Shown here: positions 1-64,000 of the stretch, one piece after another
Position numbering within the stretch: the stretch's first letter is position 1
How the letters are laid out: each line of letters begins with the position of its first letter
Source of the DNA: Natronorubrum tibetense GA33
GTDB taxonomy: Archaea; Halobacteriota; Halobacteria; Halobacteriales; Natrialbaceae
DNA: 64,000 nucleotides
Reading direction: 5' to 3'
NCBI RefSeq assembly: GCF_000383975.1
Contig: NZ_KB913017.1
Location: forward strand, 1 to 64,000
The notes under the pieces: generated by a model
What the model saw: the letters and a program-made list of their open reading frames with translations, nothing else
Database searches by the model: none
Told to the model about the DNA's origin: nothing
Position numbers and translations under genes: made by a program

Positions 1-440
1 GAGTGTTTAGTCTTTGCAGTCGATGCCTGCAATATTCACGAGGGATATCCAACCCCCGATACTCTGGAGCTGACTCGTCTCCTACTGATCTACACTACGG
101 GACTGTCACCCTGTTTCGTGCTCTATTCCAAGAGACTTCCTGCAGATGGTCAGAGAGTGATCGTCAGTCCGAACACCACATTGCCCGTAAGGGCTTCGGT
201 TTGGACTTCATCGCGTTCATTCGCCATTACTAACGACATCACATTCGTTTTCTTTTCCTGTCGATACTAAGATGTTTCAATTCTCGACGTTCCCCATTGC
301 GCGAAGCAATTGCGGTGGGGATTCCCATTCGGAAATCCTGAGTTCTTAGCCTCCGTGCGGCTCCCTCAGGCTTATCGCAGCTTGGCACGTCCTTCTTCAG
401 CTCTCAAGCCGAGCGATCCACCAGCTGGCACAGTAGCCAC
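1..440 (-). rRNA. rrl: 23S ribosomal RNA, 5' end (partial)
   Basis: Read on the minus strand, this stretch matches the start of haloarchaeal 23S rRNA. It begins with GGCTACTGTGCCAGCTGGTG and contains the conserved blocks AAGGACGTGCCAAGCTGCGA and GGGGGTTGGATATCCCTCG. The gene runs off the left edge of the window, so only about the first 440 bases are present. It lies downstream of 16S and tRNA-Ala in the usual archaeal operon order. The exact 5' base is approximate, because it is set by processing rather than by sequence alone. Confidence 0.95.
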
Positions 441-670
441 GTTCATCGGATCTGAATTGCAACGGAAGTTGTAATTCAAGAGTGACCCGGGAACGGGTCC
501 AGTGGACGCCTGGACTACACGTACACACGGTCTCATCTGCACGCCGTAGACGCGGCATGCATTAACCCTTCCCAGCCACGTTTACACGGGCTGGTGCATC
601 GGTTTTCGTTCGGATTAGATCAGAATCGCTTGCCCCACTTAAGGGGCACGATTCGATCGCCTCCGAGTGA
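441..670 (-). other. rRNA spacer between tRNA-Ala and 23S
   Basis: Transcribed spacer of about 230 bases with no reading frame worth calling. It contains a short inverted repeat (CCAGCC near 577, GGGCTGG near 589) and presumably the 5' half of the 23S processing stem. The partner strand lies outside the window, so pairing cannot be checked. Confidence 0.7.
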
Positions 671-742
671 TGGACCCACAGGGATTCGAACCCTGGGCAT
701 CCTCCTTGCAAAGGAGGCACTCTACCACTGAGCTATGGGCCC
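671..742 (-). tRNA. tRNA-Ala (anticodon UGC)
   Basis: On the minus strand a 72-base cloverleaf can be read. The acceptor strand GGGCCCA pairs with TGGGTCC, followed by discriminator A. The D-arm contains AGCTCAGTGGTAGAG. The anticodon stem CCTCC/GGAGG encloses loop TTTGCAA, giving anticodon TGC, and the T-arm is GGGTTCGAATCCC. No intron is visible and CCA is not encoded. It sits in the 16S-23S spacer, the standard position for tRNA-Ala in haloarchaeal rRNA operons, so it is co-transcribed with the rRNAs. Confidence 0.97.
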
Positions 743-774
743 ACGTCCACACAAAGTGGACACGAGACGAAAGC

Positions 775-798
775 GTTAGCCTTGGTAGTTCTAAGGTG
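775..798 (-). other. 16S processing stem, 3' strand (bulge-helix-bulge)
   Basis: Bases 775-791 are perfectly complementary to 2496-2512 upstream of 16S (17 pairs). After a 3-base bulge (792-794), bases 795-798 pair with 2492-2495. The 4-bp helix flanked by 3-base bulges on opposite strands is the bulge-helix-bulge shape cut by the archaeal tRNA-splicing endonuclease during pre-rRNA maturation. Confidence 0.88.
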
Positions 799-836
799 CC
801 CGATCGGCCAACGGTTGGGTCGATCGAACGTGGAGT

Positions 837-857
837 GTGTGGCGTAAAACGCCACAC
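837..857 (-). other. spacer hairpin just after 16S
   Basis: A perfect 9-bp inverted repeat, GTGTGGCGT then AAA then ACGCCACAC, lies about 40 bases beyond the 3' end of 16S inside the processing stem loop. It probably folds in the pre-rRNA. Nothing suggests a terminator, since tRNA-Ala and 23S follow. Confidence 0.5.
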
Positions 858-894
858 GAAAGGTGGGTCAGGCCATCGGCCTGATCCCGGTCTG

Positions 895-2368
<1,474 letters not shown>

Positions 2369-2488
2369 GCTATATTACTCCCGACCTTGTGGTCGGGAGG
2401 GTTCATTTGGCGGTGAATGTAAATTCTTGTACACACTCACACATAAATGGGTCCACGTTCGGCGACCTCAGACCGACGACCGGTCGAG

Positions 2489-2512
2489 CGTCACCGAACT
2501 ACCAAGGCTAAC
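2489..2512 (-). other. 16S processing stem, 5' strand (bulge-helix-bulge)
   Basis: Partner of 775-798. Bases 2496-2512 form the 17-bp perfect helix, 2492-2495 form the 4-bp central helix, and 2489-2491 form the second 3-base bulge. It lies about 120 bases upstream of mature 16S. Confidence 0.88.
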
Positions 2513-2653
2513 ATCAGATCCCTTCTGTACGGCGGACCGCAGGGGAAGGATCCTCATTTCCTTCGGATCTATTCGTAGGCCATCCGGGGTACATAACCCC
2601 TTCGGACTGCGAGTGATCCAAGACGACGGGACGAATCCAACGCCCCGTCGAAC

Positions 2654-2699
2654 ACATACTATCCGAATTCCCTCGTACACTTAAGGGCATCGGATCGAA
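2654..2699 (-). promoter_or_regulatory. rRNA operon promoter, proximal copy
   Basis: On the minus strand: TTCGATCCGATGCCCTTAAG, then a spacer, TTCGGATAGTATG and TGTTCGACG. This follows the haloarchaeal rRNA promoter pattern of a TTCGA box, a CTTAAG-type TATA element and a purine start near a CGAAC/TTCGAC motif about 25 bases on. Transcription would start near 2655, about 290 bases before mature 16S. Confidence 0.65.
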
Positions 2700-2732
2700 A
2701 CCACCGCCGGAAATCGCATCCGGAGGGAGGTT

Positions 2733-2770
2733 TTGCGTACCATACAGTAGGTGTCCCGATTATATAAGGA
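2733..2770 (-). promoter_or_regulatory. rRNA operon promoter, middle copy
   Basis: On the minus strand a strong TATA element, CCTTATATAATC (2759-2770), is followed about 25 bases later by TATGGTACGC, a likely start region. Spacing fits archaeal TBP/TFB promoters. Confidence 0.6.
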
Positions 2771-2929
2771 CAGCGTACTGTTACGCCGGTTCGTCGGCGT
2801 CAGTAGCGCTCGATCCGAGTACCCGTACGGAAGCGTGTCGATTCGACCGACGAACTCCGACGAGAGACGGATAGTGTACCTACCTCCGCGCCGGAATACG
2901 GCCGGAGGGAACGCAGCGAGATTCGCCGC

Positions 2930-2985
2930 GTCGTTCGCATTACATTCGAAGTCCGGGTTCGTACATAAGGCCGTCGTCTCGAGTG
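2930..2985 (-). promoter_or_regulatory. rRNA operon promoter, distal copy
   Basis: On the minus strand GGCCTTATGTACGAA (TATA element, about 2961-2970) precedes CTTCGAATGTAATGCGAACG. The final TGCGAACG is the start-site motif I know from Halobacterium and Haloarcula rRNA promoters. Several tandem promoters are normal for haloarchaeal rRNA operons. Confidence 0.65.
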
Positions 2986-3047
2986 CCGTTTGTCCCACGT
3001 TACTCCGTCTCGCTATTTGCTCAAGGCGGGAGATCTGAATCCACCGG

Positions 3048-3674
3048 CTACGGCCGTTCCGAGGCCCGATCAGACGACTGATCGATTCCGGCGAGACCGA
3101 AGAGAAGTCGCTTGCAGCCGAGCAGTAGTTCCCGAAGGACGGGCGCACCATCGTAGAGCCAGAGGAGGAACGCGAAGCCGGCCATCCCGACCTGTATCCA
3201 GAGGTACGTCGAGAGATCGCCCGCGATGAGATCACTCGAGTATCGGTTGAACAGCAGGAAGAACTGATCGACGAACCCCTGCTCGTGTCCCTCTGCGCTG
3301 ACCGTCTCGACCGGCCAGAGCATGATCGCAGGCTGGTAGACGCCTTCACGAATGTAGGCGTCGAACACGTCGGAGGGCAAGTGCACCAGGTAGCCGAGAC
3401 CGAACGCGATACCAGTGCGTGGTCGTCCTGCCGAGCGAGCGATGAGACCGACAAGGATCGACAGCGGAACGGCGAAGAAAATCGAGTGACCGATCGCGTA
3501 GCCGGCGTCGAAGACGCCGTACTCCCACGCCAGGGGCTTGTCGATGATATCCGGAAGGACGGACGCGAACACGACCGCGAACGCCTCGAGTCCACCGGGC
3601 GAGTCACGATAGATCACGTGACAGAACAGCGAATAAACGAGATAGCCGACGATCGCGTGTTCCCATGGCCACAT
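3048..3674 (-). CDS. membrane-bound YdjM-like hydrolase (DUF457 type)
   Basis: A 208-residue integral membrane protein starting MWPWEHAIVGYL. The open frame extends 86 codons further upstream, but that part has no coding character, and family members begin at this tryptophan-rich start. It shows several hydrophobic helices, an early His (WEHA), the motif LPDIIDKPLAWEYGVF (about residues 40-55), GHSIFFAVPLS (about 62-72) and HLPSDVF (about 98-104). The spaced His and Asp residues are typical of the LexA-regulated, membrane-bound metal-dependent hydrolase family. The substrate is unknown. Its start faces away from the rRNA operon and it ends just beyond the distal rRNA promoter. Confidence 0.72.
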   Translation of the reverse strand: MWPWEHAIVGYLVYSLFCHVIYRDSPGGLEAFAVVFASVLPDIIDKPLAWEYGVFDAGYAIGHSIFFAVPLSILVGLIARSAGRPRTGIAFGLGYLVHLPSDVFDAYIREGVYQPAIMLWPVETVSAEGHEQGFVDQFFLLFNRYSSDLIAGDLSTYLWIQVGMAGFAFLLWLYDGAPVLRELLLGCKRLLFGLAGIDQSSDRASERP

Positions 3675-3971
3675 ACTCCGGACGTGCGGTGGGCGGTGAA
3701 TAGTTATGCAGCGCTTGTCGCCGATCCTGCTGCGTGATAGTCCGAGATGTGGATCGGTCTCGTGTACCAGACGCGGAGTCCAATTCGGCGAGTGGTTCGG
3801 GCAGCGATAACACACGACGTAGTAAAGCGGAAACGGTTCGGAGCGGTAGCAGTCGGTTACCCCTCGTTGCCACCGTCGTAATACGAGTGTTACGTCAGTC
3901 TCGGACCGGACAGGCCGTTTCGAACGAGCCACGACCGATACGATTTAGCGGCGAGCGTCGAATACGCAGAT
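3675..3971. other. intergenic, no gene seen
   Basis: About 300 bases between divergent genes. Reading frames here have no coding character. AT-richer words near 3700-3830 may include promoter elements, but none is convincing. Confidence 0.5.
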
Positions 3972-4193
3972 ATGGATCGAGAAGGGTTCGTCAAACTCTC
4001 AGTCATCGGGATCGGACTCGTGGTGTTGAGTTTCTTCGTGCGCGGATTCAGTCAGCTCGCCCTGGGTCGAGATGTCGCGGAGATGTTACAAGCACCCTTT
4101 GCAGTCGCCGGCTTCTGTATCGTGGTCTATCTATTCATCAGGGCAACGCTCGACTTCGCGGGTATCTGGGAAGTCGAGAACGGTGAGGCGTAA
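3972..4193 (+). CDS. small two-helix membrane protein, unknown function
   Basis: A 73-residue protein with a charged N-terminus (MDREGFVKL) and two hydrophobic segments, about residues 8-26 and 38-58, separated by a short loop with Arg-Asp. The C-terminus is acidic (WEVENGEA). No catalytic motif can be seen. It is followed by hisD after about 75 bases on the same strand. I do not recognise the family. Small proteins with two membrane spans like this are common and conserved in haloarchaea, so I consider the frame real but unassigned. Confidence 0.6.
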   Translation: MDREGFVKLSVIGIGLVVLSFFVRGFSQLALGRDVAEMLQAPFAVAGFCIVVYLFIRATLDFAGIWEVENGEA

Positions 4194-4268
4194 CGCCGAT
4201 CGTTTGGGAGCCATCGTCGAGGCCAACGGAAGGAAACCGTTTTTCGCACACCGAACGAACGCGAGGGT

Positions 4269-5561
4269 ATGACAGTACCCGTGCGGGCACTCCCCGACCT
4301 CGGACCGGCCGACCGAGCCGCCTTCTTCGATCGGGACGCCGGTATCGAGGCGGTCAGCGGAGACGTACAGGAGATCGTCGACCGCGTTCGCGAGGAGGGT
4401 GACGTCGCCGTCCGCGAGTTCACGAGCGAGTTCGACGGCGTCGAACTCGGGAACATCGATATCACGGACACGTGCGAGCGCGCGTACGATGATCTCGAGG
4501 ACGAGCTCCGCGAAGCGATCGAAACGGCCGCGGCGAACGTCAAGGAGTTCCACGAGGCACAACGCCCCGAAGACTGGCGCGACGAGTTCGGCCCCGGCCG
4601 AGAACTCGGCCGCCGGTTTCGTCCAATCGATCGCGTCGGCGTCTACGTCCCCGGCGGCTCGGCCGCCTACCCCTCGAGTGCGATCATGGGGATCGTGCCG
4701 GCGGTAGTCGCGGGCGTCGATCACGTCTCGGTCGTGACGCCGCCAGCCGACGAGATGAACCCGGCCACGCTGGGGGCGATCCACGCTGCGGGTGCCGACG
4801 CGGTCTACAGCGTCGGCGGCGCACAGGCGATCGCCGGACTCGCCTACGGAACCGAGACGATCACGCGCGTCCGGAAGATCGTCGGTCCCGGAAACAAGTG
4901 GGTCACGGCGGCGAAGGCCGCTGTTCGAGGCGATGTCGAGATCGACTTCCTCGCGGGACCGAGCGAGGTCGTCGTCGTCGCAGACGAGACCGCGGACCCG
5001 GAACTCGTCGCGAGCGAACTGCTCGCACAGGCCGAACACGACCCGAACGCGTCGGTCGTCGCCGTCACGGCGGATGACGACACTGCCGAGGCGATCGCCA
5101 CGGCCGTCGACGAACAGGGTACCGCGCGCGAGCGCGAAGATGTCATACGTGACGCACTCGAGAACGACGCGAGCGGCGTGCTCCTGGCGCGATCGATGAG
5201 CGAGGCGATCCTCTTTACAGAGGAGTACGCGCCGGAGCACCTCGCGATCATCGCCGAGGACGACGAGTCGCTCCTCGAGCGGATCGACAGCGCGGGCAGT
5301 GTCTTCCTCGGACCAAATACGCCGGTCGCGGCGGGCGATTACGCCAGCGGAACGAACCACGTCCTCCCGACCAACGGCGGCGCACGCGTCACCGGTGGGC
5401 TCTCGGTCGAAACCTTCCTGCGATCGACGACGGTTCAGCGACTCTCCGGAGAGGGACTAGCCGACATCGGCAAGACGGTTACGACGCTCGCGGACGCCGA
5501 GGGACTCGAGGCCCACGCGGCGAGCGTCCGGCGGCGACTCGAAAAGCGAGACGAAACGTAG
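4269..5561 (+). CDS. hisD: histidinol dehydrogenase
   Basis: A 430-residue HisD, close to the usual length of about 430. It catalyses the last two NAD-dependent steps of histidine synthesis, L-histidinol to L-histidine. Visible family motifs are VGVYVPGG (about 122), IVGPGNKWV (about 206), LAGPSEVVVVAD (about 229-240), the catalytic Glu-His pair in EYAPEHLAI (about 320) and ASGTNHVLPT (about 360). Zn ligands of the family lie in these blocks. No other his genes are adjacent, which is normal for haloarchaea, where his genes are scattered. The ATG start follows an AT-rich stretch about 30 bases upstream, consistent with a leaderless mRNA. Confidence 0.97.
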   Translation: MTVPVRALPDLGPADRAAFFDRDAGIEAVSGDVQEIVDRVREEGDVAVREFTSEFDGVELGNIDITDTCERAYDDLEDELREAIETAAANVKEFHEAQRPEDWRDEFGPGRELGRRFRPIDRVGVYVPGGSAAYPSSAIMGIVPAVVAGVDHVSVVTPPADEMNPATLGAIHAAGADAVYSVGGAQAIAGLAYGTETITRVRKIVGPGNKWVTAAKAAVRGDVEIDFLAGPSEVVVVADETADPELVASELLAQAEHDPNASVVAVTADDDTAEAIATAVDEQGTAREREDVIRDALENDASGVLLARSMSEAILFTEEYAPEHLAIIAEDDESLLERIDSAGSVFLGPNTPVAAGDYASGTNHVLPTNGGARVTGGLSVETFLRSTTVQRLSGEGLADIGKTVTTLADAEGLEAHAASVRRRLEKRDET

Positions 5562-5641
5562 CTCAGTCCCGTCGTGAGAGCGGATACTCACGGGATCTAT
5601 AACCTAGCTTTACGGTACTCGACGTAGAAGGGCGTGTCGTA

Positions 5642-5884
5642 ATGCCACGGCGTGAGCGTGAGAGTGAGCCAGTGGTCGACCCGACCGATAGGCGCATCCT
5701 CGAGCGGAACTACGATTACGCACAGAAAAACGTGCGACTGCTCTCGATGTGGTACGAGTGCGAGCCGAAACGGATGCTCAAACTGCTCGCGGAGTACGAT
5801 ATCGAACTGTCACGAAACGACAAACGACAGTTCGGGACGTACTATCAGTCGGTACAGCGGCACGTAAACGCCTACGGCGAGTAG
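5642..5884 (+). CDS. small basic protein, unknown function
   Basis: An 80-residue, mostly alpha-helical protein rich in Arg, Tyr and Glu (RRILERNYDYAQKNVRLLSM, then MLKLLAEYDIEL). No Cys pairs, signal peptide or membrane segment. A TATA-like AACCTAGCTTTAC lies about 35 bases upstream of the ATG. GC-rich third positions support coding. It stands between hisD and the HesB gene on the same strand. I do not recognise the family; the composition would suit a small nucleic-acid or ribosome-associated protein, but that is only a guess. Confidence 0.6.
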   Translation: MPRRERESEPVVDPTDRRILERNYDYAQKNVRLLSMWYECEPKRMLKLLAEYDIELSRNDKRQFGTYYQSVQRHVNAYGE

Positions 5885-5995
5885 CGACGTGACGGATGCT
5901 GTCCGATGGATCGTGAGCGTAAGGTGTGGGATCGGTGAGTGACTGGGGTGGTCGATGGCGTCACAGTTAACACCGTCGCGACAGAAGGGATACGC

Positions 5996-6370
5996 ATGAG
6001 CACGGACAGCATGGATGGTGGCGACACGGAGACGCGCCCGCAGATCGAAGTAACCGAGGAGGCGGCCGAGCAGGCGCTCGACTTGCTCGAGAGCGAAGGA
6101 CTCGACGCGACCGAAGCGGGGCTTCGGCTCTTCGTCCAACAGGGTGGCTGTGCGGGACTCTCGTACGGGATGCGCTTCGACGACGCCCCGGACGGCGACG
6201 ATACGATCTACAACCGCCACGACCTGCGCGTCTTCGTCGACCCGGCCAGCCTGAAGTACATCGAAGGCAGCATCCTCGACTTCGAGAGTGGGCTACAGGC
6301 GGAAGGGTTCCACGTGGAAAACCCGAACGTCGTCAGCGAGTGTGGCTGTGGCGAATCGTTCCGGACGTAA
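5996..6370 (+). CDS. HesB/IscA-family Fe-S cluster assembly protein
   Basis: A 124-residue A-type iron-sulfur carrier. The core begins at about residue 15 (QIEVTEEAAEQALDLL). It carries the three family cysteines: one in QQGGCAGLSYGM (about 50) and two in the C-terminal SECGCGESF (about 117-122), spaced as in IscA/ErpA, where they bind Fe or a 2Fe-2S cluster for transfer to apoproteins. I start at ATG 5996; a longer open frame from 5939 adds residues not seen in the family. The short acidic N-terminal tail (MSTDSMDGGDTETRP) is typical of haloarchaeal versions. Confidence 0.92.
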   Translation: MSTDSMDGGDTETRPQIEVTEEAAEQALDLLESEGLDATEAGLRLFVQQGGCAGLSYGMRFDDAPDGDDTIYNRHDLRVFVDPASLKYIEGSILDFESGLQAEGFHVENPNVVSECGCGESFRT

Positions 6371-6631
6371 CGTCGGCTCTTGCCACCGTTCGCCGTCCGT
6401 CGATTCTTTCCCAGACCAGCTTCATAGCGGCGCGTTCAGCTCGAAAAACGCTAAACGTCTACGAACGCGAGTGGAATCGCCTCGAGTCGAGAGGCGGTAC
6501 TCGAGCCGATTCAGAAACCGATTCTCTACTCGAGCAGCCGAAGAGTTACTCAGACGGTTTGCTGTGAGCCATTTCCGGCGGGACCGCAGGACGGATCGCG
6601 GCCCCACCGGTACATCGTTACAGCAACCCGT

Positions 6632-6832
6632 TCAGTCCTCGAGCTGGAACGCGACGGTGACTTCCGCTTGATACTCTCGGTCGTCGGCGCTCGCGACTTC
6701 GACTCCCAGTTCGTCGACTTCGATCCAGTGGACGTTCTCGAGGGTCGCCTCGGCGCGGTCGATCGCGTCGTCGGCCGCGGCGTCGAAACTCTCCGAACTC
6801 GTTCCGATCAGGGTAATCTTCTTGAAGACCAT
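6632..6832 (-). CDS. dodecin (flavin-storage protein)
   Basis: A 66-residue protein beginning [19 protein letters not shown] and containing [15 protein letters not shown]. The length and sequence fit archaeal dodecin, a 12-subunit shell that binds riboflavin or lumichrome and protects the cell from free flavin. The tryptophan in HWIEV (about residue 36) is the residue that stacks with flavin. The open frame extends 11 codons upstream, but homologues begin at MVFKK. It is transcribed divergently from the aminotransferase gene. Confidence 0.93.
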
Positions 6833-7041
6833 TGCCCGTATGGGTACGGTCCGTGTCCTCTTCAATGTATGGCTAGTGACACCAATTCACACTGGTTTTG
6901 ATACGAGCGGCGACAGCGGTACGATCGGTCAGTGCCGGCCCGTAGATCGGGAGCACGGCCGGATCCGACCGCGTTGCGGAAGCTGTCGGCAACCGAAGAG
7001 GTGCGTGAACGTTTTTGAGGGTTCCGGCCACACACTCCCCC

Positions 7042-8241
7042 ATGGCAGATGCAGACGGTTCGATCGACGTGTCGGAGATCGGTGAACTGACGCCGCCAGA
7101 TCGGACGCTGATGGGACCCGGACCGAGCGACGTCAACCCTCGAGTGCTGCGGGCGATGTCCACACCGCTCGTGGGCCACCTCGACCCGTCGTTCGTCGAG
7201 ATCATGAACGAGGTCCAGGAGTTGCTGCGCTATACGTTCCGGACCGACAACCAGTGGACGATTCCCGTCTCGGGAACCGGCTCCGCTGCGATGGAGGCCG
7301 CGATCGGAAACGTGGTCGAACCGGGCGACACCATGCTCGTCCCAACGAACGGCTACTTCGGCGGCCGTATGGCCTCGATGGCCCGCCGCGCCGGTGGCGA
7401 GGTCGTCGAGGTTGACGCCCCGTGGGGCGAACCGCTCGAGCCGGCCAACGTCTCCGATGCTCTCGCCGACCACGATCCCGACGTGTTCGGCTTCGTCCAT
7501 GCGGAGACCAGCACGGGAGTGCTCCAGCCCGACGTCCCCGAACTCACGGCGGCGGCCCACGACCACGACGCCCTCGTCATCGCCGACACCGTGACCTCGA
7601 TCGGCGGGGTCGAGTTGCGCGTCGACGAGTGGGACATCGACGTCGCCTACGCCGGCCCACAGAAGTGTCTCTCCTGTCCGCCGGGTGCGAGCCCGCTGAC
7701 GCTCTCGGACGCCGCGATGGAGAAGGTCCTCTCGCGGGAAGAAGAGTCCCGTTCGTGGTATCTCGACCTCTCCCTGCTCGAGGGCTACTGGGGTGACGAT
7801 CGATCCTACCACCACACCGCGCCGATCACGAACGTCTACGCGCTTCGAGAGGCGCTCCGTCTCGTAGCCGAAGAAGGAATCGAGGCCCGCTGGGACCGCC
7901 ACGAGCGACTCGCGGGTGCGCTGAAAGCCGGTATGGAAGGGATGGGCCTCGAGATGAACGCTCCCGACGCGTACTGGCTCCCGAGTCTGAACGCCGTCCG
8001 CGTTCCCGACGGGATCGACGACGGCGAGGTCTGTGCCGAACTGCTCGAGCGCTACGATCTCGAGGTCGCGAGCGGCCTGGGCGATCTGGACGGCGAGATC
8101 TTCCGGATCGGCTGTATGGGCTACTCCGCGCGTCCGGAGAACGTCATTTACGTCGTGACGGCGCTGGGTGACGTCCTCGAATCGATGGGTGCGGACGTCG
8201 ATCCCGGTGCCGGCGTGTCGGCGACTCGAGACGCGCTATAA
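7042..8241 (+). CDS. alanine-glyoxylate / serine-pyruvate type aminotransferase
   Basis: A 399-residue fold-type I, class V PLP enzyme. It has LMGPGPSDVNPRVLRAM near the N-terminus, the cofactor-site Asp in ALVIADTVTSIGG (about 178-190) and the PLP-lysine motif AYAGPQKCLSCPPG (about 203-216). The small domain runs from about residue 270. The family moves an amino group from Ala or Ser to glyoxylate or pyruvate. I start at ATG 7042; the TTG nine codons earlier lacks support, and the T-rich CGTTTTTGAGG about 30 bases upstream suits a leaderless start. Exact amino donor is not decidable from sequence. Confidence 0.9.
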   Translation: MADADGSIDVSEIGELTPPDRTLMGPGPSDVNPRVLRAMSTPLVGHLDPSFVEIMNEVQELLRYTFRTDNQWTIPVSGTGSAAMEAAIGNVVEPGDTMLVPTNGYFGGRMASMARRAGGEVVEVDAPWGEPLEPANVSDALADHDPDVFGFVHAETSTGVLQPDVPELTAAAHDHDALVIADTVTSIGGVELRVDEWDIDVAYAGPQKCLSCPPGASPLTLSDAAMEKVLSREEESRSWYLDLSLLEGYWGDDRSYHHTAPITNVYALREALRLVAEEGIEARWDRHERLAGALKAGMEGMGLEMNAPDAYWLPSLNAVRVPDGIDDGEVCAELLERYDLEVASGLGDLDGEIFRIGCMGYSARPENVIYVVTALGDVLESMGADVDPGAGVSATRDAL

Positions 8242-8271
8242 AAAGAACTGAACGGAACGCTTTTTCGCTCG
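8242..8271. terminator. shared T-tract terminator between convergent genes
   Basis: Two genes end 30 bases apart. The plus strand carries GCTTTTTC (8261-8268), and on the minus strand GTTCTTTTTATA (around 8241-8252). Poly-T tracts are the main archaeal terminator signal, so each convergent gene has one. Confidence 0.45.
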
Positions 8272-8592
8272 TTACGCCGACACTCGTGGTCCTGGCGGGG
8301 CTCGTTCGACCTGATAGTCGTCCCCGTCGACGACGATGATAGCCCACTCGTAGTCCGGATCCACGCTGTTGAGCTTGGTCTCGATTTCGTCGGCGTCCTC
8401 CGGCTGGGCGACGAAACAGTGGAACTGTCCCGGTTGGGACGGGAGCTCTCCTGTCTCGAGGACGGTGTTTACCTGAACGGCCTTCCACTCGCGTTCGGCG
8501 CGGAACGTCGGGCCGTTGCCTTCGACGGTGTACCCAAGCTCTGCGAAGATCGACCTGGCCTGCTCGACGAGTCGCATGTTAACAGGACCCAT
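8272..8592 (-). CDS. conserved small haloarchaeal protein, unknown function
   Basis: A 106-residue acidic protein with alternating beta and alpha segments (MRLVEQARSIFAELGYTVEG, then WKAVQVNTVLETGELPSQPG and YEWAIIVVDGDDYQVERAPP). No membrane segment or metal motif. A TATA-like ATTTATGAC lies about 30 bases upstream of ATG 8592; a second ATG five codons in is an alternative start. It resembles a haloarchaea-restricted domain of unknown function (possibly DUF7116, from memory), so I give no function. Confidence 0.7.
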   Translation of the reverse strand: MGPVNMRLVEQARSIFAELGYTVEGNGPTFRAEREWKAVQVNTVLETGELPSQPGQFHCFVAQPEDADEIETKLNSVDPDYEWAIIVVDGDDYQVERAPPGPRVSA

Positions 8593-8852
8593 TCATAGCT
8601 ACGTACGAGGGCATCCGTCATAAATGTTGGTGCGTCACAAGAAGTTGCCCGTTCATCCAAACTAACTGGATTTATTTCGCGACGAGACGATACAATCGAC
8701 CAGTGTATCAGTGTATTAGTGGACGTAAATAGGCTGTTACTGGCGATACACACTGGTTTGCCGGCGCGAGAGAGGAACGCGACAAATTGCACGAAACGGA
8801 GGGGTGAATCAGCGGATTTCGGTGCGGGCGTCGTGGTCGGTATCAGACGCCG

Positions 8853-9092
8853 TTATTCGTGGGCGGCATCCCATTCGGTCGGCTTCCGGAAGTTCCCACA
8901 CTGGTTGCACTTGATACGGCCCATCGAATCCATCGCGTTGTCGAAGCTCTCGCAGTTCGTACAGAACCAGCCGTACCGGCTGTCGGCGTCTCGAGACTCG
9001 TACGCGATGAGAAACGGTCCCTTCGATCCCCTGTCGCCGTCCGTCTCCGACACGTAGACGGTCGCTCCGTCGTCGGTGGACAGTGTTTGCAT
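8853..9092 (-). CDS. small zinc-binding protein (DUF5816-like)
   Basis: A 79-residue protein with a beta-rich N-terminal half (VYVSETDGDRGSKGPFLIAY) and a treble-clef-like zinc site made of CTNC (about 44-47) and CNQC (about 61-64) near the C-terminus. Proteins like this are widespread in haloarchaea; my recollection is DUF5816, function unknown. The start codon sits in a perfect 14-bp palindrome, and a TATA-like TCATTTATCACG lies about 30 bases upstream, so the mRNA is probably leaderless. Confidence 0.75.
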   Translation of the reverse strand: MQTLSTDDGATVYVSETDGDRGSKGPFLIAYESRDADSRYGWFCTNCESFDNAMDSMGRIKCNQCGNFRKPTEWDAAHE

Positions 9093-9104
9093 ACACGCGT
9101 GTAT
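9091..9104. promoter_or_regulatory. palindrome at the start codon of the zinc protein gene
   Basis: ATACACGCGTGTAT is a perfect 14-bp palindrome whose left end overlaps the start codon (9090-9092). In a leaderless gene this spans the transcription start, where a bound repressor would block initiation. That is inference only. Confidence 0.35.
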
Positions 9105-9281
9105 CCGCGCACGTGATAAATGATTGTCTGTCCCGTCCCAGCGTCCCCGGACCGTCTGTGCCGTCGTGGCGGCCGCGAGAACTATCCGCGCGACCGATCT
9201 CGGCCAGTATATGACATGTGTTCACAATAGTGACTATCCTAACTGAAAGGTTTACCCGGCAGGGAGTCGTTCGTTCGGATA

Positions 9282-9692
9282 ATGTCGCTGGTCGTGGTTC
9301 CCGTTCGGTATCCGTTGTCAAAGCACTCTCGTCGAACGCTCGAGCGCGCGATCGAGGTCGCGCGCGAGCGTGACGCGTCGTTGACGGTCTTGCACGTTGA
9401 TCTCTACCAGAACGGGAAGAAAGTGACGCGAATCGACCTGAAAACCGCCGTCGAGAACGTGTTCGGACGGCTCGAGAACGTTCGATACGTCGTTCGGACC
9501 GGCTTTCTCGTCGAGGAGAGCATCCTCGACGAAGTCGCGGCGGAAGGTGCCGACGCCGTCGTCATCGGCAGTCAGCAGGCGAGCCGGTTACGCCGGATCT
9601 TCCGTCGGTTTACCGACAACCCGAACATCGACCAGTACCTCCGGACCCACCTCGAGTGTGAAGTCATCACGGTCGAGAGCGCGACGGCCTGA
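9282..9692 (+). CDS. universal stress protein family (UspA-like)
   Basis: A 136-residue Usp domain with an alpha/beta nucleotide-binding-like fold: MSLVVVPVRYPLSKHSRRTL, a central strand-helix repeat and DAVVIGSQQASRLRRIFRRF near residue 92. The usual ATP-binding pattern G-x2-G-x9-G-S/T is not intact here, so it is probably a non-ATP-binding UspFG-like or divergent member. A T-rich AAGGTTTACCC about 30 bases upstream is a likely TATA/BRE. It converges on a second Usp gene, separated by 17 bases. Confidence 0.85.
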   Translation: MSLVVVPVRYPLSKHSRRTLERAIEVARERDASLTVLHVDLYQNGKKVTRIDLKTAVENVFGRLENVRYVVRTGFLVEESILDEVAAEGADAVVIGSQQASRLRRIFRRFTDNPNIDQYLRTHLECEVITVESATA

Positions 9693-9709
9693 CCGCGAGG
9701 TCGAATCGC

Positions 9710-10153
9710 TTACGACGTTCTCCCGGCGTCACGCACCACGAACACCGGAACCGAGGCGTTGTCGACTACCCGCTCCGAGACGCTCCCCAGCGAGGTGACT
9801 TTTTCGCGGGCGCTCTTTCCGCGGGTTCCGATCACGATCAGATCGATGCCGTGCTCGTCCGCGTACTCGAGGATCGTTTTCGACGGCGTCCCTTTCCTGA
9901 CGTCGGCTTCGGTCTCGAGACCGTGCTCCGACGCCTGCCCCGTGACGGCGGCGACGGCGTCCCGGCCCTCCTCCTCGAGCGATCGCTCGAGATCGGGACT
10001 CGTCTCGTCGGTTGCGGCGGCGGTAATCCGACTGTCGACGACGTACAGGCCGTGGACCGTCGCGTCGTTGTCCGCAGCGATTGGCAATCCGTGAGCCAGC
10101 GTCTCGTCGATCGTCTCGCTCCCGTCCGTCGGAATGAGGATATCGTCGTACAT
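9710..10153 (-). CDS. universal stress protein, ATP-binding type
   Basis: A 147-residue Usp protein starting MYDDILIPTDGSE. The C-terminal ATP-binding motif is complete: GTRGKSAREKVTSLGSVSE (about 115-133) fits G-x2-G-x9-G-S/T. This type binds ATP and works as a dimer in stress responses whose targets vary. It is convergent with the Usp gene at 9282 and downstream of, but separate from, the channel gene on the same strand (130-base gap). Confidence 0.93.
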   Translation of the reverse strand: MYDDILIPTDGSETIDETLAHGLPIAADNDATVHGLYVVDSRITAAATDETSPDLERSLEEEGRDAVAAVTGQASEHGLETEADVRKGTPSKTILEYADEHGIDLIVIGTRGKSAREKVTSLGSVSERVVDNASVPVFVVRDAGRTS

Positions 10154-10283
10154 CTGTTCCTGTCCGTAGGCTTGGCGAGGAGTTCAAATAAAGGGTGCCC
10201 ACGATCTCGGACAGTGGGAGGACGGCGTCGAACCGGCGAGAGCGCTGCGACCGAGTCAGGGGTGAGGCAAGCGCATGCAATCG

Positions 10284-11294
10284 TTACTGTTCGGTCTCGT
10301 CTCCGCCGTCAGCTTCCGTCGCTTCCCCGGGTTGGTCCGCCGGTTCAGCGGCTGACTCCAGCCAGTCGGAGTCGGGACCATCGACGGCCAAGCGACCGAT
10401 ACCGCTGTGTTCGTCGAAGACGTGGTGTCGATGCGGGTACGCGAACTCGACGTCCATATCGGCGAATCGCTCGAAAACTGCGGCCTGCACGTCCGACTGC
10501 GCGACGCGCTGTTTGTAGGGATGTTGGACCCAGAACCGCAGATCGAGTGTGATACCGTCGTCGGCGTACTCCTCGATCGTACAGAGCGGCGCGGCCCCGT
10601 ACCGCGCGCTCCCGATTCGGATGTCCGGACCGCCGGAGATGACGGTGTCGACGGAGCGGGCGGCCCGTTCGGCCTGCCGCCGTGCGGCCTTGAGGTCGCT
10701 GTCGTACGTGATATCGAACGTGACGCCGATTCGGGTGCGCTCGTCCTCCGCGGAGTAGTTGATTACGTCGCGTTCGTGAATTTCGGAGTTCGGGATAACG
10801 ATGAACGTGTTCTGGAGGGTGAAGATCTTCGTGTAGCGGATTGTGATATCCTCGACGAAGCCCTTGTGGCCCTCGTCGGTGACCTCGATCATGTCGCCGA
10901 TCTCGTAGGGCCGGTCGGCGAGCACGAAGAAGCCGTTGACCAGACTCCCCACGAGCGGGGCGAGGACGACCGCGATCACGGCCGAGATGACGGTCACGGA
11001 GAGGAGAATCTGCGTGTCGCCGACGCCGAGGATGGTGGCAGCGATAACCGCCGCGACGAGCAAGACGGATATTCTGACGCCGCGCAGGACGGTCCGCGTA
11101 ACGCTGGGACGTTCGATCCGACGAGCGATGGTCCGCCCGGCGACGCGGACGACGAGTTTCGAGAGGTACCAGCCGACGACCAACACGAACGTGGCGAGGA
11201 CGAACTGGACGACGAGACCGGGAGGGTCGTACGGGAGGACACTCTGGACCTCCTCAGTCGCCGTACTCTCGTTCATCTGCAGTACCCCGCGCAT
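10284..11294 (-). CDS. mscS: small-conductance mechanosensitive channel (MscS family)
   Basis: A protein of about 336 residues with three membrane helices: [39 protein letters not shown], and the pore helix [20 protein letters not shown] running into [20 protein letters not shown]. The beta domain with [15 protein letters not shown] follows. MscS channels open under membrane tension to release osmolytes after hypo-osmotic shock, which is relevant to a halophile. The C-terminal tail is acidic and low complexity. I chose ATG at 11292-11294 because a TATA-like CCCTTAACC lies about 27 bases upstream; ATG 11276, six codons in, is the alternative. Confidence 0.92.
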
Positions 11295-11401
11295 GGCAAC
11301 ACACTCAGTCGCGGAGTGGTTAAGGGTTCTGACCTTCACACACGGCGTGAGAGACGGTCGCTCGCCGTACCAGAACACAACCCGATTTCGAAAATAGGTG
11401 C

Positions 11402-11418
11402 TACTCAAAGTATAATAA
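11402..11418. promoter_or_regulatory. possible TrmB-type operator overlapping a TATA box
   Basis: TACTCAAAGTA (11402-11412) is an inverted repeat of TACT half sites and runs into the TATA element AGTATAATAAAT upstream of the regulator gene. Halobacterium TrmB is reported to bind TACT-N7/8-GAGTA; the half sites match but the spacing here is shorter. Autoregulation would be expected. Confidence 0.35.
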
Positions 11419-11450
11419 ATCATTTAGTCGTCGGGAGCGTACGGACGGCT

Positions 11451-12518
11451 ATGGCACCAGACGAACTTCGCTCGACCGTCGAGCAGGTCGGCGATCGGTT
11501 CAATCTCGGCGAGTACGAGATCGACGCCTATCTGACCGTCCTCGAGCAGGGACAACTCACGGCCAGCGAGATTGCCGACCGAACCGATATTCCACAGCCC
11601 CGCGTCTACGACACCGTGCGCAGTTTGAGCGACCGCGGGCTGGTCGAACTGCGCGAGTCGCGCCCGATGAAGGTCGTCGCGATCGATCCCGACGAGGCCT
11701 TCGAGAACGTCCAGAACTCCTTAGCGGAGATGATCGCCGAACTCGAGGCCCGCTACACGGCCCCCGCTCGCGACACGGAGGCCGTCTCCCTCGTGAAATC
11801 GCGATCGACGATCCTGCGCTATCTCGAGGAGGTCATCGCCGACGCCGACTACGAACTCTCCCTCTCGCTGACGCCGGACCTGTTGACGCGGTTCGAGGAC
11901 GATCTGAAGGGTGCCGTCGACGAGGGTGTCAGCGTCGACCTGATCGTCACACCGGGGCATGAGGCGCCAGATCCGAACGAGTTCGACTACCTCGAGATCG
12001 CGACGACGGCCCGGGCACGCCGCGGGATCACGACCCCGGTCGTCGCCGTCGCGGACGGCAACTACTCGATGTACGCGACCCAGGACGCGCTGCGTGACGA
12101 TCAGGACCGGTACGGCGTCATCTTCAACCGCTCGGCGCTCGGCTTCCTGGTCTCGGGCTTTTTCGGCACCGTCCTCTGGACGACCGCCGAACAGACCCTC
12201 GGCGAGGACGGGAGCGAACGACGTTACCCCCGAAAGTACGCCTCGATTCGCCGTTGCGTCAAGGACGTCATCGACGAGGGCGGCGAGTTCTACGCGACGA
12301 TCGAGGGGCGGGACGTCGAAGTCGGCGGCCCGCGCGTCGTCCGCGGACGGATCCTCGACGTCTCGTTCGAGGTCAGCGAGGAAGTCGCGGCACTCACGCT
12401 GGAGACCGAGTCGGGCGAAACGGTTACCGTCGGTGGCCGCGTCGCCGCCTTAGAGGACGTCGAGGCCCACGAGATCCACATCGGCCGCAACGAACCGCCC
12501 ACGATCGACGACGAGTGA
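11451..12518 (+). CDS. trmB: TrmB-family sugar-responsive transcription regulator
   Basis: A 355-residue regulator. The N-terminal winged helix reads [41 protein letters not shown] (positions about 17-57, a typical TrmB recognition helix region). A central phospholipase-D-like sugar-sensing region follows ([20 protein letters not shown] onward), and a C-terminal TrmB_C beta domain runs from about 270. Relatives in Pyrococcus and Halobacterium sense maltose, trehalose or glucose and switch transport and central carbon genes. It is upstream of and parallel to a sugar ABC transporter 400 bases away, the probable target, and divergent from the channel gene. Confidence 0.93.
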
Positions 12519-12643
12519 CCGACCGCGGTCGATCGTGCCGACGCTGGCCGCGATAGCTATGGTCGCAAGAGGTGTCGGACAGGTGCCAGTAATAGCGAGG
12601 TAGCAGGGGTTTCGGTAGCTACCGGCAGTGTACAATCGGTGAA

Positions 12644-12661
12644 TACTGAATTCTCGAGAAT
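12644..12661. promoter_or_regulatory. candidate operator upstream of the sugar transporter
   Basis: TACTGAATTCTCGAGAAT contains the perfect 12-bp palindrome ATTCTCGAGAAT and fits TACT-N8-GAGAA, one base off the reported TrmB consensus TACT-N7/8-GAGTA. It lies about 240 bases upstream of the TATA box, which is far for direct control, so it could be a secondary site or chance. Confidence 0.3.
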
Positions 12662-12881
12662 ATGGGTGAGGGTATCCGAACCGAGTAGCGACGGCGAACG
12701 CGGTTGCTACGGCTGGTGTGGCGTCCGACACTCGTCGAAATCACCGATGGCCAATTGGTGGACCGTCGACGCCGACGGAACGTCGAATCGAGAATCGTGA
12801 GATTTCAGTGTCAATAACAAGGCCGACGTAACCGAAACGATATCGCGACTCTCAGTTTTTATTACACCATTTATTGCCAAT

Positions 12882-12893
12882 ATATAAGTCCGA
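12882..12893 (+). promoter_or_regulatory. TATA box of the sugar transporter operon
   Basis: AATATATAAG at 12882-12891 places the transcription start near 12912-12916, exactly at the ATG chosen for the binding-protein gene. This indicates a leaderless operon mRNA and rules against the TTG start at 12874, which would lie upstream of the promoter. Confidence 0.6.
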
Positions 12894-12915
12894 TAACGTG
12901 GATGGATCACTGGTC

Positions 12916-14388
12916 ATGGGACGCGATACCGCCGGTCGATCAGATCGTTCCCGTCTGAGACGTCGGTCGTTTCTGAAGGCCGCGTCAGCGACGAGTGCGA
13001 CCGGGGCGGTCGCCATCGCCGGGTGCCTCGGTGGGGCTCGCGAACCGGGGACCGTAGTGATGACCGCTGCCACGGACGTGGAGGGGATCATGTACAGTGA
13101 CGGAGATGAACCCTCGGTCCAGCAGGCCCTCTGGGATGCCGGACTGGACGAGGACATTCGTGTCGAGATTCAGACGGTCGTCAGCGACTCCGACCAGCGG
13201 ATGCAGGGAGCCCAGTCCGCGCTGCAGGCGGGTCGTGCCCCGCCCGACATCCACATGATGGACAGCGGCTGGACGATTCCGTTCATCCTTCGGGAACAGA
13301 CGACCAATCTGGACGAACACCTCTCGGACGACGTCATAGAACGGGTCGAGAACGAGTATCTTCAAGCCATCGTCGAGACGGCCCGACATCCGGAGACGGA
13401 CGAACTACACGCACTCCCGATGTTTCCCGACCTCGGGTTTATGTTGTATCGACAGGACCTCATCGAGGACGCCGGTCACGATACCGGCGACTGGGCCGAC
13501 GAACCCCCCTCGTGGGAGGAGTTCTCGACGGCCGTCAGCGACGCGATGACCGAAGGCGACGTCGACTACGGCTTCACGACGCAAGCGGACGCATACGAGG
13601 GACTGTCCTGCTGTTCGTTCAACGAGGTGATGACCTCCTGGGGAGGCGCGTACTTCGGCGGCGCTGACAACCTGTTCGTCGCCGGCGATCGGCCGATCAC
13701 CGTCGACGACGACCACGTGGTGGACGCGATCCGGATGATGCGAACGTTCATCGACGAGGACGATCCGAACGCCATAGAGGAGTACGACGAGATCTGTCCG
13801 TCCGCAATCGTCCAGTGGTCCGAACAGGAGTCGCTCGGTCCCTTCCAGGGCGGCAACGCGGTCGCCCACCGGAACTGGACGTTCGCGATGGCCGAAACCG
13901 GGTCCGAGGAGGCGTTCGGCGAGGATCTCGGGGTTACGACGATGCCGTACGCGGTCTCGGCAGACGACGCCGAGTTCGACGGTGTCGGCGGGACGACCTC
14001 TGCACTCGGCGGCTGGAACCTCGTTCTGAGTCCGTACACGGATCGCCGCGAGGAGGCCGTGCAGGTCCTCGAGGCCTTTACCGACGAGGGGGTAATGCTG
14101 ACGATCCTGGAACTCGCCGGTTTCCTGCCGCCGATCACCGAACTGGTGACGGAGGCCGACGAGGACGAGATCGGACCGATGGCCCGGTACACGGAACAGA
14201 TCGAACGGGCCAGCGAGACCGCGATTCCGCGCCCGGTCACCGACGTCTGGCCCGAGCAGTCGGCACTGATCTATCAGGAAGTGAACGCGGCGTTCCGCGG
14301 CGCGAAAGCGCCCGACGAGGCGATGGGAGACCTCGCGGAACGTCTCGAGGGCAGCGAACGGGAGGTGGCAGCACAGAATGGCGACTGA
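12916..14388 (+). CDS. sugar ABC transporter, Tat-exported lipoprotein binding protein
   Basis: A 490-residue extracellular solute-binding protein of the sugar (family 1) type. It captures a carbohydrate outside the membrane and hands it to the permeases. The N-terminus holds a twin-arginine signal (RRRSFLKAASAT) ending in a lipobox, IAGC, so it is exported folded and anchored by a lipid on Cys (about residue 37). Mature-domain features include GRAPPDIHMMDSGWTIPF and LPMFPDLGFMLYRQDLIEDAG, as in maltose/trehalose binders. It overlaps the next gene by 11 bases, indicating an operon. Sugar specificity is unproven. Confidence 0.93.
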   Translation: MGRDTAGRSDRSRLRRRSFLKAASATSATGAVAIAGCLGGAREPGTVVMTAATDVEGIMYSDGDEPSVQQALWDAGLDEDIRVEIQTVVSDSDQRMQGAQSALQAGRAPPDIHMMDSGWTIPFILREQTTNLDEHLSDDVIERVENEYLQAIVETARHPETDELHALPMFPDLGFMLYRQDLIEDAGHDTGDWADEPPSWEEFSTAVSDAMTEGDVDYGFTTQADAYEGLSCCSFNEVMTSWGGAYFGGADNLFVAGDRPITVDDDHVVDAIRMMRTFIDEDDPNAIEEYDEICPSAIVQWSEQESLGPFQGGNAVAHRNWTFAMAETGSEEAFGEDLGVTTMPYAVSADDAEFDGVGGTTSALGGWNLVLSPYTDRREEAVQVLEAFTDEGVMLTILELAGFLPPITELVTEADEDEIGPMARYTEQIERASETAIPRPVTDVWPEQSALIYQEVNAAFRGAKAPDEAMGDLAERLEGSEREVAAQNGD

Positions 14389-15409
14389 TACCGACGCCAT
14401 CACCGGCGGCGAGAGACCGACCGACCGGGATCGGTCCGGAAACGCCGTCATCAACTGGATGGAAAGCCTGAGCGAGGCGGCCTACGCCTACCTGCTGTTG
14501 CTTCCGGCCTTTGCCCTCCTGACGCTGATCGCGTTCTACCCGCTCATCTCGACGTTCATCACGTCGCTGCGCGAGGATCGGACGCGAGGGGCGGAACCGC
14601 TCGGCGGCTTCGTCGGCATCGACAACTACGTCGACATCCTCACCGGGAACGCGCGACTCGCGAGGCAGTTCCTCGACGTGACGGTGTCGGGATCGTTCCC
14701 GTTTCTCGAGTTGGGGACGCCGTTCCTCCAGCAGGCGCTGTTCGTCACCATCGCCTTTGCGGTCATCAGCGTCCTCTTCGAGACCATCATCGGCTTCGGG
14801 CAGGCCTACGTCTTAGACCAGGAGTTCCGCGGCCGGCGCTGGGTTCGGGTCGCGATCATCCTGCCCTGGGCCGTGCCCATCGTTATCCAGGGGATGATCT
14901 TCTTCCTGATGTTCCAGCCCGAGGTCGGCTTCGGCAGCGACCTCATGCAGTGGCTCGGGGTCTTCGGGGCGAACCCGCTCGCGGACAGTCAGGACGCGTT
15001 CATCATCATCCTCGTGGCCGACATCTGGAAATCCTCGGCGTTCATGGCGCTGTTGATCCTGGCCGGACTCCAGAGCGTTGATAGAAGCCTGTACGACGTC
15101 GCCCGGGTCGCCGGGGCGTCGCCGTGGCAGCGGTTCAAGATGATCACGCTCCCGCTCGTGATGCCGGCCCTGCTGGTTGCGATGTTGTTCCGGACGATGG
15201 ACGCGATGCGCGTCTACGGACTGATCGAATCGACAGCCGGCTGTACCACCGTGCCGTCGCTAACCTGTCTCGTCGTCGAGGCGATGTTCGGCGGGACTCG
15301 CATCTACGCGACCGCGGCCGCCGTCGCGTTCGCGACCGCGCTGGTCATCGGCCTGATCATCTCGCTGTACGTGGTGTTCTTCCGCGACACCGAGGGAGGA
15401 CTGTACTGA
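14378..15409 (+). CDS. sugar ABC transporter permease 1 (MalF/UgpA type)
   Basis: A 343-residue inner-membrane permease with six or more helices: AYAYLLLLPAFALLTLIAFY opens the first, and the LFVTIAFAVISVLFETIIGF segment starts the binding-protein-dependent transport domain. The EAA motif, which contacts the ATPase, is recognisable in YDVARVAGASPWQRFKMITL (about 230-250), followed by LPLVMPAL. It is translationally coupled: its start overlaps the binding-protein gene by 11 bases and its stop overlaps the next start (ATGA). Confidence 0.94.
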   Translation: MATDTDAITGGERPTDRDRSGNAVINWMESLSEAAYAYLLLLPAFALLTLIAFYPLISTFITSLREDRTRGAEPLGGFVGIDNYVDILTGNARLARQFLDVTVSGSFPFLELGTPFLQQALFVTIAFAVISVLFETIIGFGQAYVLDQEFRGRRWVRVAIILPWAVPIVIQGMIFFLMFQPEVGFGSDLMQWLGVFGANPLADSQDAFIIILVADIWKSSAFMALLILAGLQSVDRSLYDVARVAGASPWQRFKMITLPLVMPALLVAMLFRTMDAMRVYGLIESTAGCTTVPSLTCLVVEAMFGGTRIYATAAAVAFATALVIGLIISLYVVFFRDTEGGLY

Positions 15410-16497
15410 TGACTGACACTCGAGATAGCTCACAGTCGGACGACACTGACGGACGAGAGCACCAAACGAAAACAACCGATTCGCGGGCCGAGCGGTTCCG
15501 AACTTCGTCGGCGCTCCGACCCGACGGCGGTCGCGAGACGACGAGCGAAAGCGATCGGGGGGCCATCTTCGAGGGTAGCCAAGACGTGGAACTCGATCGC
15601 GGTCCCTTCCAGCAGTGGGCCGCGAACTCGATCGAAAACCCCGAGCGCGTCTACAGAGGGATGTTCTACGTCGCGGCGATCTTCTTCCTCTTTACGACGC
15701 TGTTCCCGTTCTACTGGCTGCTCATGGTCGCGTTGACGCCGGAAGGCCAGTTACAGGACATCATCTTCACGCCGAACGGGTTCAACCCCGGTGCCTTCAT
15801 CGAGGTGTTCCAGACGATCCCGTTCCACTGGTACGTCTTCAATAGCTTCGTCATCGCGACGGCCTCGACGATCCTCGTCCTGATCGTCGGAAGCCTCGCG
15901 GGCTACGCCTTCGGGCGACTCGAGTTCCCGGGCAAGACACCCCTGCTACTGCTCGTGCTGGTCATTTCCTTTTTCCCGCCAGCCGCGTTCTTCATCCCGC
16001 TGAACGACCTGTTCAACACCAGCTTCTTTATGCTCGAGCCGATCACCGGCGACGGCACCCTCTACAACACGCCGGGGGCGATGGTGTTGCCGCTGTCAGC
16101 CATCTTCATGCCGCTCGCGATATTTATTCTGACGACGTTCTACGCCCAAATTCCCGACGGACTCGAGGACGCGGCCCGCGTCGAGGGGACGACTCGACTG
16201 GGGGCGCTGTTCCGGGTCATCATCCCGCTGTCGGCACCCGGCGTCGCGACCGCGGGCGTGTTGACCTTCATCGCGGTCTACAACGAGTTCTTCTTCTCGT
16301 TCCTGATGACCGACGGCCAGCCAGAGAACTGGGCCCCGATCCTCGAGGGCATTCTCGCCTATCAGGGCCAGTACGAAGTGATGTACCACCTCATGGCGGC
16401 TGCGAGTATCATCGGGGTCATTCCCGTCGCGATCCTCGTGGTCGTCGCCCAGGAAAAGATCGTCAGCGGACTCACCGCAGGAGCACTCAAGGAATAA
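15409..16497 (+). CDS. sugar ABC transporter permease 2 (MalG type)
   Basis: A 362-residue permease. The first 75 or so residues are polar and probably disordered (rich in Ser, Asp, Arg, Thr), an unusual cytoplasmic extension compared with about 280 residues for typical MalG. Then come six helices, starting MFYVAAIFFLFTTLFPFYW. The EAA motif is LEDAARVEGTTRLGALFRV (about 260-279) with IIPLSAPG. I start at ATG 15409, overlapping the previous stop codon; the long open frame upstream lies in another frame of permease 1. Confidence 0.93.
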   Translation: MTDTRDSSQSDDTDGREHQTKTTDSRAERFRTSSALRPDGGRETTSESDRGAIFEGSQDVELDRGPFQQWAANSIENPERVYRGMFYVAAIFFLFTTLFPFYWLLMVALTPEGQLQDIIFTPNGFNPGAFIEVFQTIPFHWYVFNSFVIATASTILVLIVGSLAGYAFGRLEFPGKTPLLLLVLVISFFPPAAFFIPLNDLFNTSFFMLEPITGDGTLYNTPGAMVLPLSAIFMPLAIFILTTFYAQIPDGLEDAARVEGTTRLGALFRVIIPLSAPGVATAGVLTFIAVYNEFFFSFLMTDGQPENWAPILEGILAYQGQYEVMYHLMAAASIIGVIPVAILVVVAQEKIVSGLTAGALKE

Positions 16498-16499
16498 CA

Positions 16500-17687
16500 A
16501 TGGCACGAGTACGACTCGAAAACATCACGAAACGGTACGGAGAGGAAACGGCAGTCGACGGGATCAGCCTCGAGGTCGAAGACGGCGAATTCGTCACCTT
16601 CGTCGGGCCCTCGGGCTGTGGCAAGTCGACGACCATGGAGACGGTTGCCGGACTCACCCAGCCCAGTGAGGGCGACGTGTACATCGGCGACGACAAGGTC
16701 ACGAAGCTCGCGCCGAAGGACCGGGGCGTCGCGATGGTCTTCCAGAACATCGCGCTGTTTCCCCACATGGACGTCTACGAGAACATCTCCTTTGGGCTGC
16801 GGCTCCGGAAGTACGACGACGAGGAGGTCCGGCGTCGCGTCGAGCAGGCCGCCGACATCGTCCAGCTCGAGGGGATGTTAGACCGAATGCCGGCGGAGAT
16901 GTCCGGCGGGCAACAACAGCGCGTCGGGATCGCCCGCGCGATCGTTCGGAACCCGGACGTGTTCCTGATGGACGAACCGCTCGCCAATCTGGACGCGAAG
17001 CTCAGAGTGCACATGCGGACGGAGCTCCAGCGGCTCCACCGGGAGCTCAACGCGACGATCATCTACGTCACGCACGACCAGGCCGAAGCGATGACGATGT
17101 CGAACCGAATCGCCGTCCTCAACGACGGCAAACTCCAGCAGATCGCCCCGCCGCTGGTCTGTTACAACGAGCCGACGAACCTCTTCGTCGCGGGCTTTAT
17201 CGGCTCACCGTCGATGAACTTCGCGGAGGGCCAACTCGACGAAAACGGAGTCCAGACGCCGAACTTCCACATCGAACTGGATCCCGCGACAGTTCCGAAC
17301 GCGTCGGTCGGCGACGCGGTTACCCTCGGCGTGCGACCGGAAGATGTCCACCTCTCGGCGTACGCCGACTCGTTGAGCCAGCCGACGGCGTCGATCGACG
17401 CCCGAAGCGACGTCCTCGAGCCGATGGGCGACGAGGTGTTCGTCTATCTGTTGCTCGCGGAGGACGCGGAGCGAACGATGGACGAGGACCCGGCGTCGTC
17501 GTCGGGCCAGTTGCTGATGAGCGTCACGCCCGACACCGATATCGAGGCGGAACAGGACGTCAACGTCGTCCTCGATCGATCGAAGATTCACCTCTTCGAC
17601 ACGGAGACCGGCGACGCGCTCACACACGACATCACCGATCAGTCCGAACGGGAGCCCGGTACGGCCGCGACGGAGGCGGATAGCTAA
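16500..17687 (+). CDS. sugar ABC transporter ATP-binding protein (MalK/UgpC/MsmK type)
   Basis: A 395-residue ATPase that powers the two permeases. Walker A is GPSGCGKST (about 38-46), the signature is MSGGQQQRVGIARA (about 136-149), and Walker B is VFLMDEPLANLDAKLR (about 156-171), followed by the switch His in YVTHDQ. The C-terminal TOBE region (from about 240) is interrupted by an acidic insert around 325-345 and ends with a disordered acidic tail. It starts two bases after the permease 2 stop. Such ATPases often serve several sugar importers. Confidence 0.96.
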   Translation: MARVRLENITKRYGEETAVDGISLEVEDGEFVTFVGPSGCGKSTTMETVAGLTQPSEGDVYIGDDKVTKLAPKDRGVAMVFQNIALFPHMDVYENISFGLRLRKYDDEEVRRRVEQAADIVQLEGMLDRMPAEMSGGQQQRVGIARAIVRNPDVFLMDEPLANLDAKLRVHMRTELQRLHRELNATIIYVTHDQAEAMTMSNRIAVLNDGKLQQIAPPLVCYNEPTNLFVAGFIGSPSMNFAEGQLDENGVQTPNFHIELDPATVPNASVGDAVTLGVRPEDVHLSAYADSLSQPTASIDARSDVLEPMGDEVFVYLLLAEDAERTMDEDPASSSGQLLMSVTPDTDIEAEQDVNVVLDRSKIHLFDTETGDALTHDITDQSEREPGTAATEADS

Positions 17688-17853
17688 TTACCGTCGTTAC
17701 GATCTCTCGAGGCGGACGTTCTCTTTCGGAGTCATTGGCTCGCACTGAGCGTCGTTTGGCGATGGAACGAAGGGGAACCAGCCCTCAATTCGATATAGCG
17801 GCATTACCTGTATCAGTACGAGAACGAACGACGACTGTGGTGACTGGACGCAA
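17688..17853. other. short gap with likely promoter for the oxidoreductase gene
   Basis: 166 bases. GATATAGCGGCATTACC near 17793-17810 gives TATA-like words 45-60 bases before the next ATG. It may carry a separate promoter, but read-through from the transporter operon is equally possible. Confidence 0.4.
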
Positions 17854-18921
17854 ATGAAACCGAATCGAAACGACATCAGAACGGGTATCGTGGGGCTGGG
17901 GAACATCGGCCAGTACCACGCGGAGCGACTCGTCGACCACGGCGTCTCGCTCGTTGGGGGCATGGACGTCGCGGCAGAGGCGCGCTCGCGGTTCGCCCGT
18001 CGGTACGACGTCGATGTCTACGAAGACCATCACGAACTGTACGACACCATCGACGCCGTGATCATCACGACGCCGAACAAGTACCACGAGGAGTACGCCG
18101 TCGACGCCTTCGACCGCGACCTCCACGTCCTCCTCGAGAAACCGCTCGCTCACTCCTTCGAGAGCGCGACGCGGATCGCGGACGCCGCAAGCGACTCTGG
18201 CGGCCACTGCATGGTCGGCTTCAACAATCGGTTCGCTAACACGGTGCAGATCGTTCGCAACCGGATCGAACAGGGCGATCTGGGCGAGGTTTCCCACATC
18301 GAGGCGAACTACGTCCGGCGCCGCGGGATTCCGGGCCGAGGGTCCTGGTTCACCCGGCGACAGATCGCCGGCGGTGGCGCACTCATCGATTTGGGCGTCC
18401 ACGCGATCGACCTCGCGCTCTTCTTGCTCGACTACCCCGATGTCAACGAGGTCAACGGCGTCGCCCGCGGGGAGTTCGGCTCGAGCGACGACTACGCCTA
18501 CCTCGAGATGTGGGGCGAGGACGCCGGCCCGGCCGGATTCGATGTCGACGACTCGGCCAGCGCGTTCATGCGGTGCAAGGAGGATCGAACGATCTCGCTC
18601 GAGGTCGCGTGGGCGACGAACCGCCCACCCACCCACGAGTTCGTCGTCCGCGGCACGAAATCTGCCGCACGGTTCGATCTTCTCGAGGGCGATCTCACGT
18701 TTCACTCCGCGAGCAAGACCGGTCCCGACCACCTCGAGGATACGTCCATCGAGACGCGCGAGATCGACACCCACTCGCGGGAACAGGAGGTCTTTTTTGA
18801 CCGTATCGAGCGCGACGCCCCGGACGATCGGAGCGTCGAGCAGGCACTCGCCGTCCAGCAGATTATTGACGCGATCTATCGCTCGAGCGACGAGGGACAC
18901 ACGATCACCGTCGGCGAGTAG
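17854..18921 (+). CDS. Gfo/Idh/MocA-family sugar oxidoreductase
   Basis: A 355-residue NAD(P)-dependent dehydrogenase. The Rossmann domain begins RTGIVGLGNIGQYHAERL, a GxGxxG-type nucleotide site (about residues 10-15). The EKP block is at VLLEKPLAHSFESA (about 92-105), with the catalytic Lys in EKP. The substrate-side His region is IDLGVHAIDLALFLLDYP (about 180-197). Members oxidise or reduce the C2/C3 positions of sugars, inositols and glycosides. Same strand and next to the transporter and an isomerase, so a role in catabolism of the imported sugar is likely. Confidence 0.93.
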   Translation: MKPNRNDIRTGIVGLGNIGQYHAERLVDHGVSLVGGMDVAAEARSRFARRYDVDVYEDHHELYDTIDAVIITTPNKYHEEYAVDAFDRDLHVLLEKPLAHSFESATRIADAASDSGGHCMVGFNNRFANTVQIVRNRIEQGDLGEVSHIEANYVRRRGIPGRGSWFTRRQIAGGGALIDLGVHAIDLALFLLDYPDVNEVNGVARGEFGSSDDYAYLEMWGEDAGPAGFDVDDSASAFMRCKEDRTISLEVAWATNRPPTHEFVVRGTKSAARFDLLEGDLTFHSASKTGPDHLEDTSIETREIDTHSREQEVFFDRIERDAPDDRSVEQALAVQQIIDAIYRSSDEGHTITVGE

Positions 18922-19010
18922 TATCGTCTCTTTTCGGGCGCGTTCGGCCGGTTCGAGCGGCACTCGCTTGCAAGTACACGCTTTTCAGCGTCCCCGTGGT
19001 ACCCACCCAC

Positions 19011-19328
19011 ATGAGAGTCGAACGGCCGCTCGTGCTCGAACTCAGCCGTCACGAGGTACCGGTAGGGCGACCGATCGCCGTTCGCGTCCGTGACAGCGGG
19101 AATCGGCCGATCGAGGGGGCGGTTATCGAAGCGGGCTCGAAACGCGAACGAACCGACGCTCGGGGCCGATGCGAGATCACGTTCCACTCGCCCGGCTTCT
19201 GGAAGCTAGTCGCGAGGAAGTCCTCGACCGAGCGCGTCTCGTACGAACCGGCGGTCTCGCTCGTGCGAGCGATGCCGCGGTCGTCGACGGGCCGGCGGCC
19301 ACGACGGTCCGGTCCCCCGCGGCTGTAG
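19011..19328 (+). CDS. small beta-rich protein (carboxypeptidase regulatory-like fold)
   Basis: A 105-residue protein. The first 85 residues look like one Ig-like beta sandwich: LVLELSRHEVPVGRPIAVRV, then GNRPIEGAVIEAG, RTDARGRCEITFHSPGFWKL. The phrase pattern (property of a value added to a term, then a turn G-x-x-E/T-F) fits the carboxypeptidase regulatory / DUF4198 type. The tail is Arg/Pro-rich. No signal peptide, so cytoplasmic. It sits between the oxidoreductase and isomerase genes, but relatives occur away from sugar loci, so linkage may be incidental. Start at ATG 19011 rather than 18996, judged by alignment of the core. Confidence 0.65.
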   Translation: MRVERPLVLELSRHEVPVGRPIAVRVRDSGNRPIEGAVIEAGSKRERTDARGRCEITFHSPGFWKLVARKSSTERVSYEPAVSLVRAMPRSSTGRRPRRSGPPRL

Positions 19329-19414
19329 CTCGACGCGAGACTCGAGTCGCGAGGACGAGCACGGCTGCTCGCCGGCCCTCGTTTTATTTCACCGCCCGTT
19401 GACCGTCGGTCCGT

Positions 19415-20383
19415 ATGGATATCGGCGTTCACACCCCACCGTTGGCCGACGAATCGCTCGAGGGCGCGCTCTCGTATCTTTCCGAGATCGGCGTCGACGC
19501 GATCGAACCCGGCGTCGGCGGCCACCCCGGAGAGGATCATCTCCCGCGCGAGAAGCACCTCGACGACGACGGTGCCCAACAGGAGGTCAAGAACCTGCTC
19601 GAGGAGTACGATATGCGAATCAGCGCCCTCGCAACCCACAACAACCCGTTGCATCCGGACGACGAGCGGGCCGCGGCGGCCGACACCGAACTTCTCGAGG
19701 CGATCGAGTTGGCCGCCCAGCTTGACATCGGCGTCGTCACCTGTTTCTCCGGACTCCCAGCCGGCGGACCGAACGACGAGGTTCCAAACTGGATCACGGC
19801 CCCCTGGCCGCCCGAACACGACGAGGCGCTGGCCTACCAGTGGGAGCGAGCCACCGACTACTGGGGCGAGATCGAGGCGTACGCCGACGAGTACGGCGTC
19901 GATATCGCCATCGAGATGCACCCGAACATGCTGGTCTACGAACCCCACGGAATGGCCCGGCTGCGCGAGGAGACCGGCGACCGCATTGGGGCGAACTTCG
20001 ATCCCTCACATCTCTACTGGCAGGGGATCACGATCAGCGACGCGATCCGGTATCTCGGCGAGCGCGACGCGATTCATCATTTCCACGCCAAAGATACCAA
20101 GATCTACGAGGCCCAGGCCCGCGAGAAAGGTGTTCTCGACACGACGGCCTACGACGACGAGCCGAACCGCTCGTGGCTCTTCCGCTCGGTCGGCTACGGT
20201 CACGGCGAATCCCACTGGAAGGATATCGTCTCGACGCTCCGGATGGTCGGCTACGACGGCGCGCTGAGCATCGAACACGAGGACTCCCTGACGAGTTCCC
20301 GCGAGGGCCTCGAGAAAGCCGTCGATCTCCTCGAGCGAGCGATCTTCGAGACGGAACCGGGCGAGGCCTACTGGGCGGAGTGA
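19415..20383 (+). CDS. sugar phosphate isomerase/epimerase (TIM barrel, IolE-like)
   Basis: A 322-residue xylose-isomerase-like TIM barrel. Metal-ligand residues can be recognised: Glu in IDIAIEMHPN-like strand (DIAIEMHPNM, about 168), Asp and His in GANFDPSHLYWQG (about 193-205), His in IHHFHAKDTKI (about 221-231) and a C-terminal Glu in ALSIEHEDSL (about 287-296). The family includes inosose dehydratase, sugar epimerases and 3-keto-glycoside processing enzymes, all Mn/Mg dependent. It is the last gene of the sugar locus on this strand and would work with the Gfo/Idh/MocA enzyme. Confidence 0.92.
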   Translation: MDIGVHTPPLADESLEGALSYLSEIGVDAIEPGVGGHPGEDHLPREKHLDDDGAQQEVKNLLEEYDMRISALATHNNPLHPDDERAAAADTELLEAIELAAQLDIGVVTCFSGLPAGGPNDEVPNWITAPWPPEHDEALAYQWERATDYWGEIEAYADEYGVDIAIEMHPNMLVYEPHGMARLREETGDRIGANFDPSHLYWQGITISDAIRYLGERDAIHHFHAKDTKIYEAQAREKGVLDTTAYDDEPNRSWLFRSVGYGHGESHWKDIVSTLRMVGYDGALSIEHEDSLTSSREGLEKAVDLLERAIFETEPGEAYWAE

Positions 20384-20398
20384 TCGAGACGGGAACGG

Positions 20399-20722
20399 TC
20401 AGCCCTCGAACGACCGGCCAAACGAAATGTCCGTCTCGCCGGTGACCGAGCGCTCGGTAACGTCGACGTGCCCGTCGCCGTAAACGGCGACCTCGTACCC
20501 CTCGTACTCGAACGTGACGCACGCGTTGGAACGGGCCCCTGACGGCGTCAGAAACAGCCTGTCCAGTGCCGCCGGATCGACGACAGTGTACAGCGGTTCG
20601 TACGCCGGTGGCTCGACATCGGTCACGTCGACTCCTTCTCGGGCGGCGACCGCCTCGATCACCGCCTGAGTCGGTACCGCGGCGCGCTCGGGCGGCGACG
20701 ACGGATCGGATGCGGAGGACAT
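20399..20722 (-). CDS. HalOD1 output-domain protein
   Basis: A 107-residue protein with the haloarchaeal HalOD1 domain from about residue 18: PTQAVIEAVAAREGVDVTDV, then PPAYEPLYTVVDPAALDRLF and VTFEYEGYEVAVYGDGHVDV. HalOD1 occurs at the end of haloarchaeal signalling proteins and as single-domain proteins; the output is unknown. N-terminal 17 residues are disordered. It ends 15 bases from the convergent isomerase gene. Confidence 0.88.
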   Translation of the reverse strand: MSSASDPSSPPERAAVPTQAVIEAVAAREGVDVTDVEPPAYEPLYTVVDPAALDRLFLTPSGARSNACVTFEYEGYEVAVYGDGHVDVTERSVTGETDISFGRSFEG

Positions 20723-20851
20723 ACGCGTAGCATCCTCGCTCGAGCGGATAAGGGTAGTGTCGAACGTAGCTACGTGAAAAAGGCGTTCGATAGCCGCTGC
20801 AACACCGGAATACGAACGGTAGCTATCGCCGATTCGTCACTCGATGGGGGA

Positions 20852-22300
20852 TCACTCCGAACTCGTCCCGCGCGCTCGTTCGAACGCTTCGATGGCCCGC
20901 TCTCGACGGTCGGCGTGGTCGACAATCGGTGCTGGATACGCCGGCGCGGCGTGCTCGCGGTCGGCCGGATCGAGGTCTTGCCAGCCGTGAATCTCGTCGA
21001 CCGTCGCGTCGGCGAGTTCGGGAACGTACTCGCGGATGTATTCGGCGTCCGGGTCGTACTCCCGGCCCTGCTTCGTGGGATTGAACACCCGGAAGTACGG
21101 TTGCGCGTCGGTGCCGGTCGAGGCCGCCCACTGCCAGCCGCCGACGTCGTTTGCGGTGTCGTGATCGGCGAGTTTCCGCCGGAACCAGTCGTACCCCTCC
21201 CGCCAGTCGATCAGCAAGTCTTTCGTCAGGAAGGCGGCGACGAGCATCCGAACGCGGTTGTGCATCCACCCCTCCGCCAGCAGTTGGCGCATTCCCGCGT
21301 CGACAATGGGATACCCCGTCTCGCCGGCCTTCCAGGCCGCGAGTTCGTCGGGGTCGTTTCGCCACGGGATCTCGTTCTCGTACCCGCTAAAATTCTCGGT
21401 AACGGTTTCGGGGTTGAACGCGAGGACGTGCGCGTAGAACTCCCGCCAGGCGAGTTGGCGCTGAAACGCCGCAACGCTCGCTCGCTGCTCGTCCGTCTCC
21501 GCGCGGTCTCGAGCCCGTTCCGTCGCCGCGTACACCTCCCGAACGCCGATCGTCCCCCACTTCAGATGAACGGAGAGCCGCGAAGTGGTGTCTGTGGCGG
21601 GAACGTCTCGTTCGTCCTCGTACAGGTAGATATCGTTAGCACAGAACGACTCGAGTCGGTCGCGTGCAGCGTCAGGCGTCACCGTCGGGAGCTCGAGTGT
21701 CGCTCCTCGGTCTGAATTCCCCGTCCGCTCGGCTTTCGGCTCGTCGAACCCGAGTTCCGTCGGCGAGGGTAACCGCTCGCCCGAGACGGTCGCGAGGTCG
21801 TCCGCGGTCGGTGCAGCTACTGGATCGCGTTTCTCCCGATCCCGCCACTTCTTCCAGAAGTACGAAAACACGGCGTAGTGATCGCCCTCGTTCGGCGTGA
21901 TCGATCCCGGTTCGTGGTGGATCGCGTCGTGGACGGCCTCACAGTCGACTCCCTCGTCCTCGAGCGCCGCCGTGACCGCTCGATCGCGTTCGGCTGCGAG
22001 TCCGCTGTACCCCTCACTCCAGACAACCGTCTCGGCCTCGTAATCGGCGGCAATCCGCGGAATCGCTGCGCTCGACTCGCCGCGGACGACGAGCAAATCG
22101 GCGTCCCGCTCGCGGTACCACGCTCGGAGCGCCTCAAGCGCCTCGAGCAGGCACACGACCCTGACCGGCGAGGCGTGCTCGAGGATAGTCGAATCGAGGA
22201 CAAACACGGGGACGATCGGCTCGTCGTCGACGGTGACGGCGCGGGCGAGTCCGCGGTTGTCGACTCCGCGAAGATCGCGACGGTGCCAGTAGACGACCAT
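20852..22300 (-). CDS. phr: deoxyribodipyrimidine photolyase (class I cryptochrome/photolyase family)
   Basis: A 482-residue DNA repair enzyme that splits UV-made cyclobutane pyrimidine dimers with blue light. The N-terminal alpha/beta domain begins MVVYWHRRDLRGVDNRGL. The FAD domain carries DTTSRLSVHLKWGTIGVREV (about 233-252), QLAWREFYAHVLAF (about 275-288), YPIVDAGMRQLLAEGWMHNR (about 318-337) and the C-terminal DVGGWQWAASTGTDAQPYF (about 372-390). These are the class I photolyase signatures, with Asn and Trp residues that bind dimer and FAD. Start at ATG 22300, as the 107 codons upstream lack homology character. Confidence 0.95.
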   Translation of the reverse strand: MVVYWHRRDLRGVDNRGLARAVTVDDEPIVPVFVLDSTILEHASPVRVVCLLEALEALRAWYRERDADLLVVRGESSAAIPRIAADYEAETVVWSEGYSGLAAERDRAVTAALEDEGVDCEAVHDAIHHEPGSITPNEGDHYAVFSYFWKKWRDREKRDPVAAPTADDLATVSGERLPSPTELGFDEPKAERTGNSDRGATLELPTVTPDAARDRLESFCANDIYLYEDERDVPATDTTSRLSVHLKWGTIGVREVYAATERARDRAETDEQRASVAAFQRQLAWREFYAHVLAFNPETVTENFSGYENEIPWRNDPDELAAWKAGETGYPIVDAGMRQLLAEGWMHNRVRMLVAAFLTKDLLIDWREGYDWFRRKLADHDTANDVGGWQWAASTGTDAQPYFRVFNPTKQGREYDPDAEYIREYVPELADATVDEIHGWQDLDPADREHAAPAYPAPIVDHADRRERAIEAFERARGTSSE

Positions 22301-22410
22301 ACCGTACTCGAGACACCGAACACCGAAAGAATCCGGGTTGCGGCGACCTGGGACTGCCGTCGCTCGCCGCGATCGGGGCCGATTCGTCGACAGCGGACGC
22401 TGCCGGTCGG

Positions 22411-23283
22411 CTACTCCTTGTCGGTGTTGGGCGACTCGAGACGCGTCCCGAAGAATCGGCGAACCGATGCGACGATACCCTCGACCGTGTAGTTGACGGC
22501 GATGTAGACGCTGACGAGTGCAAGCAGGGTTCCGGCGACGACGTCGGCAAACCAGTGAATGCCCAGATACATCGTCGAGAGCGAGACGCTGATGGCGAGG
22601 AAACCCGAGATGGGAACCCACACCTGATATTTCTCACGAGTTACCCACGCCAGAAAGAAAACCGTCATCGCCAGGGACGTATGCAGCGACGGGAAGACGT
22701 TCGTATTCTGGTTGATCTCGTTGGTGAGCGTCCGGGACTGTGGAAACGCCTCGTACAGCAGCCCCTCGAACAGCAGCGGGTCGACGTTTCGCGGCCCGAA
22801 CGCGATAAAGAGCGTGTAGAAGAGGAGACCGATCGCGTAATTCGCGGTGAACGCGAGCACCAGCATCGACAGCTCCTCCATCTCGTCCAGCGCGAAGTAC
22901 GCGATGAACGGGAACAACAACAAGAATGCGTAGCCGTAGATGTAAATAAAGACGAAAAACGACGTCAGAACGTCGGTCTGGAACGACTGGAGAACAACCA
23001 CTGGATCCGTGCCGAACAGCGCCCGGTCGAACTCGAACAGATACGATGTGATGTTGTTCCGAAGCACGTTCCGCTCGAGTCGCTGCACGACGTCCTGTGT
23101 CGACCACCGCAGGAGGAGTACGACTGCGAGCGCAGCGAACGGCAGGAGACAGGTCTCGAGTCGCCATCGAAACTCCCGCAGCGCGCCGACCACGTTTCGC
23201 GGGCCGACGATGACGAGCGTCGCGGTAACGAGCATCGCTACCACGGCGAGCGTGAGCTCGAACAAGACATCGATGAGAGCCAT
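22411..23283 (-). CDS. PAP2-family membrane phosphatase / phosphotransferase
   Basis: A 290-residue protein with about seven hydrophobic helices. The PAP2 catalytic motifs are visible: NVFPSLHTSLAM (about 194-205), matching PSxHxS, and STMYLGIHWFADVVAG (about 232-247), matching SRxxxGxHxxxDV with the Arg replaced by Met (STMYLGIHW). The first motif (KxxxxxxRP) lies around FGPRNVDP. The family removes or transfers phosphate on lipids. The layout, with a long TM region first, is like the Aur1/inositolphosphotransferase branch, so a lipid headgroup role is plausible but unproven. Confidence 0.86.
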   Translation of the reverse strand: MALIDVLFELTLAVVAMLVTATLVIVGPRNVVGALREFRWRLETCLLPFAALAVVLLLRWSTQDVVQRLERNVLRNNITSYLFEFDRALFGTDPVVVLQSFQTDVLTSFFVFIYIYGYAFLLLFPFIAYFALDEMEELSMLVLAFTANYAIGLLFYTLFIAFGPRNVDPLLFEGLLYEAFPQSRTLTNEINQNTNVFPSLHTSLAMTVFFLAWVTREKYQVWVPISGFLAISVSLSTMYLGIHWFADVVAGTLLALVSVYIAVNYTVEGIVASVRRFFGTRLESPNTDKE

Positions 23284-23444
23284 TCGGTATACTTGTCAAG
23301 AGTTTTGTCCCCGAGCCATTAACTCTTTCACAGTTATCCTCACACTGTTCGAATAGAGAAAATATCGGCCTCAGAACGGCCGTTTCGGGCAGCGTGTCGC
23401 GAGGCGTCACCGGTACTGAGCGGGAGCTATCGGTTGGACGGCCC

Positions 23445-25202
23445 TCACTTGAGCAGTTGACCGTCGTCGTAGTTGTAGCCGATATCCTGAAACAGCGGCC
23501 GACTCCGTGACGTGTCGACCGACCCGTCGGTGCCGGGAAACGCCAGGATATCGGGATCGGGATCGGCAAACTCGGCGTCGTCGTGCTCCCACGCGTCGTC
23601 GTGAATGCCGGCGAGCGACGGCGTGTCCTTCGCTTGCGTGGCAAACCCCTCCAAGACTTCAGAGACGATGTGTTGGCGGTCGATCAATCTCGCACAGACT
23701 CGTCGAAAGTTCGGGTTGCCGAGTTCGGCGTGCTGGCTGTTGAAGCCGACCATGTAGAACGCATCGGTCGCCTCCATCGTCGTCGAGACGTTGGATGCAT
23801 CCCGGATATCTTCGACGGTCCCCGGTGGGATCTCACTCGCCGTCACATCGATCTCGCCGTCGATGAGCAAGTCCCGCATCGCACCCGAGTTCGGAGCGAC
23901 CTGAAACCGAATCCCTTCGAACCGTGAGAACCCCTCGAGCACCGACGGTCTGTCCGACGTTCCGCGGAAGACGTGGGCGTCGAACGGCTCGAGGACGACC
24001 TCGTCGTCCGTCGAAGCGTCCACAAATGCGAACAGCCCGGAACCGATCGGGTTCTCGTTGTCGTGGGTCATCGCCACCGTTTGGCGCTCGGTGAGCAGTT
24101 CCGATCGATCGGCCCAGATATGCTCGGGAAGAAGCGGGATCGTCAAGGCTCTCGCCGCAACCGCTCGCGTCGTGTTGGTAAAATAGAGTTCGATCGTCCG
24201 GGAATCGACGACGTCGGTCGATTCCACGAGCGTTTGCCGACCTCGGAATCGCGGTGCGGGGATCCCGCCGTCGACATCGCCCAGCGACGTGTCCTCGATG
24301 CACTCCAGCGTAAACGCCACGTCCTCGGCATCGAGCGGTTCGCCGTCGTGCCACTCGAGTCCGTCTCGAAGGGTAATGCGCGTCCGAAGTCCGCCCCCTT
24401 CGTGCCACTCGGCGCTCTCGGCCAACCAGGGGACGTACTCCCCGTCAACCCGTCGTGCCAGTGGATCGTACAGCAAATCCAACAGTCCCTCGATCCGGTT
24501 TCGATCGACGGCCAGCGGATTCAACCGCTCGGTGAGCCCTTCGCCGAACACGCCAATTTCGAGCGGATCGTCTCGCGGTCCGTTAGCCGCGTGAGCGCAG
24601 AGTTTGAGGTATCCCAACGCATCCCGCGGCGGGGCAGGGACCTCGAAGCTCTCGCGAGCCCCGGTTATTCGGTACGGATGTGCAACGGCCGTAAACGGCA
24701 CCGACTGCAGCAGGTAGTCGAGCAGTTCGACGAGTTCCGCGGGACGGTCGTCCTCGGTCGCTTCCCGCTGTGTTTCGAGGTGGTCGTCAGCCGCCAACTC
24801 GGTGAACTGAAAGGGGTTTTGCCACCCTTGCTCCCCGATGAATCGCGAGTGCAGCAGTCCGTACAGGGCGTCTGGATCGTCAAACCCGGGATGTCTGGCG
24901 ACGAACACGTCGTAATCACCCTCGAGCAGGACATCCCGATACAGTTCAGCTTTGGCGACGGGTTCGGGAGACGCGTCGATTCCCGCGTCGCTGTAGTTTT
25001 CCCGGAGCCTGCTCGCAATCGTCGCAGCGATCGGATCGTCGTCCGCCGGCACTGCCTTGATCGACATCGAAACCTGGTCCTGGCCGGGGGTTTCCGCCTG
25101 TGACCAGAGCCGATCGAAACAGCCAGCAAGAGAACTCATGGCGGCGACACCACTGCCTGCAAGGAGTCCCCGCCGGGTCGTCGACGGAGCGACGTCTTCC
25201 AT
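23445..25202 (-). CDS. peptide/nickel-type ABC binding protein (Tat lipoprotein), orphan
   Basis: A 585-residue family 5 solute-binding protein. The N-terminal signal TTRRGLLAGSGVAAMSSLAGC has a twin arginine and a lipobox (LAGC), so it is a lipid-anchored Tat substrate. Family 5 features are GLRTRITLRDGLEWHDGEPL (about 260-280) and DAEDVAFTLECIED. It captures oligopeptides or similar ligands. No permease or ATPase gene lies beside it, so it must pair with a transporter elsewhere, or it is only a binding protein. The coding frame upstream of 25202 is intergenic. Confidence 0.92.
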   Translation of the reverse strand: MEDVAPSTTRRGLLAGSGVAAMSSLAGCFDRLWSQAETPGQDQVSMSIKAVPADDDPIAATIASRLRENYSDAGIDASPEPVAKAELYRDVLLEGDYDVFVARHPGFDDPDALYGLLHSRFIGEQGWQNPFQFTELAADDHLETQREATEDDRPAELVELLDYLLQSVPFTAVAHPYRITGARESFEVPAPPRDALGYLKLCAHAANGPRDDPLEIGVFGEGLTERLNPLAVDRNRIEGLLDLLYDPLARRVDGEYVPWLAESAEWHEGGGLRTRITLRDGLEWHDGEPLDAEDVAFTLECIEDTSLGDVDGGIPAPRFRGRQTLVESTDVVDSRTIELYFTNTTRAVAARALTIPLLPEHIWADRSELLTERQTVAMTHDNENPIGSGLFAFVDASTDDEVVLEPFDAHVFRGTSDRPSVLEGFSRFEGIRFQVAPNSGAMRDLLIDGEIDVTASEIPPGTVEDIRDASNVSTTMEATDAFYMVGFNSQHAELGNPNFRRVCARLIDRQHIVSEVLEGFATQAKDTPSLAGIHDDAWEHDDAEFADPDPDILAFPGTDGSVDTSRSRPLFQDIGYNYDDGQLLK

Positions 25203-25377
25203 ACGCCCCGGGCTACGCCACCACAGCGTATAGGACTTACTCTCGAAACGACATCTTGACGAGCGGCTGTCTCGATCAGCGGATTCAACGATTGAGGCCG
25301 TCGAACGGCTTGCTCCCCTGGAGAGTGCAAGTCGTTTCGAACGGACTCGACCGGGACGGGCCGGTCGACCGATCAAT

Positions 25378-25427
25378 CCTTCGCTGAGCTTGGGCAGTCG
25401 AACCTTCGCTGGGAATAGGCAGTCGAA
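25378..25427. repeat. imperfect 25-bp tandem repeat, two copies
   Basis: Copy one spans 25378-25402 and copy two 25403-25427. Both begin CCTTCGCTG and end GGCAGTCGAA; the middle six bases differ. It lies about 220 bases upstream of cetZ and could be a regulator-binding repeat or a slippage product. Confidence 0.5.
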
Positions 25428-25494
25428 CCCGGACGATGTCTGCCGGAGTAGCGAGTGGCAAATTCGTATACGCGATAAAGACGGTAATGAGAAC

Positions 25495-25510
25495 ATGAAT
25501 ATATTTTCAT
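25495..25510. promoter_or_regulatory. AT-rich inverted repeat with TATA core
   Basis: ATGAATATATTTTCAT has arms ATGAA/TTCAT around a TATATT core. It is the best promoter-like element before cetZ, but it lies 134 bases from the ATG, so a leadered transcript would be needed. It could equally serve as an operator. Confidence 0.35.
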
Positions 25511-25643
25511 ACAGAATATGCGAGCCATAACAATAGGGGATCATGGTATCTGATCGCACGTGGTTCCCGTTCCCCACATCGCGGTCGATCGATCCCGTTC
25601 CATCGATCGCCCGTACCTCGAGGAACGGCCACGAGAGACAGCT

Positions 25644-26810
25644 ATGAAACTCGCACTCATCGGATTCGGTCAGGCAGGCGGGAAAGTAGTCGACCAATTT
25701 CTGGCGTACGACGACGAGATCGATGGCGGCTTCGTCGAGAGCGGACTCGCGGTCAACACCGCGACGACGGACCTCCAGGGTCTCGAGCACGTCGCCGACG
25801 AGAACCGGGTCTGCATCGGGCAGGCGCGCGTCAACGGCCACGGCGTCGGTGCCGACAACGAACTCGGCGCTGAGGTCGCGGAAGCGGATATCGACGAGAT
25901 CCAACACGCGATAGATCGAATTCCGACCCACGAGGTCGACGCGTTCCTCGTCGTCGCCGGCATGGGCGGCGGCACCGGCTCCGGGGGCGCACCTGTCCTC
26001 GCGAAACACCTGAAGCGGATCTACACGCAACCCGTCTACGGGCTCGGAATTCTGCCGGCGACTGACGAGGGCGGCATCTACACGCTCAACGCGGCCCGCT
26101 CGTTCCGGACGTTCGTTCGTGAAGTCGACAACCTGCTCGTCTTCGACAACGATGTCTGGCGCAGCGCCGGCGAATCCGTCGAGGGCGGTTACGACCGGAT
26201 CAACCGCGAGATCGTCGAACGATTCGGCCTGTTGTTCGCCGCGGGCGAGGTCGGCCACGGCGACCACGTCGCCGAGAGTGTGGTCGACTCCTCCGAGATT
26301 ATCAACACGCTCTCGGGCGGCGGCATCTCGACGATCGGCTACGCGACCGAGACCGTCGAAACGGACGACGGCGGCCTCTTTTCGTCGTTCACCGGGAGCG
26401 ACGACGACTTCGACGATGGCAGCGCAACCAATCGACTGACCAGTCTCGTCCGCAAGGCGACGCTGGGGCGGCTCACCCTCTCGTGTGACGTCAGCAGCGC
26501 GGATCGCGGTCTGGTCGTCGCGACCGGACCACCACGGAAGTTAAACCGCAAGGGCGTCGAACGCGGTCGTCAGTGGCTCGAGGACGAGACGGGAAGCATG
26601 GAGATCCGCGGCGGCGACTACCCGATCACTGGCGGTGACGAGGTTGGCGCGATCGTCCTCCTCTCGGGCGTGACGGACATCCCCCGTATCGATCAGCTTC
26701 AGCAGGTCGGAACCGAAGCCAAGGAGACGACCGAAGAGGTCCGGGCCAGCGCCGAAGACGAGTTTGCGTCGCTCGTCGACACGGGCGGCGAACTCGACGC
26801 GCTCTTTTGA
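25644..26810 (+). CDS. cetZ: CetZ tubulin-like cytoskeletal GTPase
   Basis: A 388-residue member of the tubulin/FtsZ superfamily, CetZ branch, which controls haloarchaeal cell shape and rod development. It begins MKLALIGFGQAGGKVVDQFL and has the GTP-binding tubulin signature VVAGMGGGTGSGGAPVLA (about 108-125). The T7 loop region (synergy loop with catalytic acidic residues) is around RFGLLFAAGE/NLLVFDNDVWR (about 165-205). FtsZ is normally about 380 residues; CetZ lacks the FtsZ C-terminal peptide, as here. Start at ATG 25644, because the upstream 28 codons are not conserved. Confidence 0.95.
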   Translation: MKLALIGFGQAGGKVVDQFLAYDDEIDGGFVESGLAVNTATTDLQGLEHVADENRVCIGQARVNGHGVGADNELGAEVAEADIDEIQHAIDRIPTHEVDAFLVVAGMGGGTGSGGAPVLAKHLKRIYTQPVYGLGILPATDEGGIYTLNAARSFRTFVREVDNLLVFDNDVWRSAGESVEGGYDRINREIVERFGLLFAAGEVGHGDHVAESVVDSSEIINTLSGGGISTIGYATETVETDDGGLFSSFTGSDDDFDDGSATNRLTSLVRKATLGRLTLSCDVSSADRGLVVATGPPRKLNRKGVERGRQWLEDETGSMEIRGGDYPITGGDEVGAIVLLSGVTDIPRIDQLQQVGTEAKETTEEVRASAEDEFASLVDTGGELDALF

Positions 26811-26846
26811 GACGACAATCCGGAATCCGCGTTCAACGACAGCGCG

Positions 26847-27302
26847 TCAGTTCTCGGACGCCGGCGGACGAATCACGTGGTCGACAGCGTCGCGGAACTG
26901 TGGACTCTCTCGATACCAGAGCCAGCAGCCGACGTCGGCGACGATGATCGAGTTGGCGACGACCCCGACGACTGACGCCAGATAGGCCGCCGCACTGTTC
27001 CCGGAGACCGCGAACACGTTCGCCGGGTTGTCGTGGATGAGAAAGAAGTAGCAGACGAACCAGGCGTTGGGCAGCAGCGACACGACGAGCAACGGTGCCC
27101 CGTAGGCGTAGTTCTTGAGCCAGATCAGGGTAAACGCGAGTAGTGGACCGAACAGGCCGACGACGGCCAGAAACGCCGGTTGTCCTTCCGTGAACGTCGC
27201 ACCGACCATCGACTGTGCGGCGGCGAACAGTCCCAGCATGATGACGTACACCACGACGGGTACCGTTACCGAAGCGGTCAGACGCCGCAAGGAGTCGTCC
27301 AC
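26847..27302 (-). CDS. four-helix membrane protein, unknown function
   Basis: A 151-residue protein with about four membrane helices: VTVPVVVYVIMLGLFAAAQ (about 11-29), FLAVVGLFGPLLAFTLIWL (about 43-61), APLLVVSLLPNAWFVCYFFL (about 67-87) and AAYLASVVGVVANSIIVADV (about 103-122). A short charged tail ends it. No enzyme motif. I do not recognise a named family. It is convergent with cetZ, 36 bases apart. Confidence 0.65.
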   Translation of the reverse strand: MDDSLRRLTASVTVPVVVYVIMLGLFAAAQSMVGATFTEGQPAFLAVVGLFGPLLAFTLIWLKNYAYGAPLLVVSLLPNAWFVCYFFLIHDNPANVFAVSGNSAAAYLASVVGVVANSIIVADVGCWLWYRESPQFRDAVDHVIRPPASEN

Positions 27303-27701
27303 CGAGTCGGCAACTCCCTGGCGACTCGTCGTCGACCTGTTCAGCGATGCCGAGGGAATTCAGGCTCCGTTCGGTGGCGGTGGGGCGGCCGCTCGCTGTC
27401 GGCACCTCGAACGGGACGGATCGTCGGTCGAATGAGGGGTAATTCGAGCAGTTATCAGTCCGTCAGACACTGCTATCGGAACTGAAACGAGATGTTGAAT
27501 CGCGATTGCTACCGATCTAATACCCCGGACGGCACGCGGTAATCGTCTCATTACGGCCGTCTTACTCGATGGCATTGACAGTGCATAATTATCAAAAATA
27601 TTGTTATTCGTGGTAAGAAGAGTATAACGAAACCCAATATAACCAACTGGTCGAATATGCGAAGTGAGAGACACTCGACCCGGGCATCGACACCGTCACG
27701 A
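27303..27701. other. intergenic, promoter signals only
   Basis: About 400 bases between divergent genes. AT-rich around 27575-27650, with the TATA-like CAATATAACC at 27635-27644 that fits a start at 27702. Nothing else with coding character is seen. Confidence 0.5.
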
Positions 27702-27851
27702 ATGCGGCGCGCACTCGAGTCGGTGTTCCGCCGAAGCGAGGGGCGAACGGTCATCGAGGAGTGCCGGCGGTGTGGAACGACCCTCGAGTCGGGCGAGCCG
27801 GAGTGTCCGGCCTGTGGCCGCGACGATATCGTGAAGTACCACCTCGAGTGA
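27702..27851 (+). CDS. small zinc-ribbon protein
   Basis: A 49-residue protein with two CxxC pairs, CRRC (about 23-26) and CPAC (about 37-40), in a zinc-ribbon arrangement, preceded by a helix (MRRALESVFRRSE). I chose ATG 27702 because the TATA-like CAATATAACC at 27635 puts the transcription start near 27662, after the other ATG at 27657. Such proteins often act in protein or RNA contacts; the role is unknown. Confidence 0.6.
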   Translation: MRRALESVFRRSEGRTVIEECRRCGTTLESGEPECPACGRDDIVKYHLE

Positions 27852-27902
27852 AGTCGGAGGCGTTCGGCTCATCCTCGTGTCACCCGATCCGTTACGGCAT
27901 CG

Positions 27903-28601
27903 TCACTCGAGCGGAAGCGCACTCGTATCGATCGCATCCCGACGACCGTCCAGCACTGCGAAGCGCTCGTTACGTCGGGACTCGAGCCAGTAGAGCAACC
28001 GTTCGGCCCACTCGAGTTTGCGGGCTTTCGTCGGCTCCACGGTGGGGTCGTCCAGGTCCCAGCCGACGAAGACGAGACGAGCTGCCCCCAGGTGGTCGGC
28101 GAGGAACGCCGCCCGGTCGCCGTCGGTGAACCCGCCGAAATTCTCGACGGGACCGCGGGGTGCGGCCTGCGTCGTGGGGAGTACGAACTCGTCGGTACAG
28201 TCGGGGACGACGGCACGAACTGCCGGGAGGTTGTCGCCGTGTGCGTGGACCGCGACCGGAACCCCCGCGTCGGTCAGTCGACGAACGGTGTCGGGGTTTT
28301 TGTCGAGGTCAGTTACCATGCAGTCGACGCGGATCCCGTGGTCAGCGAGCACATCGGCTGCCGTCGACGCCGCGAAGACGACATCGGCTCCGCGTGCTCG
28401 CTCGAGCGACGTGTCGTCATCAAGCGAAGGACCAGCGCCGGCGACCGCCACCGTCGCGTCGCGAGCGGCCGGAAGTCGCTCTCGGTCGAATCCGTCGGTC
28501 AGCGAGGCCAGCACGTCGCGCGCTCGCTCGTCACCGGCACGGTCGTAGCCGAAATCGGCCAGAATCGCCTCGTAGACTGGCTTCCACTCGTCGAACTCCA
28601 T
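27903..28601 (-). CDS. mptE: 6-hydroxymethyl-7,8-dihydropterin pyrophosphokinase, archaeal type
   Basis: A 232-residue MptE-like enzyme that transfers pyrophosphate from ATP to 6-hydroxymethyl-dihydropterin, the step before dihydropteroate in folate or methanopterin synthesis. It is unrelated to bacterial FolK. Key blocks are TVAVAGAGPSLDDD (about 49-62), RVDCMVTDLDKNPDTV (about 90-105) with the Asp pair, HAHGDNLPAVR (about 118-128) and NFGGFTDGDRAAFLADHLGA (about 157-176). It lies downstream of folP on the same strand, which supports a shared pterin pathway. Confidence 0.94.
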   Translation of the reverse strand: MEFDEWKPVYEAILADFGYDRAGDERARDVLASLTDGFDRERLPAARDATVAVAGAGPSLDDDTSLERARGADVVFAASTAADVLADHGIRVDCMVTDLDKNPDTVRRLTDAGVPVAVHAHGDNLPAVRAVVPDCTDEFVLPTTQAAPRGPVENFGGFTDGDRAAFLADHLGAARLVFVGWDLDDPTVEPTKARKLEWAERLLYWLESRRNERFAVLDGRRDAIDTSALPLE

Positions 28602-28740
28602 ACTCGAGATGCGGTGTGGAGTCGTATCTGTATTCGGGATTCGACGTCGGAAGCCGTAGTCGACCTACGACGGCACTCGAACAGCCACTGCTACTCCACT
28701 CGAGTTGTCACTCATCGGCGTAGTTCTACAATAATTTCGT

Positions 28741-28825
28741 GTTGTGGGCCGGGGGTCGCCTCCAAAGTACCCCTACCCGGGAGGCCGCCCGGCGTCCACT
28801 TGCCCTTTTCGAAGCCTCCGGCATA
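28741..28825 (-). ncRNA. candidate structured RNA or leader between folP and mptE
   Basis: A GC-rich 85-base island. Two nested perfect stems are formed: GCCGGG (28748-28753) with CCCGGC (28788-28793), and GCCTCC (28758-28763) with GGAGGC (28780-28785). On the minus strand it lies after the folP stop and about 140-220 bases before the mptE start. An alternative is a 31-codon basic reading frame on the minus strand starting at an ATG near 28822. The island is unlike the surrounding sequence, but no known riboswitch class is recognised. Conservation tests are needed to prefer one reading. Confidence 0.4.
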
Positions 28826-28834
28826 AGCTTTCTC

Positions 28835-30028
28835 TTACCTCAGCATCGCCGCTAGCGAGTCGGCTAGAGCGCTTAGGTTGCTGTTTTCGTCGCGTAGCTG
28901 GTCTGATACGTCTGAAATTGCGGTTGTCGATCCCAGAACCAGTAACCGATCATTGTCAACACAGTACACGTCGGCATCGTACTCCGCGATGAGCGACGTG
29001 AACCGAACGCGATCGTCGGACTCGAGTCCGACAATCTCGACGGCCAGTGCCGACCAGTCGTCGGCAACCGTCGGATCGATGTCGCGCTCTGCTAGGTGGG
29101 TCCGAAGATCGCGACTCGAGTGGACGTCCAACCGGGAGACCGATAGTTCGCCGCGACTGTCGCTCGAGCGCTCGGTGAACGCGTTTCCGATCAGCGCCGC
29201 ATCGCGCGTTTCGGCGACATCGTGGGTTCGGATTACGTGTGCGCCGCGCTCGACGGCCAGCGACGTGGCCGCGAGACTAACCGGCAATCGTTCTTCGGTC
29301 TCGCGCCCCGCGATTTCGCCGAGGAAGTTCTTCCGGTTGATCGAGACCAGCGTGGGCTGTCCGAGCGCACGGAACTCGCGGAGTCGGCGGAACGTCTCCC
29401 GGTCGTCCTCGAGCGTCTGGGCTTCGCTCCAGCCGCCGAACGCCGGATCGACGATCGTCTTGTCGGTCAGGCCGTTCTGTTTCAGGGCCTCGTACACCTG
29501 ATCGACGTAGTCGGCCTGAGCTGCCCACTCAGGAGACGTTCGGGCGGCCCAGTCGGTCTCTTCGACCGCACCGGGTCGCTCGAGATCCGGCGGACTCGCC
29601 ATCTTCGCGACGGCGACGTCGTACTCCTCACAGACGACCGGCATTTCCGGATCGGCAAAGCCCGCGATGTCGTTGACCATGTCGAACCCCCGGGAGAGCG
29701 CTTCGTCGGCCACCTCCGCGTACCGCGTCTCGATCGAGTAGATCGCGTCTCCGGAGACACTCTCGATCGTCTCGAGCGCAACGTGGAGTCGCTCGAGTTC
29801 CTCATCGGCCGAGAGCACGTCGAACCGTTTGTTCGCCGACTCGAGGCCGATATCGACGATGTCGGCCCCCTGGTCGATGAGTTCCTCGTCGACGTATCGA
29901 GCGGCGTCGCTGGGATCGTCAAAGACGCTTGGATCGTACGGGGACTCCTCGCTGACGTTCAACACGCCCATGATCCGGGGCGGATAATCGTCACCGATCC
30001 CCAGCCCCGCCGCGTCGACACTGTTCAT
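28835..30028 (-). CDS. folP: dihydropteroate synthase with C-terminal extra domain
   Basis: A 397-residue protein. Residues 1-285 form the DHPS TIM barrel: PPRIMGVLNVSEESPYDPSV, GADIVDIGLESANKRFD, IETRYAEVADEALSRGFDMVN, TLVSINRKNFLGEIAGRE and HVIRTHDVAETRDA. It joins hydroxymethyl-dihydropterin pyrophosphate with p-aminobenzoate. Residues 290-397 are an added domain, longer than the ~280-residue bacterial enzyme. I start at ATG 30028, aligned to homologues. Confidence 0.94.
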   Translation of the reverse strand: MNSVDAAGLGIGDDYPPRIMGVLNVSEESPYDPSVFDDPSDAARYVDEELIDQGADIVDIGLESANKRFDVLSADEELERLHVALETIESVSGDAIYSIETRYAEVADEALSRGFDMVNDIAGFADPEMPVVCEEYDVAVAKMASPPDLERPGAVEETDWAARTSPEWAAQADYVDQVYEALKQNGLTDKTIVDPAFGGWSEAQTLEDDRETFRRLREFRALGQPTLVSINRKNFLGEIAGRETEERLPVSLAATSLAVERGAHVIRTHDVAETRDAALIGNAFTERSSDSRGELSVSRLDVHSSRDLRTHLAERDIDPTVADDWSALAVEIVGLESDDRVRFTSLIAEYDADVYCVDNDRLLVLGSTTAISDVSDQLRDENSNLSALADSLAAMLR

Positions 30029-30105
30029 ACGCGGACTGAGGAGTGAAGCCTGATAGGTACCGCGATTGCGGAACCCGGGCACATCGGCGCTTGGTGCTAC
30101 TGTTG

Positions 30106-31317
30106 TTACGGCCTCGAGCGACCGTAGATCGATTCCGTCTGATCACCGACCCGACTTACTCCCGTCTCGTCGCGGTCAAAGGCGTCGGTTCGAACCCAAC
30201 GCGTCCCGTCGACAGTCGTGATCGTTTCCGCCGTCAGCGACGGACGGGCGACGTACTCGTCCATCGTCGTCGGGCCGCTAACTGACAGTTCGCCATCGGA
30301 CTGCTCCTCGAGCGTACGCGTCTCGACCCCCGGCAACACCTCACTGAGCGTGTCGGAGTCGTCTGCGTCAGGGTGGACAAGGTGTGTCAGCCCCGTCTCC
30401 GGAGAACCCCGGTATCGGACTGCCGCCCCCGTCCGATCGTCGACGGCCTCCTCCGGCCGCGTCAGCGATGCTCCCGTCGTCTCGAGAACGGCGACGGAGT
30501 CGTCGACGTCGGCTTCGAGTTCACGGAGTGTGTCGTACTGCCGGGGCGAGCAGAACGCTCGATCCGCACCGTCAGTGACCAGCAACGAACGAGTCGTTTC
30601 AGGGTCCCAATCGGTGTGCGGGTGGTACTGTCCACCCTCGAGTATCGCGGCGTTCGCCCCGTACATGAGTTCGATCGGGTTCGACAGGGGGAGTGCTCCG
30701 AGATGACGGGGAGCAGCGTCCCCCTCGACGATCGATCCGCCGAGGTCGACAGCGGCGGTCAGCGCCGAGTGACTGTAGCTCACGCCGAGTGGCTCACCGC
30801 CGTCGTACCCGACGTAAGCGATCAGCCCTCGATCGGCGTCCGACTGGCGCACGATGTCAATGCCGGTTCGTGACCCCGCACTGTTCATTCCGTCGTTGTC
30901 GAGAAACGACGGGAGATCGATTCCCATTCGGGCATCGATATCGACCGTGATCGCGACGCGTACCGTGTCGACTCGGTTCAGAATACCCAGAAACGGCGTT
31001 TTGTCGGTGACGTACGCGTTCACTTCGGTCTCCCGCAGGACGGTCGTGATATCGGGACTGTCGTACTCGGTTGGTATCGTCACCGGAATACAGCCGTTTC
31101 TGAGCGTCCCGTAGAACGCGACGAGGAACGCTCGAGGGTTCGAGAGACGGATCGCGACGGCGTCGCCGGCAGCGATATCGCGGTCCTGAAGACCGCCGGC
31201 AAACGCGTCAGTCCACGACCAGAGCGTCGAAAACGTCGTCTGATCGCTCCCGGAGATGGCCACCTCCGATTGATTTTCCATCACCGTATCCTGTAGTCGG
31301 ATCGTGATATTGGACAT
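30106..31317 (-). CDS. AMP-binding (acyl-CoA synthetase-like) protein, truncated and motif-poor
   Basis: A 403-residue protein that follows the N-terminal domain of adenylate-forming enzymes (TLWSWTDAFAGGLQDRDIAA, GDAVAIRLSNPRAFLVAFYG, GALPLSNPIELMYGANAAIL). The usual A3 phosphate loop (T-S-G-T-T-G-x-P-K) is replaced by YVGYDGGEPLGVSYSHS, lacking the conserved Lys and STG. The C-terminal lid domain with the catalytic Lys is missing. It is probably not a working ligase and may be a decayed or repurposed form. A TATA-like GTTTAACATACG about 30 bases upstream supports its own expression. Confidence 0.75.
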   Translation of the reverse strand: MSNITIRLQDTVMENQSEVAISGSDQTTFSTLWSWTDAFAGGLQDRDIAAGDAVAIRLSNPRAFLVAFYGTLRNGCIPVTIPTEYDSPDITTVLRETEVNAYVTDKTPFLGILNRVDTVRVAITVDIDARMGIDLPSFLDNDGMNSAGSRTGIDIVRQSDADRGLIAYVGYDGGEPLGVSYSHSALTAAVDLGGSIVEGDAAPRHLGALPLSNPIELMYGANAAILEGGQYHPHTDWDPETTRSLLVTDGADRAFCSPRQYDTLRELEADVDDSVAVLETTGASLTRPEEAVDDRTGAAVRYRGSPETGLTHLVHPDADDSDTLSEVLPGVETRTLEEQSDGELSVSGPTTMDEYVARPSLTAETITTVDGTRWVRTDAFDRDETGVSRVGDQTESIYGRSRP

Positions 31318-31559
31318 AATAGCCGAAGATAGCCAACGTATGTTAAACGTTCTCCCGTTATCGTATAAGAGTATTATTCACAAGTTGATGTGTGGATATG
31401 TCCTAGAAGATCGGAGATGGGTCGATCGTGCGCCACATTCGCTACTGAACGATCGAAGTCGCGGCCTGGCTCTCTCTCAGTGTCGCAGCAACTAAAGACA
31501 GGTTTCGCGTCTCAGTGTCTAAGCAATTGAGGACGGATTCCTCGAGCGTCCGTGATCGA

Positions 31560-32798
31560 CTACTCCTCCTGGTCGTCCGCCTCGAGAACGGCCAGCCGCG
31601 AATCCCGTAGGAGCACTTTTCTGACGATCGAGGGGTTCTCGAGCAGCCGGTGTTTGGCGTGAGCACCGCGACCGCGTCCGCGACCCTCCCGTTCGGACTG
31701 AATCACGTTAAGGAAGTTTTGCTCCTGGAGGATCTCCTGGACCCGACGCTCGGAAAGGACATCGAAGTCGAGCTGGCGGGCGATCGATTTGTACTGGTTG
31801 TAGATAATCTTCGTCGGGAACTCCTTCTCAGAACTGTTCTCGGTGAGCAGCGTCAGCGAGTAGAGGATCGCCTTCGCTTGCTGTGGCGATCCCTCGATCA
31901 GCTCGTTGAATCGGTCGGCTTCGGTCTTCTCCTTGGCGTCGCGCACGTGATCCGCAGTGACCCGCGTCGCATCCTGTTTTTTTGCGATACGACCGGCGTT
32001 ACGGAGGATGTCGATCGCCTTCCGCGCGTCACCGTGCTCCTGTGCGGCGAGTGCAGCGGTTAGCGGGATCACGTCGTCGGAGAGCACCCCATCGTGGAAC
32101 GCGTCGCGCCGTTTCTCGAGAATTTCGACGAGTTGGTTGGCGTCGTACGGCGAGAAGACGAGTTCGTCCCGCGAGAGGCTCGATTTCACGCGCTCGGAGA
32201 GGTGGTCCGGGAAGTCGATCTTATTCGAGATGCCGATGATCCCGATACTCGAGTCCGAGATGCGTCGGTTCTCGCCAGCACGAGAGAGCTTGCGGAGGAC
32301 TTCATCGTCCTCGAGCATGTCGATCTCGTCTAAGATGACGATGGTCACGTCGGTGCAGTGATCGACGGCCTGCCAGAGGCGTTTGTAGTAGTCGCCGGTG
32401 CCGAGGCCCCGGTCGGGGACGCTCACGCCGCTCTTGTCGGGTTCGTTGACGAGTTGCGCGATCGTCTTGACGATCGAGGCTTCGGTGTTTTGCTCGCCGC
32501 AGTCGATGAAAGCGTATTTGACGGTGATATCGTCGCGCTGTGCTTCGGAGATCACCCGCTGGGTGATCGATCGGGAAATGAGTGATTTCCCGGTACCGGT
32601 CTTGCCGAAGATGAACAGGTGGTTGGGCTCGCTCCCGAAGATAGCCGGGTTCAGGGCGTCCGCGACCCGCTGCATCTGCTCGTCCCGGCCGACGATCCGG
32701 TCCGGCCCGGGAAGGTGCGTGATCTCGAGCAACCGCTCGTCGGCAAAGACCGGATCGTCGTACCGAAAGAGGGGATCACGATCGTCGTTAGCGGACAT
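31560..32798 (-). CDS. orc1: Orc1/Cdc6 replication initiator
   Basis: A 412-residue archaeal initiator that binds origins and loads MCM. It is an AAA+ protein: Walker A FGKTGTGKSLISRS (about 64-77), Walker B IVILDEIDMLEDD (about 154-166), sensor 1 GIIGISNKIDF (about 187-197) and an arginine-finger region, then a C-terminal winged-helix DNA-binding domain from about 295 (ILYSLTLLTENSSEKEF onward). The tail contains an Arg/Gly run, EGRGRGRGAHAKHR, next to the winged helix wing. It abuts the predicted origin region to its right, the usual haloarchaeal arrangement. Confidence 0.97.
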   Translation of the reverse strand: MSANDDRDPLFRYDDPVFADERLLEITHLPGPDRIVGRDEQMQRVADALNPAIFGSEPNHLFIFGKTGTGKSLISRSITQRVISEAQRDDITVKYAFIDCGEQNTEASIVKTIAQLVNEPDKSGVSVPDRGLGTGDYYKRLWQAVDHCTDVTIVILDEIDMLEDDEVLRKLSRAGENRRISDSSIGIIGISNKIDFPDHLSERVKSSLSRDELVFSPYDANQLVEILEKRRDAFHDGVLSDDVIPLTAALAAQEHGDARKAIDILRNAGRIAKKQDATRVTADHVRDAKEKTEADRFNELIEGSPQQAKAILYSLTLLTENSSEKEFPTKIIYNQYKSIARQLDFDVLSERRVQEILQEQNFLNVIQSEREGRGRGRGAHAKHRLLENPSIVRKVLLRDSRLAVLEADDQEE

Positions 32799-32850
32799 TG
32801 CAATACCCGCACTCTTCCGACTGGATTGAAATAAAGCTATGGACTTCGTT

Positions 32851-32861
32851 CGCGTATGTAA
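32851..32861 (+). repeat. origin-box-like motif, copy 1
   Basis: CGCGTATGTAA, 50 bases before orc1 start (on the opposite side). No adjacent C tract. It may overlap the orc1 promoter, so it could couple expression to initiator binding. Confidence 0.55.
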
Positions 32862-32930
32862 ATGTGAGGACTCAGGATCCTGGAGGCGGATATACAGGGG
32901 TATAATGATACAATCCTACTTTGCCGGCCT

Positions 32931-32941
32931 CGCGTATCTAA
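32931..32941 (+). repeat. origin-box-like motif, copy 2
   Basis: CGCGTATCTAA, one base different from copy 1 and in the same orientation. Preceded by GCCGGCCT without a long C tract. Confidence 0.5.
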
Positions 32942-32970
32942 CCCACGCACGGTGACGGTCCGGGAATGCG

Positions 32971-33000
32971 AAACACCCCCACCCCCCTCGCGTATGTAAC
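32971..33000 (+). repeat. origin-box-like motif, copy 3 with C tract
   Basis: CGCGTATGTAAC at 32989-33000, directly after a C-rich tract (ACACCCCCACCCCCCT, 32972-32988). On the other strand this is a motif followed by a G string, the arrangement of archaeal ORB elements. Confidence 0.7.
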
Positions 33001-33292
33001 GTGCCGACGTGAGTAGTCCAACGAGTGTGCGGTCGCTCAGCGATTCAAGAGCACCTCGAGTCGTCGTTCAGCGATCCGGGAACGGCCCTAGCCGTCGTTC
33101 AACCCGGCCGCGTCGTCGTCCGGGAACACTCCTACGATCACGTATAGATGTATCTTAAGATCACGCGGCAATCGACGCAGTCGGAGGTCGCAGACAACGA
33201 ACGCAGTCGAAAAACGTCCGTTCCTCTGCAGAAAAATCCGACGGTTCGAAGCAATATCGAAGCGTCTGACGCCGAGATGGCCAGTTCTCGGG

Positions 33293-33318
33293 ACACACAC
33301 CCCCGTCGCGGATGTAAC
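33293..33318 (+). repeat. origin-box-like motif, copy 4 with C tract
   Basis: CGCGGATGTAAC at 33307-33318, preceded by ACACACACCCCCGT (33293-33306). Same orientation as copy 3. Confidence 0.7.
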
Positions 33319-33388
33319 GGCGAATAGGTGGGTGGGGGGGAAACCTAATCCATCGATTTGGTCTTTTTTAGTGGTCAACCACCCCGCT

Positions 33389-33414
33389 TTTACATCCGCG
33401 ATAAAGGTGTGTTG
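33389..33414 (-). repeat. origin-box-like motif, copy 5, inverted
   Basis: TTTACATCCGCG at 33389-33400 is the reverse complement of CGCGGATGTAAA. It is followed by ATAAAGGTGTG, a weaker G-rich side. It faces copy 4 across about 70 bases, as paired origin boxes do. Confidence 0.65.
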
Positions 33415-33603
33415 CAATTCAGACCCCCCACACGTGGACAGCCTTACAAACGCGAAGGGGGTGTGTCCCCCCTCCCATTATATGGATTTCGTTCCGGGAA
33501 ACAGACCAAAACGGCCGATAAAACAGACCGCAACACTCTCAACGCTCGATCATCGGCCCCTGATGGATTCGAGAGACGGAACGAGATGGGGTGGAAGGTG
33601 ACA

Positions 33604-33660
33604 GGACGAAACGGAACGAGACGGACGAAACGGGACGAGACGGACAAAACGGAACGAGAC
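33604..33660. repeat. 19-bp tandem repeat, three copies
   Basis: Units at 33604-33622, 33623-33641 and 33642-33660. The consensus GGACGAAACGGAACGAGAC varies by one base per copy. A looser related word (ACGGAACGAGAT) precedes the array at 33576. Located between the box cluster and the AT-rich palindrome. Confidence 0.85.
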
Positions 33661-33698
33661 AAGGTGATCGTCTACTCACTTGGACTAATCATTACACA

Positions 33699-33722
33699 TC
33701 TAGACTAGTTATCTAGTCTAGA
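33699..33722. repeat. perfect AT-rich palindrome, 10-bp arms
   Basis: TCTAGACTAG, then TTAT, then CTAGTCTAGA. It lies in the most AT-rich part of the origin region, just after the 19-bp repeats, and may mark the unwinding element or a hairpin. Confidence 0.8.
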
Positions 33723-34099
33723 ACTAGTTAGAATATACCAGAGAGAATACGAGGGAGCACACAAAGAGTCTCTCTCGAGAATCACCGCCCCATCATCCGT
33801 CCAGTCGTGTCTACCCACCCACATCCGTTCGTTGCTTCTCTACGTCAACTGCCCTCCCGACCGGCGTCTCCCTGACGAATCGATCGTACTCGATCCTCGC
33901 CGCTCGAGACCATCGATGCCGTTTCGATCCGGTCGTCGCTCGAGACACTCGCGGTATCACCCCGACCGGGTCTCGAGGCTTATCGTCGACTCTCGGAGCG
34001 GTTCCTCGAGAACAGATCTCGAACGCGGACGCAATCGAACGACCGAACGCGGAACCGAAAGGATAACCCGTTTCTCGAGTCGATATCCGCCGACAGAGT

Positions 34100-34867
34100 A
34101 TGAGCGAGGAGTCGCCCGAACCCGACAGTGTCGCTCGCCGCACGCCACCAGCAGTCGCCGTCGTCGACGCCCAGACGCCGGGGAACGTCGGCACCATCGC
34201 GCGAGCGATGAAGAACTTCGGCTTCGAGGACCTCCTGCTCGTCGATCCGCCGGAACTCGATCCAGACGGCGAGGCCTACGGCTACGCCGGTCATGCTCGC
34301 GAGGACATCCTCCCGAACGCGACCGAGATCACGTTCGATCACCTCGTCGAAAACTACCACACGGTCGGCTGTACGGCGGTGACCAACGAGGACGATCACA
34401 GTCACGTTCGATTCCCGTTCTCGACGCCCGCCGAACTCACCGATCGGCTGGCAACCGTCGAAGCGCAGACCGCGCTCGTCTTCGGTCGCGAACGCGTCGG
34501 CCTGACCAACGAGGAACTCGCGCGGATCGACGAAATTTGCTCGATTCCGGCCAGCGCGGAGTATCCCGTCCTCAACCTCGGACAGGCCGCGACCATCACG
34601 CTCTACGAACTCCGATCGCTCACGCTATCCGACGCGGAGACACAGCTCCCCGATCTCGAGCGATCCCGGGCCGCCGAACCGACCATCGATCGCGTCTACG
34701 ACCAGTGGGCGGCACTCCTCGAGGAACTCAACCATCCCGAGGAGAAACGCGAGAAGACGATGCGAATGCTTCGACGCGTCTACGGGCGGGCGGATCTGAC
34801 CGAGGGCGAAGCCAACACCCTCCTCGGGCTGCTCCGTCGAGCGACGGAACGGCCGGATCGACAGTGA
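34100..34867 (+). CDS. trmJ: tRNA 2'-O-methyltransferase TrmJ (SPOUT family)
   Basis: A 255-residue SpoU-class enzyme that methylates the 2'-OH of tRNA position 32 using S-adenosylmethionine. The knotted SAM site is visible: VVDAQTPGNVGTIARAMKNF (about 17-36), ALVFGRERVGLTNEEL (about 122-137) and SAEYPVLNLGQAATITLYEL (about 150-169). A C-terminal helical extension from about 185 matches TrmJ. It starts beside the origin region and runs away from orc1. Confidence 0.94.
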   Translation: MSEESPEPDSVARRTPPAVAVVDAQTPGNVGTIARAMKNFGFEDLLLVDPPELDPDGEAYGYAGHAREDILPNATEITFDHLVENYHTVGCTAVTNEDDHSHVRFPFSTPAELTDRLATVEAQTALVFGRERVGLTNEELARIDEICSIPASAEYPVLNLGQAATITLYELRSLTLSDAETQLPDLERSRAAEPTIDRVYDQWAALLEELNHPEEKREKTMRMLRRVYGRADLTEGEANTLLGLLRRATERPDRQ

Positions 34868-34969
34868 CTAGAGATGAATCAACGGCAGCAGATGTCCTGG
34901 CAGATAATTACAAAAAACCGCGACACTCGGCCACCACAATCATATACTCTTAGTGGACACCACTACTGG

Positions 34970-35995
34970 ATGATCGACGTCACCCGACGACAGGCACTGT
35001 ATCTCGCCGGCGCGGGGATGGCAACGCTCGCGGGCTGTTCGGAATCGTCGGACGACAGTGGAACCGACGACGGCGACGACGGAACGGAAGAGACGACCCA
35101 ACTGGACGGTGAACTCCCGTCGTACGCTTCGCTTCTCGCCGAAACCGATCGGTCGACCTCGTTCTACGGCGCGATCGATTTCGAGACGATGTCCACTATT
35201 ATCGACGACGAGGGTGCCGAAGCGGGCGACGAGCCCACGGATCCGTTGATCGGGAACCCCATCGTCGTCGCACTGCTGTGTTCGTTCGGTCTCTCACAGC
35301 TGGCAAATTCCAGAGCATCAACGTCGTACAGCGCCAACGACGAGACACCCAGCGGCGAGGGCGAACTCGTCTTCGTCGACGGCGTCTACGCACTGGTCGG
35401 CGAGTACGACCGCAACGGTCTCGCGGCTGATCTCGAGGACGAGGGCTACGACCGCGAAACGAGCGAGGAATCGTACGCGGTTTACACCCACACCGAGACC
35501 GGCGAAGCGATCGGGATGACCGACGAGGTGTACGCCTTCTCCTACCCGAATCCCGACGACGACGAGTTCGAGGCGGCCGCCGCTGTCGAGCGGACGGTCG
35601 AGACCGCAAGCGGCGACCGAGAGCCGAAACACGCGACCGACGACGAGTTCGAGGCGCTTCTCCGGGCCGGCGAACCGACCGGAATCACGCTCGGGCTGTA
35701 CACCGCGGACGACGAGTTCGCCGCCGACGCAATCGCGGACGACCAACCGGAAGACGACGCCGAAGCTCTCGAGTTCGAGTTCGGCGCGTTCGAGGCTGCG
35801 TTCGGCGTTCACCAACAGCTATCGGTCGAGGATAGCGACGCCAGCGCCAGTGCCATCGTCACGTACGCCGACGACGACCGGGTCGACGTCGAGCGACTCG
35901 AGTCGTCGCTCGGCACGGAAACCGACTCGCTTGAGGTGACTCGAGACGGGACGGTCGTGTCGCTCGAGGCCGAATACAGCGGTGGTCTGGCGTAA
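34970..35995 (+). CDS. Tat-exported lipoprotein, unknown function
   Basis: A 341-residue protein. The signal MIDVTRRQALYLAGAGMATL has a twin arginine and is followed by AGC, a lipobox with Cys near residue 23. A low-complexity Asp/Thr/Glu linker follows, then an acidic globular region with repeated ADDEF / DDDEFEA patterns. TATA CATATACTC at 34941-34949 places the RNA start at the ATG (34970), so I reject the longer start at 34874. Function unknown; the pattern fits a haloarchaeal cell-surface lipoprotein. Confidence 0.75.
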   Translation: MIDVTRRQALYLAGAGMATLAGCSESSDDSGTDDGDDGTEETTQLDGELPSYASLLAETDRSTSFYGAIDFETMSTIIDDEGAEAGDEPTDPLIGNPIVVALLCSFGLSQLANSRASTSYSANDETPSGEGELVFVDGVYALVGEYDRNGLAADLEDEGYDRETSEESYAVYTHTETGEAIGMTDEVYAFSYPNPDDDEFEAAAAVERTVETASGDREPKHATDDEFEALLRAGEPTGITLGLYTADDEFAADAIADDQPEDDAEALEFEFGAFEAAFGVHQQLSVEDSDASASAIVTYADDDRVDVERLESSLGTETDSLEVTRDGTVVSLEAEYSGGLA

Positions 35996-36091
35996 CTGAA
36001 GATCCGGATACTATCGATTTCATCGAGGAGGATCGGCTCGCCGGCAGGAGACCGTTGCGTTTCTCACGGTTCCGTATCGCAGTTGCTCGAG

Positions 36092-36769
36092 CTACTGCGG
36101 ATTCGGAGGCGCATTCTCCGACTCGCCCGCTCGAGCATCTGTCGACTGCGAGACGAACTGACCCGTCTCGGAGACGGTGCCGGTCCAGCCGCAGTCGGGG
36201 CACGCGTAGAGTCCCTGGCCGTCGATCAGCGACTCGCCGCAGTCGGGGCAGTCGCTCGCGTTGGTCGTGGTCACGGTCGACGCCGACGGATCGCGCTCCT
36301 GCGTACCGCCCAGCGGCGTCGGAAGTTCGCCAGTCCGAAGCGACGCGATCACCTCGTCCGTTGTGAGCGTCTCCTCGCTCTCCTCGTCGGTGTGGGGGAA
36401 GACGCCGACTAATTCGTCGTCCGCGTAGAGTTCGAGACAGAGCAACGGCGTCACGAGAAGCTCGGTCGTTTCTCCGGTCACCTGAGAGGTCTTCGTGCGC
36501 TCCTGGAACGGCGGCCGAATGCTCACACCCTGATCGGCCGCCCACGCCTCGAATCGCTCGAAGCTGTCGAGAGCTTCCTGATAGGGGCTGTTGTCCGTCA
36601 GGGCGATCTCTTTCGGCCAACTACGGAGCAACAGATCGTCGATCGTCCCCTCGGAGTCGCAGGCCTGGAGGGTCTCGATCTGTCTGTCGACCGGCTCGAG
36701 CAACAGCGGTGCGCGCACGTGGCAGACGACCGTCAGGTCTGTCGACGTCGTAGTTGTGGGTGCTGTCAT
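36092..36769 (-). CDS. zinc-finger protein, haloarchaea-type, unknown function
   Basis: A 225-residue protein. Residues 1-150 form a domain with conserved-looking words TVVCHVRAPLLLEPVDRQIE and FEAWAADQGVSIRPPFQER. The C-terminal part carries a zinc ribbon built from CPDCGESL (about 178) and CPDCGWTG (about 194), then a disordered tail. Start at ATG 36769; the extra upstream codons of the open frame are outside the conserved part. It may be a DNA- or RNA-binding regulator. The first domain is one I have seen only in haloarchaea and cannot name. Confidence 0.7.
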   Translation of the reverse strand: MTAPTTTTSTDLTVVCHVRAPLLLEPVDRQIETLQACDSEGTIDDLLLRSWPKEIALTDNSPYQEALDSFERFEAWAADQGVSIRPPFQERTKTSQVTGETTELLVTPLLCLELYADDELVGVFPHTDEESEETLTTDEVIASLRTGELPTPLGGTQERDPSASTVTTTNASDCPDCGESLIDGQGLYACPDCGWTGTVSETGQFVSQSTDARAGESENAPPNPQ

Positions 36770-36895
36770 CGGATTATGTACTCGGGCCACGTTCTCCGAT
36801 ATAACTGTTTCTGGGAAGTCATGACGTGACACGCGAGGGCGACGGATAACGCAGCAGTCGATCAACGCCAAACCAACGAGAACCGCGGTTCGCCG

Positions 36896-37981
36896 CTACT
36901 CGGTTCCGTTCCGACGGTAGCTCTCGGCGTCGTCGTCGGTTCTTGTACCGACGCAATCGGTCCCACCATCAGTTCTCACTTCGGAGCGGTTGGTTCCACC
37001 GTCCGTTCTCGCGTCGGACCGCCGATCCAGGGTAATCGCCGGTCTGCTTCGGTCCTCGAGTTGCGACCGGAGCAGCGCGCGGAAGGCTTCCCGTTTGATG
37101 ACGACGAAGCCGGCGAGGATCGTCAGCAGGCCGACGACCGTAAGCGAGTCGACCACCGAGCCGAGGATGATCCAGCTCACGCCGATCGCGACCGCCGGCT
37201 CGGCGTAGCCGACGAGGTTCACCTGAATCGCCCCGCTCCGGTCGAGCAGTTCGAAGTAGAGCAGGAACGCGAAGACGCCGGAGACGAGTGTCAGGTAGAG
37301 ATACGACGCGAGTGCCGTCGTGGTCAGCTGGATCGCAGCCATCGACTCGCCCCGCAGGAACGCCCAGCCGAGCAACACGCCCGAGCCGAGCAGCATCGAC
37401 CAGGCCTGGAGCGACTCGAGCGGCAGGTTAGATTCGATCGGACGGACGAGCACGCTCCCGAGCGCGAACGCGATGGCAGAGGCGAATACCAGCATCGCGC
37501 CGAACACCATATTGCCGCCGAGCGCCGCCGAGGAGGGCTGGACGACGAGGACGACGCCGACCAGACCGAGGACGAAGCCGACGACGCCGAGGAGGTTGAG
37601 CCGTTCGCTCGGAAGCAACACGCCAGCGAACGCGACCGTCAGAATCGGTGCCGTGCTGACGATCGTCGCCGCGACCGCGCCGGAGACGTACAGCTCTCCC
37701 AGGTATAACAGACCGTGATAGAGCGCGAAGACGAAGACGCCAGCAACGCCGATCACGAGCCATTCGGACAGCCCAGACGGTCGAATCCGGTCGGTCACGA
37801 CAGCCGCGTATCCGAGAACGATCACGCCGGCCAGCGCGTAGCGGAGTCCGGCGAACAGGAGCGGCGGCACGTACTCGAGACCGATCTCGATTGCGACGAA
37901 CGAGCTTCCCCAGCAGAGTGCAAGCATCGAAAAGAGCACCAATTCACGGTACTCATATCGAATGGAGGCGAGTGAAGTCAT
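36896..37981 (-). CDS. EamA/DMT-family transporter
   Basis: A 361-residue membrane protein with ten predicted helices and the tandem EamA halves typical of drug/metabolite exporters. It begins MTSLASIRYEYRELVLFSML, with CWGSSFVAIEIGLEYVPPL in the first half and SGVFAFLLYFELLDRSGAIQ in the second. Substrates vary widely (amino acids, nucleotides, drugs) and cannot be read here. The last 45 residues are charged and contain a repeated RTDGGT word. It is divergent from an Lrp-type regulator, which may control it. Confidence 0.9.
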   Translation of the reverse strand: MTSLASIRYEYRELVLFSMLALCWGSSFVAIEIGLEYVPPLLFAGLRYALAGVIVLGYAAVVTDRIRPSGLSEWLVIGVAGVFVFALYHGLLYLGELYVSGAVAATIVSTAPILTVAFAGVLLPSERLNLLGVVGFVLGLVGVVLVVQPSSAALGGNMVFGAMLVFASAIAFALGSVLVRPIESNLPLESLQAWSMLLGSGVLLGWAFLRGESMAAIQLTTTALASYLYLTLVSGVFAFLLYFELLDRSGAIQVNLVGYAEPAVAIGVSWIILGSVVDSLTVVGLLTILAGFVVIKREAFRALLRSQLEDRSRPAITLDRRSDARTDGGTNRSEVRTDGGTDCVGTRTDDDAESYRRNGTE

Positions 37982-38161
37982 TTTCAGTTCGAAACGGATA
38001 GTCCTATTTAGACCCTTCTACAACGAGCTCCGAATAGACGAACGCAAAACCACACATATAGATCTAATCCAAATTGACCGCCATACTGAACAGCTAACTT
38101 GTAGATGTCTTCAAGTACATCAGACGAAGGATATATTCTGCACGCGGCCGACCGGACATGC

Positions 38162-38644
38162 ATGGACGAACGCGACGTGCGACTCCTCAAGGCGATATCC
38201 GAACTCGAGACCGGGAGTCCGGAACGCCTCCACGAGGCGACCGGCATTCCCGTGTCGACGATCCACTATCGCCTCAGCAACCTGCGGGAGGAAGGAATCA
38301 TCACGAACGACCGCTACGAGATCGATCTCGAGGAACTCGGGCTCGGCGTGACCGTCCTCGTCGAAGTCCACGCCGATTACAAGGGCTCCTACGAGACGTT
38401 TTCCGACCGGCTACTGACCGTCGAGGGCGTCACGAACGTCTACTTCACGATGGGGAAGACCGACTTCATCGTTATCGCCCGGCTGAGCAGCAGCGAGATG
38501 GTCGAGCGCCTGATCGCCGAGTTCGAGCAACTCGAGGGCGTCGACCGAACCGACTCGACGTTCGTCATCTCGGCGGTCGAAGAGCGCGACGCCTTGCAGA
38601 GCTACAGCCTCGAGACGCTGCTCGAGGAACTGACCGACGGTTAG
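38162..38644 (+). CDS. Lrp/AsnC-family transcription regulator
   Basis: A 160-residue regulator with an N-terminal helix-turn-helix (LLKAISELETGSPERLHEATGIPVSTIHYRLSNL, about 8-41) and a C-terminal RAM effector-binding domain (VLVEVHADYKGSYETFSDRL onward, about 65 on). Amino acids are the usual effectors. I chose ATG 38162, not 38105: a TATA word ATATATTCT at 38131 puts the transcript start at about 38160. It is transcribed away from the EamA exporter across a 180-base gap, a common regulator-target arrangement. Confidence 0.9.
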   Translation: MDERDVRLLKAISELETGSPERLHEATGIPVSTIHYRLSNLREEGIITNDRYEIDLEELGLGVTVLVEVHADYKGSYETFSDRLLTVEGVTNVYFTMGKTDFIVIARLSSSEMVERLIAEFEQLEGVDRTDSTFVISAVEERDALQSYSLETLLEELTDG

Positions 38645-38693
38645 TCGGCACGGAGAACGAACGAGATGAAGAGTTGGTTCGGTGTCGGCCAGT

Positions 38694-40562
38694 TCACGCG
38701 CGCTTCTGAATCTCTTCGCGAAGCACCTCGCTCACGAGGTCGCCGTCGGCCTTCCCGCGCAGCGCACCCATGCACTCGCCCATGAGTCCCGAGAACGCCT
38801 GCATGCCTTCCTCTTCGACCTGCCCTTCGTTTCGCTCGACGACTTCGACGATGGTCTCGCGAACGGCGTCTTCGTCCGCCGAGCCGAGGTCGGCCGCCTC
38901 GGCGGCCTCCGCTGCGGTCCGACCCGGCTCTTCGGCCAGCGCCTCGAGCAGGTCCGGAAGCCCTTCGTTGGGTACGTCGCCGGCGTCGACCATCCCGAGG
39001 ACGGCTTCGATGTGCGAATCGGTGAGATTTTCCACGGGCACGTCGTCTCGCCGGAGTTCGGTCAGCGTCGACTCGAGGGTCGTCGCGGCGAGCGTCGGAT
39101 CGGTCCCGTCGGTCACGACGTCCTCGAACAGCGGCATCCGCCGCCCGTAGGCGACCTGCTCCGCCAGTCCGGCGCTGAGGTCGTACTCGTCCTGATAGCG
39201 TTCGACCTTCTCGGTCAGCAGTTCCGGTTCCGGCACCTCGCTCGGGTCGGGTTCGACGGGCGGCACGTCCGTCTCGGGATACATCCGCGCCGCACCGGGC
39301 AGCGGCCGCAGGTAGCGCGTCGTCCCGTCGTCGTTTGCCCCGCGAGTCTCCTCGGGGACACCCTCGAGTGCGACGCCGGCGCGCTCGGCGACGGCCTCGA
39401 TCGAGCCCTCGGCGACATCGGTTTCGGCGGCGACGATCGCGACGGCGTCCTCGGAGCCAGCGCCAACCGCCTCTCGAAGGTCCGCAACCTCCTCTTCGGT
39501 GACCCCGTAGGCCGGCAACTCGTCCGTATGGAAGATCCCGCCTGCACCGTGTCGCTTCGCGTAGTCGGAGAACTCGGTCCCGAGCCGGCGATCCGGCGCG
39601 ACTTCGCGACCGACGATGCCGTCGAAACCGTACAGCGGAACGGCCATCACGGAGCCGCCGGAGTCGAGCGCCCCGCCGATGACGCCGCTGTCCGTCCCCT
39701 CGAAGACACCTGTCACGTCCTGCGTCTCGCCGACCGACGCCTCGCGGCCCTCGAGTTCCTCGCGAATCTCCACGAGTCGGGCCTGCCGAGCGACCTCGTT
39801 GCGGACGATGTCGTCGATATCGTCGAGGCTCTGGACGCCCTTGATCTCGACGCGAGCGCCCTCCGCGATGGAGACGTTGACGTCCTGGCGGATCGTTCCG
39901 AGTCCGCGCTTGACCTTCCCCGTCGAGCGCAGGAGCATGCCGATCCGCTCTGCGGCCTCGAGGGCCTGTTCGGGCGAGGAGATGTCCGGCTTCGTGCCGA
40001 TCTCGACCAGCGGGATGCCGAGCCGATCCAGGCTGTATCGCACCCCCTCGTCGGTCTCTTCGACGCGCTGGGCGCTCTCTTCCTCGAGCAGGAGATCCTC
40101 GATCCCGACGGCACCGTCGTCGGTCTCGATCTCGCCTTCGGTCGCGATCAGCGTCGAGCGCTGGAAGCCCGACGTGTTCGAGCCGTCGACGACGAGCTTT
40201 CGCATGACGTTCGCCTGGTCGACCGGCTTCATATCCATCAGCTGGGCGATCTCGAGGACCGTCTCGAGCGCCTCGTTGTCCAACTCGTGTGGCGGCTCGT
40301 CGTCCTCCTCGACCAGACAGGTCGAGTCGTATGCGAGATATTCGAACTCTCGGTCGACCTTACTCTCCTCGAGGGCGGCCTGGTCGATCTCGCCGAGTTC
40401 GCTGCGCGTGGGGTGTAGGTAGCGCGTGAACGTCCGCGTCGACTCCTCGGGTTCGCGAAGCTCGGTCGGACACTGGCAGAACAGCTTCGTCGCCGTATCG
40501 AGTTGCTGGTGAATCTCCAGCCCGGCGACGAGTCCGAGCTCGTCGTAATCGTACTCGCTCAT
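38694..40562 (-). CDS. gatE: glutamyl-tRNA(Gln) amidotransferase subunit E
   Basis: A 622-residue GatE, the archaea-specific kinase subunit that phosphorylates Glu-tRNA(Gln) and, with GatD, converts it to Gln-tRNA(Gln). Visible blocks are GLVAGLEIHQQLDTATKLFC (about 11-30), CPTELREPEESTRTFTRYLH (about 31-50), and a large AspRS-like insert in the middle, around residues 200-330 (SPEQALEAAERIGMLLRSTG, VNVSIAEGARVEIKGVQSL). The tail YqeY-like helical domain begins about 480 (NLTDSHIEAVLGMVDAG). GatD is not in the window. Confidence 0.97.
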   Translation of the reverse strand: MSEYDYDELGLVAGLEIHQQLDTATKLFCQCPTELREPEESTRTFTRYLHPTRSELGEIDQAALEESKVDREFEYLAYDSTCLVEEDDEPPHELDNEALETVLEIAQLMDMKPVDQANVMRKLVVDGSNTSGFQRSTLIATEGEIETDDGAVGIEDLLLEEESAQRVEETDEGVRYSLDRLGIPLVEIGTKPDISSPEQALEAAERIGMLLRSTGKVKRGLGTIRQDVNVSIAEGARVEIKGVQSLDDIDDIVRNEVARQARLVEIREELEGREASVGETQDVTGVFEGTDSGVIGGALDSGGSVMAVPLYGFDGIVGREVAPDRRLGTEFSDYAKRHGAGGIFHTDELPAYGVTEEEVADLREAVGAGSEDAVAIVAAETDVAEGSIEAVAERAGVALEGVPEETRGANDDGTTRYLRPLPGAARMYPETDVPPVEPDPSEVPEPELLTEKVERYQDEYDLSAGLAEQVAYGRRMPLFEDVVTDGTDPTLAATTLESTLTELRRDDVPVENLTDSHIEAVLGMVDAGDVPNEGLPDLLEALAEEPGRTAAEAAEAADLGSADEDAVRETIVEVVERNEGQVEEEGMQAFSGLMGECMGALRGKADGDLVSEVLREEIQKRA

Positions 40563-41073
40563 TGGCGGGCACTCGGAGGCGGAGGGGTAAAAAACCGTCC
40601 AGTTGCGGTCGGACTATAGTAGCCACTGAAAGTCAATGCACATCTGATCGCACGACGGCTGTGCGATCAGTGTGTAAGTAGTTTCAGTTGTTACTATAGC
40701 AGTGGTGCCGTCTCTGTCGCCGCGGAATCGACTGCCAGTACGCGCGTGGCCGCCGCCGTTGTTCGGTGGGTTCCGAGGCCGATAGCGGCTGCTCGAAGGT
40801 ATTAGAGAGACGGGGTAGGTCAGTCAACGTGACTGCACGTGGAAACCACGCGAGTCGAAAGGTAGCTGCCTGACCGTGCCGCCTACCGATACTCTCGTTC
40901 AGTACGGTAAAACACCTCCGGTACTGGAGTCTGGCAACGATCTGCTGGGACGAACGAGCGCGCTGCAAGCGACGACGCCTGCCTTGCCCCTGTGGCCCGG
41001 TAACCGTGCCCGTCACCGTTCCCATCGCAAGAGCAAGCACAACGGCTACCCACGGCTACCGACTCACTCGAGT
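40563..41073. other. 510 bases without a gene, with a MITE-like element
   Basis: The left part holds the inverted-repeat element at 40613-40699. The rest, 40700-41073, has no reading frame with coding character and no repeat or RNA that I can recognise. Confidence 0.5.
40613..40699. mobile_element. MITE-like 87-bp inverted-repeat element
   Basis: The left end CTATAGTAGCCACTGAAA (40613-40630) and the right end, read inverted, CTATAGTAACAACTGAAA (40682-40699) match at 16 of 18 bases. The inverted arms run on to a central perfect GATCGCAC/GTGCGATC stem (40646-40653 and 40661-40668) around a 7-base loop. The whole unit can fold as one long hairpin. No transposase is present and no clear target duplication is visible. 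Small palindromic elements with such ends are spread in haloarchaeal genomes by transposases encoded elsewhere. Confidence 0.7.
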
Positions 41074-41220
41074 ATGGTCCGGATTTCGACGATCGTCATC
41101 GTCCTCGCGATCATCCTCGGCATCGGTCTCATCCCGATTCCCATCATCCCCGGCGTCGGGATCCTCGTCGGTATCTCGGGAATCATCCTCGGAATTATTC
41201 TTCGGCTTCTCGGCTACTGA
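41074..41220 (+). CDS. 48-residue hydrophobic membrane peptide
   Basis: Starts MVRISTIVIVLAIILGIGLI and consists of two hydrophobic stretches (about 5-20 and 25-45) with a PIPIIPG turn between them and an Arg near the end. Despite its size, the lack of charge and regular hydrophobic pattern point to a real, membrane-inserted peptide. The TGA stop directly abuts the btuD stop on the other strand: TGATCA at 41218-41223. Unknown function. Confidence 0.65.
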   Translation: MVRISTIVIVLAIILGIGLIPIPIIPGVGILVGISGIILGIILRLLGY

Positions 41221-42678
41221 TCAGTCGCTCGAGGACTCCGCCGAGACACCCGAACTCGACTCGCCGTCTGACGACCCGGTCTCCGAGGAGCCGGAGTCGG
41301 CCCGCGAGTACACCGACTCCAGCCCGCTCGCTACCGCCTCGTCGATCGCACCGAGAATCGTCTCCGGCGTCGCCTCGAGCCCGCGAGCACGGTCTCCGGT
41401 CGTGAATACGTCGCCGTCAGTTCGGCCTACCGCGTCGCCCTCAGTTATAGATCGCTCGTCGTCCGTCCCCCTCACGAGCACGATTGAGCCGGCCACCGCG
41501 TCGACTGTCTCGAGGAGCTGTCGCGACCCCGCGCCGGCCGACTCGAGCACGCCCTCGCTCACGACCGTCGTGTCGGCCTCGTGAATGCGCTCCTCGAACG
41601 CGGTCAGATCGGCCGGCGAGAGCGACTCGAACGGCGCTATCTCGAGCCGGTCGATATCGAGCGATCGGGCGGTCTCGCTCGCCGTGTCGCCCGCCGTGAC
41701 TGGACCGACGGAAATCTCGAGTTCCGCGGTCGCCGTCTCGAGCCGAGCGAGGACACTCGAGGCGAGCGGTCCCGTGCCGAGGACGTGAACGCGGACGGGG
41801 GTCCCGTCGCCCGCTTCTCGAGTCTCGGACCCGTCGGCGTTCGGGAGCGCCGTCACGGTCTCCGTCCCCGTGATCGGATTCCGCGTGACGGTCGCGGTTG
41901 CGTCGAACACGTCCGACAGCGACTCGCCGGTCAGTACGTCCGCCGGCGGCCCGCTCCGATAGATCCCGCTGTCGGCGAGCATCACGAGCCGATCGCAGTA
42001 GCGCGCGGCCAGATCGAGGTCGTGAATCGCCGCGCAGACGGTTCGTCCTTCTTCGACTAGCTCACGGACTAACTCGAGCGTCTCGATCTGGTGATTCACG
42101 TCGAGACTTCCGGTCGGTTCGTCGAGCAACATGGCCGGCGTCTCCTGGGCGATCGCCCGCGCGAGCACCACGCGCTGGCGCTGGCCGCCGCTCACCTCGT
42201 CGATCGGTCGGTCCGCGAGTTCGGCCGTTCGAGTGCGCTCGAGTGCGCGTTCGACGGCCTCGCGGTCCTCGCGTGTGGGGGACGAAAAGCGCGAGCGGTG
42301 AGGATGTCGCCCCATCTCGACGACATCCCGAATGGGGAACGAAAACGACAGTGCCGTATCCTGCGGCACAACTGAGACCAGTCGACTCGAGGCCTTCGAG
42401 GACGCGCGGTGAACGTCGGTGTCGCCGACCGTCACGGTTCCCGAATCGGGCTCGAGCGCGCCGCTGATCGCCCGGAGCAGCGTTGTCTTCCCAGCTCCGT
42501 TCGGCCCTACGAAGCCGACGAACTCGCCGGGTTCGATCGTCAGCGAGACGCCCTCGAGCACGGAGAGATCGCCGAAGGACAGCGAGAGATTTTCGACGGT
42601 GATCGACGCTCGCTCGGGCGACGGGCCCGATTCGCTCGAGACATCGTTACCGTCGGGTCCGCCCCGGAATCGGCTCAT
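41221..42678 (-). CDS. btuD: BtuD-type cobalamin ABC ATPase with extra C-terminal domain
   Basis: A 485-residue protein. Residues about 25-260 are the ABC domain: Walker A GPNGAGKTT (about 58), signature VSGGQRQRVVLARA (about 165), Walker B MLLDEPTGSLD (about 186) and the switch His in CAAIHD. It powers BtuC. A further ~225 residues follow the ABC domain (starting near VRVHVLGTGPLASSVL, about 290), which is absent from typical 260-residue bacterial BtuD or FhuC. The end is Ser/Gly/Glu-rich. Its start overlaps the btuC stop by 4 bases, indicating an operon. Confidence 0.9.
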   Translation of the reverse strand: MSRFRGGPDGNDVSSESGPSPERASITVENLSLSFGDLSVLEGVSLTIEPGEFVGFVGPNGAGKTTLLRAISGALEPDSGTVTVGDTDVHRASSKASSRLVSVVPQDTALSFSFPIRDVVEMGRHPHRSRFSSPTREDREAVERALERTRTAELADRPIDEVSGGQRQRVVLARAIAQETPAMLLDEPTGSLDVNHQIETLELVRELVEEGRTVCAAIHDLDLAARYCDRLVMLADSGIYRSGPPADVLTGESLSDVFDATATVTRNPITGTETVTALPNADGSETREAGDGTPVRVHVLGTGPLASSVLARLETATAELEISVGPVTAGDTASETARSLDIDRLEIAPFESLSPADLTAFEERIHEADTTVVSEGVLESAGAGSRQLLETVDAVAGSIVLVRGTDDERSITEGDAVGRTDGDVFTTGDRARGLEATPETILGAIDEAVASGLESVYSRADSGSSETGSSDGESSSGVSAESSSD

Positions 42679-43805
42679 ACCGAATGCACCTCCCGACGGG
42701 TGAGCAGGAACAGGAAGAAGGGCGCACCCAGTGCGGCCGTGATGATGCCGACGGGGACGATGGGCGTGGAAACCTCGAGACCGAAGGGGAACGAAAGCGT
42801 CCCGAGGCGAGCGATCGTATCGGTCGCGACGAGAAACGACGCGCCCGCAAGCGCGCTGGTGGGCAGGAGGATTCGGTGGTCAGGGCCGACGAGCAGCCGC
42901 ATGATGTGGGGAACGACGAGGCCGACGAAGCCGATAACGCCGGCGACGGCGACGCCCGCGGCGGTGACAATGCTCGCGAGCGCGAGCAGGAGGAGTTTGG
43001 TTCGCTCGACATCGACCCCGAGGTGGTGTGCGTCCTCCTCGCCCAGCAGGAGGACGTTCATCTCGCGCGTGTAGGTGAGCAAGACGGCGACGCCGACGAG
43101 GGTTACGGGCAACGCGAACCGAACGTCGCTCCAGGTGCTGTTGGCGAGATGCCCCATCATCCAGATGACAGCCTGTCGGAGGTCGTCGCCGCTGTGGACG
43201 AGCATGTATGAGATCATCGCGCCGAGGAAGGCCTGTATCGCCACCCCCGCGAGCAACAGCGTTGCGACGGGCGTTCGACCGCCCTCGGTCGCGATCGCGT
43301 AGACGAGAAACGCGGTCCCGAGCGCGCCGACGAACGCCGAGAGGTGGAGCCCGCCGAACGGGATCAGCGCCGGAAACGCGATCGCCGCGACGGCGCCCGC
43401 GGCGGCACCCGAGGAGACGCCGATGATCGACGGATCCGCGAGCGGATTGCGGAAGAACCCTTGCATGACCGTCCCCGCGGCTGCGAGCGAAAAGCCGACC
43501 GTCGCTGCGAGTGCGATTCGGGGGAGTCGGATGTTCTCGACGATGTACTGGTGGCTCCCCGACACGTCAAACGAGAAGATCGAGGTGTACTCGAAGCCGG
43601 GGAGCGGAACCGTGACGCCGATCCACGGAACGGTGCTCTCGCTCAGTACGATACTTGAGGGGATCACAAGGGCGTTCAACGTGGCCATCGCGACCGTTAG
43701 TGGATCGATCCTGACGGAGCCGAGAGCGGCGCTCCCGATGACGACGGCGACGAGCAGGGTGGAAAGCCCCACCGACCACGCGGCAGTTCGGACCGATCGC
43801 TCCAT
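42675..43805 (-). CDS. btuC: BtuC-type cobalamin/metal-chelate ABC permease
   Basis: A 376-residue FecCD/BtuC-family permease with about ten helices. Typical words are GFSLAAAGTVMQGFFRNPLADPSIIGVSSGAAAG (about 104-137, the conserved region that faces the binding protein), ALAGASFLVATDTIARLG and VPVGIITAALGAPFFLFLL near the end. It is the first gene of the minus-strand pair and shares a symmetric promoter with btuF. Confidence 0.95.
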   Translation of the reverse strand: MERSVRTAAWSVGLSTLLVAVVIGSAALGSVRIDPLTVAMATLNALVIPSSIVLSESTVPWIGVTVPLPGFEYTSIFSFDVSGSHQYIVENIRLPRIALAATVGFSLAAAGTVMQGFFRNPLADPSIIGVSSGAAAGAVAAIAFPALIPFGGLHLSAFVGALGTAFLVYAIATEGGRTPVATLLLAGVAIQAFLGAMISYMLVHSGDDLRQAVIWMMGHLANSTWSDVRFALPVTLVGVAVLLTYTREMNVLLLGEEDAHHLGVDVERTKLLLLALASIVTAAGVAVAGVIGFVGLVVPHIMRLLVGPDHRILLPTSALAGASFLVATDTIARLGTLSFPFGLEVSTPIVPVGIITAALGAPFFLFLLTRREVHSV

Positions 43806-43830
43806 ACTTCACAATCTCGATTGGAGTAGG

Positions 43831-43840
43831 CAAATATTTG
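43831..43840. promoter_or_regulatory. symmetric bidirectional promoter between btuC and btuF
   Basis: CAAATATTTG is a perfect palindrome. Its centre (43835.5) is 30.5 bases from the first base of the btuF ATG (43866) and 30.5 from that of btuC (43805). One TATA box can therefore place starts at both leaderless genes. Confidence 0.6.
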
Positions 43841-43865
43841 TTGAAGTAGCGGGTGGGTACGGACG

Positions 43866-44996
43866 ATGCGACACCAACTGACTGTTTTCGTGGCCGTCTT
43901 ACTCGCGATTTCTGTCGTCGCCCCCGTCGCGGGTGCGACTGCCGCGACGACGGGAGCCGCGGTACAGGATTCAGAGGCACAGTGTGAGTATCCCCTTACG
44001 ATAACCGATGCGTCCGGCGAAGAGGTCACCATCGACGACGAACCCGAGTCGGTCGTGACGCTCTACCCGGGTGACGCACAGCTCGCCTACTCCATCGGCG
44101 CCGAGGACAAAGTCGTCGGCATGCCGGTCGGGCAGTACACCGATTCGCTCGACGCTGGCGACCGAACCGATATCAGCGAAGACGATGGCGTGACACCGAA
44201 CGCCGAAGAGATCGTCGCGCTCGACCCCGATGTCGTGCTGGCCGCAAACATCGCACTCGGCCAAGAGGACCTCCTCGAGACGCTCGAGGACGCCGACATT
44301 ACGGTCGTCGTGCTTGACACGGCGAATTCGATCGACGACGTCCACGACAACGTCCGCACTACCGGCGAGGTGACCGGCGAGTGCGAGAGCGCCGAGGAGA
44401 CGGTCGAGTGGATGGACGACCGACTCGAGGTCGTCGCAGACGCGCTCGAGGACGAGGAAGCGCCGCTCGCGTACTACGACAGCGGCGACGACGGCGCAAC
44501 CTTCGGTGCGGAGACGTTCCAGCACGACGTGCTGACGGCGGGCGGACTCGACAACCTGGCCGCCGAAGCCGGCGAGGAGGGCTGGGTGATGATGAGTCCG
44601 GAGACCGTCGTCGACGAGGATCCGGAGTGGGTCGTCTACCCCGACCGTGAAGATGCTCCGCCGTCCGCGGACAATCTGGAAGAGACGACCGCGTTCCAGG
44701 AGGATAATATCCACGCAGTCGACGATAACGCGGTGAGCCAGCCCGCTCCGGACGTCGTCTACGTGGTCGAATCGCTCGTCGAGACCGTCCACCCCGACGT
44801 GTACGACGAGATCGAGTCCGACCTCGCGGATGTCGACGAGGCACACGGAGTCGGTGACGACGCGAACGGCGAGGACGACGACGCGGACGACGCAGACGCG
44901 AGCGACGACGGCGATGACACGATCCCCGGCTTCGGGATCCCCGTCGCAGCCGCCGCAGTGCTCGCCGTCGCCGGCTTCCTCCTGCGCCGTCGATAA
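43866..44996 (+). CDS. btuF: BtuF-type cobalamin-binding surface protein with PGF-CTERM anchor
   Basis: A 376-residue extracellular binding protein. It has a Sec signal peptide (RHQLTVFVAVLLAISVVAPV, cleaved after about residue 30). The binding-fold (PBP, helical backbone) carries ITDASGEEVTIDDEPESVVT and VDEDPEWVVYPDREDAPPSA. The C-terminus is an acidic linker, then PGF-CTERM (IPGFGIPVAAAAVLAVAGF), so archaeosortase replaces it with a lipid. It delivers its ligand to BtuC and BtuD. Haloarchaeal BtuCDF imports vitamin B12; a siderophore or heme cannot be excluded. Confidence 0.92.
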   Translation: MRHQLTVFVAVLLAISVVAPVAGATAATTGAAVQDSEAQCEYPLTITDASGEEVTIDDEPESVVTLYPGDAQLAYSIGAEDKVVGMPVGQYTDSLDAGDRTDISEDDGVTPNAEEIVALDPDVVLAANIALGQEDLLETLEDADITVVVLDTANSIDDVHDNVRTTGEVTGECESAEETVEWMDDRLEVVADALEDEEAPLAYYDSGDDGATFGAETFQHDVLTAGGLDNLAAEAGEEGWVMMSPETVVDEDPEWVVYPDREDAPPSADNLEETTAFQEDNIHAVDDNAVSQPAPDVVYVVESLVETVHPDVYDEIESDLADVDEAHGVGDDANGEDDDADDADASDDGDDTIPGFGIPVAAAAVLAVAGFLLRRR

Positions 44997-45056
44997 CCGT
45001 CTCGCTGCCGTCTCGTTTTGAAAAGGGTTTACTCGTCGGCTGTTCGAGATGAACGC

Positions 45057-45338
45057 ATGGTCGAGAACGTCATCTGGCCCGCCTATCTCGATGCGGGCCT
45101 CTCACGGGCCGAGGGTCGGCGCGTGTCCCAGGATCTCGCAGTCGAAGAGCCGACGGTCGACGAAATCGCCAAGTCCGTCCAGCAGATCGGGTACGACGCC
45201 ACGATCGAGCGGGACAAAGCCTACTCCCGGGAGCACTGGGCCGACCGGGGCCGAGTCGTCGTCCGCGGGGCCGACGACTCGACGAAGAACGACCTCGTCC
45301 AGGCCGTGGCGGCGTACGTCGCCGCGATGCGAGACTGA
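45057..45338 (+). CDS. srp19: signal recognition particle protein SRP19
   Basis: A 93-residue SRP19 that binds 7S RNA and helps assemble SRP54. The start region [20 protein letters not shown] is typical, and the RNA-binding loop RRVSQDL lies about 20-26. A TATA-like GGGTTTACTCG about 30 bases upstream fits a leaderless start at ATG 45057, so I discard the 13 codons before it. It is coupled to gar1 by a one-base overlap (TGATG). Confidence 0.94.
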
Positions 45339-45595
45339 TGCGCCGGGTTGGCTCCGTCGTCCGAACTGCACAGGGACTCGCCGTGTTGCGAACGGACGAC
45401 ACCGAAGGCGACGCATCCGACTCGAGCGACGCGATCCGCAACGAGATCGGCACGATGGTGCTGAACGACTCACTCGAGACGGTCGGACGCGTCGTCGACG
45501 TCTTCGGCCCCGTCGACCGTCCGTACATCGCGGTGACGCCGGACAGCGGCGTCCACCTGCCGTCGCTCGTCGGCTCGACGCTCTACGCTCGGTAG
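45338..45595 (+). CDS. gar1: H/ACA RNA-protein subunit Gar1
   Basis: An 85-residue Gar1/Naf1-type protein. Gar1 joins Cbf5, L7Ae and Nop10 to guide pseudouridine formation in rRNA. Core words are LNDSLETVGRVVDVFGPVDR (about 42-61) and PYIAVTPDSG. It starts on the last base of the srp19 stop codon, a common pairing in archaea. Confidence 0.92.
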   Translation: MRRVGSVVRTAQGLAVLRTDDTEGDASDSSDAIRNEIGTMVLNDSLETVGRVVDVFGPVDRPYIAVTPDSGVHLPSLVGSTLYAR

Positions 45596-45764
45596 GCCGC
45601 GAGAGGGTCGTCGTCGCCGCTCGAGGATCGGAGATCCACTGTCCGGTTCCGTTCTGGCTCCGTTCCGGCCTCGTTTCGGTTCCGTTTCGACATCGTACGG
45701 ATCGATTCGTTCGTCTCGAGCGGAAACGAAAACACCCATAGGAGCAGGGTGTAAACGCCGCTTC

Positions 45765-46832
45765 ATGAACCATCGGACACGCGTCTATCTCGCCGTCGCG
45801 TTCACCGTGGCGCTCTTTCTCGGCGTCCAACTCGGCGCGCTGGCGCTGGTCGACCCCTTCCAGGAGGCCGGCCACCAGGCCGTCGAGGATCCCGACGATC
45901 CGACGAACAGCGCGGTCTACTTCGGCATTATCCTCGGTGCGACCGCGCTCATGCTCGTGACGTTCAAGTACGATGTCCAGTGGCTGATCAAGGCCATGAT
46001 CATCGGCGTCAGCGTGATGCTCGCCTGGTTCGTCTTCGCCGAACTCGTGCCGCCGGTCGTCACCGTCGGCGAGGTCAACGCTCTCGCGGCTCTCGCCGCG
46101 CTCGTCGTCGGCGCGGCCCTCCTGTTCTACCCCGAGTGGTACGTCATCGACGCCACAGGTGTCGTCATGGGAGCCGGTGCCGCGGCACTCTTCGGGATCA
46201 GTTTCGGACTCCTGCCGGCGATCTTACTGCTCGCCGTCCTCGCCGTCTACGACGCCATCAGCGTCTACCGAACCGAACACATGCTCGACCTGGCCGAGGG
46301 CGTGATGGACCTCAAGATCCCCGTCGTGCTCGTCATCCCGACGAGCCTCTCCTACTCGTATCTCGCGTCGGGCAGCACGGACGGCGTTCTCGAGGACGAC
46401 GATGCCGACAGTGATGATGGCTCGACCCAGGTAGACGGCTCGAACGCCGACGCCGTCGGTGAGTCGAGCGCGGACGATGCGACTCCGAACCCCGACGATA
46501 GCGACACCGATACCGACGAGCTATCCGAAGCAGAACAGGAGCGCGACGCGCTCTTTATTGGGCTCGGCGACGCCGTCATCCCGACGATTCTCGTCGCGAG
46601 TGCCGCATACTTCCTCGATGTCGGCACGATCGACGTCCCCGGCATCGCGCTGAACGTTCCCGCACTCGGCGCGCTGGTCGGCACCATCGCCGGACTCCTC
46701 GTCCTCATGTACATGGTCCTCAAGGGCCGACCGCACGCGGGACTCCCCCTGCTCAACGGTGGGGCCATCGGCGGCTACCTGCTCGGGGCGCTCGCGAGCG
46801 GGCTCTCGCTCGCCGCCGCGTTCGGACTGTAA
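45765..46832 (+). CDS. presenilin-family intramembrane aspartyl protease
   Basis: A 355-residue membrane protein with about nine helices and the two catalytic aspartates of the presenilin/signal peptide peptidase family: one in LAVLAVYDAISVYRT (about 155-169; YD) and one in FIGLGDAVIPTIL (about 260-272; GLGD). A PAL-like motif follows in NVPALGALVG (about 304-313). A long acidic disordered insertion (about 203-256) separates the two motifs. These enzymes cut transmembrane peptides. The family is common in haloarchaea, but physiological substrates are unknown. Confidence 0.93.
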   Translation: MNHRTRVYLAVAFTVALFLGVQLGALALVDPFQEAGHQAVEDPDDPTNSAVYFGIILGATALMLVTFKYDVQWLIKAMIIGVSVMLAWFVFAELVPPVVTVGEVNALAALAALVVGAALLFYPEWYVIDATGVVMGAGAAALFGISFGLLPAILLLAVLAVYDAISVYRTEHMLDLAEGVMDLKIPVVLVIPTSLSYSYLASGSTDGVLEDDDADSDDGSTQVDGSNADAVGESSADDATPNPDDSDTDTDELSEAEQERDALFIGLGDAVIPTILVASAAYFLDVGTIDVPGIALNVPALGALVGTIAGLLVLMYMVLKGRPHAGLPLLNGGAIGGYLLGALASGLSLAAAFGL

Positions 46833-46930
46833 GCCGTTTTTCGCGATCATCGACTAGCGGGATCGGACCGGATCAGAATCAGTACGGTGGTGAACCGACG
46901 CGCATTGAACTGTGTGCTGGTCGTCGCGAG

Positions 46931-47665
46931 CTACTCGTCCTCGCCGCCGTCATCTGATTCGGCATCGTCGCCGTCGCTATCGCTCTCGACGATATCGACC
47001 TCAATATCGTCGCCGTGCTCGATGCCGGCGATCAGTGTATCGACACGCTCTCGCTCGTCGTCCAGCGGAATATCGTCGTCATCGGGATAGACCCCGATGA
47101 CCACGAGGTGGTCCTCGTCGTAACTGAGCCGGGCGATATCGACGTAGACGTCGACACCCGTTTCTCCCTGTAGCGTCGCCGTCCCGTCGTACGTCTCGAG
47201 TGAGATCGTCGACTCGAGGTCCTCCGCTTCGATAGCCCGCCCGCCGACGTTGCTGTCGATCTCGAGTTCGTCGTACTCTTCCTGGACGTACTCGGCGAGT
47301 TCCGCTTCGCTCATGTCGCCGACGGGGTTGAAGCTCTCTCCCGCGACGGCGACCTGTGGCGTCGAAACGAGCGCGAAGACACCGGCGTCGACCTCGGAAC
47401 TGAGCCCGGCGAACGGCACGTCGATGGTCCGAACGTACTGGCTGATATAGTTCGTGGTTTCGACGTTCTCGCCGCCGAACTCCCGCTCTTCGACCCGCTC
47501 TTCGGTGCCTCGATACTCGTAGCCGGCGTCGTCTGCGGCGTCCGGCGAGACGCGGATCGGCGACGCCTCGAACGTCGTGATGTCGTCGAGAATATCGCTG
47601 ACACAACCCGCAAATGCACCGGCGGCACCGACCGCAGCCGCGGCAACGAACTGTCGTCGATTCAT
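46931..47665 (-). CDS. Tat-exported lipoprotein (DUF6517-like)
   Basis: A 244-residue protein with signal MNRRQFVAAAAVGAAGAFAG and Cys near 20 in FAGC (lipobox), so lipid-anchored. The mature part is a beta-rich domain with ITTFEASPIRVSPDAADDA, YRGTEERVEEREFGGE and VFALVSTPQVAVAGESFNPV, matching a haloarchaeal lipoprotein family I remember as DUF6517 of unknown function. The tail is acidic (disordered). Start at ATG 47665, since the preceding 35 codons lack the signal peptide pattern. Confidence 0.82.
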   Translation of the reverse strand: MNRRQFVAAAAVGAAGAFAGCVSDILDDITTFEASPIRVSPDAADDAGYEYRGTEERVEEREFGGENVETTNYISQYVRTIDVPFAGLSSEVDAGVFALVSTPQVAVAGESFNPVGDMSEAELAEYVQEEYDELEIDSNVGGRAIEAEDLESTISLETYDGTATLQGETGVDVYVDIARLSYDEDHLVVIGVYPDDDDIPLDDERERVDTLIAGIEHGDDIEVDIVESDSDGDDAESDDGGEDE

Positions 47666-47838
47666 ACTAGTCGGGTCGACCGTGTTCTCGGACAAAAAGC
47701 TCGTGGTCATCGTCACGGCGTGGAATAGCCGGATGTCGTGCGTTTCAGGCGCTCGAAAGCCGTCTCCCACTCAGCGATCAACAGCGCCGTCGGACGGCCC
47801 GCGAGCGTCGCGACGGGAGGGTTTCGTCTCGGACTCGT

Positions 47839-49332
47839 CTACTTCCCGGAGGGAAGCCGATAGCTCGCCCCGTCGTCCGTATCCTGTACTTCGATGCCGA
47901 GCGCCTCGAGTTCGTCGCGCAACTCGTCGGCCCGGTCGTAGTTCCCGTCGGCCCGCTCCTGCTCGCGGACGTCGAGAACGAGGTCGACGACGTCTCCTGC
48001 GAGGTCGGCCGTCCCCGTCGTCTCGCCGACGAAGGAAAGCCCGAGGACGGCACCGAGTTTCTCGAGCGCGTCGACGGCCCGCCGAAGCCCTCGGTAGTCG
48101 AACTCCGAACGATTCTCGAGATGGGAGTTGACCGCGGTCGCGATCGACAGCAGGGCCGATTGGCCCTCTCGAGTGTTGAAGTCGTCGTTCATGGCCTCGA
48201 CGAACGAGTCGCGAGCGTCGTCGACGGCCGTTCGCAACGACTCGTCGTCTACTTTCGTGCGCGCAGCGGTCGAATCGACCGCGTCGACGGCCGCCTCGTA
48301 GGCCCGCTCGAGTCGGTCCCAACGCTCCTCGGCCTCGGCGATCGTCTCGTCGGAGTAGAGCTGCTTGCTGTTGTACGATCCCGCGGTGAGGAAGGTTCGC
48401 AACACGTTCGTCCCCCACCGGTCGACGGCCTCGTCGACGGTGACGAAGTTGCCCAGACTCGAGGACATCTTCTCGTCGTCCATCTGGAACAGTTCGCAGT
48501 GGAGCCAGTAGTTCGCGAACTGCTGGTCGGTCGCGGCTTCCGACTGGGCGATCTCGTTTTCGTGGTGGGGGAAGACGAGGTCTCGACCGCCGACGTGGAG
48601 GTCCAGCGTCTCGTCTAAGTGCGTCATGCTCATCGCCGAGCACTCGATGTGCCAGCCCGGGCGGCCCTCGCCCCACGGCGAGTCCCAGGTCTGTCCCTCG
48701 GGAGTGTGATCGCAGTGGTCGACACCCTCGTGGCGGTGTTCGTGGACGGCGTTTTCGTCGACGCTTCCGGCCTTCCAGAGTGCGAAGTCCGCGGGATGGC
48801 GCTTTTCCGTCCGCTCGTCGGGGTCGCCCTGGGATTCGATCTCGTCGAGTTCCTGGTTCGAGAGCTTGCCGTACTCGTCGAAACTGGTGACGTCGAAGTA
48901 GACCGAGCCGTTCGACTCGTAGGCGTAGCCCTTCTCGATCAGCGTCTCGACGAGGTCGACGATTTCCGGGACGTGCTCGGAGACGCGGGGATAGACCTCC
49001 GCCCGCAGGAGATTGAGCGAGCGCATATCCTCGAGCGTGTGCTCGATGTAGCTCTCCGCGACGGCCGCTTCGTCCTCGCCGAGATCGTCTTCGCCCACGC
49101 GGGCGACGATCTTCTCGTTGACGTCGGTGAAGTTCTCGACGTGACGCACGTCGTACCCGAGGTACTCGAGCCAGCGGTGCATGACGTCGACGTGGACCCA
49201 CGAGCGGGCGTGGCCCAAATGTGGCGGGTCCGAAACCGTCAGGCCACAGTAGTAGAGCAGAACGTTCTCGGGATCCTGTGGCTCGAACGGCTCGCGTTCG
49301 CCCGTCAACGTGTTCGTCACGTGCAGGGTCAT
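47839..49332 (-). CDS. cysS: cysteinyl-tRNA synthetase
   Basis: A 497-residue class I synthetase that charges tRNA-Cys. Zinc and substrate residues include the Cys in LLYYCGLTVSDPPHLGHAR, where HLGH corresponds to the HIGH motif, and WHIECSAMSM (about 218). The KMSKS motif is KMSSSLGN (about 273-280). C-terminal helical DALR domain and tail from about 330. I start at ATG 49332, aligned to family starts. Archaea that lack CysS use a different route, so its presence indicates direct Cys charging. Confidence 0.97.
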   Translation of the reverse strand: MTLHVTNTLTGEREPFEPQDPENVLLYYCGLTVSDPPHLGHARSWVHVDVMHRWLEYLGYDVRHVENFTDVNEKIVARVGEDDLGEDEAAVAESYIEHTLEDMRSLNLLRAEVYPRVSEHVPEIVDLVETLIEKGYAYESNGSVYFDVTSFDEYGKLSNQELDEIESQGDPDERTEKRHPADFALWKAGSVDENAVHEHRHEGVDHCDHTPEGQTWDSPWGEGRPGWHIECSAMSMTHLDETLDLHVGGRDLVFPHHENEIAQSEAATDQQFANYWLHCELFQMDDEKMSSSLGNFVTVDEAVDRWGTNVLRTFLTAGSYNSKQLYSDETIAEAEERWDRLERAYEAAVDAVDSTAARTKVDDESLRTAVDDARDSFVEAMNDDFNTREGQSALLSIATAVNSHLENRSEFDYRGLRRAVDALEKLGAVLGLSFVGETTGTADLAGDVVDLVLDVREQERADGNYDRADELRDELEALGIEVQDTDDGASYRLPSGK

Positions 49333-49526
49333 GACGCTCACTTCCCCCGGCCGAAAGTTAAACCGTGTCATCTACCACGGCTAACGCCGAGGGCTTGAGC
49401 GTTGAACTCCCACTTCTGCCGACAACGTATCGGAGGCGGTGTACTCTCCATTCAGGTTCGCCGTCCCGCTCTTGAGGGCGAGATGACCGTCGCCCAATCC
49501 CGGGACGGCTCGAGTCTCGATTCCGA

Positions 49527-50024
49527 TCACTCGCCGCTCGACGGAACGGCCTCGAGCGCGTTCTCGACCGCTCGCAGCGCGTTCGCCCCCTCGAGTCGGT
49601 CGACGACGACGACAATCGAGTCACCGCCAACGGCGGCCGAAGCGGGAATGATCTCCTCGAGACTCAGTCCCTGTAAGACCGCAGCGAGCGCGGCCGCGTC
49701 GACATCTCCCGCCGCGACAATCGCCGTCCGATCGCCCCCATCAAATCCGAACGACGTCCCGCCGACGGCGATCAGCGCGTCGTCCGATCCGGCGTCGACC
49801 GGACCGATCCCGCTCTCCATTCTGACCCGTACGTCGCGAGCGTCGCGCTCGTACGCCGGCAACTCCTCGGCGTACCGCCGCAGCGCTGTCGCGACCGCGT
49901 CGACCTCGCCGTCGATCTCGAGAAACCGGGCAGCGGCGGTGTAGTTCACGACGCCCGCCCGCAGCGCCGTGCGAAGAAACGGATGGTCGTCTGCAGCACG
50001 GCGAGTCTCGGCTGCCAGTGACAT
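49527..50024 (-). CDS. ACT-like haloarchaeal protein, unknown function (DUF7523-like)
   Basis: A 165-residue protein. The helical N-terminus (AAETRRAADDHPFLRTALRAG) is followed by GVVNYTAAARFL, then two alpha/beta segments (IVAAGDVDAAALAAVLQGLS, IVVVVDRLEGANALRAVENA). The latter look like ACT-type halves, but no ligand motif is obvious. I recall this family as DUF7523. I chose ATG 50024, not the longer start. It is divergent from bolA. Confidence 0.65.
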   Translation of the reverse strand: MSLAAETRRAADDHPFLRTALRAGVVNYTAAARFLEIDGEVDAVATALRRYAEELPAYERDARDVRVRMESGIGPVDAGSDDALIAVGGTSFGFDGGDRTAIVAAGDVDAAALAAVLQGLSLEEIIPASAAVGGDSIVVVVDRLEGANALRAVENALEAVPSSGE

Positions 50025-50131
50025 ACAACAGGCAGTGACCCATGTCACTATAAACTCGACGACGTCAACCAACCGAAGCGGGTGGGCAGTCGGACCGCGG
50101 CGTTTTTGCCTCGAGCGCCCAACTTTCGACT

Positions 50132-50386
50132 ATGGATCTGGACGATATCGAGGAACTCATCGAATCGAATCTCGAGGACGCAGACGCCACGGTCACGCAC
50201 GCACGCGACAAACACGACGACGACCATCTCGCGGCGACCGTGATCTCGCCGGCGTTCGACGGCGTCCCGCTGGTCCAGCAACACCAGCAGGTCTACGACG
50301 CCCTCGGCGATCACATGACGACCGACATCCACGCCCTCGAGCTATCGACGTACACGCCCGAGGAGCACGACGAGTACGAGGGGTGA
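50132..50386 (+). CDS. BolA-family protein
   Basis: An 84-residue BolA domain: a helix (DIEELIESNLEDADATVTHA), beta strands, and the conserved HHxxx region (VPLVQQHQQVYDALGDHMTT). BolA proteins pair with monothiol glutaredoxins or act in Fe-S cluster trafficking; in archaea roles are little studied. Same strand as the PH-domain genes that follow 80 bases later. Confidence 0.88.
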   Translation: MDLDDIEELIESNLEDADATVTHARDKHDDDHLAATVISPAFDGVPLVQQHQQVYDALGDHMTTDIHALELSTYTPEEHDEYEG

Positions 50387-50466
50387 ACTGGGCGTTTCGG
50401 GCGGCGAATCGGCGTCGCGCTCGTTGCAGACGGAACCGCAGCTTTATCCTCCGTACCTGATAGGAT

Positions 50467-50934
50467 ATGCGTATGGAATCGCTTCACCCCCGCATCAGGC
50501 TGCTCTGGATCGCGCAGGGAGCGATCACGGCGGTCGTCCTCGGCGTCGTCCTCGCGCTCGTCGATCAGTGGATTACCGACGTTCCCACGGTCGCCATCGC
50601 CGGCGTCGCCGCGTTCGCACTGCTACTCGGGATCGTCTACGCCGTCCGTCTCTATCAGGTCTGGAAGTTCGAACTCCAGAACGACGCGCTCTATCTGGAG
50701 CGCGGCGTCGTCACGTTCGTCGAGACCGCGGTCCCGTTCGTCCGCGTCCAGCACGTCGACACGCAGTTCGGACCGATCGAACGCGCGCTCGGACTCTCGA
50801 GCGTCGTCGTCTACACCGCGGGCTCCCGAAACGCGGACGTTCGGATTCCGGGACTGACGCCCGACCGTGCCCGGGATTTGCAGGACACGCTTCGCGAACT
50901 CGCCGTCGAGAGCGAAGCCGACGACGCTGTCTGA
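50467..50934 (+). CDS. PH-domain membrane protein (YdbS-like)
   Basis: A 155-residue protein with two membrane helices (LLWIAQGAITAVVLGVVLAL and VAIAGVAAFALLLGIVYAVR) followed by one bacterial-type PH domain (ELQNDALYLERGVVTFVETA, VPFVRVQHVDTQFGPIERAL, LSSVVVYTAG). These bPH2/DUF304 proteins are of unknown role, in pairs with a three-domain partner. ATG 50467 and ATG 50473 are both possible; CTTTATCC at 50440-50447 is a plausible TATA box. The partner starts 7 bases after its stop. Confidence 0.85.
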   Translation: MRMESLHPRIRLLWIAQGAITAVVLGVVLALVDQWITDVPTVAIAGVAAFALLLGIVYAVRLYQVWKFELQNDALYLERGVVTFVETAVPFVRVQHVDTQFGPIERALGLSSVVVYTAGSRNADVRIPGLTPDRARDLQDTLRELAVESEADDAV

Positions 50935-50941
50935 CACGATC

Positions 50942-52624
50942 ATGAATCGACTACATCCACTGAGCGCGATCGCGTACGGCCTCCAGTACGGCTTCATCTG
51001 GCTGTGGATCCCGATGGTGCTCGTCCTCGTCCTGGGCGGGATCATCGATCCGGTCAGTCCGGCCTGGTTCCCCGTGGCCGCACCGCTCGGATTCGTCGCC
51101 GGCGTCGCCTACGGAATCGGCTACTACTACCGGTTCGAGTACGGCATCACGCCGGACACGTTTGACGTCGCCTCCGGCGTCTTCGCGCGTCGGTCCCGGG
51201 AAATTCCGTACGGTCGCATTCAGAACGTCGACGTTCGACAGGGCGTCTTCCAGCGGCTGTTCGGGCTCGCGACTCTCTCGATCGAAACTGCTGGCGGCGG
51301 TGCCACCGAAGCCACGTTGAACTTCGTCAGCGAGTCCGAAGCCAACCGGCTCCAGGAACAGATTCGACGCCGAACGGCCGACGCAAAAGACCGTCGACGC
51401 AAGCGCGAGTCGTCGCCCGCTGAGGAGCGAGAACCGGTCGACGAAACCGGCGAGATAACGACCGAGAGCGACGAGACGGCGACACCGACCGATACGGAGC
51501 ATTCCGCTGATCCCGACCCAACCGTTCCGTCGTCGGACCCGACCGAGAGCCGACGGGATCGCGCGCCAACGTACGAACCTCCGCGTCGCCGAAAGCTGTT
51601 CGACCTCGAGTCGCGAGAACTGCTGCTCTACTCCTTTACGTCGTTCCGACCCGCGGCCGCGGCGGCCGTGCTGGGGCTGTTTTTCATCGCGACGGACACG
51701 TTCATCGAACTGCTCGTGACGATCGCTCAACCGGTCGGCGGTCCCGAATCGATCGGCGAAGGGACGACTACCAACTACGGCGTCCTGACGCTCGTCTCGA
51801 TGATCAACGGGATCGTCATCACGTATATGTTGAGCGTCGCCTACACGTTCGCCACCTACTACGACTTCCGGCTGGGTCGCGCCGACGAGGACTTCGTCTA
51901 CGAACGGGGCCTTCTCCAGCGCTACAGCGGATCGATCCCCGTCGAGAAGGTCCAATCGGTGACGGTGACGGCCAATCCGCTCCAGCGACTCATCGGTTAC
52001 GCCGGCCTCTGGGTCGAGACGGCCGGCTACGGGCCCGACAGCAACGGCGGCAGTCAGTCAGCCGTGCCGCTGGCCAAACAGGGTCGCGTCCATCGGTTCA
52101 CGGAAAACCTGACCGACGTGGAGACGCCGAAATTCCGGAGTCCGCCGACGATGGCTCGCCGTCGCTACCTTGTCCGGTACTCGATGATCGCCGCCGTTAT
52201 CGTCGCGATTTTCTTCGGTATCGCGCAAGTGACCGCTCTCGATCGCTGGTATCTAGCTGCAATCGTCTTTGCAGCGGTGCCCCCCGCGGCGCACCTGAAG
52301 TACGTCCACCTCGGCTACTACGTTGGGGAGGACCACCTCGTCATCCGGCGCGGCTTCTGGAGTCGCCGAACCACCGTGATTCCCTACTACCGAATCCAGA
52401 CGGTTTCGACCCGGCGATCGATTTTCCAGCGCCGCCTCGGACTGGCGTCGTTGGTCGTCGACACGGCGAGTTCGCGGACGTTCTTCTGGGCGACGCCGAC
52501 GATCTACGACGTCGACCTCGAGGACGCACGCGGCGTCCAGCGCGCCAGTCGCAAACGCCTGCAGTCGGCGCTCCGCGAACGCGCCCGTGACGACGATCTG
52601 GGGCTGTCGGTCGACTTCACCTGA
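50942..52624 (+). CDS. large PH-domain membrane protein (YdbT-like)
   Basis: A 560-residue protein with three DUF304/bPH2 domains: around residues 60-150, 300-400 and 460-540. Each is preceded by a pair of helices (FIWLWIPMVLVLVLGGIID; FRPAAAAAVLGLFFIATD; YSMIAAVIVAIFFGIAQVTA) and each ends with strand words such as IPYGRIQNVDVRQGVFQRLF, SVTVTANPLQRLIGYAG and VIPYYRIQTVSTRRSIFQRR. A Ser/Thr/Glu-rich disordered linker lies at about 165-225. It works with the preceding gene as YdbS and YdbT-type partners. Function in membranes unknown. Confidence 0.87.
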   Translation: MNRLHPLSAIAYGLQYGFIWLWIPMVLVLVLGGIIDPVSPAWFPVAAPLGFVAGVAYGIGYYYRFEYGITPDTFDVASGVFARRSREIPYGRIQNVDVRQGVFQRLFGLATLSIETAGGGATEATLNFVSESEANRLQEQIRRRTADAKDRRRKRESSPAEEREPVDETGEITTESDETATPTDTEHSADPDPTVPSSDPTESRRDRAPTYEPPRRRKLFDLESRELLLYSFTSFRPAAAAAVLGLFFIATDTFIELLVTIAQPVGGPESIGEGTTTNYGVLTLVSMINGIVITYMLSVAYTFATYYDFRLGRADEDFVYERGLLQRYSGSIPVEKVQSVTVTANPLQRLIGYAGLWVETAGYGPDSNGGSQSAVPLAKQGRVHRFTENLTDVETPKFRSPPTMARRRYLVRYSMIAAVIVAIFFGIAQVTALDRWYLAAIVFAAVPPAAHLKYVHLGYYVGEDHLVIRRGFWSRRTTVIPYYRIQTVSTRRSIFQRRLGLASLVVDTASSRTFFWATPTIYDVDLEDARGVQRASRKRLQSALRERARDDDLGLSVDFT

Positions 52625-52698
52625 GGCGGCCTCCGTTCCCCACCTGTCGCCGGCGTCGTTTCGGTGGATTTTACCACGCTCACAGCGACGCTCTCCGT

Positions 52699-54117
52699 AT
52701 GGGAGACGAAGACACGGACTACCGTATCGAGGAGGACAGTCTCGGCGAGATGCAGGTTCCAAAGGACGCCTACTGGGGCGCACAGACCCAGCGGGCCATT
52801 CAGAACTTCCCCATTTCGGGCATCTCCTTCAGTCGACGATTCGTCCGCGCGCTCGGCGTCGTCAAGAAGGGTGCCGCACAGGCCAACCGCGACCTCGACC
52901 TGATCGAGGACGACGTCGCCGAGGCGATCATCGAGGCCGCCGACGAGGTCATCGCCGGCGAACACGACGACCAGTTCCCGGTCGATGTCTTCCAGACCGG
53001 CTCCGGAACCTCCTCTAACATGAACGCCAACGAGGTCATCGCCAACCGCGCCGCCGAGATCATGGGCTCGGAGATCGGCGACCGCGTCGTCCACCCCAAC
53101 GACCACGTCAACTACGGCCAGTCGTCTAACGACGTCATCCCGACCGCGATGCACGTCGCCTCCCTCGAGGCCGTCGAGAAGGACGTTATCCCTGCCCTCG
53201 ACACGCTTCGTGAGGCGCTCGAGCGCAAAGAGGAGGAGTTCGACGATGTCGTCAAGACGGGCCGAACGCACCTCCAAGACGCGACGCCAGTCACGCTCGG
53301 CCAGGAGTTCGGCGGCTACCGCACGCAGGTCGAGAAAGGACTCGGGCGCGTGGACAACGTTCGCGAACACCTCGCCGAACTCGCGCTTGGCGGAACCGCG
53401 ACGGGAACCGGCCTCAATACGCACGAGGAGTTCCCCGGCCGCGCCGCCGAGTACATCACCAAAGAGACCGGCGTCCAGTTCCGCGAGGCCGACAACCACT
53501 TCGAGGCCCAGGCCGCCCACGACGCGATGAGCGAGGCCCACGGCGCACTCCGAGTGATTGCGGGCTCGCTGAACAAGATCGCGAACGATCTTCGACTGTT
53601 GGCTTCCGGTCCGCGAAACGGGCTCGGAGAGATCGAACAGCCCGAGAACCAGCCCGGTTCGTCGATCATGCCCGGCAAGATCAACCCGGTCGTCGCCGAG
53701 GCCGTCAATCAGGTCCACAAACAGGTCGTCGGCAACGACGCCGCCGTCGCAGCGGGCGCAGCGGAGGGTCAGATCGACCTCAACCTCTACAAGCCCGTCC
53801 TCGCGCACAACTTCCTCGAGTCGGCGGAACTCATCTCGAACTCGAGCCAGGTCTTCGCCGAGCGCTTCGTTGATCCGCTCGAGGCGAACGCGGAGTACTG
53901 CGAAGAGCGCGTCGAGCAGTCGATGGCGATGGCCACTTCACTCAACGTTCACATCGGCTACGATAAGGCCAGCGAAGTCGCCAAAACTGCACTCAAGGAG
54001 GACAAAACGGTTCGCGAGGTCGTCCTCGAGAAGGGCTATCTCAGCGAGGAGGAAGCCGACGAGGTCCTCGATCCCCGGAAGATGACCGAGCGCGGCATCC
54101 TCGGTCAGGACGACTGA
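52699..54117 (+). CDS. fumC: class II fumarate hydratase
   Basis: A 472-residue fumarase of the fumarase/aspartase fold that interconverts fumarate and malate in the TCA cycle. Family signatures are TGSGTSSNMNANEVIANRA (about 98-116), the active-site strand GRTHLQDATPVTLGQEF (about 189-205) and the flexible loop GSSIMPGKINPVVAEAV (about 317-333) with the catalytic Ser. Length fits class II. It is preceded by a 75-base gap after the PH-domain gene and is separately transcribed. Confidence 0.96.
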   Translation: MGDEDTDYRIEEDSLGEMQVPKDAYWGAQTQRAIQNFPISGISFSRRFVRALGVVKKGAAQANRDLDLIEDDVAEAIIEAADEVIAGEHDDQFPVDVFQTGSGTSSNMNANEVIANRAAEIMGSEIGDRVVHPNDHVNYGQSSNDVIPTAMHVASLEAVEKDVIPALDTLREALERKEEEFDDVVKTGRTHLQDATPVTLGQEFGGYRTQVEKGLGRVDNVREHLAELALGGTATGTGLNTHEEFPGRAAEYITKETGVQFREADNHFEAQAAHDAMSEAHGALRVIAGSLNKIANDLRLLASGPRNGLGEIEQPENQPGSSIMPGKINPVVAEAVNQVHKQVVGNDAAVAAGAAEGQIDLNLYKPVLAHNFLESAELISNSSQVFAERFVDPLEANAEYCEERVEQSMAMATSLNVHIGYDKASEVAKTALKEDKTVREVVLEKGYLSEEEADEVLDPRKMTERGILGQDD

Positions 54118-54398
54118 CTCGAGTCGCGAACTGAAACTATTTTTCTAACACGGCGTCCTTATTAGAAGGTACACCTACCACCAAGTTGATACTGGTCCGT
54201 GTAACCGAGTCACACGACGTTGCTGTGCGTAGACGTGACAGGAAATGGAGTACCCAAGACTGAGTAAACAGGTCGATTGATCGTTCTTTATTCCCGGACT
54301 ACCTTGGGTAAATCGGCACAGTGGAGCCGAATCACGTCCGTTTCGAACGGAAGAAACGAACCCAAGCAGTTTTGTTGGATGCTCGCGTCAGACGAAAT
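54118..54398. other. intergenic, inverted repeat
   Basis: TACCCAAG (54251-54258) and CTTGGGTA (54303-54310) are perfect inverted 8-mers about 45 bases apart. T-rich parts near 54140 may terminate fumC. No coding sequence. Confidence 0.45.
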
Positions 54399-54632
54399 AT
54401 GCACACCTGTCGCAACTGCAACCAGTCCTTCCAGACGGAGCTTGCCCTCGAATTACACCGCGATACGTGCAAAAAGGGACAGCTTTTCTGTCAAGTATGT
54501 GGCGACCGGTTCCGGGAAGGCGATGCGACCCAGGACGGATGGCACTACGAATGTCCGAACGACGAGTGTGAGGGCGACGGACTGCAAGAGGACCTGTATC
54601 GCGTCGACGACGTCCGCGCAGCGACTCACTGA
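54399..54632 (+). CDS. small two-zinc-finger protein (HVO_2901-like)
   Basis: A 77-residue protein. A C2H2-like finger (MHTCRNCNQSFQTELALELH, ending HRDTC) is followed by a zinc ribbon, CQVCGDRF (about 30) and the pair YECPNDEC (about 48-56). I recall a haloarchaeal family close to HVO_2901 of this type; function is unknown, but the C2H2 finger may bind nucleic acid or protein. Start at ATG 54399, because TATA-like words are lacking for the upstream extension. Confidence 0.82.
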   Translation: MHTCRNCNQSFQTELALELHRDTCKKGQLFCQVCGDRFREGDATQDGWHYECPNDECEGDGLQEDLYRVDDVRAATH

Positions 54633-56744
54633 CCGAACGACGAGCGGTTCCGATCGAGTCGGTTTTCGACTCCAACTGGTCGCGTTCACATCTTCTTATG
54701 CGTCGGGCCCAATATAGGAGCTGTGGCCACCGAACGCCACGCTTCTTCCTCGAGTGAGACGACGAGTTCGCAGTCGTCGTACTCGAGTATCGCGTACGTC
54801 GACCCGCGAGCACCGGATTCGGCCAATCGATCACGGCAACGCTGTTGTTGCTCGGTGTCGTGTTCACGCAACGGTGCTTGTCTACGCCGTGGCTGCGATT
54901 CTCGGGCTGGCAGCGGTCCCACGGTGGCGACTCGACCCGTACCGCCTGCGTGCGATTTCGGCTTGTGTGTTTCACTCTCGAACCGGAGCCACGCACTGTC
55001 TGTGCCATCTGGAACTTGAACACATTTCGATATAGCACTATATGATTCATGAGTCGGACAGCAGCCACGTATCGCCGATATGTGTGGTGGTAACACGAGC
55101 CTATCGATTCCGTCATCGGGCGCTGAAGACGGACTCCATCCCACACAGCGACGGTGTCGGACACACGACGACTGCTGAAAGCCGACGGACTGGAACGGGC
55201 ACCTGACGTCAGCTCCGTTCGGAACCAGACTCCGTCCACGACAGCCCGTGACGACACCTCGGTCGTGTCCAGAGCCATGCTACTAACGCCGCCACGAGAC
55301 ACGACGAGAGATCCCTTCCGAACATCGCGTTGTGCCGACCACTACGACGCGACAGCTGCCCCGTAACGATCCGAGATCGGTATCGGACCGGATCGCCACT
55401 GGCTCTCTGCGCACCTCGTCTTCCGCTCTCCACGCCTCCGCTGCAATCGCTCGAGACGGTGCCATCGGCGCTCGGGGGCGAAGACTTCACAGTGGTCACG
55501 ACGAGCCTTGACGGACGAACAGTCTCGTCGGTCTCGTACCCCTAGAAGAGCCGTCCCGCTCGAGACGCCTCGAGACCGCGTCTGTCCGCCCGTGATGCCC
55601 TGCACCGTTGGCGGTCGTTGTGCACCCCACACCGTCTCGAAGCGGTGCAGAACGCCGGTCCGGGTAGCCAGCGGAACGAAACCCTGTCCGACTTTCCGAC
55701 GATCGTCCTCCATCGATTTCCCCGGAGCGCATCGAGGGAATTCGAAACACGCCCAAAGTCCAGCGGGTCGCGCTGGCCCGTCGCCCCGCACCGGTAACGC
55801 ATCGTACGGCCCTCTCGCAACGCCGCTGTATGGCCGCTGACGCGATTTTCTCCATTTCCGAACTGATTGGGGCGGAGATGCCTTCCGACGGCCTACGAAC
55901 CCTCGAGAAGGGGGCTCAATTGGGCCCGAGTTGCCGTTACCCCTCGATAGACGAGCCGACCTGGGCTCGTGCCGACCGCGGCAGTGCGTGGGACGACTTA
56001 GCCCCACGTGACGTCGTGAATTGCCACTACCGACTCGCTGCGGGCAGGAACAGGATTTGAGCCCGTTCGCTCTCTCCGGAGTACGCACGGATCGACGCAG
56101 CCGTGAGCGTCGAGGCTCGATCCTGCCCGAGCGACTCTCGTGAATCGCGTGTTCCCGAGCGCCGTCGTCGACCGACAGACGTGACAGTCGCCCACCCGTA
56201 CGGATAGTGGGCCGTCACGACGGGATGACCGAACGACGACTCCCCAGTGTCGGGCCGATGACGATATCCCAGTTTCGAGTGAGATTCCAGCCCCATCACC
56301 GGACCGTATCGGTCCTCGATCGATCGCCGACATTCACCGCGAGAACGTCCTCCCGTTTCCGCTCTATCGCGATACGAACTCGAGAATATTTTCTCCCAAT
56401 CGAGACTGGAATAAGTGACTATTTTCACAAGTACTATCGTGTTATTTATCCGTCGAAAACACGCCACTTACCATGTATGTGATAGTTATTTCGGCGAGCT
56501 TATCAGGCGTCTATTCACGGACTTTCTCGCTCGATACTGAACTCTAAATACCGCAACCGGATTTGATATCTCGAACTGTGGTCCCAGAAACACCTATTTT
56601 ATATCTCAATTAGTGTGCCCTTCTACAATTAAATCTGAAATTGCGGACCCACTTTTGGCGCAAAACTAGTCCTGTGAAGAGAGATAAAAACACTTAGCTC
56701 GAATAATGGGTAGATTGATTATCACCGCGTTTGATCAATGTCGT
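54633..56744. other. 2.1 kb without a convincing gene
   Basis: Several mid-length open frames overlap on both strands, but none has consistent GC-rich third positions along its length or recognisable motifs. One local exception is minus-strand 54690-54790, where the codons (reading AILEYDDCELVVSLEEEAW) look coding, as if a fragment of a decayed gene remained. The right 230 bases are AT-rich and hold promoter words for the gene at 56745. The stretch may be a relic or hold an unannotated RNA. Confidence 0.6.
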
Positions 56745-57140
56745 ATGAGCGATTCGGCGGACACCGAACGAACCACCGTCAAAACCTACGTCCCGTCCTA
56801 CCAGAAATCTGAATGGCAGTCTCACGCCGACGATCTGGGGATGAGTCAGGCCGAGTTCGTTCGAACGATGGTGCAGGCCGGCCGAGCGGGGTTCGATACC
56901 GATTACGAGGAACCCCATTCTCCGGACCCAGACCCCGGGGGTAACGCCCTCGAAACAAGGGTCCTCAAATTACTCGAGTCTGACACGTATTCCTGGGAGG
57001 AACTCCTCGAAGCGGTGTCGGACGATGTCGAATCTCGCCTGGACCAGACGCTCGAGGAACTCCAGGCGAACAACCGAGTTCGATACAGCGGACGCCACGG
57101 CGGGTACACCGCCGTCGACGGTGGTGTCGATGGCGACTGA
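56745..57140 (+). CDS. small protein coupled to integrase (DUF5805-like)
   Basis: A 131-residue protein: an N-terminal ribbon-helix-helix-like part (TTVKTYVPSYQKSEWQSHAD, LGMSQAEFVRTMVQAGRAGF) and, after a Pro/Asp-rich linker, a C-terminal winged-helix-like part (KLLESDTYSWEELLEAVSDD, LEELQANNRVRYSGRHGGYT). Such layout suggests DNA binding. The last 11 bases overlap the recombinase start, implying coupled translation and joint function. I recall this pairing in many haloarchaea (DUF5805 with integrase). Confidence 0.85.
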   Translation: MSDSADTERTTVKTYVPSYQKSEWQSHADDLGMSQAEFVRTMVQAGRAGFDTDYEEPHSPDPDPGGNALETRVLKLLESDTYSWEELLEAVSDDVESRLDQTLEELQANNRVRYSGRHGGYTAVDGGVDGD

Positions 57141-58176
57141 ACGCGGGACCGATGTCCCGACGGACGTCACGGATCCGATCGCGTACTTCCTCGACGACCA
57201 GCGATATCACGGCAAGAGCGAACGGACGCTCGAGGCCTACGAGCGCGTTCTCCGACGGTTCGAGGCGTTCGTGAGCGAACGCTTCGACGTCGATCGGGTG
57301 GGGGCGGCCCAGCGACGGGAGTGCATGGCCTGGATTCACTCCCTTCGAGGCGGGTTCGAGCCGAGCACGATCGCGACCTACGCCTCGTATCTCAACCGGT
57401 TTTACGACTACATGAACCGCGTCGGAGTCTTCGACGACAACCCGATGGCCCTGGTGATGGAGGAGCTGTCCGAATCGATCGACACGAACCCGACGAGACG
57501 GGATATCTCGGTGCCGGAGATGCGGGCGTTCGTCGCCGCGGTTGACCATCCGTTAGAGCGCGCCGTCGTCGTCACGCTGTTGAAAACGGGGATGCGTGTC
57601 GGCGAATGCTGTAACCTCGATTTGCAGGATCTGAACCTCGAGGCGCCGGAAATCGACCGCGAGTGGGACCCCCGCGTCGGGCTTGAGCGGCGGCCCTCGT
57701 CAGTGTTCGTCGCCGCGGCACCCGCTCGCGGCGCGACCGTCAACGGCGAGGAGCGAACGGCGTCGAACAAACGCAAGCGAGATACCGTCGTCCCCGTGGA
57801 CGACGAACTTCGACGGTCGCTCCTCGAGTGGCTGGCGATCCGCCCGGACCCAGTTTCGGACGCCGACCCGCTCTTCCTCGACACCGGTGAGTCGTGGGGC
57901 GAGCGCCTGACGCCGTCGGACGTGCGCTATATCGTCGAGAAACACGCTCGAGAGCGCGGCTGGTACCGAACCGGCGGCGGGACACAGGAGAACGTCACTC
58001 CCCACTATTTCCGGCACTTTTTCACGACCCACCTGCGGGATCGAACGGGTGACCGCGGGATCGTCCAGTATCTTCGGGGAGATGTGGCCGGCGACGTGAT
58101 CGACACCTACACTCACAACTGGGGTGATCGCGTTCGAGAGACGTACCTCGAGCACATCTACGCTGTCAGTCAGTAA
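57130..58176 (+). CDS. tyrosine recombinase (XerC/D-like integrase)
   Basis: A 348-residue site-specific recombinase with an N-terminal SAM-like core-binding part (ERTLEAYERVLRRFEAFVSE; TIATYASYLNRFYDYMNRVG) and a catalytic domain with Arg I in LLKTGMRVGECCNLDLQDL (about 155-174), HxxR in TPHYFRHFFTTHLRD (about 292-306) and the nucleophilic Tyr in VIDTYTHNWGDRV (about 325). The insert around 200-235 contains a candidate catalytic Lys. Overlap with the upstream small gene marks a two-gene unit. It could resolve chromosome dimers or serve an element. Confidence 0.92.
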   Translation: MATERGTDVPTDVTDPIAYFLDDQRYHGKSERTLEAYERVLRRFEAFVSERFDVDRVGAAQRRECMAWIHSLRGGFEPSTIATYASYLNRFYDYMNRVGVFDDNPMALVMEELSESIDTNPTRRDISVPEMRAFVAAVDHPLERAVVVTLLKTGMRVGECCNLDLQDLNLEAPEIDREWDPRVGLERRPSSVFVAAAPARGATVNGEERTASNKRKRDTVVPVDDELRRSLLEWLAIRPDPVSDADPLFLDTGESWGERLTPSDVRYIVEKHARERGWYRTGGGTQENVTPHYFRHFFTTHLRDRTGDRGIVQYLRGDVAGDVIDTYTHNWGDRVRETYLEHIYAVSQ

Positions 58177-58517
58177 CTTGTGGAGGGCGTTATCGACCGC
58201 GGCGCAGCCTGTAGCTGTCATCGAGAGCCAGACGTTCTCACGACGATTCGTCGGTGATCGACTGTATCAACTCCAGAATTTACTAAGACTGTAGTAATCT
58301 ATCATGCTCGAAAACAGGCTCATAAATCGTACTTCGCTATATCTAATTGGTGGTGGGCTGTTCGGCATTCCGATGTCCGAAACCGAACGACACAGCCGCT
58401 CTCGGGTCGCTTGGCGACGAATAATGGAGGTTCCGTGTCCCGACGTACGGAGGCGTCTCGTATCGAATCGAGTCTAGACTGGCGGATCGCTTTCGAACTA
58501 ACTCAGTTATTCCAATA
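58177..58517. other. intergenic after the recombinase
   Basis: 340 bases with no gene. It contains TTACTA-N6-TAGTAA at 58280-58297 about 100 bases downstream of the recombinase stop, and AT-rich words near 58321-58350. No other structure seen. Confidence 0.55.
58280..58297. repeat. palindrome TTACTA-N6-TAGTAA
   Basis: Perfect 6-bp arms with a 6-base spacer (AGACTG). The geometry resembles a recombinase core site (arms around a 6-8 bp spacer), but the arms are shorter than dif's 11 bp, so an operator is equally possible. Confidence 0.4.
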
Positions 58518-58883
58518 TTAGACGGCTTCGGCGCGAGCGTTCACCGCGTCGAAGATTCGCGGGACGAACCCCTCCGCGAGCGGCGACAGTTCGTAGACGC
58601 GACTCCCGCCGTCGCGGAACTTGCCGACCAGTCCCGCATCTTCGAGCGCGTTGAGGTGGTGATACAGGTCGTTCTGCCGACGGTCGAGCAATTCCGCTAG
58701 TTCGCCACTTCGCACCTGTCCCTCCTCGGAAAGCAGATACAGAATCGTAAATCGGGTCGGCTCACCCATCACCGACAGTCGGTTGGCTTCCCGCTCGAGG
58801 TCGAGTGTCCCCTCGAGGAGATCCGACTCGATGCGGTCCTGGGCAGCGGTTCGCTGGTTCGTCGGGACCTCTCGTTCGCTCAT
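58518..58883 (-). CDS. ArsR-like winged-helix regulator
   Basis: A 121-residue ArsR-family regulator with helix-turn-helix residues FTILYLLSEEGQVRSGELAELLDRRQNDLYHHLNALEDAGLV (about 46-87) and a beta wing (KFRDGGSRVYELSP). No metal-binding Cys motif is present, so it senses something else, or is a simple repressor. Divergent from the next gene across the CTTAAT-N4-ATTAAG palindrome. Confidence 0.88.
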   Translation of the reverse strand: MSEREVPTNQRTAAQDRIESDLLEGTLDLEREANRLSVMGEPTRFTILYLLSEEGQVRSGELAELLDRRQNDLYHHLNALEDAGLVGKFRDGGSRVYELSPLAEGFVPRIFDAVNARAEAV

Positions 58884-58913
58884 AGCTGTCTCTAGTCGTT
58901 CAGGACACTTAGG

Positions 58914-58929
58914 CTTAATCGTTATTAAG
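58914..58929. promoter_or_regulatory. candidate operator between divergent regulator and target
   Basis: CTTAATCGTTATTAAG has perfect 6-bp arms around CGTT, in the 98-base gap between the ArsR-like gene and the gene at 58982. The AT-rich core also resembles a TATA/BRE region for the minus-strand gene. It is a natural site for an ArsR-type dimer. Confidence 0.5.
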
Positions 58930-58981
58930 ACAGCGGGAAGACACGAATGTTTACCTGATAGTGGTCTGGATCTGAAGAACG

Positions 58982-59674
58982 ATGGCCGGACTCACGACGT
59001 ACGAGGGGACGCCGATTAGAACCATCATCGCCCAGTCGATCCCGGACGCAGAACCGGACGACACGTTCGTGTTTCTGATGGGACCGTACAGATTGCTCGA
59101 TCCGTCGTACCTCTATCCGGATGCCGAATATCCGCTGCCGTCAGATCCGCTCGCGCCTGATCGGAGCACCGGCGCTCCCGACGAAATCGAAGCGACCCTT
59201 CGGACGATCTGTGAGCGAGTGTCTGCTGAGACTTCGACGACGGTGTTCATCGCGAGTGTTGTTGAGATCCCGACTAAACAGGAAGCGGAACGACCTGAGT
59301 GTGACGAGACGGGGATGGCCGTCATCGATCAATCGATCGCGTTCGCGAAGGCCAGCGAGGGGAACGCGTTCGTTTTCACGAAGGCTGGACTAACGACGGG
59401 TGCGGGTGCCGAAGCCGGAGCGATCCCCGAATACTTCCGTCTCAGGAACGACGTCGGACGACTTCGCGATCCGCGAACGTTCTGCATTTTCGCCGAAGCC
59501 ACGGCGGATAGCGAACGAAACGTGTACGAACCACGATTCAGCAGTGCGTCCATCGACGAGATGGACGACGCGTACGACCTCAGATTTCGGTACTTCGTTG
59601 ATCGGCCAGAACTGGTCGACACACTCGTCGACTTCATCGAAGCGTACGTCGTCCCACTTTCGAGCAGTACGTGA
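58982..59674 (+). CDS. haloarchaeal protein of unknown function (DUF7509-like)
   Basis: A 230-residue protein with alternating strands and helices: DDTFVFLMGPYRLLDPSYLY (about 26-45), TTVFIASVVEIPTKQEAE, IDQSIAFAKASEGNAFVFTK (about 119-138) and AGAIPEYFRLRNDVGRLRDP. The overall alpha/beta pattern recalls nucleoside deoxyribosyltransferase-like or TIR-like folds, but that is a loose impression; I recall it as DUF7509. It is divergent from an ArsR-like regulator that may control it. Confidence 0.65.
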   Translation: MAGLTTYEGTPIRTIIAQSIPDAEPDDTFVFLMGPYRLLDPSYLYPDAEYPLPSDPLAPDRSTGAPDEIEATLRTICERVSAETSTTVFIASVVEIPTKQEAERPECDETGMAVIDQSIAFAKASEGNAFVFTKAGLTTGAGAEAGAIPEYFRLRNDVGRLRDPRTFCIFAEATADSERNVYEPRFSSASIDEMDDAYDLRFRYFVDRPELVDTLVDFIEAYVVPLSSST

Positions 59675-59740
59675 CTCGTCAGTACATCTGCTGGGTCGAA
59701 TCAACCGTTGTCCCGCAAAAGAGCCGTTTCGAAGCGTGTT

Positions 59741-60676
59741 CTACCGTTCGACCGCGAGTGCAGTCTCGAGGTCGGTTCCGTTCAACAGCGCGCGAACGCC
59801 GTCGGCCGTCTCGCTTACTTCCGGCGTACTCTCTAAGAGCACGGTTTCGCTGGGGAACAACTGCTCGCCCAGCAACAGCCCGTGCTCTCGAGCCGTCGAT
59901 CCCGTCACGGTCAGGTAGACTCCTAACCCGGTGTCGGCGATCGCGGCCTCCTCCTCGCGGCCCTCCTCGGGATACACGAAGCGAACGTTGTCGAGCGTCC
60001 GTGTGCCGAGGACGGCCTGCACGAGCCGTTCGTATCGCGGTTCGATACACAGCGGTCCCTCGTAGGACTCGAGAAACTCTCGATCGATCGACCCCGTCGA
60101 CGGCGACACCGAAGGAGTGGCCATCAAGGTGTGATAGACGGTATCACCGAGACCGGTGACGACGCGAACGTCGGTATCGGTCGGATCGATTCGGGCGTTG
60201 ATATCGGCGATTCTGTCGAGCGGTTCTGGACGGAGTTCGACGACTTCCTCTAAGACGAGATCGGCGCTATCGAATCCGAGCGCGAACTCGTGGGTTCGCA
60301 GGGCTCGAAACGGCTCCTCACGACCGACGAGTTGAATCGCCGCATCGTCGGGAACGCCGTCGACCCCTTCGAGCGGAATCGTGACGCTGTCGAAGACGAT
60401 GCGTCGGGGTTTGCCGGCCCGATCGTCTCGCAAGAGGGTGTACTCGGGCTCGGTCGGGTCCTCGACGGTGCTGTACGCTGCGAGACGATGGTAGACGTGT
60501 TCGTCGGCGTCGTCTTCGGGGTCGACCGTCCCCTTCGTGAGTGCCTTCTCGTGACGAAGCGTCGACGTGATATCGTCCGCGAGATCGGCCACGTCGAGTC
60601 GACGTGCGAATCGGTCGAGCACCGACTCGAGCGGTCGCCCCTTGCGCGGAACAGCGATCGGTATCGTCTCGCCCAT
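59741..60676 (-). CDS. HisG-like (ATP phosphoribosyltransferase-related) protein
   Basis: A 311-residue protein starting MGETIPIAVPRKGRPLESVL, close to the MRIAVPNKGRL start of HisG, with a possible second match in the periplasmic-binding fold region (VLEEVVELRPEPLDRIADI). The usual HisG motif EL(H)GSVE- and PRPP loop (DxGITG) is not visible. It might be a diverged HisG, or a nucleotide-binding protein that kept only the first strand. No his neighbours. Confidence 0.5.
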   Translation of the reverse strand: MGETIPIAVPRKGRPLESVLDRFARRLDVADLADDITSTLRHEKALTKGTVDPEDDADEHVYHRLAAYSTVEDPTEPEYTLLRDDRAGKPRRIVFDSVTIPLEGVDGVPDDAAIQLVGREEPFRALRTHEFALGFDSADLVLEEVVELRPEPLDRIADINARIDPTDTDVRVVTGLGDTVYHTLMATPSVSPSTGSIDREFLESYEGPLCIEPRYERLVQAVLGTRTLDNVRFVYPEEGREEEAAIADTGLGVYLTVTGSTAREHGLLLGEQLFPSETVLLESTPEVSETADGVRALLNGTDLETALAVER

Positions 60677-60851
60677 CGACGAATTCTCGACCGGCGACGG
60701 ATAAACGCGTTGCGTTTCGAAAACGAGAGTGAGAATTCGGATCGAGACTGTCCTCGAAAAACGGCGTCGTTCATGCGGACGGCCGTCAGTCAGTTCCGAA
60801 GACCGCGAACCGTCCTACGGTCACACCGGTACTCAGTGACAGCAGACCGCC
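60677..60851. other. short intergenic gap
   Basis: 175 bases between two minus-strand genes. It contains AT-rich words that may form a promoter for the HisG-like gene, nothing else. Confidence 0.45.
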
Positions 60852-62765
60852 TCAGTCCGTGAACATCGAACCGAGCTGATCGCGCCACTCCTGGATGTCG
60901 GTAACTTCGGCTTGAACGTCCTCGAGATCTCCTTCGATAGACTCGACATCGTCCTCCACGTCTTCGACGTCGTCGGCCACATCGTCGAGGTCTTCGGCCA
61001 CGTCTGCAACCTCGGCTTCGACGTCGTCGAGGTCTTCCTCGAGATTGGTCACGTCGTCCGCGACCGAATCGACGTCCGCTTCGACGGTGGACACGTCGTC
61101 AGCCACATCGTCGAGGTTGTCCCCGAGGTCGTCGACATCCGTTTCGACGGCGCCGATCTCGTTTTCGATGTCGGCGTTCCACTCGGAGAGATCGCTCACG
61201 TCGGCTTCGACGTCGTCGACGCTCGCTTCCGTCTCGTCGAGTCGCCCGTCCAGCGCTGCGAACTCGTCTTCGAGTCCGCTGATGTCTGCCGTGAGCTCCT
61301 CGATGAGCTGTTTCCCGGTCCCGTTCTCCTCGAGGAACTGCTCGAGTGCGTCGGTGTAAGCGGTGACCTCCTCGACGCGGCGCTGTAGGTGTTCGACTTT
61401 GGCGACGTCCGGGCCGGACGGTTCGAGATCGAGTTCGGTGCGCAGGGCCTCGAGATCGTCGTCGTCGACGTCTCCCTCGCGAATCTCTGTCGCGAGTCGG
61501 GCAGCAACCGAGCCGTCGAACGACGGACTCGAGGTGTCCGTCTCCGTATTGTCGTCGGTCGCGCCCACTTCGCGGTCCTGAGCGTCGTCTGCGGCGTCTA
61601 CGGAGTCGCTCTCTGCATCGACGGCCGATTCGTCGATGGCCGTCGATGGCTCCTCGACGTCTGTCTCTTCGGTCGTCGATTCGTCGTCCTCGACCTCGGA
61701 TTCGTCGTCCTCAGTCTCGTCAACCTCGGGTTCATCGACCGACGAGTCGGCCTCCGTGTCGGCGAGGTCGACATCGTCGGCCGACGGCGTCTCGGAATCG
61801 GTATCGATGTCCTCAAGCGCGGGATCGTCCTCACTCGACTCGCCCAGCGGTGTCTCGTTTTCGTCTTGGTCTACACCGTCGTCGGCGATGTCCGGCTCGT
61901 CTTCCTCGACGTCGGCCGCAGCGGCTTCGAGATCGAGTTCGATTTCGGGTTCGTCGTCTGCGTCCTCCCCGAGGTCGAGTTCGTCCGTCGCGTCGTCTTC
62001 GTCGGTATCCTCGACACCGAGGTCGATCCCGAGATCGGTATCCCCGTCGTCAGCGTCGTCCGGTTCCGGAATCTCGTCCTCTTCGAAGCCGAGATCGATA
62101 TCCGGCGTGTCGTCCTCATCCGCGTCGGTCTCGTCGTCGACCGGCTCCGGTTCGGGATCGACATCGCCGAGATCGAGGTCGAGCCCCCCGGCTTCGTCCT
62201 CGAGCTCGTCCGCGTCGTCAGCAGCCTCGGCTCCGCCGTCGTCCTCGCTGTTGTCGTCTGCGTCGTCCTCGAGTCCGGGAACGGAGTCGGACTCGCCGGA
62301 GATCATATCCTTGACGGCCTGATTGCGGTCCTCCGAGACGATGTTACCAATAATGTCGTCGTCGACCTCGTCGGCCTCGGAGCCGCCATCGTCGCCGTCG
62401 GAACTAACCTCGACGACCTCCGGTTCGGTCAGGAACTGTTCGGCATCGCTCTCGTCGTCGATGCGGATGCCATAGACCGTGACGAGTTCTTCGTCGGGCT
62501 CGAGCGTACCGGTGAACTCGACGTGGTTATCCTGAAAGGCGGTCCAGTCGTCGCTGTTGTACTCGGGGTGGAACCCGACTTTGTCCATCGGGAACGATTC
62601 GGGGATCGATTCGGAGAGTCGAAATGCAACCTGTTCGTCACGTTCGGATTCGATCTCGAAGCGGATCGCGGGTACCGGGAACTCGTCCGCCGCGAACGTT
62701 TTCCGGACGGATAACCCGTCAGCATCGACCTCGATCACGTCGTCCGTGTCGGCGGTGCTACTCAT
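60852..62765 (-). CDS. very acidic protein with long coiled coil
   Basis: A 637-residue protein in three parts. About 1-125: a folded N-terminal domain (VIEVDADGLSVRKTFAADEF, PVPAIRFEIESERDEQVAFR). About 125-405: a very acidic, low-complexity linker of Asp/Glu runs. About 420-637: a coiled coil built from many near-heptad words such as DLSEWNADIENEIGAV, DVADDVSTVEADVDSVADDV and DVESIEGDLEDVQAEV. No enzymatic motif. It may serve as a structural or scaffold protein; the acidic linker is a salt-adapted spacer. Function unknown. The long open frame on the plus strand here is a shadow. Confidence 0.8.
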   Translation of the reverse strand: MSSTADTDDVIEVDADGLSVRKTFAADEFPVPAIRFEIESERDEQVAFRLSESIPESFPMDKVGFHPEYNSDDWTAFQDNHVEFTGTLEPDEELVTVYGIRIDDESDAEQFLTEPEVVEVSSDGDDGGSEADEVDDDIIGNIVSEDRNQAVKDMISGESDSVPGLEDDADDNSEDDGGAEAADDADELEDEAGGLDLDLGDVDPEPEPVDDETDADEDDTPDIDLGFEEDEIPEPDDADDGDTDLGIDLGVEDTDEDDATDELDLGEDADDEPEIELDLEAAAADVEEDEPDIADDGVDQDENETPLGESSEDDPALEDIDTDSETPSADDVDLADTEADSSVDEPEVDETEDDESEVEDDESTTEETDVEEPSTAIDESAVDAESDSVDAADDAQDREVGATDDNTETDTSSPSFDGSVAARLATEIREGDVDDDDLEALRTELDLEPSGPDVAKVEHLQRRVEEVTAYTDALEQFLEENGTGKQLIEELTADISGLEDEFAALDGRLDETEASVDDVEADVSDLSEWNADIENEIGAVETDVDDLGDNLDDVADDVSTVEADVDSVADDVTNLEEDLDDVEAEVADVAEDLDDVADDVEDVEDDVESIEGDLEDVQAEVTDIQEWRDQLGSMFTD

Positions 62766-62834
62766 GAGGCCAACGTTACCAGACCATTACTATAAATGAT
62801 ACGGACAGTATCAGATCTGGTTCACGTAGCGGGA

Positions 62835-63668
62835 CTACAGATCGACGCGGTCGCCGATCTCGACCAGATCGAGTCGCGTCGGGTACTCGAAGCTTTTCGC
62901 GTGGTGGTGGAGCACCTTCGGATCCGAGGTGAGCCCGCGCCACATATCCCAGTGACTTGGGAGGAGTCGCTCGAGTCCCAACGCCGACGCGGCTTCGACG
63001 ATCTGGTTCTCGTCGTTGTACCAGCGGGTCCGTTTGGGTTCGCGGGTCTCCTTGTCGGGAATTCGACCGACGGTACCGAACGCGAGGACGCCGAGATCGA
63101 TGTCGTACTCGTCGCCGATCCGTTCGAACTCGTCGGATGGTTTGGTATCGCCGCCGTGGAAAAAGGTCCCCGCGTCGTGCTCGAAAACGTAGCTCACGGG
63201 GTGGGTCGCGTCGGGATCGTTCGCGTCCTCGACGTGGACCGTGAACTCGCCGATCTCGAGGGTGTCGCCTTCGCTGACCTCGGCGAACTGCTCGTCCGTG
63301 AGGTCCCAGTCTGCGGTCCACTCCTCTTCGTCCCGGGCGACGGCAAGGCTGTCGTCGGGTGCATAGAACGTGGCCCCAGTCTGCTCGAGGATCGGCGCCT
63401 GGCTCTCGCCGTGAACGTGGTCGGTGTGTTCGTGCGTCGCGAGAACCGCATCGGCGTCCGTGACGTCCGCGGGATCGAACGGGACGGGAATCATCCGGAC
63501 GGTTCGTGGCGGATCGCCCAGCCCGAGATAGGGGTCGATGTAGACCGTCGTTCCCTCGTTCCCCTTGAGAACGAAGCCGTTGCAGCCGAGATACCAGATC
63601 GCGACCCCGTCGGGTGAAGCGTCTTCGACGTCACGAACGAGCCAGTCTCCCCAGTCACTTTGGATCAT
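62835..63668 (-). CDS. MBL-fold metal-dependent hydrolase (UlaG-like)
   Basis: A 277-residue metallo-beta-lactamase-fold protein. The metal motif is ATHEHTDHVHGES (about 77-89), with later ligands in TFFHGGDTKPSDEF (about 168-181) and RLLPSHWDMWRGL (about 234-246). Similarity is to the UlaG / L-ascorbate-6-phosphate lactonase-like group, but the true substrate in haloarchaea is unknown. It lies upstream on the same strand as the acidic coiled-coil gene, with a 69-base gap. Confidence 0.9.
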   Translation of the reverse strand: MIQSDWGDWLVRDVEDASPDGVAIWYLGCNGFVLKGNEGTTVYIDPYLGLGDPPRTVRMIPVPFDPADVTDADAVLATHEHTDHVHGESQAPILEQTGATFYAPDDSLAVARDEEEWTADWDLTDEQFAEVSEGDTLEIGEFTVHVEDANDPDATHPVSYVFEHDAGTFFHGGDTKPSDEFERIGDEYDIDLGVLAFGTVGRIPDKETREPKRTRWYNDENQIVEAASALGLERLLPSHWDMWRGLTSDPKVLHHHAKSFEYPTRLDLVEIGDRVDL

Positions 63669-63849
63669 ATGCGTGCGTGCGAGGACCGACTGGGTAAGTG
63701 TTGTTGTCTCGGCGGACCGCGGCCGGCCTCAGCGAGACCGGTGCAAAACGAACGCTGGGTGTGGAGGGCCGAAGCGGGGGATCGGGAGTAATCCGAGCCG
63801 TCGGCAGTCGGTAGGCAATCGTTCGTCGCGATCGTTCCGTCCCGTTCCG
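63669..63849. other. intergenic
   Basis: 180 bases between the start of the MBL-fold gene and the end of the next minus-strand gene. No supported feature; the short open frame over it is a shadow. Confidence 0.45.
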
Positions 63850-64000
63850 TTACAGTGGGATTTCGGACTGGTTGGTCTCGCCGGGGGCATCCAGGTGATC
63901 GAGTCGCGAGCCGAGCAGCTGTCGCATGAGGACGACGAACCCGTTGTCCGCCCCCTCACCGATGAGCGCGGTTTCGTCGTATTCGCCGTCGGCAGCCGGC
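63850..64000 (-). CDS. C-terminal end of an unidentified protein (partial)
   Basis: Reading the minus strand from 64000, a frame reads AADGEYDETALIGEGADNGF, then VVLMRQLLGSRLDHLDAPGE, ending EIPL and TAA at 63850-63852. GC-rich third positions and acidic content support a coding end. The protein begins outside the window, so no family can be named. Confidence 0.6.
   Translation of the reverse strand, partial: PAADGEYDETALIGEGADNGFVVLMRQLLGSRLDHLDAPGETNQSEIPL

Follow-up and report, generated by a model that had tools for sequence, protein, structure and literature searches.

A conserved hairpin between folP and mptE of haloarchaea, a candidate autonomous structured RNA

In Natronorubrum tibetense GA33, two pterin genes, folP and mptE, flank an 85-base GC-rich interval (28741-28825), which raises the question of what a stretch of this kind encodes. 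A sequence-only reading of the locus proposed either a new leader RNA that senses a pterin or folate, or a tiny protein. The window considered here is the first 64,000 nt of contig NZ_KB913017.1, and all coordinates refer to it unless another site is named. In published surveys, haloarchaeal sRNAs are poorly conserved and structured leaders are atypical (PMC3956466, PMC4983044). Against this background, a covarying RNA that is held at one locus throughout an order, and whose tip recurs on further RNA genes, would give experiments on RNA-based regulation in archaea a concrete starting point.

The hairpin and its conservation

The 85-base interval is made up of a promoter-like box and the spacer that follows it (together 28800-28834) and, behind these, the hairpin of the RNA (Table 1). 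The hairpin, GTGGACGCCGGGCGGCCTCCCGGGTAGGGGTACTTTGGAGGCGACCCCCGGCCCAC, folds into a rod with a minimum free energy (MFE) of -34.7 kcal/mol and has the layout GUGG-AC-GCCGGG-CG-GCCUCC-C-GGGUAGGGGUAC-UUU-GGAGGC-GACC-CCCGGC-CCAC. The sequence-only reading was right about the nested perfect stems, which share the minus strand with folP and mptE; the basal stem P1a, which that reading lacked, adds four pairs, and its GTGG arm is directly followed by a conserved 2-nt bulge. In the tip, a GUA/UAC pairing closes a GGGG loop, and this tip has a single site within the window when up to one mismatch is allowed. The impression of a GC-rich island unlike its flanks is also borne out, the hairpin having 77% GC against 53-55% in the flanks and 68% in the full interval.

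Table 1. Features of the folP-mptE locus, in window coordinates.
Feature	Position	Strand	Evidence
Structured RNA (predicted), three-part hairpin, 56 nt	28744-28799	-	MFE, covariance-model matches, covariation
P1a basal stem, GTGG with CCAC	28796-28799 with 28744-28747	-	
P1b outer stem, 5' arm GCCGGG	28788-28793	-	sequence; partners covary
P1b outer stem, 3' arm CCCGGC	28748-28753	-	sequence; partners covary
P2 inner stem, 5' arm GCCTCC	28780-28785	-	partner-swap test
P2 inner stem, 3' arm GGAGGC	28758-28763	-	partner-swap test
Apical tip GGGUAGGGGUAC, near-invariant	28767-28778	-	35 diverse loci aligned
Promoter-like box GAGAAAGCTTAT, BRE/TATA type	28823-28834	-	nearly invariant in relatives
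folP, dihydropteroate synthase, upstream	28835-30028	-	TIGR01496 178 bits, PF00809
mptE-like 6-hydroxymethylpterin diphosphokinase, downstream	27903-28601	-	PF01973 72 bits
TTATTG, TATA-like box of predicted mptE promoter	28729-28734	-	conserved ~10 nt past hairpin
AGTGAC element near predicted mptE transcription start	28707-28712	-	

Taken from a single sequence, the case that this fold is not due to chance is modest: its stability has a z-score of -2.1, 6 of 200 shuffled sequences are equally stable, and about 20 further perfect stems of the nested 6+6 bp kind occur in the window. Conservation across the family and the order, together with covariation of its arms, nevertheless shows that this minus-strand hairpin is real and goes well beyond chance. 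When a 151-base probe was run against the Natrialbaceae, 123 of 125 genomes gave a match, and all but one of these a single match. With a covariance model (R1) the element was found in 325 of 392 sampled Halobacteriales genomes, belonging to 75 of 95 genera, nearly always in one copy; Halobacterium salinarum, Natrialba, Natrinema, Halorussus and Halonotius are among the carriers. A hairpin-only model (R2) run on the rest of the phylum gave no match outside the order (48 of 295 genomes, all Halobacteriales), and no hairpin match was obtained in the viral contigs scanned. Entire genera are without the element, which is therefore not essential; such natural losses, together with its presence in Halobacterium salinarum (L248), make experiments practical. 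The pattern shared throughout the order is GAGAAARCTTATRCC, a spacer, and then TGGAAGCCGGAAGGGC-[P2]-CGGGTAGGGGTAC-[P2']-GCCAYTCCGGCYCA.

When loci were folded individually, the main stems of the rod were recovered in all 44. GC, AT and CG pairs of P1 are exchanged between genomes, and in divergent members the stem is rebuilt as GCTGAC/GTCGGC (L118), GCCCAG/CTGGGC (L127) or GTCGA/TCGAC (L132). An arm-swap test was performed on 57 loci of less than 85% identity, whose 3' arms were exchanged between genomes. Own arms reached -29.3 kcal/mol and swapped 3' arms -22.4 +/- 0.5 kcal/mol, a value as low as the former being found in none of 2000 permutations; the swap leaves some relatedness between loci, and the thinning of the sample together with the size of the effect makes chance unlikely. 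The corresponding partner swap for P2 gave 5.55 versus 4.70 contiguous pairs (0 of 1000). The tip is nearly unchanging, and two of the rare changes in it (L049, L055) preserve the GUA/UAC pairing through G-U pairs. The element therefore has a conserved, covarying fold of the kind seen in aptamers. Covariation and sequence conservation in relatives, on which the sequence-only reading had made its leader-RNA idea depend, were both found.

Known RNA families and related systems

None of 4227 Rfam models gave a relevant match in this region of the window or in the relatives, even at E <=5, and a literature search with the tip sequence returned no haloarchaeal paper that prints it. This result, the order-wide conservation and the compensatory changes uphold the proposal of a new structured RNA outside the known families. 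Archaeal H/ACA and C/D guide RNAs are likewise small and structured, often with promoters of their own. As an H/ACA guide the hairpin was rejected, its internal loop being only a few nt, with no pseudouridylation pocket, and the ACA not being strictly kept (ATA, AAT, GAC and others occur in relatives); as a C/D guide it was rejected because the C box RUGAUGA and the D box CUGA are absent from the 56 nt. An antisense role towards rRNA was also set aside, the complementarity being only short and scattered in a comparison where most of the 23S gene lies outside the window, as was a resemblance between the tip and part of the 16S (GGGGTAC and GGGTAGG, near positions 611-629), in which the order differs. 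The rRNA genes of the window, with a tRNA, occupy positions 1-2368 on the minus strand, at the start of the contig.

The intergenic sRNAs of Haloferax volcanii (PMC3956466), such as sRNA132 (PMC6560208), are likewise encoded by short intergenic RNA genes with their own basal promoters, and autonomous regulatory roles have been proposed for them. In the survey of that species, 22 of 27 sRNAs were confined to H. volcanii (PMC3956466), whereas the present hairpin is order-wide and conserved in structure, with a tip that recurs. It may equal one of the conserved H. volcanii sRNAs, H225.2R or hts10 (PMC3956466), beside which it is set by description and not by coordinates. Halite metatranscriptomes contain itsRNAs of Halobacteria, which are intergenic, short and conserved and have no assigned function, one of them being a 69-nt RNA of Halococcus (PMC7002113); the hairpin RNA, likened to them by description and not by sequence, may have been seen before among them without being recognised. 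Riboswitches and structured leaders, including the tetrahydrofolate (THF) riboswitches in Rfam, share with the element a conserved structured RNA that adjoins folate-pathway genes and, in some lineages, probably lies within the mptE leader. In contrast to these systems, the hairpin has no Rfam match, is placed upstream of a separate predicted mptE promoter in most lineages, and has copies with no gene behind them.

Promoters, neighbouring genes and recurrence of the tip

The promoter-like box abuts the stop codon of folP. Its motif GAGAAARCTTAT fits the haloarchaeal BRE/TATA type, judged by the published promoter consensus TTWT/CGAAA (PMC4983044). Of 144 loci scored, 141 have 24 nt between TTAT and the hairpin, in a spacer of variable sequence. 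A start at the first base of the hairpin would be expected at about such a distance, and the RNA is predicted to begin near 28799. The sequence evidence thus points to a basal promoter of its own at a fixed distance, as in an sRNA gene. Just behind the TATA-like box, at 28808-28822, RCCGGA.GC is conserved beyond the needs of a plain spacer. The ATG near 28822, at which a tiny basic protein had been suggested to start, overlaps the end of this box (28822-28824) and lies upstream of the predicted RNA start. Of 144 relatives, 47 have ATA in its place, and no Pfam family matches the 32-aa frame; the tiny protein was therefore abandoned.

Of 170 loci, 168 have mptE downstream of the hairpin in the same orientation, and folP was recognised upstream in 152. 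In most Natrialbaceae the mptE box follows the hairpin after about 10 nt, with AGYRRC 22 nt further on in most; 44 of the 53 long-gap loci having both elements show this 22-nt distance. Most loci in which mptE starts 40-48 nt past the hairpin have a TTWT box in front of the ATG, at a distance of 31-38 nt (31-34 in the majority). Such an arrangement suggests that mptE is usually under its own, near-leaderless promoter. Since this box is downstream of the hairpin, the main mptE mRNA of most lineages should lack the hairpin. In Halorussus, Halosegnis and their relatives, mptE starts 12-26 nt past the hairpin with no TATA-like box between, which leaves two options, a hairpin within the mRNA or read-through of folP. 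The proposed mptE leader finds partial support: the geometry calls for it in a few lineages, and in most a TATA-like box lies between hairpin and mptE. A conserved U-run after the folP-mptE hairpin was not seen. Among 10 genomes examined for a weak or absent model match, five lack the element and yet keep folP and mptE adjacent, in four cases a few bases apart, which marks the gene pair itself as the conserved unit. Within the Natrialbaceae, the pair of box and AGYRRC (28707-28734) is retained even where mptE starts more than 100 nt further on, and some second-family hairpins (see below) have a comparable arrangement behind them.

The tip is not restricted to this locus. Its 13-base form occurs about 175 times in the 125 family genomes, against about a dozen occurrences of a reversed control, an excess that overstates the number of RNA copies because extra sites such as L155, L158, L161, L166, L168 and L175 are plain coding sequence. 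A second hairpin family consists of a promoter CCACAAAGCATAT followed by GGTGGACAGC-tip-TCGCNNTTTC-TGTCCACC, and GGTGG/CCACC is swapped for GGCGG/CCGCC among its members. It is present in 24 of 392 genomes, patchily distributed over Natrialbaceae and one other family, and N. tibetense GA33 itself (G000) has three sites (C1:596029, C3:218675 and C5:82956; L174, L176 and L177). The next gene behind these hairpins is mostly on the opposite strand (convergent). In a minimal third type (L136, L139, L157) the hairpin begins 24 nt past a TATA-like box, and a run of T5-T6 follows within about 15 nt in L157 (around 602) and L139. In L259 and L260, a second-family hairpin precedes, in the same orientation, a gene that presumably resembles archaeal 3-dehydroquinate synthase. 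The latter enzyme belongs to the shikimate pathway, which supplies pABA.

Possible roles of the hairpin RNA

With moderate confidence, we favour an autonomous structured RNA that sometimes also serves as the mptE leader. The same tip, again behind a promoter, caps other hairpins elsewhere in the genome that no gene follows, and such promoter-linked tips with no gene behind them argue for an autonomous RNA whose active surface is the tip. A small RNA gene between folP and mptE would then give a short, essentially single-hairpin RNA, probably of about 60-75 nt, which ends within or just past the T-rich stretch behind the hairpin and acts through its G-rich tip as a protein-binding RNA or a regulatory sRNA. 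The stems would form a scaffold, free to vary in sequence as long as pairing holds, and the function would reside in the near-invariant tip, most likely as a binding site of a haloarchaeal protein or by pairing through its GGGG loop. The unit might act in trans or titrate a protein. Where mptE starts directly behind the hairpin, the latter would double as the mptE 5' leader, by which expression of mptE may be tied to the same factor. A related but more tentative possibility is that the tip is an RNA-protein recognition module, carried by the 5'-terminal hairpins of independent transcripts and read by one shared haloarchaeal factor, in response to which the folP-mptE copy would switch folate synthesis; one hairpin would be fixed at folP-mptE throughout the order and the others would be patchy.

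Against an autonomous RNA stands the neighbourhood, since the order-wide succession of folP, element and mptE is the pattern expected of a cis-regulator; the absence of a conserved U-run behind the folP-mptE hairpin and the genera without the element were counted on the same side. That mptE stays the neighbour throughout favours a cis role, in which the hairpin would sit at the 5' end of mptE transcripts and mptE expression would be controlled by a pterin, a folate or a protein that binds the tip, a riboswitch included. This might be so, and the short distance between hairpin and start codon in Halorussus and Halosegnis agrees with it; however, we consider it doubtful as a general account, in view of the TTWT box behind the hairpin in most lineages, which predicts an mptE mRNA without the hairpin, and of the hairpins elsewhere that have the same tip and usually no same-strand gene behind. 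Structured leaders being atypical for Haloferax (PMC4983044) was also counted against it. Moreover, among the pairings looked at, none offered an expression platform with a conserved alternative fold: the only alternative partner seen is a second GGAGGC upstream of the hairpin, which lies past the TATA-like box, ahead of where the RNA is predicted to start, and varies in relatives. An antiterminator-like pairing with this partner was rejected for lack of conservation.

It is rather improbable that the hairpin is a boundary element, which together with the T-rich stretch would end or stabilise the folP mRNA and shield the mptE promoter. The position directly behind the folP stop codon and the order of GC hairpin and T-rich stretch would suit such a function, and genomes without the hairpin mostly have a compact operon with folP and mptE a few bases apart; but the fixed distance between promoter and hairpin, the near-invariant G-rich tip and the stand-alone copies with no fixed placement at gene ends are left unexplained. 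We give very little credence to a leaderless micro-ORF, or leader peptide, of 8 codons, which would open with an NTG where the RNA is predicted to start and close with the TAG inside the tip. Of 144 loci, 140 have such an NTG and 121 have it in the reading frame of the loop TAG; however, stem and tip by themselves fix its T and G as well as the TAG, and pairing is kept where the frame is broken (several lineages, e.g. L047, L050, L097, L098 and L184) or stops early (L039 and L096).

Elsewhere in the window, a 64-aa ORF at 27657-27851 has a weak zinc-ribbon match (PF13240) below the cut-off, and the protein encoded at 25560-26810 belongs to the FtsZ/tubulin family, scores below the FtsZ cut-off and is possibly a CetZ.
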